DNA of 19,483 bases from a bacterium (GTDB lineage Bacteria > SM23-31 > JAUVVT01): assembly GCA_030616165.1 (NCBI GenBank), contig JAUWXV010000045.1, positions 1 through 19,483 on the forward strand. The letters run 5' to 3'. A program made the position numbers and the translations under genes. The notes below the pieces were generated by a model. The model was not told the origin of the DNA. It did not search any database and saw only the letters and a list, made by a program, of their open reading frames with translations. Within the stretch, counting starts at the first letter, position 1. Every line of letters begins with the position of its first letter. Positions 1 through 19,483 of the stretch are shown in pieces.

Positions 1-417
1 CTTCATCAGAGACTGGTGTTCATGCTGTCCATGAAGGTCAACAAGCATATCCCCAAATTCTTTAATCACCTGAAGCTTTACAGGACTATCATTTATAAAC
101 ACCCTGCTCTTGCCCCTCTGATTTATCTCTCTTCTAATAATTACTTCATCACTTAAATCTGGAATTTCAATATTTTTTAAAAATTCTTTTAATATTTCTT
201 TTTCTTTTATGTAAAATTGTCCCTCAACAACGGTCTTTTTTGCACCTTTTCTGATAAAATCCACACTAAACGGTTCACCAAGCAGAAGTCCAAACGCACC
301 AATTATTATAGACTTACCAGCGCCAGTTTCACCCGTTATAATATTTAATCCATCTCCAAACTCCACCTCTATCCTATCAAGAATCGCATAGTCTTTAATT
401 AATAAACATTTTAACAT
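1..417 (-). CDS. recN: DNA repair protein RecN, N-terminal part (cut by window edge)
   Basis: RecN is an SMC-like ATPase of double-strand-break repair in the cytoplasm. The 139 codons present start with MLKCLLIKDYAILDRIEVEF and contain the Walker A motif GETGAGKS near residue 30, followed by the RecN signature LVDLHGQHEHQSL close to the window edge. The coiled coil and Walker B half lie outside the window. The ATG at 417 fits the usual RecN N-terminus, but I see no Shine-Dalgarno in front of it, only an AT-rich leader. It follows the propeller gene after 116 bp that hold a strong hairpin, so it is probably transcribed on its own. RecN is SOS-controlled in several bacteria, but I found no GAACN4GTTC box in front of this one. 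Confidence 0.95.
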   Translation of the reverse strand, partial: MLKCLLIKDYAILDRIEVEFGDGLNIITGETGAGKSIIIGAFGLLLGEPFSVDFIRKGAKKTVVEGQFYIKEKEILKEFLKNIEIPDLSDEVIIRREINQRGKSRVFINDSPVKLQVIKEFGDMLVDLHGQHEHQSLMK

Positions 418-439
418 AATAAATGATATAATTTAAAAA

Positions 440-480
440 AAATTACTATTATTTCACCGAATAATCGGGAGAACATGAAT
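440..480. other. short palindrome in the recN leader region
   Basis: The 12-base palindrome CCGATTATTCGG (minus-strand reading, about 457-468) lies between the propeller-gene hairpin and the recN start. It could be an operator, but nothing else supports that. The rest of this gap is A/T-rich and may hold the recN promoter, which I could not define. Confidence 0.25.
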
Positions 481-507
481 AAAGTTTCTTTTTCACCTTA
501 GGCAGCT

Positions 508-533
508 CCTACTTTCTTTTCAAAGAAAGTAGG
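508..533 (-). terminator. perfect hairpin directly after the propeller gene stop
   Basis: Two 12-base arms (CCTACTTTCTTT and AAAGAAAGTAGG) are separated by two bases and start on the base after the TAA stop at 534-536. There is no clean U-run after it in the minus direction, so it may act as an mRNA 3'-end stabiliser or weak terminator. It shares the core TACTTTCTTTtgAAAGAAAGTA with the hairpins at 9675-9700 and 9841-9868, which makes it a member of a dispersed repeat family. Confidence 0.6.
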
Positions 534-2744
534 TTATTCTCTAATTAAAGCAACTTTACCTTTCTTAATCTTTCCATCTTCGGTATAAGCGACAAGAATA
601 TATATCCCAGAAGGGACAGGATTCCCATTAGAGTCTTTGCCATTCCAAAACGCCTTTGCTCCAAATAATTCCCCACTTTCCTCTGTTAGTTCTTTAATCA
701 GCCTTCCGCTCGCTGAATAAATTTTAACTGAAGATTCAATTGCAAGGTCTCCAATTACAAGAGGCGAGCCACTCTTTCCTGGTATAAATGGATTTGGAAA
801 AACCAATAATTTTAAAATACTTTCATCAGGTTTTGAGAAGGTAGTTTTTGCCTTCGTGAGTCCTTTTTCTGTTCCTATATATATATCACCTGTCTTTTCA
901 TTCAGAGCAATTGATAGAACATTGTCATCAACAAGTCCAGAATTGAGTTGATTATAATGATTCCACTTATAATTATCCCGATCAAGAACAGATATTCCAC
1001 CTTTAGTTCCAAACCACTTATTATTAAATGGATCGGTTGTAATACAATTTACATAATCATTAATTAAACCATATACAGTTCTGAACCTTGACCCATCCCA
1101 GTAATTTGCACCTTCAGGTGTTCCAACCCATACATATCCAGAATTATCTACGGCAAGAGCTTTGATTTCGTTGCTTTCAAGACCATCCGAAGTTGTATAA
1201 TATTCCCAGACATCATCAGATTTATCTTCGACAGTTCCATTGTAATCGAGAACATTAAGACCCCTTGGCGATACTCCCCCGGTTCCTATCCACACCTTCC
1301 CCGATTTATCAAATGTTATAGTCGATACTTCAACAGAATTCAATCCATCAGATGTAGAAAAATAATTCCATTTGAAATCAGGTGTGATTGATATAAGAGC
1401 CTTCCCATTATTTGCATAACTATTCAGAAGCCAAACATTCCCAAACTCATCAACTCCAATATCATAAACTATGACAAAAGATGGAGTATCAGAACCTGCG
1501 AGTCTTCCGCCTGTTGTATCATATTTGGTAATTTTATAGTCATCTCCTTCTATGGTGAATGCACCGTATCCTGGAGTTCCAAACCATTTCATATTATTTT
1601 TATCAATCTTGACAGATATGACCGAATTTGAACTTATACCATCATCTTTTTTGAAATTTTTCCATTCTTTCCCATCATAAGAGTAAATGCCTTCATTTCC
1701 AAATTGCCCCGAAACAGCCCAGACTACGCCATTTTTATCAATATCGATATTGGCAAAATAATTCCCAGCAGGAACGCCGGGCATATATCTTTCCCATTCA
1801 CTATTAATGATATTATAAGAAAAAAGACCGTTTAATTTTGTCCCAGCCCATAAAACTCCATCCTTATCAAAACGAATAACTGAAACGTCCCAGAGATTTT
1901 GCCCAAAAAGCCTCCACCTTTTTTCTTCATTCAATAAATAAACGCCGCCCAAAGCCCCGGCATATAGTTTGCCTTCAAATATGGTAAAATTAGTAACTCT
2001 ATCAGATATACCTTCAACAATTTTAATAACTCCCAAACTATCAAAATATGCTGCTCCCTTTTCAGCCGCAACGTAAATCCTATTCTCAAATTTTATAAAT
2101 CCGTTAATTCTATTATCAGGAAGATTGTTATCTTTCGTAAAATTTTCCCAGAACTGTGGGTCTTGAAGGTTTGGATATTTAAGGTTTGATTTTGCAATTC
2201 CTATCTCTGTCCCTGCCCATATATCATCATCCGAGATAAATATTTTCTTAACTGCAGTATTTCTGTCAAATACACCAAGCTTTCTGAAAGTTGCTTTTAC
2301 CTCTTTTTTATCGATAAGGTATTGACTGATCCCAAAATCAGTAGCAAAATAAACTTCATTCCCCTTTATTGCTAAGTCATTAATGTTGAAATCTTGAACA
2401 TCTATTACAATAGTATTCCATTTTTCTGTTTTTGGGTCATATATATCAATAAATCCATTTCCTAAACCTATCCAAATTCTTCCCTCTTCATCAAAACTCA
2501 TATCCCTTACATCATTATATGATAAACCACTTGTATTATTAATAATCTCGTAATCATTTTTAGATTTATCAAAAATAAAAATCCCCCCCTTAGTTCCGGT
2601 ATAAATTTTATCATCAACAAAAAGTATCTCTCTAATTTCATTCATACCTGTGAATGTCTGCCATTCTAAAACTCCATCCCACTTATCGTTTATGAATAAA
2701 AAAACAGCAGAGAAAAGAACATTTAAATACCTAATATTCATCAT
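534..2744 (-). CDS. secreted two-component-regulator-type beta-propeller protein with FlgD-like C-terminal domain
   Basis: A long extracytoplasmic protein of about 736 residues. A hydrophobic N-terminus (YLNVLFSAVFLFI) looks like a signal peptide. It is followed by many repeats of the form 'W.GT..G' (IWIGLGNGF, IWAGTEIGI, LWAGTKLNG, KWFGTPGYG, VWIGTGGVS, VWVGTPEGA, KWFGTKGGI), typical of 'two component regulator propeller' (ligand-sensor YYY-type) blades. The last 90 residues (FPNPFIPGK... FWNGKDSNGNPVPSGIYIL) match the FlgD-Ig/T9SS type A sorting-like domain common in FCB-group secreted proteins. Unlike hybrid sensors, there is no kinase domain after the propellers. The TTG at 2759 (giving MKKNLMMN) is an alternative start that adds two lysines before the signal peptide; the ATG at 2744 is chosen but the start is uncertain. 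The 5' end overlaps the stop of the thioesterase gene, so the two are probably co-transcribed. Confidence 0.85.
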   Translation of the reverse strand: MMNIRYLNVLFSAVFLFINDKWDGVLEWQTFTGMNEIREILFVDDKIYTGTKGGIFIFDKSKNDYEIINNTSGLSYNDVRDMSFDEEGRIWIGLGNGFIDIYDPKTEKWNTIVIDVQDFNINDLAIKGNEVYFATDFGISQYLIDKKEVKATFRKLGVFDRNTAVKKIFISDDDIWAGTEIGIAKSNLKYPNLQDPQFWENFTKDNNLPDNRINGFIKFENRIYVAAEKGAAYFDSLGVIKIVEGISDRVTNFTIFEGKLYAGALGGVYLLNEEKRWRLFGQNLWDVSVIRFDKDGVLWAGTKLNGLFSYNIINSEWERYMPGVPAGNYFANIDIDKNGVVWAVSGQFGNEGIYSYDGKEWKNFKKDDGISSNSVISVKIDKNNMKWFGTPGYGAFTIEGDDYKITKYDTTGGRLAGSDTPSFVIVYDIGVDEFGNVWLLNSYANNGKALISITPDFKWNYFSTSDGLNSVEVSTITFDKSGKVWIGTGGVSPRGLNVLDYNGTVEDKSDDVWEYYTTSDGLESNEIKALAVDNSGYVWVGTPEGANYWDGSRFRTVYGLINDYVNCITTDPFNNKWFGTKGGISVLDRDNYKWNHYNQLNSGLVDDNVLSIALNEKTGDIYIGTEKGLTKAKTTFSKPDESILKLLVFPNPFIPGKSGSPLVIGDLAIESSVKIYSASGRLIKELTEESGELFGAKAFWNGKDSNGNPVPSGIYILVAYTEDGKIKKGKVALIRE

Positions 2745-3147
2745 TAAATTTTTCTTCAAAGACTCTTTTCAACCAAAATGGCATTCTTGTTGGCTTTCCC
2801 TTTGAGTTAATGAAGCTGTGAACAGTATATCCATCAACAAGTAAATTTTTATAATTTTCATCATATATATTGTAAAAAATTTTCAATTTGACTTTCGGAA
2901 TCTCTTTAAGTATCGTAATAATTTCTAAAATCTGGTCATATCTTGCTGGTCTTTTAAATTTTAAATGTGCTTCAATTACAGGAAGAGCAGTACCCTTTTT
3001 TTCTATTTCGGTATATGGTATTCCCATTTCCCGAAAAAGTTCTGCTCTGCCAGCTTCAAACCACTCAAGGTAATGTGAATGATAAACAATCCCCATCTGA
3101 TCGGTATCTGCATATCTGACTCTTATGTGCGTTTTACTTTCTATCAT
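2731..3147 (-). CDS. YbgC/FadM-type acyl-CoA thioesterase (4HBT hotdog fold)
   Basis: A 138-residue cytoplasmic hotdog-fold thioesterase that hydrolyses acyl-CoA thioesters. The N-terminal motif RYADTDQMGIVYHSHYLEWF carries the family's catalytic aspartate (Asp16, aligned with Asp18 of E. coli YbgC) and the conserved Gly and Tyr residues. Length is normal for the family. The ATG at 3147 is chosen because AAAGGGA sits about 8 bases upstream and the protein then starts just before the conserved motif; the upstream TTG extension (MLPCSEREIK) is not conserved-looking. It lies between accA and the propeller gene. The substrate cannot be told from sequence: YbgC enzymes act with the Tol-Pal system in proteobacteria, but no tol genes are visible here. 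Confidence 0.9.
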   Translation of the reverse strand: MIESKTHIRVRYADTDQMGIVYHSHYLEWFEAGRAELFREMGIPYTEIEKKGTALPVIEAHLKFKRPARYDQILEIITILKEIPKVKLKIFYNIYDENYKNLLVDGYTVHSFINSKGKPTRMPFWLKRVFEEKFNDEY

Positions 3148-3239
3148 TTTTATTTCCCTTTCACTGCAAGGCAACAAAAGGAAGATAGTGACAAATTTTC
3201 CTTTCCGCCATTGCGCGAATCCGCTGTAGCGTAGTTTAT

Positions 3240-3259
3240 TTTCTTTTCAAGAAAACAGG
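3240..3259 (-). terminator. imperfect hairpin after accA
   Basis: Immediately after the accA stop the minus strand reads CCTGTTTTCTTGAAAAGAAAA, a degenerate copy of the hairpin after the propeller gene (same AGAATAACCT lead-in at both gene ends). It probably marks the 3' end of the accA message. The arms are shorter and less perfect than in the other copies. Confidence 0.4.
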
Positions 3260-4216
3260 TTATTCTTCCCAGAAACCCATATTGCCGAATTTTTTAATTC
3301 TTTTTTCAATGAGAATTTCAGGTTCAATTTTCTCCAACTCTTCAACCTCTTTTAAAATTCTATTTTTAAGTATTTCAGCCATTTTATCAACTTCTCTATG
3401 AGCACCCCCTAATGGCTCAGGAATAACATCATCAATAAGACCCAATTCTAAAAGTTCGTATGATGTTATTTTAAGTGATTCAGCAGCCAGTGGTGCTTTA
3501 TTAACATCCCGAAATATTATTGAGGCACAACCTTCAGGGGAAATAACTGAATATATAGAATTTTCAAGCATCAATACCCTGTCTCCAATGCCTATACCAA
3601 GTGCACCACCACTGCCCCCCTCACCTGTTATTATGCAAACAATGGGCACCCGCAAAAGTGCCATTTCATAAAGGTTTCTCGCAATTGCTTCTGCTACACA
3701 TCTTTCTTCTGAACCTTTACCAGGAAAAGCACCCGGTGTATCTATCAAAGTAATTATAGGTTTTTTGAACTTTGCCCCAAGTTTCATTAAACGCAGAGCC
3801 TTACGATAACCTTCAGGATTTGTCATCCCAAAGTTCCTGTATATATTACTTTTTGTATCTCTTCCTTTTTGATGACCTATCAGAACCATACTCTTACTAC
3901 CAATCAAAGCAAGACCAACCACTATAGAAGTATCATCTGCATAAAGACGGTCACCATGAAGTTCAATAAAGTTATCTGTTATCCTCGATACATAATCCAA
4001 AGTGTATGGTCTATTATGGTGTCTGGCAAGTTGAACCCTCTGCCAGGTCGTAAGATTTGAATATACCTCCTCTATTAGTACATCAAGTTCATTCTCTAAT
4101 ATCTTTAGTTCCTCTTTTTCCTTCTCATCATCAGAGGATAATTTATCTCTCTTTTTATTTATCTTTTCTTCAAGTTCTACTATCTCCTTTTCAAAATCAA
4201 GATAAAACTTTGCCAT
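3260..4216 (-). CDS. accA: acetyl-CoA carboxylase carboxyltransferase subunit alpha
   Basis: The alpha half of the carboxyltransferase that moves CO2 from biotin to acetyl-CoA, giving malonyl-CoA for fatty acid synthesis. Its partner AccD is not in the window. The 318 residues equal the usual length (E. coli 319). An N-terminal helical segment (1-55) is followed by the crotonase-like carboxyltransferase domain with LHGDRLYADD (87-95), GHQKGRDTK (114-122), IDTPGAFPGKGSEE (158-171) and the oxyanion-hole region TGEGGSGGALGIGIGD (197-212), then ISPEGCASI. GGAGAG lies 9 bases before the ATG. It is separated by 76 bp from the glycosyltransferase gene upstream and by 112 bp from the thioesterase gene downstream. 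Confidence 0.97.
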   Translation of the reverse strand: MAKFYLDFEKEIVELEEKINKKRDKLSSDDEKEKEELKILENELDVLIEEVYSNLTTWQRVQLARHHNRPYTLDYVSRITDNFIELHGDRLYADDTSIVVGLALIGSKSMVLIGHQKGRDTKSNIYRNFGMTNPEGYRKALRLMKLGAKFKKPIITLIDTPGAFPGKGSEERCVAEAIARNLYEMALLRVPIVCIITGEGGSGGALGIGIGDRVLMLENSIYSVISPEGCASIIFRDVNKAPLAAESLKITSYELLELGLIDDVIPEPLGGAHREVDKMAEILKNRILKEVEELEKIEPEILIEKRIKKFGNMGFWEE

Positions 4217-4292
4217 TTATATTCTCTCCAAATATTTATTTTATTTGTTTTCCTTTAAAAGGAATTTTCTCTTGGAAATTACCAGATACTGC

Positions 4293-5489
4293 CTAAATTT
4301 TATATGGAACAAGTTCATAATTTATCTTTAATCCATTACATATATTAATTATTTTCATTATATCATTAAGACTAACATCATCTGAATAGAAGATTATTTC
4401 ATTTACTTTATTCACTTCAATTATATTTCTCAAATAATCCTCATTTTCCAATTTTTCAGTTTCTTTTTCATTTACAAATGTCTTTTTCGATATATTAAAA
4501 ATTCCAACAACTGTATTATTGCCACTATTAATATTTTTAAAGGTTTTGTCAATTTCCGTCACATTGTTATTCGAGAATACAATCAATCTCCTCTTGCCAT
4601 TTTTAAATATAGGAATATTTATCGAAAATAATTTAAATATTTTCCCTAAAAGAAATAAACCGGCTCTTATCCAGATTCCTAATTTAACAAACCATAAAGG
4701 ATAAAAGAGATATCTGTTTTTAAAATGCTTTTCTACAAATAAACCCATTGATTTGTAAAACTCCTTTCCCGTATCCACTCCGCTCTTTTTTGAACTCCTA
4801 CCTTTAAAGTGAATAATTTCTGTTTCTGGATAATAGTAAATCTTCCATCCTATTTTTGCTATTCTATAGCACCAGTCTATGTCTTCACCATAAAGAAAAA
4901 AATCTTCATCAAGATATCCGACCTGCTCTAAAACTTCTCTCCTCACCATCATAAAAGAGCCCGATATTGCATCGACTGGACTAATCTGATCTGGTTCAAG
5001 ATAAGTCAGATTATATCTGCCAAAAAATTTATTTTTAGGGAACAGTTTACTTAAACCAACAATTTTTGAAAAAGATGTAAAGGGAGACGGAAATCCTCGC
5101 CTGCATGCCAGTTGAAGAGATTTGTCCGGATTTAATACTTTGCATCCTGCTGCACCGCAGTCAGGCTTGTTATCAAAAAAATATATCATTTTGAGCAGTG
5201 TATCCCTACTTACGATGGTATCAGGGTTTACCAGAAGTATATATCTGCCAGAAGACCTTTTTAATGCTATATTATTGGCTTTAGAAAAACCTATGTTTTG
5301 ACTATTCTCAATTGAAATTACATCTTTGAATTTTTCTTTAATCATCCCGCAGCTTCCATCATAAGAATTATTATCAACAACAAATATCTCCTTATTAATT
5401 CCTTCGGATGCCTCATAAATAGATATAAGTGCCTTTTCCAAATATTCTTTTACATTATAACTTACTATTATTATAGAAAGATCACACAT
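4293..5489 (-). CDS. GT2 glycosyltransferase (WbbL/rhamnosyltransferase type) with an extra C-terminal Rossmann-like domain
   Basis: A 398-residue cytoplasmic glycosyltransferase, probably adding a sugar (rhamnose-like by family resemblance) during surface polysaccharide assembly. The GT-A domain spans 1-260: IIIVSYNVKEY at the N-terminus, VVDNNSYDGS, LLVNPDTIV (DxD-like NPD), ISGSFMMVRREVL and FFLYGEDIDWCYRI with the acidic ED.D.C motif. A short hydrophobic stretch (GLFLLGKIFKLFS, about 275-290) follows. Residues 300-398 are unusual: RRLIVFSNNN, VVGIFN, an IIEVNKVNEIIFYSDDVSLNDIMKII segment and a final YELVPYKI. This resembles the nucleotide-binding-like domain of polyprenyl glycosylphosphotransferases (WbaP/CpsE type) rather than a normal GT2 tail. 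A weak ribosome site precedes the ATG. It is the last of four envelope sugar genes. Confidence 0.85.
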   Translation of the reverse strand: MCDLSIIIVSYNVKEYLEKALISIYEASEGINKEIFVVDNNSYDGSCGMIKEKFKDVISIENSQNIGFSKANNIALKRSSGRYILLVNPDTIVSRDTLLKMIYFFDNKPDCGAAGCKVLNPDKSLQLACRRGFPSPFTSFSKIVGLSKLFPKNKFFGRYNLTYLEPDQISPVDAISGSFMMVRREVLEQVGYLDEDFFLYGEDIDWCYRIAKIGWKIYYYPETEIIHFKGRSSKKSGVDTGKEFYKSMGLFVEKHFKNRYLFYPLWFVKLGIWIRAGLFLLGKIFKLFSINIPIFKNGKRRLIVFSNNNVTEIDKTFKNINSGNNTVVGIFNISKKTFVNEKETEKLENEDYLRNIIEVNKVNEIIFYSDDVSLNDIMKIINICNGLKINYELVPYKI

Positions 5490-5529
5490 TACTTTTATTT
5501 AAATAAATTTTTTTTGCTGAAATCTTGAT

Positions 5530-6243
5530 TTATAATTTTTCCAAAAATCCGAGCAATCTGAGTTTCCAAACCATCCAGATTGCCTCTCTAACAATTTTTC
5601 TGGACATTTTAGATCTTCCTTCAGTTCTATCTATGAAGATTATCGGTATTTCAGTAATTTTAAACCCTTTTTTCCACGCTTTATAATTCATTTCTATTTG
5701 AAAGGCATATCCTCCAGAATGGATTTTATCAAGATTAATACTTTCCAAAACTTTCCTTCTAAAACATTTATATCCGCCTGTCGAATCTTTGACTGGTAAA
5801 CCCGTTATCAGGCGCGTATAAATATTTGCACCATAACTTAAGATAAGTCTTCTCAATGGCCAGTTCACAATATTTATACCTTTTATATACCTTGAACCAA
5901 TTACAAGATCGTATTCCCTAATTTTTTCAAGAAAATTAGGTATTTCCTTCGGGTCGTGTGAAAAATCAGCATCCATCTCAAATATATAATCATATCTTTT
6001 CTGTATTGCATATTTGAAACCTGCAACATAAGCAGTACCTAAACCCATTTTCGCTTTGCGTTTAATGAGACTGACTTTATGGTCTCTTCCTGTAATTTCT
6101 TCTACAATTTTGCTAGTGCCGTCAGGAGAATTATCATCCACAACAAGTATATCAATATCAAGATTTAATTTAAAAATTTCTTCAATAATCTTCTCAATAT
6201 TTTCTGCTTCGTTATAAGTTGGTATAATAATTAAGGTTTTCAT
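5530..6243 (-). CDS. polyprenol-phosphate mannosyltransferase-like GT2 (DPM1 type)
   Basis: A 237-residue glycosyltransferase that by family moves a hexose from a nucleotide sugar to a polyprenyl phosphate. Conserved parts: IIIPTYNEAENIEKI at 5-19, VVDDNSPDGT (first acidic site), KMGLGTAYVAGF, EMDADFSHDP (DxD site), SRYIKGI, STGGYKCFRR and SGGYAFQIEM. It ends at KLRLLGFLEKL with none of the C-terminal membrane helices of the GtrB or ArnC types, so it is a soluble, DPM1-like form. The start codon is one base after the stop of the RmlD-like gene (TGA g ATG), so translation is probably coupled. Donor sugar and lipid are not resolvable. Confidence 0.9.
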   Translation of the reverse strand: MKTLIIIPTYNEAENIEKIIEEIFKLNLDIDILVVDDNSPDGTSKIVEEITGRDHKVSLIKRKAKMGLGTAYVAGFKYAIQKRYDYIFEMDADFSHDPKEIPNFLEKIREYDLVIGSRYIKGINIVNWPLRRLILSYGANIYTRLITGLPVKDSTGGYKCFRRKVLESINLDKIHSGGYAFQIEMNYKAWKKGFKITEIPIIFIDRTEGRSKMSRKIVREAIWMVWKLRLLGFLEKL

Positions 6244-6244
6244 C

Positions 6245-7153
6245 TCATGAATAATTTTTCATTTGTTCTTTAAAAAGATCAAATCCTTTTTTTACATCAA
6301 TCAAATTAAGATACAATTCTTTTTCCGCTTTTTTAACTAATAATCCGCAATTTTTTGGTCGAGGTGTCCGATTCGGCATTTCAATAGAATATACTGGTTC
6401 AATCAGTTTTTCGTTAAATCCAAAGTATCTCGCAAATTCAAGTGCATAATTATACCTATCTATAATGTCTTTCCCTGCTATATTATAAATTCCATTCCTT
6501 TCAAGATTAATCATCTTTAATATGCAGTCTGCAAGATTTCCAGTAAATGTTGGATTTCTCACCTCGTCTCTTATTGCCTTTATTTTATTTCCTTTGCTCA
6601 GTTCTTCCCACATTCTGATTGCAAAATCTTTTTTCCCCTTGATATTTCTACCACTGTATAATGTTGAAGTTCTAATAATTGAATATTCTAAATCACTCAT
6701 AATAACAAGGTTTTCGCTTGCCAGTTTTGACTTACCATAATAATTCAAAGGATTTGGTTTATCTTCTTCGCTGTATGGACCATTTTTTCCGTCAAAAATA
6801 TAATCGGTTGATATATGTATAAGATTTACTTCAACAAATTTACAAGCATAAATAATGTTTTGCAAAGTTTCTACATTAGTTCTCCAGCATCTCTCTCTTT
6901 CTTTTTCACAATTATCAACATCTGTCATAGCCACTGTATTTATCACGAAACGGGGATGATAAAACTTAAATATCTCCTTTAGCTTTTTTCTATTTAATAT
7001 ATCAAGTTTTATATATTCATAATCGACATTATCGATTAATTTTTTATTGTCTCTCCCAATTCCTATGACTTTATATTTCCCAGTAACCCTCCTCACTAAA
7101 GCAGACCCTAGTTCTCCATGACATCCTGCGATAATAATTGGTATAAATTTCAT
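6245..7153 (-). CDS. dTDP-4-dehydrorhamnose reductase-like SDR (RmlD family)
   Basis: A 302-residue extended-SDR enzyme that by family reduces dTDP-4-keto-6-deoxy-mannose to dTDP-rhamnose. The NAD(P)-binding glycines are G10-x-x-G13-x-x-G16 (AGCHGELG; the family usually has GATGQLG). VINTVAMTDVDNCE, HISTDYIFDGKNGPYSEEDKPNPLNYYGKSKL (catalytic Ser/Thr and YxxxK) and the C-terminal TPRPKNCGL are diagnostic. The start at 7153 is chosen because the protein then begins directly at the Rossmann strand. Its possible ribosome site AAAGGA is formed by the last codons of the pfkB-like gene 13 bp upstream, but lies rather far (16 bases) from the ATG. RmlA, B and C are not in the window, so the exact substrate is inferred. 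Confidence 0.88.
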   Translation of the reverse strand: MKFIPIIIAGCHGELGSALVRRVTGKYKVIGIGRDNKKLIDNVDYEYIKLDILNRKKLKEIFKFYHPRFVINTVAMTDVDNCEKERERCWRTNVETLQNIIYACKFVEVNLIHISTDYIFDGKNGPYSEEDKPNPLNYYGKSKLASENLVIMSDLEYSIIRTSTLYSGRNIKGKKDFAIRMWEELSKGNKIKAIRDEVRNPTFTGNLADCILKMINLERNGIYNIAGKDIIDRYNYALEFARYFGFNEKLIEPVYSIEMPNRTPRPKNCGLLVKKAEKELYLNLIDVKKGFDLFKEQMKNYS

Positions 7154-7166
7154 CTTTAAAAAATGT

Positions 7167-8084
7167 TTATCCTTTAAAATTAGCAATGGAATCCAACTTA
7201 TCACTTCCAAATAGACTTGCCTTGTATCCTGCCACCTTGCTTGCAAAGATTGCAGATTTCACCGGGTCATTAAAACGAAAATATTCTGTAATAAATCCCC
7301 CGGCATAAGCATCTCCACAGCCGGTGACCTCTTTTGAATCCCCATAAAAAAAGGGCGGTATAGATACACTTTTAACTCTTGTGCTGTACGTATAGAAGAG
7401 AATTGAACCCTTTTCACCGAAAGTTAAAAGAAGTACTTTTGGTCCATTTGATAAAACTTCTCTTGCAAAGATTAAATAATCCTTTTTAGAATAAAAATTT
7501 TTCCCAAAAAGAAGAATTCCTTCCCTTTCATTCATCTGGATAATATCCCCACATTTTATCCATTCCCTCCAATTTGGAAATGGACGAATATACCGAAGAC
7601 CGTTTTTTCGAAAGCCAAGAGAAAGGCTGTGAAAATCAATATAAATTGGACATGATAAATTTCTTCTTATCTTTTGAAGTGTTTGAAATCGCATCTCACG
7701 ACCAGAAATAAAATTAATATAAAGAAAATCTATACCATCTGTAAAATCAAACTCCTTATAACGAAAGGGCGGTAAAACGTTAATCGAATATTCATTCCTC
7801 TCATCCAGTGAATAATATTTTAAAAATACCCTATTATGAGGCTGAGAAACCTTGATCAATCCCTTTTGTTTAATATTATTATATCTCCGAAGTATTCTGA
7901 TAAGACGCGGATAAAAATCTTCGCCAACCTTGGAAAAAGGATAAAGCCAACCATTATCATTCATAAGCAAGGAGAGAGTAATCAACGAATAATATAATCC
8001 ACCTATCCCTTCAATTTTATCTCCTTTAAAAGGGGAAATCTCATCAAGGACAAATTGGCCAACTATGCAAATTCTCTTTTTAAT
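7167..8084 (-). CDS. PfkB/ribokinase-family sugar kinase with apparent ATT start
   Basis: A 305-residue PfkB-family kinase. The N-terminus ICIVGQFVLDEI is the first Rossmann strand, IEGIGGLYYSL the substrate-binding glycines, and VTGCGDAYAGGFI (Asp near residue 258) the catalytic-base/anion-hole motif, here GCGD in place of the usual GAGD. The substrate is unknown; PfkB members phosphorylate sugars or nucleosides. Choice of start: no ATG exists upstream in frame, and the next in-frame ATG comes after the conserved N-terminus. A textbook AGGAGG (8096-8091) stands 6 bases before an in-frame ATT (8084-8082), which would begin the protein at the expected place. A GTG at 8102 and a TTG at 8159 are the alternatives, but both lie before that ribosome site. 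It is the first of the sugar genes, 126 bp after dinB. Confidence 0.82.
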   Translation of the reverse strand: MKKRICIVGQFVLDEISPFKGDKIEGIGGLYYSLITLSLLMNDNGWLYPFSKVGEDFYPRLIRILRRYNNIKQKGLIKVSQPHNRVFLKYYSLDERNEYSINVLPPFRYKEFDFTDGIDFLYINFISGREMRFQTLQKIRRNLSCPIYIDFHSLSLGFRKNGLRYIRPFPNWREWIKCGDIIQMNEREGILLFGKNFYSKKDYLIFAREVLSNGPKVLLLTFGEKGSILFYTYSTRVKSVSIPPFFYGDSKEVTGCGDAYAGGFITEYFRFNDPVKSAIFASKVAGYKASLFGSDKLDSIANFKG

Positions 8085-8096
8085 AAAAGACCTCCT
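8085..8096 (-). promoter_or_regulatory. consensus Shine-Dalgarno that decides the ATT start of the PfkB gene
   Basis: AGGAGG followed by TCTTTT and then ATT AAA AAG AGA. It is the strongest ribosome-binding site in the window and has no ATG, GTG or TTG at the right distance in any frame that opens the kinase ORF. ATT is known as the start codon of infC in E. coli, so initiation there is possible. Confidence 0.6.
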
Positions 8097-8210
8097 AATC
8101 ACGTACCAAAATAATAATAAATCAAATAAAAAATTAATAAAAAAAGAGAATAAGTGCAAGGAATTTTTAAAGATGTAAATTAACCTAAAAAGGTAAGAAA
8201 AAAAGAATAG

Positions 8211-9404
8211 TCAAAGAATTTTCAGATATGCTGCTCGTGCAATTGCCATCTCTCCGTGAATATCCTTCAGTAAATCTATTGTTTTAAGTAACTTTCCACT
8301 CTTATTGCAATTAGTGAAAAGTTCTGTTTGAATCTTATTATTATTGGTATTAAGATAACTTTTTACCACACCTGAGACCGTTATACCAAGAAGACGGATT
8401 TTTTTAGTTCTTTTGTATACGCTGTAAAACAGTTTCTTGGAGATGGAATATATCTTATTGTCTTCCCATACAAAAAATGGATATGTGCATCTTTTTGAAA
8501 AGGAAGAAAAATCACTGTATCTAAACTTAACCGCAACAGTTCTTCCTGCAAATCTCGACTCTCGTAATCTTCTTCCCACTTTTTCTGATAATTTCAAAAG
8601 AATCATATTAATAATATTTTCATCGCAGGTATCTCTTTCGAGAGTATGCTCACTTCCGATAGATTTAACTTCTTCCTCTTCGTCAAATGCTAAAACCCTA
8701 TCAGACCCTTCTCCTCTTGCAAGTTTCGACAACAGTGGACCGTTCACCCCTAAAACCCTTTCAAGTTCGTTTTCAGGATAGACTGCGATATCACCGATTG
8801 TTTTTATTCCCAGATTTTTCAGTATTCCTTCAGACTTTTTCCCAATTCCAATTAATTCTGATATCGGAAGGGGATATATTTTCTTTTCCAACTCTTCATC
8901 TGCGATTATTGTGAGCCCATCAGGCTTTTTCATATTGGTTGCAATCTTTGCAAATATCCTGTTCGAAGCTATTCCAACCGAACAGGTCAACTCCAGTTCC
9001 CTTCTTATTTCTCTTTTCAAAGATTCTCCAATTTTCCTTTCGTCTTCTCTATCTTTTACACTACCTGTTACATCCAGATATGCCTCATCTATACTTGTCG
9101 GCTCAACTTTTGGTGAATACCTGTTTAATATTTCTATTACCCTCATAGATGCATACATATACTTTTTCCCATTTGTCCTGATGAAAGTCCCATCTGGACA
9201 CTTTTTGACCGCTAAGGCTATTGGCATTCCTGATTTTACACCAAACTTTCTCGCCTCGTATGAACAGGTTGCTGCCACTCCTCTTCCTCCAGGCTCTCCT
9301 CCCACTATTACCGGCTTTCCTTTTAGTAAAGGCTGATCTCTCTGTTCTATGGATGCAAAAAATGCATCCATATCTACATGCATTATCCTTTTTTTCTTAT
9401 TCAT
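8211..9404 (-). CDS. dinB: DNA polymerase IV
   Basis: Y-family translesion DNA polymerase of 397 residues. Motifs: IMHVDMDAFFASIEQ (metal Asp residues), KPVIVGG, CSYEARKFGVKSGMP, the catalytic PTSIDEAYLDVT (SxDE), GIASNRIFAKIATNMKKPDG and the helix-hairpin-helix region LIGIGKKSEGILKNLGIKTIGDI. A C-terminal QTELF (359-363) is a likely beta-clamp-binding motif, followed by an unusual 34-residue tail. The ATG is 3 bases after the DUF6504 stop, and AAGGA overlapping that stop is its ribosome site, so the two genes are translated as a pair. Together with lexA upstream this is an SOS mutagenesis group. Confidence 0.97.
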   Translation of the reverse strand: MNKKKRIMHVDMDAFFASIEQRDQPLLKGKPVIVGGEPGGRGVAATCSYEARKFGVKSGMPIALAVKKCPDGTFIRTNGKKYMYASMRVIEILNRYSPKVEPTSIDEAYLDVTGSVKDREDERKIGESLKREIRRELELTCSVGIASNRIFAKIATNMKKPDGLTIIADEELEKKIYPLPISELIGIGKKSEGILKNLGIKTIGDIAVYPENELERVLGVNGPLLSKLARGEGSDRVLAFDEEEEVKSIGSEHTLERDTCDENIINMILLKLSEKVGRRLRESRFAGRTVAVKFRYSDFSSFSKRCTYPFFVWEDNKIYSISKKLFYSVYKRTKKIRLLGITVSGVVKSYLNTNNNKIQTELFTNCNKSGKLLKTIDLLKDIHGEMAIARAAYLKIL

Positions 9405-9407
9405 TTC

Positions 9408-9662
9408 TTATCCTTCCAGACATACTCTTGCCAGTTCCCAGGTCATATTCCTCGAGTCATAACAAAGTTCAAAACAGTCCGGTCCCCCTACCATCACAGA
9501 ATAGTGATAGTATCTATTTATCCCCTCATCACTTACCCACCCCCCATTAACCTTTACAATCTTATACACACGCTCATTCCATTTGAATCTGAGAGGCTGC
9601 ATTTTGCCGCTGCGAAAAACAGCAATCACCTCTACCGGCTCATACACATCCTCATATATCAT
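9408..9662 (-). CDS. DUF6504-like small protein coupled to DinB
   Basis: An 84-residue protein with no signal peptide. The pattern PLRFKWNERVYKIVKVNGGWV...INRYYHYSVMVGGPDCFELCYDSRNMTWELARVCLEG matches my memory of the DUF6504 family, short beta-rich proteins encoded beside Y-family polymerase genes. Its biochemical role is not known to me; the position suggests an accessory factor of translesion synthesis. GAGAGGGG precedes the ATG. It is set 3 bases before dinB. No LexA box or clear promoter is visible in the 206 bp of hairpins between it and lexA, so it may depend on read-through from lexA. Confidence 0.8.
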   Translation of the reverse strand: MIYEDVYEPVEVIAVFRSGKMQPLRFKWNERVYKIVKVNGGWVSDEGINRYYHYSVMVGGPDCFELCYDSRNMTWELARVCLEG

Positions 9663-9674
9663 ATAAACCCCTCT

Positions 9675-9868
9675 CTTACTTCTTTTGAAAAAGAAGTAAG
9701 CAAGAAAACTTACTATTATTCCTTATTCTCTGCTTTGCAGAGAATAAGGAATAGGTCTAAGGTTTCCTTCCCGCCTAAGATTTACTATTTCTCATCCCCC
9801 GAGTACTCGGGGGATGAGAAATAAGTTAAAGTTTTCTTTGGTTACTTTCTTTTTCAAAAGAAAGTAAC
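9675..9868. repeat. cluster of four perfect hairpins with inverted outer repeats between lexA and DUF6504
   Basis: Four uninterrupted palindromes in 194 bp: 9675-9700 (12-base arms CTTACTTCTTTT), 9718-9752 (16-base arms ATTCCTTATTCTCTGC around TTT), 9786-9823 (19-base arms around the core CCGAGTACTCGG) and 9841-9868 (13-base arms GTTACTTTCTTTT). The outer two are copies of one another in opposite orientation, including the downstream tail CAA(A)GAAAACTT, so the block has imperfect terminal inverted repeats of roughly 40 bp. This looks like a small non-autonomous element or a nested palindrome insertion. The inner edge begins on the base after the lexA stop. Confidence 0.8.
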
Positions 9869-10480
9869 TCACATTTTTCTTATCAGTCCGATGACCTTCC
9901 CGGCGATTCGGAATCCTGGAGTGTTTTCTTCGATGATAATAGGTCCATAGTTCTCACTTGCAGGCTCAAGGCGAACCCTCCCCTTTTCCGGATAATAGTA
10001 CTTCACAGTTGCATCATCTCCAATAACAGCCACTACAATATCCCCGGAGTCGGCGGCTGGCTGTTGGTGAACAAAAACGTGGTCGCCGTCAAAAATCCCC
10101 GCATCCTTCATACTATCTCCGCGAACCCTCAAAGCAAAAACACCCTCACCGGTAAGATAAAAATTATCGACCGCTATCTCTCCCTCTATGTTCTGTTCTG
10201 CTAATATCGGTTCACCTGCTGCCACTCTTCCCACAAGGGGAACCCTCTTGATATACCGAAAAGAGCCTCCAATTACCTCTATTCCCCTTGAAACCTTCGA
10301 GCGCCTTCTCAGATAACCCTTTCTCTCCAGCGCCCTCAGCGTCACATTAACCCCGTTCGTAGACCTTATCCCAAACCTACTCCCAATTTCCCGGAAAGTC
10401 GGCGGATACCCCTTCTCCTCTATCTCTGAGCGGATAAATTCCAGAATCCTTTTCTGCCTTTCAGTTAACGCTTTTTTCAT
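9869..10480 (-). CDS. lexA: LexA repressor (SOS regulator, S24 self-cleaving)
   Basis: A 203-residue repressor that binds SOS operators and cleaves itself when RecA filaments form. The winged-helix domain (1-70) has LTERQKRILEFI, GYPPTFREIG and the recognition region STNGVNVTLRALERKGYLRR. The cleavage bond is Ala88-Gly89 in VGRVAAGEPILA. The catalytic dyad is Ser123 (RGDSMKDAGI) and Lys160 (DDATVKYYY). Length is standard. GGAGG stands 7 bases before the ATG. Two promoters are proposed upstream: a near one at 10572-10599 and a distal one carrying a LexA box at 10861-10889. The gene looks clearly richer in G and C than its neighbours. It stands at the head of a lexA-DUF6504-dinB series. Confidence 0.97.
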   Translation of the reverse strand: MKKALTERQKRILEFIRSEIEEKGYPPTFREIGSRFGIRSTNGVNVTLRALERKGYLRRRSKVSRGIEVIGGSFRYIKRVPLVGRVAAGEPILAEQNIEGEIAVDNFYLTGEGVFALRVRGDSMKDAGIFDGDHVFVHQQPAADSGDIVVAVIGDDATVKYYYPEKGRVRLEPASENYGPIIIEENTPGFRIAGKVIGLIRKM

Positions 10481-10509
10481 AAAAATACCTCCAAAAAAGA
10501 GTGTATTGA

Positions 10510-10602
10510 TGATAAAATGTTATCAAAATATGATAAAATGTTATCAAAATGTGATAAAATATGATAAAAACATGATAAAATTTGATAAAATATTGTCAAA
10601 AA
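10510..10602. promoter_or_regulatory. phased A-tract array (probable intrinsically bent DNA) in front of lexA
   Basis: Nine A-tracts of 4-5 bases on the plus strand start at 10514, 10525, 10535, 10546, 10556, 10566, 10577, 10587 and 10598, an average of exactly 10.5 bp, the helical repeat. Most are inside repeated TGATAAAAT or TTATCAAAA units, and two units form a 21-bp direct repeat (10510 and 10531). A-tracts in phase with the helix bend DNA strongly. The array overlaps the near lexA promoter and its early transcribed region. Confidence 0.85.
10572..10599 (-). promoter_or_regulatory. proposed near promoter of lexA
   Basis: TTGACA (10599-10594), 16-base spacer, then TATCAT (10577-10572), five of six matches to the -10 consensus. 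It would start transcription near 10565, about 85 bases before lexA. No GAACN4GTTC site overlaps it; the repeated TGATAAAAT units are the only candidate operators here. Confidence 0.5.
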
Positions 10603-10696
10603 TTATCATTTTTGAGTAATATTATCATTTAAAAATGTTGCTGTTATATACTGTATTTCATAGATTTATTGGTATTTTTTTGTGCAGTTTTTTTCT

Positions 10697-10722
10697 AAAA
10701 AATCAGGATTTTTTTATCCTGA
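10697..10722 (-). terminator. intrinsic terminator between distal SOS promoter and lexA
   Basis: On the minus strand TCAGGAT, a six-base A loop and ATCCTGA form a 7-bp stem followed by TTTTTT. The left arm overlaps a competing small hairpin CTGAAAAATTCAG (10719-10731), so the two structures exclude each other, as in an attenuator. In the plus direction the stem is followed by ATTTTTC and could also work weakly. Confidence 0.7.
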
Positions 10723-10854
10723 ATTTTTCAGTTCCTTCCGAAAGTTGTCCCTGCAGGGTTGTGTAATTCAAAGTAAAACAATATATTATAAATGCATCTA
10801 TTTAGCAGAAAGATTAAAAAAACAAATTTTTTAGACTTTTTGCCACACCATCTT
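10697..10854 (-). ncRNA. candidate SOS-induced small RNA or attenuated lexA leader
   Basis: A transcript of about 158 bases is defined by a strong promoter with a LexA box on one side and an intrinsic terminator on the other. No reading frame with a ribosome site lies in it (the longest start-to-stop runs are under 20 codons). It contains the palindrome CCCTGCAGGG (10749-10758) and the alternative hairpin pair at its 3' end. I do not recognise a known RNA family. It may be a free RNA, or a leader that reads through to lexA under some condition. The existence of the RNA is inference from its signals. Confidence 0.45.
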
Positions 10855-10860
10855 ATATAT

Positions 10861-10889
10861 AATATAATGAACGAATGTTCACTTGTCAA
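10861..10889 (-). promoter_or_regulatory. SOS promoter with LexA box inside the -35/-10 spacer
   Basis: TTGACA (10889-10884), a 17-base spacer and TATATT (10866-10861) form a near-consensus sigma-70 type promoter. The spacer holds the perfect palindromic box TGAACATTCGTTCA (10868-10881), which fits the Gram-positive type LexA operator GAACN4GTTC. A repressor bound there would block RNA polymerase directly. It points towards lexA, whose start codon is about 380 bp downstream. Confidence 0.8.
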
Positions 10890-10894
10890 GAAAA

Positions 10895-10927
10895 AAAATT
10901 ACTTCTTATAAAAAAAGAAGTAATTTT
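10895..10927. repeat. hairpin repeat upstream of the SOS promoter
   Basis: Perfect 13-base arms AAAATTACTTCTT and AAGAAGTAATTTT around a 7-base loop. The core TTACTTCTT...AAGAAGTAA is the same as in the hairpin at 9675-9700, so this is another member of that family. It lies 6 bp before the -35 element. Confidence 0.65.
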
Positions 10928-10940
10928 GAAATTAAAAATA

Positions 10941-11045
10941 GTAGAGACGCATTACAATGCGTCTCTACTCTGGTAAATTTCGGTAGGACAGACATTCACG
11001 TCTGTCCTTCAATTATCATAGTCAGACAGGAATGTCTGACCTACT
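10941..11045. repeat. cluster of three GTAG...CTAC-type palindromes
   Basis: Three palindromes follow each other: 10941-10968 (13-base arms GTAGAGACGCATT), 10985-11008 (9-base arms AGGACAGAC, preceded by GGT) and 11021-11040 (8-base arms GTCAGACA, followed by CTAC). All tend to begin GTAG or end CTAC. Related units are at 14330-14358, 18492-18533 and, inside the kinase gene, 18091-18117. They resemble REP-like elements moved by RAYT transposases in other bacteria; no transposase is in the window. Confidence 0.7.
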
Positions 11046-11108
11046 ACCTCTATCATTGTTTATCATATTTTCTTTATTGTATTGCAATTTTTGGGTAATG
11101 AATAAACA

Positions 11109-11344
11109 TTATAACAAAAACAAAAATACTGCATAAATTATTGTTAACAATGCAATTGAGCCGTAAAACCAGCCAAGGGTAATAGAAAACATTACTCTAT
11201 ATCTTGATTGAACCTGCTATTTAAACCTGTAAGCATTCATATCAAATAAAAATTCATCTGTTTTAAGTCTGTTTTTTATTACCCAATCATACAATTTCCT
11301 ATACATTCTCTCGTGCCACAAAAAATAGGCATCCAGAAAACTAT
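11109..11344 (-). pseudogene. C-terminal half of a broken small membrane-protein gene
   Basis: Reading the minus strand from 11344 gives IVFW, then after a local frame change DAYFLWHERMYRKLYDWV and NAYRF, a TAG at 11217-11219, and in the same frame a further 35 codons (MFSITLGWFYGSIALLTIIYAVFLFLL) to TAA at 11109. This is the second half of a family of small membrane proteins I know only as hypothetical (KGWTVTL...FWFLDAYFLWQERLFRKLYD...). Its first half is at 13242-13423, on the other side of the endonuclease insertion. Lesions here are a short deletion (probably one of two TTTCTGG repeats) and the nonsense codon. Confidence 0.7.
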
Positions 11345-11420
11345 CGTCTGGCGGTTTGCGAAGTTCCACCGAAGGCAGAATTTGGGAGAGCGAAGCGAAG
11401 CCTTTTATTCGCAGTTATAT
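11345..11420 (-). repeat. attC-like imperfect palindrome at the end of the inserted cassette
   Basis: On the minus strand it begins with ATATAAC (11420-11414; R''-like) followed directly by TGCGAA, continues through an AAGGC/GCCTT inner stem and ends TTCGCA...CCGCCAGACG at 11345. The R' partner would be the G at 11345 joined to TTATAT, which are the first bases of the insert at the other end (13241-13236): GTTATAT is the exact complement of ATATAAC. The 76-80 bp size is within the range of attC sites. The folded stem would have an asymmetric loop of about 11 bases, larger than usual, so structural modelling is needed. Confidence 0.5.
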
Positions 11421-11487
11421 TACCCCAAGGACAAGGTTTCGAAGCAACCGCAGAGTCGTGGTTGGTGGGCTAATAGCATTTTGATTA

Positions 11488-11697
11488 TCATTTCTTTGAC
11501 AATAATAAATCCCTTCCATATTTTTCATAACAAGATGAGCAATATTTCTTCGCATGCAAGCTATGAAGGAATTTATCTTCAATATATTCTCGATAGTAGG
11601 TCTCACCAAGTAATATTTCCTTACCACAGTTGTAGCAAATATGTTGGGTCCTAGCTTTTGTTTTTTTTAAGATTTTCATATGATTATACTTCCCCAT
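11488..11697 (-). CDS. small zinc-ribbon protein (CxxC...H..H...CxxC)
   Basis: A 69-residue basic protein with metal-site spacing C21-x2-C24, H45-x2-H48 and C53-x2-C56 (ICYNCGKEIL ... HSLHAKKYCSSC), probably binding one zinc. I do not recognise a named family. Its start is 12 bases after the endonuclease stop, with AGGA 9 bases upstream of ATG 11697; ATG 11679 with GGGGAAG upstream is an alternative, giving 63 residues. Tight coupling to the endonuclease gene inside one inserted segment suggests a partner, regulator or antidote of that enzyme, which is inference. It is the last gene before the attC-like palindrome. Confidence 0.75.
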   Translation of the reverse strand: MGKYNHMKILKKTKARTQHICYNCGKEILLGETYYREYIEDKFLHSLHAKKYCSSCYEKYGRDLLLSKK

Positions 11698-11708
11698 TGC
11701 TAAAAGTC

Positions 11709-13187
11709 CTAATTCCCTATATTCTTGTAAATCCACTCATACATTTTTTTTATTGGAACATTTAGTTTATATTCGATTGGTCTCTTTGAACCAGTCCACT
11801 TAATTAATCTTTCAATTTCTAAAATACCTAAAGTCATTCTGATTTTGTACTCTTCTGGCTTTCCCTTAAAAGGCCTGTCACGTGATAGATTTTGTCCTTC
11901 AAGCATAAATAAAATTAGGTCGGTATTGATCAGATTCTGAAGTTTGAATCCTTCAATTATTTTTTTAAAAATAGTTTGAAAGTGAATTATGGGACAATAG
12001 TGTTCATAAGGATTATCTTTTCTTGCCATGGCAACAAGGGAATGTCCTTTTATATACCATTTGAAATATTTTGAACCAAATTTCTTTTCCAGTGTGGGCT
12101 TCTCTTCAATCTCTGGAGCGAGGGTAGTTAGCATCTCTTCTTTTTCCCCAGGTCTAACAAGAAGATTAGAAATCTGTTGGAAAATATTTGCCACATCTTT
12201 TATTTTGATTGTAAAAATATACCTATTTTCAGAAATCTCTTTAACTCCATTTATAAATGGGAGCTTTAATAACTTAATAATGTATTCAATATCTTCAGGT
12301 TCTATTTCAAGTTCTTCTATCTTTTCTCTTCCTGCCAAACTATCAAAGGTAAAATAGCCCAATCTATCTTGTAAAGATAGCATTTCTTCAATAATTACTC
12401 TGAATTGTTCTAATAAATTTCTTCTGGAAAGATTTTGAGTTAGTAAATCCTCTAGTTGAGAGCTTCTGTCACCTTTACCAGCAAATAAATCTTTTAATTC
12501 TGTTAAAGTAAAAGGAAACTTAGAATGTGCCTTTACAAGTTTTATTAAATCTTCTGTTTTTAGCAGGGAAACATCATACTCGTTTGCTCGTTCCTCCAAA
12601 TTTCCTCCAGAAAAACTCGGACCTACTACAACTACAAAATCAGCTTTGTTTTTCTTTTTATGGTCTCTTAAAGAAATCCAATTTACCTGCTGATCTATAA
12701 TTTTACCTGATTTACTTGTTTTACCATCAACATTAACTTTGAATGATTCTTGACCGATATTTGCTGTAAGTAGAACATCTGTATCTCCTTTACCTCCAAT
12801 AAGTTCAACTTCAAACCCCAAAAAATTAAAAGCGTCTTTTATTGCCTCTTCAAAATCTGTTGGAGAGTAACTCTTAAACTGTCTTTCTTCTAAGTATTTT
12901 ATAATCAAATTTGATTCCAGAGGAATTTTTATTGTTTCATATTTTTCTTCATGAGTTTTTTCATCACATTCTTTCAATACAAACAACCCTTTTTTAAATT
13001 TTACAAATAAAGATTTTTTCCCTTTTTGCTTTATATCTCTATAAATTATCGAATACATTGTTGCGTCTGGAGTCTTACCATCAGTCGTAATTAACCTTTC
13101 CTTTAGTGCAATTTGGGTAATCTCTTTTGAGGAAAGTGGTATTTTCTTTTTCTTCAAGATATGATATGCTGCTTCTTTGAAATTCAT
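11709..13187 (-). CDS. HARE-HTH restriction-endonuclease-like protein with PD-(D/E)XK domain
   Basis: A 492-residue protein. Residues 1-72 (FKEAAYHILKKKKIPLSSKEI ... FVKFKKGLFVLKE) match the HARE-HTH winged helix known from restriction enzymes, RNA polymerase delta and eukaryotic ASXL proteins. Residues 108-220 look like an Mrr/PD-(D/E)XK nuclease fold: FEEAIKDAFNFLGFEVELIGGKGDTDVLL (Glu113, Asp137), then VNVDGKTSKSGK, where the usual E/Q-x-K is D154-G-K156. The last 270 residues, with WYIKGHSLVAMARKDNPYEHYCP, are unassigned. The ATG at 13187 has GGAGG 8 bases upstream; the ORF could be opened at 13202, but that would place the ribosome site inside it. No methyltransferase is nearby, so a type IV (modified-DNA) or solitary defence nuclease is more likely than a classical type II system. 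It forms a two-gene unit with the zinc-ribbon gene. Confidence 0.82.
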   Translation of the reverse strand: MNFKEAAYHILKKKKIPLSSKEITQIALKERLITTDGKTPDATMYSIIYRDIKQKGKKSLFVKFKKGLFVLKECDEKTHEEKYETIKIPLESNLIIKYLEERQFKSYSPTDFEEAIKDAFNFLGFEVELIGGKGDTDVLLTANIGQESFKVNVDGKTSKSGKIIDQQVNWISLRDHKKKNKADFVVVVGPSFSGGNLEERANEYDVSLLKTEDLIKLVKAHSKFPFTLTELKDLFAGKGDRSSQLEDLLTQNLSRRNLLEQFRVIIEEMLSLQDRLGYFTFDSLAGREKIEELEIEPEDIEYIIKLLKLPFINGVKEISENRYIFTIKIKDVANIFQQISNLLVRPGEKEEMLTTLAPEIEEKPTLEKKFGSKYFKWYIKGHSLVAMARKDNPYEHYCPIIHFQTIFKKIIEGFKLQNLINTDLILFMLEGQNLSRDRPFKGKPEEYKIRMTLGILEIERLIKWTGSKRPIEYKLNVPIKKMYEWIYKNIGN

Positions 13188-13241
13188 ACAATATACCTCC
13201 ATATCTTAATGATTAAGCCATTCGCCCACGATTTCATATAA

Positions 13242-13423
13242 CAATGGAAAAAATGCAGTAAAAGTTTGAAGTTTGCTCCCCTTTAGTAATATGGCTATTA
13301 CAATAAGGGTAATTGTCCAGCCATTGATTAAAAAAAGGAATTAAAAGACATTCGCTTTATAATATCTTGAATAATCTCAATTTCTTTAAGCATATAAATG
13401 TTCAAGTTTTCCTTTTTAATCAT
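13242..13423 (-). pseudogene. N-terminal half of the broken small membrane-protein gene
   Basis: From ATG 13423 the reading frame gives an amphipathic helix (MLKEIEIIQDIIKRMSFNSF) and stops in a run of seven T. One added T restores NSFFLINGWTITLIVIAILLKG and TFTAFFPL up to the insertion point. The order NSFL-KGWTVTL, a membrane helix and then FP..FWFLDAYFLW is that of a small membrane-protein family of about 140-150 residues, function unknown to me. The continuation lies 1.9 kb away at 11109-11344. It has no strong ribosome site. The homopolymer shift could also be a sequencing error, but the insertion could not. Confidence 0.7.
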
Positions 13424-13488
13424 AAGTAATCTTCACTTTAAATAAGGAATTTTATAAATTTGTTCTTTTAACGTATAAAAATAACTTA

Positions 13489-14238
13489 TTACCCCCTTAT
13501 CATCCCTGTAATTTCTCGGACTTTTGTCATAAAGTCGGTTCCTTTTATGTGCATATGGTAAGGCTCTTCTATTTTAAAATATCCCTTTTTGAATCCAGAA
13601 TCGTTATATGTACTATCTGTGATTAATATCTTTCCGGCATCGGCTGTTGAGCCCATTCCTCTTGCAAGTTCTGCCGGCTGTCCTTTGATTATTGTTCTGA
13701 TGCCTTTATCATCCTCTATTTCTTCTATCAGAATCATCCCCGTGTTAACTCCAATTCTAATCTGCCAGGCGTTACCTCTATTAAACTTCCAACTTCTGTT
13801 AAGTTTATTCATTCTATATCTTATTTTTAGAGATGCGGTCACTGCTCTGGTAGTTCCATCAGGAAAACTTTTGTCACCGGGGAAATAAAACAGAATTCCA
13901 TTATTTAAAAACTTCTCAAGGCGTCCACCTTTATCAAGAACAATTTCGGTTACTGTTTCGATAAACTGGTTAAGGCATGTTGCAAATTTTTCTCGAGAAT
14001 CTGACATCCCTCTTATAATTTCTCTAAAATTCTTTATTGAACAATATCCAACTGCAGCATATTTTTGGGTTATATTCGATTTCTTTTTTTTGACAGATTT
14101 TTTATCTCCGGGCTTAAAGACCTTTTTTTTCCCGACACCGCTTTCTCTGGTATCGCTTTTTTCTATTACCACTCTTTCGAAATCAAACCTTTTATATTGT
14201 TTGCCGGATACTTTTGATTTAAGAATTTTTCTTTTCAT
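13489..14238 (-). CDS. degenerate class III adenylate/guanylate cyclase-domain protein
   Basis: A 249-residue cytoplasmic protein. Residues 1-50 are very basic and low in complexity (KKKVFKPGDKKSVKKKKSN). The rest follows the class III cyclase fold: VGYCSIKNFREII (normally FxDIxGFT), GGRLEKFLNNGILFYFPG (normally GGxxxKxxGDGxxAxFG), IRIGVNTGMILIEEI and IIKGQPAELARGMGSTADAGKILITDSTY (normally VNxAARLxxxAxxGxIxxS). Both metal-binding aspartates appear replaced: Asp to Ser in CSIKNF and Asp to Asn in LNNGI. The protein is thus probably not a working cyclase but a binding or regulatory relative. The ATG at 14238 has no clear ribosome site; a TTG at 14277 would add 13 residues. Confidence 0.75.
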   Translation of the reverse strand: MKRKILKSKVSGKQYKRFDFERVVIEKSDTRESGVGKKKVFKPGDKKSVKKKKSNITQKYAAVGYCSIKNFREIIRGMSDSREKFATCLNQFIETVTEIVLDKGGRLEKFLNNGILFYFPGDKSFPDGTTRAVTASLKIRYRMNKLNRSWKFNRGNAWQIRIGVNTGMILIEEIEDDKGIRTIIKGQPAELARGMGSTADAGKILITDSTYNDSGFKKGYFKIEEPYHMHIKGTDFMTKVREITGMIRG

Positions 14239-14619
14239 AAATATTAAATCGATTTTATAATAGAATGAAGGATGCAAATTTTAAATTTAAAATTCTTGAA
14301 AAATTTTGTTTGAAATGATACCTGTTTTTGTGGGGGCACAGCACGCTGTGCCCCTACATGTATAAATCAAAATTACAATCCCATGTAAATGATTAGGCAT
14401 AATTATAAATTCATCTAATCGAACATTTAGGAAATTTTCCAATTCTCGATTAAATTAATATCTCATCTATTTTAATATAATTCCAAAACAGAGTTTTTTC
14501 TCACAATTTAAAAAGTAATTTGGAGTTAGGTATGGACATGCATTGAAAGCATGCCTATGCCTTCACGATATAAACCTTTGCATTTCAAGATAAAGAAATA
14601 TACACCCTGTCGCTTTGCA
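14239..14619. repeat. gene-free stretch with two palindromic repeats
   Basis: No coding signal is seen. A palindrome at 14333-14354 has 10-base arms GGGGCACAGC/GCTGTGCCCC with CTAC after it (GTAG/CTAC family). A second, imperfect one at 14529-14561 has 13-base arms GGTATGGACATGC and GCATGCCTATGCC. The rest is AT-rich and may hold the cyclase-homologue promoter, which I could not define. Confidence 0.65.
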
Positions 14620-15408
14620 TCATTTCACAGGAATCTCGGTAAGTATATTATCAGTATGCTTTCCATACTTCCACGGCTGGTTCATTGATTCTTCAAAGCC
14701 AAGCGCTTCCATACCTTTATTCCATCCAGTTTCAATGGACTGCCAGCTGTCCGTTTCCATCAATGTATACAATGCGAATCTCGGAGAATTGTAATGCGCG
14801 AATATACGGATGCTTAAAAACTCTCCAGTCTCCATAAATGCTTTGACCCAGCTTGTATGATCTTCTATAGCATCGTTTAAAGCTGTTCCCGGGGCGATCT
14901 CGTTTTCACAAATAAACAGATATGTGGTTCCATCAGGTTTTGTCTCCCTCCGCTGTTTCTTAATGCCTGACAGGTCAACCGGTATCTCGGTTACGATGTT
15001 ATCGCTATGTCCTGCAAATTTGAATGGCTGATTCATTATATCCGGAAATTCAGCCAGAAATTTCGCCGCACCGTCATGGATTGCCTGCCAGCTTTTCGGT
15101 TCCATAATAAAGTAAAGAGCGGTCCGCGGACCCCAGTAATGCATAAAGAGTCTAACGCTTTTATACTCACCGGATTCCCGTGCTGCCCGCACCATGCTGG
15201 ATTCTTCTTCAATAGCATCGGCTATAACCATCCCGGTTCCGATCTCATATTCAGAAATGACGAGATAATTCGTCGGTTGTGGGGGTGGTTCCTGTGTGGC
15301 AGTCTCGCCAGCAAACAATGTAAATCCCAGGCTGGCTGCTGCAGCTAAAACCAGTCCCACAAAGATGAGAATTAACCTTCTATACAAAATACGTTCTGGT
15401 TTACTCAT
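14620..15408 (-). CDS. membrane-anchored protein with two copies of one unrecognised domain
   Basis: A 262-residue protein. Residues 12-33 form an uncleaved-looking signal/anchor (LILIFVGLVLAAAASLGFTL), followed by a Gln/Pro-rich linker. Residues 47-143 and 162-261 are copies of one another: NYLVISEYEIGTGMVIADAIE / TYLFICENEIAPGTALNDAIE, SVRLFMHYWGPRTALYFIME / SIRIFAHYNSPRFALYTLME, and MNQPFKFAGHSDNIVTEIP / MNQPWKYGKHTDNILTEIP. The size and strand pattern of each copy would suit a dimeric alpha/beta barrel (NIPSNAP- or ABM-like), so the tandem may fold as a pseudo-dimer; this is inference. GGGAGG stands 10 bases before the ATG. Its base composition is visibly less AT-rich than the neighbours, a possible sign of transfer. 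Confidence 0.75.
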   Translation of the reverse strand: MSKPERILYRRLILIFVGLVLAAAASLGFTLFAGETATQEPPPQPTNYLVISEYEIGTGMVIADAIEEESSMVRAARESGEYKSVRLFMHYWGPRTALYFIMEPKSWQAIHDGAAKFLAEFPDIMNQPFKFAGHSDNIVTEIPVDLSGIKKQRRETKPDGTTYLFICENEIAPGTALNDAIEDHTSWVKAFMETGEFLSIRIFAHYNSPRFALYTLMETDSWQSIETGWNKGMEALGFEESMNQPWKYGKHTDNILTEIPVK

Positions 15409-15540
15409 GACTTTTTCCTCCCTATTAATGTGTTGATAATTTTAATGGGGAAATTTGACAGATTATTAATCAATATCCCCATCTACAATAACAAATAAGA
15501 AATTCTTTTACGGTATGATAAAATTTTGCCAATCATAACT

Positions 15541-15600
15541 AAACCTCTCCGCCAGAGGCCACGCCATAGGCGGGCAAGCGGATCAGCCTCAGGCTGAAAA
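15541..15600. repeat. GC-rich palindromic island
   Basis: In the 243 bp between two genes, a sharply GC-rich block contains the palindromes CGCCATAGGCG (15562-15572) and TCAGCCTCAGGCTGA (15583-15597) and the half-palindrome CCGCCAGAGGCC. It differs from the AT-rich surroundings and looks like a small inserted repeat, perhaps two units fused. I see no gene in 15409-15651. Confidence 0.5.
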
Positions 15601-15651
15601 ATTCTCCCTTCGAACTTAACTCTGATGTTATCTAAGAAAAAATAAAGAATT

Positions 15652-16134
15652 TTAATTACCCTCTGTATTGGGAAGAGGATCGTTGCTGTTAAAAATACTA
15701 AGAGAAAGTTTCCAGTTTCCGTCAGATTGTCTTCTATAGATATGAAGATACTTGTCATTAATAGGTAACGCGTCACCGCCTGATTTTGGGGTAATAGCGC
15801 CTTTACATTGACCGGGAACAATTGCCCAATCTCCGACTATATCTATTTTATCCGGAACATGTTTGGCTTCAAAGCTAAACTGATCGAAAGAAGTCTTAAT
15901 ATATGCTCGAATTGCCTCCTTACCTGTTAATGTAGGACCATTTGGCTGCATTAAAACTATGTCGTTTGTGTACGCTGCTATATTTCCTTCAAGATCACCG
16001 GCAGCTGCAGTTCTATCATATCCATCCTCCATTTGCCTTATAGCTTCAACATCAGTATCGATGTCAACGCCTTGGCTGCAACCGGTGACCATGAAAGCTG
16101 TAACAATCGTTAATAATACAAATACATTCTTCAT
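15652..16134 (-). CDS. lipoprotein with SnoaL/DUF4440-like domain
   Basis: A 160-residue protein with a lipoprotein signal peptide ending in the lipobox VTGC (Cys19). The mature part follows the NTF2-like SnoaL/DUF4440 pattern: IRQMEDGYDRTAAAGDLEGNIAAYTNDIVLMQPNGPTLTGKEAIRAYI, DKIDIVGDWAIVPGQ and KYLHIYRRQSDGNWKLSLSIFNSNDPLP. Members are small ligand-binding or stress proteins, often without known activity. AGGAGG stands 8 bases before the ATG. It follows the kinase gene after 36 bp and may be co-transcribed with it. Confidence 0.88.
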   Translation of the reverse strand: MKNVFVLLTIVTAFMVTGCSQGVDIDTDVEAIRQMEDGYDRTAAAGDLEGNIAAYTNDIVLMQPNGPTLTGKEAIRAYIKTSFDQFSFEAKHVPDKIDIVGDWAIVPGQCKGAITPKSGGDALPINDKYLHIYRRQSDGNWKLSLSIFNSNDPLPNTEGN

Positions 16135-16170
16135 TATACTTTCCTCCTTAGCTAATTGTAAAAAAAGTTA

Positions 16171-18411
16171 TCACACCTCAAAGTTCTCCCACTCATATTT
16201 TACTCTTTCCATGAGGTTTTTAAAGCGTTTCTCACCGCGGATGTTTTCGAGGAATGGGTCGTATTCGTTGAGGAATGGGTAGTTTATAAATCCGAGATTA
16301 ACAGCATTTTCAAGCCAATTAAGCGCTTCCTCTTTTTCACCAAGTATTGCATATCCGTGTGCCATATCTCTCGATAGATACTCCCCCCATCTGGCTGCGA
16401 TAGTCATTTCTGATGTTACAACCTTCAATGCTTCATTCTTTTTCCCTTGCATCGCATACCTCCAGAACAATCCAAGCTGAGCAAATATAGTTTGAGGTGT
16501 ATCATTAACAAGAATATCAATAATTTTAAAAGCTTCTTCATGACGATGACTCCATGTCAGTATCGATGCATAGAACCACCTCCCGATTGGATTTTCAGGG
16601 TCCAATTTATACATCATTCGATAAGGTTCAATAGCATCTTCAAATCGCCCTTCTGAGAAACTAATATACCCCAGCATGCAGCGGTTTATAGGAGTGAGTG
16701 GATCAATTTCTAACAGCTTTTTGACTAAAGGTCTTGCTGCAGATGTTTTTCCTGCACTAATGTAAATACGTGTAATTTGAAGTAGAGCATCAGGATTATT
16801 TGGATCAATAGCGAGTGCTTGTTTGGAATCTACCACCGCTTCATTTAAATTCCCACGCAAATAGTGAATAACTCCTCTTAAAAAGTAACCTTGGGAAAAA
16901 TCCGGATTCAGAATAAAAATCATTCTAGTATATTTTTCAATTTCTTCCAGATATTTCACATCCGGCTTAATTCCTGCATTGATATACTGCCAATAGACAA
17001 GACTGATGGCCGCATAGAGAAGTTCGTTCTCTCCCACGATTTCCAATCCGTTTTGTAAGAGTAGAAGGGCACGCTCCAAACCTTCCTCAGTAAAACGCCA
17101 AATTTCCTGACGAGCTTTTAGATAACATTCGTATGCTTGCACATTGTCAATTGGTCGTTCGGCTATTTTTTCACTTTCATAGAGGCTGAGCTTTAGTTTG
17201 AGTGCATCCACTATTGATCTCGATACTTTTTCCTGAATATCGAACACATCATCAAGCGTACCTGTGTATTTCTCTGCCCATAAATGTGCATCGGTTGTTG
17301 CATCAATCAACTGTGCTGTTATCCGTAAATTATTGCCAGCTTTACGGACGCTGCCTTCTAAAACGTATTGGACATTTACTTCTTTTGCTATCTCTTTGAT
17401 TTTCTTCTTTGTTCCTTTAAACGTCATAGCGGAGCTTCGGGAGATTACCAGTAAATCGTGAATGTGTGATAGGTCAGTGATAATCTCTTCTGTCAACCCA
17501 TCACTGAAATATTCCTGCTCCGGGTCCGGACTCATATTTACAAACGGAAGGACAATAATAGATTTTTCCTGCTTTTCCGAAGTAGTTACAACAGATGGTA
17601 CATTTTTTAAATCTTCAATTAGTTCATTCGCATTTTGATATCTTCTGTTTTTGTCTTTTTCTAACGCTTTATATATTAACTGCTCTATATTAAACGGCAC
17701 ATCATTCCACATATCTGTAATAGATTTAGGATTAGTATTAACAATTGAATAAGACATTGCTGATTCATATTGACCTTCGAATGGGAATTCTCCTGTCAAC
17801 ATTTCAAATAGAACTACACCAAAAGCCCAGATATCCACTCTATGATCTATATCCTCTCCCTTGATTTGTTCAGGAGACATATATGCAATTGTACCTGCTG
17901 TTTTAGTCTTTGTTAATCCAGCCTCATCTTTTAATTTAGCAAGACCAAAATCCATGACTTTGACTATGTTTTCCAAATTTATCATTATATTCTCAGACTT
18001 GATATCTCTGTGGATAATATCTTTATCATGTGCTGCCTTTAACGCCTTGCAAATCTGAACAGAATAATCTACTGCATCATCGACTGATAGAAAGGGCGAT
18101 TGGCCATTCGCCCCTACAGTTTTTTGCCGTAGTGTCTGTCCATCAACATATTCCATGACAATAAAATGTGTATCCTCATACTCTTCGATAGCATAAATAG
18201 TACATACATTCGGATGGTTTATCTTGGAAGCAGCCTTTGCTTCTTTTAGCAATCGATTGAGAGCTTTCTCATCATCAATAAGATGACTCGGCAGAAACTT
18301 TAAAGCAACAAACCTGTCAAGTTTCATATCCTTTGCCTTATACACCACTCCCATCCCACCTTCACCAAGTTTTTCGAGGATTTTGTAATGAGAAATTGTT
18401 TTTTCTATCAT
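16171..18411 (-). CDS. Ser/Thr protein kinase fused to TolB-like domain and TPR repeats
   Basis: A 746-residue protein. The kinase domain is 8-268: LGEGGMGVVYKA (15-26), ATP-binding Lys38 (VALKFL), catalytic HRDIKSEN (Asp136), metal-binding DFG (Asp154) and MSPEQIKG in the activation segment, so it should be active. Residues 282-410 are a TolB-N/FlgO-like domain (SIIVLPFVNMSPDPEQEYFSDGLTEEI ... LEGSVRKAGNNLRITAQLIDATTDAHLWAEKY). TPR-type helices fill 430-740 (FLRGVIHYLRGNLNEAVVDSKQALAIDPNNPDAL). No membrane helix is obvious. Residues 99-106 (VGANGQSP), between QTLRQK and LSVDDA, are encoded by a palindromic repeat (18091-18117). AAGGAG is 6-7 bases before the ATG. Such fusions are common in candidate-phylum and FCB bacteria; targets are unknown. 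Confidence 0.93.
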   Translation of the reverse strand: MIEKTISHYKILEKLGEGGMGVVYKAKDMKLDRFVALKFLPSHLIDDEKALNRLLKEAKAASKINHPNVCTIYAIEEYEDTHFIVMEYVDGQTLRQKTVGANGQSPFLSVDDAVDYSVQICKALKAAHDKDIIHRDIKSENIMINLENIVKVMDFGLAKLKDEAGLTKTKTAGTIAYMSPEQIKGEDIDHRVDIWAFGVVLFEMLTGEFPFEGQYESAMSYSIVNTNPKSITDMWNDVPFNIEQLIYKALEKDKNRRYQNANELIEDLKNVPSVVTTSEKQEKSIIVLPFVNMSPDPEQEYFSDGLTEEIITDLSHIHDLLVISRSSAMTFKGTKKKIKEIAKEVNVQYVLEGSVRKAGNNLRITAQLIDATTDAHLWAEKYTGTLDDVFDIQEKVSRSIVDALKLKLSLYESEKIAERPIDNVQAYECYLKARQEIWRFTEEGLERALLLLQNGLEIVGENELLYAAISLVYWQYINAGIKPDVKYLEEIEKYTRMIFILNPDFSQGYFLRGVIHYLRGNLNEAVVDSKQALAIDPNNPDALLQITRIYISAGKTSAARPLVKKLLEIDPLTPINRCMLGYISFSEGRFEDAIEPYRMMYKLDPENPIGRWFYASILTWSHRHEEAFKIIDILVNDTPQTIFAQLGLFWRYAMQGKKNEALKVVTSEMTIAARWGEYLSRDMAHGYAILGEKEEALNWLENAVNLGFINYPFLNEYDPFLENIRGEKRFKNLMERVKYEWENFEV
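18091..18117. repeat. palindromic repeat embedded in the kinase coding sequence
   Basis: GGGCGATTGGCCATTCGCCC (18094-18113, one mismatch between arms) followed by CTAC has the same build as the intergenic GTAG...CTAC palindromes. It is read in frame as VGANGQSP in the loop before kinase helix D/E. It resembles the coding palindromic elements described in Rickettsia. Confidence 0.65.
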
Positions 18412-18931
18412 AAGAACTCCTTAAACAAAGGCTTTTTTTATTTTTTAGTTGTCATTGAAAAAGAAAAAATATCAACTATATCATTGATAATGTAAGGACA
18501 GAACACAGTGTGCAGGCACTGTTCTGTCCCTACAATTTAAATTGAATTATTTTAGAAATAGATTATATATTTAACTTTTTCAGCAGTCTCTTTTAATAAA
18601 AAAAGAATAAACTTTCGATAATACGAGCAATAACCCTGAAATAAGGAAAGTATTCTAATCTATTAATCTTTACTCAATTGAAAGATGATTATCATTACGA
18701 AATGCTGTCGATATAGAAGAGGGAACAACAAGATTCGAAGGACCAGCCTTTAGAAAATAGAATATGTGTTTAAATATATTAAAAATAAATTAGATATGCA
18801 ACTTTAAAAAAGTTAATTTTTTTCCTTTTAACCTAAAAAATTTGATAACATTGGCTATTACAGTTTCTTCTATGCTTTATGCAAACTTATTTCCTGATGA
18901 ACCAAACTTAATAAAATTTTTATTGTAAATT
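18412..18931. repeat. gene-free stretch with a GTAG...CTAC palindrome
   Basis: No gene is supported in these 520 bp. A hairpin at 18492-18533 has arms GGACAGAACA/TGTTCTGTCC, preceded by GTA and followed by CTAC, with an inner AGTG/CACT. At 18685-18695 the palindrome ATGATTATCAT resembles half of a Fur-type operator but has no gene to serve on the plus strand and lies about 270 bp from the kinase start. The rest is AT-rich spacer. Confidence 0.6.
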
Positions 18932-18960
18932 AAAAAACCCTGAAATATATCAGGGTTTTT
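18932..18960. terminator. bidirectional intrinsic terminator overlapping a stop codon
   Basis: AAAAACCCTGA, six bases, TCAGGGTTTTT: an 11-base perfect inverted repeat with A and T runs on both flanks. The TGA stop of the FxLYD-like gene (18952-18950) is part of the stem. It should end transcription of that gene before the kinase region. Confidence 0.88.
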
Positions 18961-19375
18961 CAGGGAGTTCATCAAAAACTTTCCACCCGATATTATATTC
19001 AAATTTTTTAACAGAATCTGCCATAAAAGAGGTAAAACATTTGAAATCAGCAACTTTTCCAGACTCAATGGAACTTGTAGATACGGTGTTGTCCCTGAAA
19101 ATATGAACAGTGCCATAGACATAACTTCTGAGGTTTTCTATCACTTCATCTTTATCATTTATAATCTTAAAATCTATATAAACAAAATCTACTCTTTTAT
19201 TAAGATTATTAACAATTTTTCCTTCAAAAAATCTTCTTCCGAAAAAATCAACCTTTGATTCTATTTCTCCTTTTAGAAAAACTTCCTTTTTTTGTTTACT
19301 ATCTACATAAATTATTACCGTGAAAAGGAGAAAAACAAAAAAAAATATAAAAATTAATGATTTTTTTAACATCAT
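18950..19375 (-). CDS. membrane-anchored FxLYD-like domain protein
   Basis: A 141-residue protein. An N-terminal hydrophobic helix (SLIFIFFFVFLLFTVIIYV, residues 6-24) anchors or exports it. The rest is beta-rich with the FxLYD-type pattern: FFEGKIVNNLNKRVDFVYIDFKIINDKDEVIENLRSYVYG, then SSIESGKVADFKCFTSF, a layout seen in extracytoplasmic domains that follow N-terminal anchors. Function is unknown. Two ATGs in a row start the ORF (19375, 19372), without a visible ribosome site, so the start is moderately sure. The stop is inside its terminator stem. Confidence 0.8.
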   Translation of the reverse strand: MMLKKSLIFIFFFVFLLFTVIIYVDSKQKKEVFLKGEIESKVDFFGRRFFEGKIVNNLNKRVDFVYIDFKIINDKDEVIENLRSYVYGTVHIFRDNTVSTSSIESGKVADFKCFTSFMADSVKKFEYNIGWKVFDELPEKP

Positions 19376-19409
19376 ATATTTTAACTAAAAAATTTTGGGC
19401 ATATAAGTT

Positions 19410-19421
19410 CCGAGTACTCGG
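19410..19421. repeat. palindrome CCGAGTACTCGG, second copy
   Basis: The same 12-base palindrome is the core of the large hairpin at 9786-9823. Here it lies 35 bp before the FxLYD-like gene start and has only one extra base pair of flank. Two exact copies in one AT-rich window point to a repeat core. Confidence 0.5.
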
Positions 19422-19463
19422 GAAGAGAACTCATTATTTATGTCATAGACAATACCTTAAAAA

Positions 19464-19483
19464 AACGAGATTTCTCGACTCCG
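19464..19483. repeat. start of a repeat cut by the window edge
   Basis: ACGAGATTTCTCGACTCCG holds the palindrome CGAGATTTCTCG. From memory, 'GAGATTTCTCGACT(T/C)CGCTCGAAATGAC' is a widespread intergenic repeat in several phyla; only its beginning is visible, so this is tentative. Confidence 0.35.

Follow-up and report, generated by a model that had tools for sequence, protein, structure and literature searches.

The DNA analysed here, referred to as the window, is a stretch of 19,483 nucleotides (contig JAUWXV010000045.1, genome G000) in which lexA, a gene for a small conserved protein and dinB follow one another on the minus strand. The lexA gene is preceded by a leader of 380 nt that consists mostly of dispersed repeat DNA of two families. 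The nearest relative compared, G001 (JAUVVT010000075.1), belongs to a sister genus of the same family and has a LexA that is 75% identical; the comparison with close relatives is a comparison with this one genome. The features of the locus are listed below in the direction of transcription.

10889-10861, minus strand: lexA promoter P1, TTGACA-17-TATATT, 11 of 12 consensus matches
10880-10869, minus strand: LexA operator GAACATTCGTTC (14-mer TGAACATTCGTTCA), in the P1 spacer between -35 and -10
10854-10738, minus strand: family 1, a truncated MITE-like dispersed repeat, 84% identical to its consensus over 107 nt (E 1e-26, a rough value)
10731-10719, minus strand: 'competing' hairpin CTGAA-AAA-TTCAG, -3.2 kcal/mol
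10722-10703, minus strand: terminator-like hairpin TCAGGAT-AAAAAA-ATCCTGA, 7 bp, 3 of them GC
10716 to about 10490, minus strand: family 2, a dispersed AT-rich element (model match with a rough E-value of 4.5e-17)
10702-10697, minus strand: TTTTTT after the hairpin, with outer A-tract/U-tract pairing
10627-10510, minus strand: family-2 array, TGATAA/TTATCA motifs placed ~10-11 bp apart (from sequence and motif counts)
10599-10572, minus strand: 'second promoter' TTGACA-16-TATCAT, produced incidentally by the family-2 array
10492-10488, minus strand: lexA ribosome-binding site GGAGG
10480-9869, minus strand: lexA, 203 aa (TIGR00498, 219.8 bits; Pfam LexA_DNA_bind and Peptidase_S24)
9662-9408, minus strand: conserved 84-aa protein, function unknown, of the lexA-dinB operon; shared with G001
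9404-8211, minus strand: dinB, DNA polymerase IV, downstream of lexA (NF002677, 337.9 bits; Pfam IMS domains)

LexA contains both the DNA-binding and the S24 self-cleavage domain expected of the repressor of an autoregulated lexA operon, and its translation shows Ala-Gly (VAAGEP), Ser (RGDSM) and Lys (ATVKYY). The 84-aa protein had no Pfam or NCBIfam match. In the window, an Mrr-like restriction endonuclease gene (11709-13202; HARE-HTH and Mrr_cat domains) and a small ORF (11488-11736) are situated between a cyclase-domain gene and lexA, unlike in G001, where the cyclase gene comes directly before lexA.

Promoter and LexA operator of lexA

P1 and its operator form part of a 43-nt block that is 98% identical to the region upstream of lexA in G001, where the corresponding sequence is TTGACAAGTGAACATTTGTTCATTATATT. 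The same layout of -35 hexamer, operator and -10 hexamer was found before lexA in G002, G006, an LCP-89 bacterium, Zixibacteria and Melioribacteraceae, with operators that range from TGAACN4GTTCA to TGCNCN4GNNCA. The -35 hexamer is 53-226 nt from lexA in those relatives, and the distance is 409 nt in the window versus 292 nt in G001. Because the same block precedes lexA in the sister genus and in other relatives, P1 is taken as lexA's own promoter, and it is probably the normal autorepressed promoter of the operon of lexA, the 84-aa gene and dinB. An initial annotation, made from the window sequence alone, had described a near-consensus promoter with a perfect LexA box, and both are confirmed at the positions given above; the LexA control that it proposed for this promoter is well supported as a prediction, the box and its position being conserved across relatives.

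Overlap of the operator with the lexA promoter and its retention in relatives are the features expected of a LexA-autoregulated lexA operon. P1 and its putative operator would be a case of classical autoregulation, with an operator of the GAACN4GTTC type that is related to the Bacillus type. Another operator of this type with an autoregulated lexA is that of the Fibrobacter type. The Bacillus-type LexA operator is CGAACN4GTTCG (PMC3091678). The locus resembles other autoregulated lexA systems in having the operator inside the lexA promoter and in its lexA-dinB operon, and is unlike the autoregulated lexA of relatives from other phyla, in which P1 is 53-168 nt off, in the length and repeat content of its leader.

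Similar promoters were also encountered in front of other genes. In G006, the same promoter-operator stands right in front of a dinB-type polymerase gene (G006:C62:9383-9411, L131), which it abuts with hardly any leader. A LexA promoter identical to that of lexA in G001 precedes an ORF of 113 aa in G004 (G004:C138:13944-13972, L135), and this ORF is a candidate new SOS gene. Around P1 itself, a promoter-like site (11/12) on the plus strand at 10840-10868 points away from lexA, its -35 (TTGCCA) being supplied by the left end of the family-1 copy and its -10 by the AT-run of P1. More short palindromes (AGTAGAGACGCATTGTAATGCGTCTCTACT; GTCAGACATTCCTGTCTGAC) occur just upstream of P1 at 10940-11045 and look like other dispersed palindromes of this genome.

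Two repeat families in the leader

The repeat nature of most of the leader was missed in the initial annotation. When the leader was searched against seven genomes, dozens of extra matches were obtained in G000 and G001. Family 1, represented by a covariance model, matched 60 times in G000, 23 times in G001 and nowhere in G002-G006, the copy numbers being lower bounds because the assemblies are incomplete. Full copies measure 135-157 nt, have the ends AAGATGACACGGCAAAAAGTC ... TTTTTGCCGTGTCATCTT and belong to two subfamilies; in one subfamily, uniformity is 95-99% across most copies. Pairing of the terminal inverted repeats is kept in 95% of cells. With these inverted repeats, a short length, no protein and many dispersed copies, the family is MITE-like; the flanks of 20 copies showed no obvious target-site duplication. 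A terminator-like palindrome of its own is present in 14 of 20 family-1 copies and has decayed in the copy of the window, which has kept the left inverted repeat AAGATGGTGTGGCAAAAAGTC and lost the right one.

The window copy starts seven bases past the -10 box, which is the expected +1 of P1. In a gap-tolerant global alignment of the window and G001 leaders, family 1 is missing from G001 and about 26 unrelated bases are found at that place. Since the G001 leader holds family 2 and not family 1, the family-1 copy in this lexA leader would most simply be a later insertion, or else a copy that was lost in G001.

Family 2 opens with an A-tract/T-tract, continues with a conserved central part and includes an array of TGANAA/TTNTCA units; its core is at 10716-10583. 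A sequence model returned at least 19 matches in G000, at least 16 in G001 and none in the other genomes searched. The lexA leaders of both the window and G001 are among these matches, and hence family 2 would most simply have been in the lexA leader before the split of the two genera. Of the 200-nt lexA leader of G002, only a short palindrome recurs in the G002 genome, at two other sites. Many family-2 copies are located just upstream of genes and in the sense direction; several face the 3' ends of genes, so that family 2 is not simply a promoter. The spacing of about 10-11 bp between array units suggests that the array binds protein in a phased manner or has been homogenised locally. At the variable position of TGANAA (10510-10627, loci L175-L199), single copies are more uniform than the copies are among themselves, to a degree that none of 5000 shuffles reached: L182 has mostly TGACAA, L199 mostly TGAGAA and most others TGATAA.

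The closest analogue of family 2 is BrickBuilt of Porphyromonas gingivalis, an intergenic minisatellite MITE with an internal array of 23-nt bricks (PMC4596501). Family 2 is likewise intergenic, has about 19 copies and contains an internal array of short repeats; it differs in its TGANAA/TTNTCA units of ~10-11 bp. Both families are apparently undescribed so far and come from a candidate-phylum lineage, and both have settled in the control region of the SOS repressor.

Terminator-like hairpin and predicted transcripts from P1

The hairpin and six T that had been annotated as an intrinsic terminator, 130-150 bases beyond the promoter, are present at 10722-10697. The core of the hairpin has a predicted energy of -8.0 kcal/mol, or -13.8 kcal/mol with the A-tract/U-tract pairs included, and, of 300 shuffles of the leader that preserved its dinucleotides, 1.3% contained any terminator-like site; the hairpin thus exceeds chance, and its rarity in shuffles could hint at selection for it. 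A terminator-like hairpin at this place was found in one of 21 family-2 copies, that of the window, the A-run and T-run being general in the family and the GC arms peculiar to this locus. By the same criteria, the G001 lexA leader has no terminator-like hairpin, and a comparison of G000 with G001 for compensatory change gave a weak and non-significant G001 fold (-6.5 kcal/mol, z -1.3). Termination at about 10700 is plausible from the predicted structure, and the hairpin is not conserved. The initial annotation had suggested a check of conservation in relatives and had named an unconserved terminator as evidence against its own proposal: the box and promoter are kept in relatives, and neither the terminator nor the intervening sequence occurs in the G001 leader.

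We consider it probable that the locus as a whole combines an autorepressed P1, a leader lengthened by repeats and partial termination. From the known biology of its family, LexA bound between the -35 and -10 of P1 would block RNA polymerase; on DNA damage LexA would cleave itself and P1 would fire, as known LexA biology and the conserved operator suggest. The leader would have been lengthened in this lineage by two dispersed repeat elements, with the MITE-like family-1 element placed at about +1 in this genome only and its right end lost. The transcript would then cross the MITE fragment and reach the hairpin and its U-tract, where part of it would probably stop, giving a MITE-derived RNA of about 150 nt, and read-through would give a long lexA-dinB mRNA. 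In this view the short RNA would be neither a gene nor a regulated switch; it would arise as a by-product and could at most damp lexA expression to a constant degree. An early-terminated, damage-induced leader RNA is possible as such a by-product, and we slightly doubt that useful amounts of a discrete short RNA are formed. A working leader hairpin would give the SOS feedback loop an extra constant brake that is absent in the sister genus.

A comparable arrangement is found in Coxiella burnetii, in which copies of QMITE1 located just behind promoters are the source of the sRNAs CbsR3 and CbsR13, which end within the element (PMC5896051). As in that case, a MITE lies here right behind a host promoter and the transcript is predicted to end soon after. 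The QMITE1 sRNAs have their terminator inside the MITE and their transcripts were measured, whereas here the hairpin stands just outside the MITE and is read from the sequence; the promoter here is, moreover, LexA-controlled and has lexA downstream. For prokaryotic MITEs in general, promoter and IHF-site effects have been noted and terminator effects suggested (review, PMC10969869). No description of a lexA leader with a terminator, or of a MITE in lexA, was found in the open-access papers searched.

The best surviving alternative differs from partial termination by one step: the hairpin would never terminate, the leader would be inert repeat and P1 would produce the long lexA mRNA only. The stem has just 3 GC pairs, part of the U-tract pairs with the A-tract, and other family-2 copies, which share the A-tract and T-tract, show no terminator. 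However, the stability of the core together with TTTTTT fits intrinsic terminators, and few shuffles contain such a site. We regard this variant as rather less likely than not.

The initial annotation had put forward an sRNA. Read as a dedicated SOS-induced gene that acts in trans and runs from 10854 to about 10697, with a LexA-controlled promoter and a terminator of its own, this is quite unlikely. Its promoter, box and terminator are plausibly spaced, its hairpin is unlikely by chance, and the Coxiella example indicates that MITEs behind promoters can turn into sRNAs. Against it, the promoter is lexA's in the relatives that share the layout, the terminator is unconserved, and the leader had no match in Rfam; the RNA body, which ought to be conserved in a dedicated sRNA, is a relic of a MITE-like repeat that is absent from the lexA leader of the sister genus. 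The LexA-regulated RNAs of E. coli include istR and tisB. As with these, a short RNA could come from a promoter that LexA represses; in contrast to these, there is no independent, conserved RNA gene here, and the promoter is that of lexA.

The annotated second promoter at 10599-10572 does exist as a site with 11/12 consensus matches near lexA, and might be considered the main lexA promoter, with P1 serving something else. We judge this very unlikely: the site is built of array units, is not kept in G001 and has no LexA box, and P1 is conserved as the lexA promoter. The array yields many such sites, 10 promoter-like matches having been found compared with 6.2 +/- 2.5 expected.

A regulated attenuator, in which an alternative structure would switch the leader terminator and make read-through into lexA depend on a signal, is highly improbable: a terminator-like hairpin does lie between the sole conserved promoter and lexA and the small overlapping hairpin that had been annotated as its competitor is present, but the latter is ~10 kcal/mol weaker and cannot rival the terminator, the same leader in the sister genus has no terminator, the upstream half is repeat insertion, and an attenuator would need an antiterminator or a sensor, whereas neither an antiterminator of comparable stability nor a known RNA sensor (Rfam) was found. 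With a view to a leader peptide, the short ORFs of the leader were inspected by eye, and none is clearly conserved. Sequence comparison and folding gave no evidence for either a dedicated sRNA or a regulated attenuator.

We give very little credence to a further idea, in which the lexA promoter has captured the relic of a mobile element. A MITE RNA would then be set free at every SOS induction and act as a damage-induced trans regulator, while the new terminator would damp lexA. Such an RNA could pair with many mRNAs because of its inverted ends and the dozens of intergenic copies, one of which lies 54 nt upstream of recA. More generally, mobile repeats behind a strong regulated promoter may give rise to seeming sRNA genes or attenuators when a single sequence is read.

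LexA sites and LexA homologues elsewhere

Genome-wide, 40 GAACN4GTTC sites were found versus 24 for the reversed control. The contexts of 20 others were examined; most lie within genes, and the only further plausible LexA operator is GAACAAATGTTC at L003:2005-2016 (G000:C222:12454), an intergenic site ahead of a 120-aa ORF. With recA used as a test of the regulon, no LexA-type box was found upstream of the gene in G000, nor at the recA loci of G004 and G002. The family-1 repeat upstream of recA in G000 (G000:C223, L148) is an intact copy of subfamily B and sits between a thpR-like ORF and recA.

G000 encodes a second full LexA homologue, 48% identical, at G000:C336:8694-9317 (L049). It has a different palindrome, TGTAAAGATTTACA, within a TTGACA/TATACT promoter of its own.

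Follow-up and report, generated by a model that had tools for sequence, protein, structure and literature searches.

The locus raises the question of how a two-gene segment of 1.9 kb came to lie within a small membrane-protein gene, and of what kind of element that segment is. We addressed it in the window, that is, the whole stretch of 19,483 nucleotides of bacterial DNA that was analyzed.

The interrupted membrane-protein gene

The two parts of the host gene lie on either side of the segment:

13242-13423, minus strand: 5' half of the interrupted small membrane-protein gene, now a pseudogene, from translation and tblastn with the intact L010 protein
11109-11344, minus strand: 3' half of the same gene, starting with ATAGTTTTCTGG (IVFW), followed by about 7 missing nt and then by LDAYFLWHERMYRKLYD...

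When the C-terminal half was used as a query against 193 relatives, the family was found in six other genomes, and the best match was an uninterrupted gene in genome G049 (locus L010; 71%). The L010 protein in turn matched the window in only two places above noise in tblastn: residues 5-31 and 31-62 corresponded to 13414-13239 in two frames (E(2)=8e-14), and residues 67-136 to 11336-11127 (E=6e-33, 74% identity). The first-pass annotation had proposed that the complementary halves of one gene flank the insert, in the correct order and on the same strand, and this was borne out; the flanks belong to one family and not to unrelated ones. The L010 DNA reads ...CCCATTGATAGTATTCTGGCATCTTGATGCA... 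with no interruption, and the letters that had been predicted for the empty site, CCATTGATAG, are unbroken in it; L010 is an ortholog from another lineage, not an allele of the window gene. Thus, a small membrane-protein gene, with relatives that are intact and uninterrupted, has received the precise insertion of an endonuclease-bearing cassette.

Other details of the first interpretation fared less well. The frame of the N-terminal half is broken at a run of seven T residues (13336-13330), to which one T was to be restored. Because all six relatives keep the spacing SFxxKGW at this position in the tblastn comparison, the run looks too long, which suggests that it is not one T short. Joining the halves was to keep the frame; it did so for four codons (IVFW), but IVFW is followed by MPIF in the window and LDAYFLW lies in a different frame. 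Aligning the joined flanks globally with L010 showed that about 7 nt are absent just 3' of the insert, and minus-strand translation placed an in-frame TAG at 11219-11217, ahead of the natural stop at 11111-11109. The host gene is thus an old wreck, with no fewer than three lesions in addition to the insert. The description of the insertion as recent is unsupported, because of these lesions and because the closest known copy of the insert is 10% diverged.

Two further features of the window were noted. A palindromic dispersed repeat lies just downstream of the split gene (10983-11106) and has about 20 partial copies in the genome. Tandem palindromes, TGATAAAATGTTATCA, were found at 10509-10601, directly upstream of lexA (9869-10480), which is followed by a DUF6504-like gene (9408-9662) and then dinB (8211-9404). 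Two of the palindromes are perfect copies of TGATAA-N4-TTATCA and three have one or two mismatches; they are candidate operators for LexA in an operon of SOS mutagenesis.

Cargo genes and their archaeal near-twin

As the first-pass annotation had claimed, the intervening 1.9 kb holds two genes (13187-11709 and 11679-11488):

11709-13187, minus strand: cargo gene 1, HARE-HTH and Mrr_cat restriction-endonuclease-like protein (Pfam, PADLOC, archaeal copy)
11488-11679, minus strand: cargo gene 2, 63-aa CxxC...CxxC zinc-finger-like protein (ORF, conserved in the archaeal copy L016)

The first gene encodes 492 aa from the ATG at 13187, which is preceded by the ribosome-binding site GGAGGT, or 497 aa from an upstream ATG. 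Its product matched PF05066 (HARE-HTH, E=3.2e-17), PF04471 (Mrr_cat, E=4.2e-6; residues 110-222, 27.3 bits, above the curated cut-off of 21) and PADLOC REase_II (E=2.2e-6), and the Mrr_cat domain retains GDTD...DxK. HARE-HTH domains have been proposed as modified-base sensors (PMC11037411). The arrangement of an N-terminal HARE-HTH followed by an Mrr-type PD-(D/E/Q)xK domain with D...DxK is that of the HARE-HTH/Mrr-type modification-dependent endonucleases (PF05066 + PF04471; PMC11037411); unlike these, the window nuclease has a C-terminal region with no Pfam match, is paired with a 63-aa zinc protein and is borne on a cassette. Its domains suggest that it is probably a modification-dependent (type IV-like) restriction enzyme, predicted to cut modified foreign DNA. 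The 63-aa protein, which gave zinc-ribbon matches in Pfam below threshold only, is a putative accessory protein. A sequence search of the PDB with the nuclease returned nothing (no solved relative).

The sole close relative of the cargo in the searched genome contigs was found at a locus (L016) of the archaeon Candidatus Methanoliparum thermophilum. The two-gene core is 90% identical to L016 in DNA over 1753 bp, and the 63-aa zinc protein is conserved there. The two nucleases share 86% aa identity, and a dN of 0.069 against a dS of 0.252 (dN/dS ~0.27) shows that purifying selection has acted between them. Over its first 300 bp (13187-12900), the nuclease gene is 82-84% similar to the archaeal copy, vs 88-96% elsewhere, hinting at a mosaic history. 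L016 lies on a 192-kb contig, no more than 3 kb from archaeal ribosomal-protein genes, which argues against contamination. Searches with the 497-aa nuclease found no other copies in 386 relatives and none in IMG/VR or phages; among 294 relatives of Methanoliparum there was one 29% relative, and plasmids gave only partial matches of 29-40%. Thus, there was no third intact cassette to compare.

Hairpin sites, junctions and the search for an integrase

The nature of the insert, with attC-like ends and a cassette shared with an archaeon, was absent from the earlier interpretation. Its ends carry the following features:

11345-11421, minus strand: attC-like site at the cassette 3' end, R''=AATATAAC, stem TGCGAA/TTCGCA, degenerate R' end CCG(CC)AGACG
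13241-13242, minus strand: left junction CCATTG^TTATATG, a base-exact G^TT-type crossover
13217-13241, minus strand: cassette 5' end TTATATGAAATCGTGGGCGAATGGC, the rest of the R' core plus an inner inverted-repeat arm, matching at 25 of 26 positions the reverse complement of the archaeal end adjoining attC2 of L016
11455-11477, minus strand: second arm of the inner inverted repeat (GCTATTAGCCCACCAACCACGA...)

We defined attC by 3'-end R''(RYYYAAC)/R'(GTTRRRY) cores around a hairpin. A covariance model (R1), built from six Methanoliparum (archaeal) sites only and thus without the window, detected 11420-11345 in the window (E=0.0024); we would call this site attC with reservation, as it scores no more than 23.4 bits and has a degenerate R'. 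Window positions 11395-11461 are 85% identical in DNA over 67 bp to archaeal attC1 and its flank (E=3.5e-15), a stretch that includes R'' and the first stem arm.

With model R1, 11 sites were detected in the Methanoliparum genome, and 15 of the 145 relatives searched also had sites. Across 25 sites, changes on both sides were seen in 15 of 18 pairs, with 79 compensatory cells vs 31.6 after shuffling (0/500 shuffles) and values far above those of shuffles and slid controls, in an alignment that was itself fitted to the model. The R' cores vary (GTTATATG, GTTATACG, GTTAGGCG, GTTGTGCG) around a constant GTT, and some (GTTATAT) are one base off GTTRRRY. Sites stand in same-orientation arrays, with five in L078, at least six in L077 and three each in L075 and L076. 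Of 32 ORFs in the cassettes examined, 27 lie on the attC strand; the other five comprise both cargo genes of L016 and, within a single cassette, three short ORFs that may be non-coding. In the window, the cargo genes and attC are all on the minus strand. We also considered whether the membrane-protein gene might itself travel on a cassette and rejected this, as model R1 found no attC-like site in 50 kb around five intact copies (L084-L088).

The family was also seen in other settings. The window's own genome has a second lone attC-like site (L080, G000:C17, 4312-4392; 43 bits) between ordinary genes, and an IMG/VR viral contig has a site of the same type (L038:10597-10683, 63 bits). In L077 (G059:C19), where at least six sites share one orientation, the first protein of the array is SEFIR/TIR-like, and further genes there are likely to serve defence. 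In Methanoliparum thermophilum, at least three attC-like arrays occur without intI (L078, L079, L016), and their cargo includes a DNA methyltransferase-like protein.

In the archaeon, the shared core lies between two hairpins, CATATAAC...GTTATATG, at L016:3836-3907 and 5744-5824. With sites at L016:3836, 5744 and 7280 and five in L078, the archaeal loci qualify as CALINs, which have two or more attC spaced by under 4 kb and no intI (here, none above the cut-off). The gene core is inverted relative to the cassette ends between L016 and the window: the archaeal cargo gene faces against its attC, and the window copy has the opposite core orientation. The core is flanked by an inner inverted repeat, ATCGTGGGCGAAYRGC, which is a possible substrate for a core flip. 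In L016, a 16-bp inverted repeat through which the core may have been inverted lies around the cargo core at L016:3936-3960 and 5720-5750.

Precise bounds had been claimed for the insert. This holds for the left edge, which is exact (13242/13241), but the right edge is ambiguous by 7 bp. Because archaeal homology starts exactly at GTTATATG, with the insert beginning at its second base, and target homology to L010 extends through CCATTG and then stops, the left junction is G^TT. It is best read as the integron-integrase crossover point, here in a G^AT secondary site. The uninterrupted L010 reads CCATTG^ATAG, a 5'-GAT-3' cut after G and so of the 5'-GWT-3' form of secondary sites; IntI1 has been reported to cleave G^A at 5'-GAT-3' secondary sites (PMC10127599).

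The right edge falls at 11345/11344 by target homology, which resumes after CCATTG at ATAGTTTTCTGG (11/12 matching L010), or at 11352/11351 by the attC consensus, which would end 7 nt earlier (AAACCG/CCAGACG/ATAG, slashes marking the boundaries). The extra 7 nt, CCAGACG, resemble the R' right half TTAGACG with TT replaced by CC; they may be what is left of a second cassette, or R' may have mutated. We set aside a right edge directly after AAACCG, which would give the in-frame PLPDDSFLDAYF as the ancestral protein: the relatives all read FWxLD, and it is at ATAG that the DNA again becomes homologous to L010. The flanks, CCATTG on the left and CCAGACGATAG on the right, hold no exact target-site duplication.

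No intI scored above the NCBIfam cut-off in the window's own genome (90% complete) or in Methanoliparum or the class relatives tested; the same search was positive in 53 of 386 other genomes. No R1/R2-type sites were found on intI contigs (20 IntI contigs and loci), many of which break close to intI. A tyrosine recombinase of 370 aa, about 4 kb from L010, was considered as an IntI and set aside, since it scores below the IntI cut-off. Archaeal cassette arrays are mostly CALINs that lack an integrase, according to passages of PMC9668308.

Probable capture of a cassette, and alternatives

Taken together, these data make it very probable that one integron gene cassette makes up the 1.9-kb insert and that recombination of the integron-integrase type placed it at a secondary (attG-like) G^AT site, outside any integron, in the membrane-protein gene. 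We infer the enzyme, the circular intermediate and the direction of transfer in this event. The excised circular cassette would carry one attC, and its bottom strand, once folded, would be joined at R' (G^TT) to the CCATTG^ATAG target, giving CCATTG/TTATATG...genes...attC/ATAG with the genes sense to attC, as the window reads. Because there is no recognisable intI in the genome, the integrase would not be encoded there at present: it would have worked in trans or would since have been lost. The insertion would have broken the host gene, or completed its breaking, and the host gene would have decayed further afterwards while the cargo nuclease remained intact. Against this reading stand the lack of an intI above the cut-off in either genome and of such a hairpin beside any intI found, the imperfect right junction and the degenerate R'.

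The same observations were weighed under other explanations. That the hairpin-flanked cassettes form a cross-domain pool, moving singly between archaea and bacteria by a recombinase other than canonical IntI and with no integron platform on either side, seems unlikely. A non-autonomous transposon or MITE-like element, moved by a transposase acting on terminal inverted repeats (GTTATATG...CATATAAC), would account for the inverted repeats at both ends of L016 and for the similar hairpins dispersed in Methanoliparum. Such an element is hard to reconcile with same-orientation hairpin arrays of differing cargo, in which there is one hairpin per unit and the genes lie on the hairpin strand, or with R'/R'' cores that vary yet retain AAC/GTT with covariation; as the insertion also has no clear target-site duplication and a left junction exactly at G^TT, we consider this quite unlikely.

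It is very unlikely that a non-IntI tyrosine recombinase, or some other recombinase of single-stranded hairpins, acts on these attC-like sites. Neither genome has a recognisable intI, other tyrosine recombinases are present, and no such hairpin was found beside an intI, all of which would fit such an enzyme; yet every formal attC feature is there (AAC/GTT cores, hairpin, array polarity), and CALINs without intI are the commonest archaeal form in the relevant passages of PMC9668308. Both genomes are draft assemblies, so an assembly chimera or binning contamination in place of a biological insertion was also considered, and we regard it as extremely unlikely: the gene halves flank the insert base-precisely with lineage-specific sequence, the rest of the window consists of ordinary bacterial genes, the archaeal copy is anchored by its ribosomal-protein neighbours on the 192-kb contig, and 90% identity between the copies is incompatible with cross-contamination.

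Capture of an integron cassette at a secondary site has precedents. Loot et al. (2024 Nat Microbiol), as cited in PMC11023631 and PMC12444791, describe both natural and experimental cases of cassette insertion at attG sites. As in the secondary or attG insertions covered by those citations and by passages of Souque et al. (2023, PMC10127599), the window has a lone cassette that lies outside an integron, interrupts an ordinary gene at a short site of G^WT type and keeps its polarity. It differs from the insertions described there in that the genome lacks intI, the cassette pool is shared with a methanogenic archaeon and 7 extra nt are present at the right junction. Passages of Ghaly et al. (2022, PMC9668308) document one archaeal/bacterial cassette at 92% identity. 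The intI-less archaeal attC arrays and a cassette about 90% identical between archaeon and bacterium are common to that work and ours; unlike the cases in those passages, the bacterial copy here is at a lone secondary site and the core orientation is flipped between the copies. Methanoliparum is not named in the main-text passages of PMC9668308.

It was only recently found that cassettes can be captured at non-integron sites and that archaea and bacteria share cassettes, and natural cases whose junction is resolved to the base are useful. One cassette shows both here, with a near-twin in an archaeal array and a lone copy that breaks a bacterial gene in a genome lacking intI. Its restriction-type nuclease cargo fits the view of integron cassettes as carriers of defence genes.
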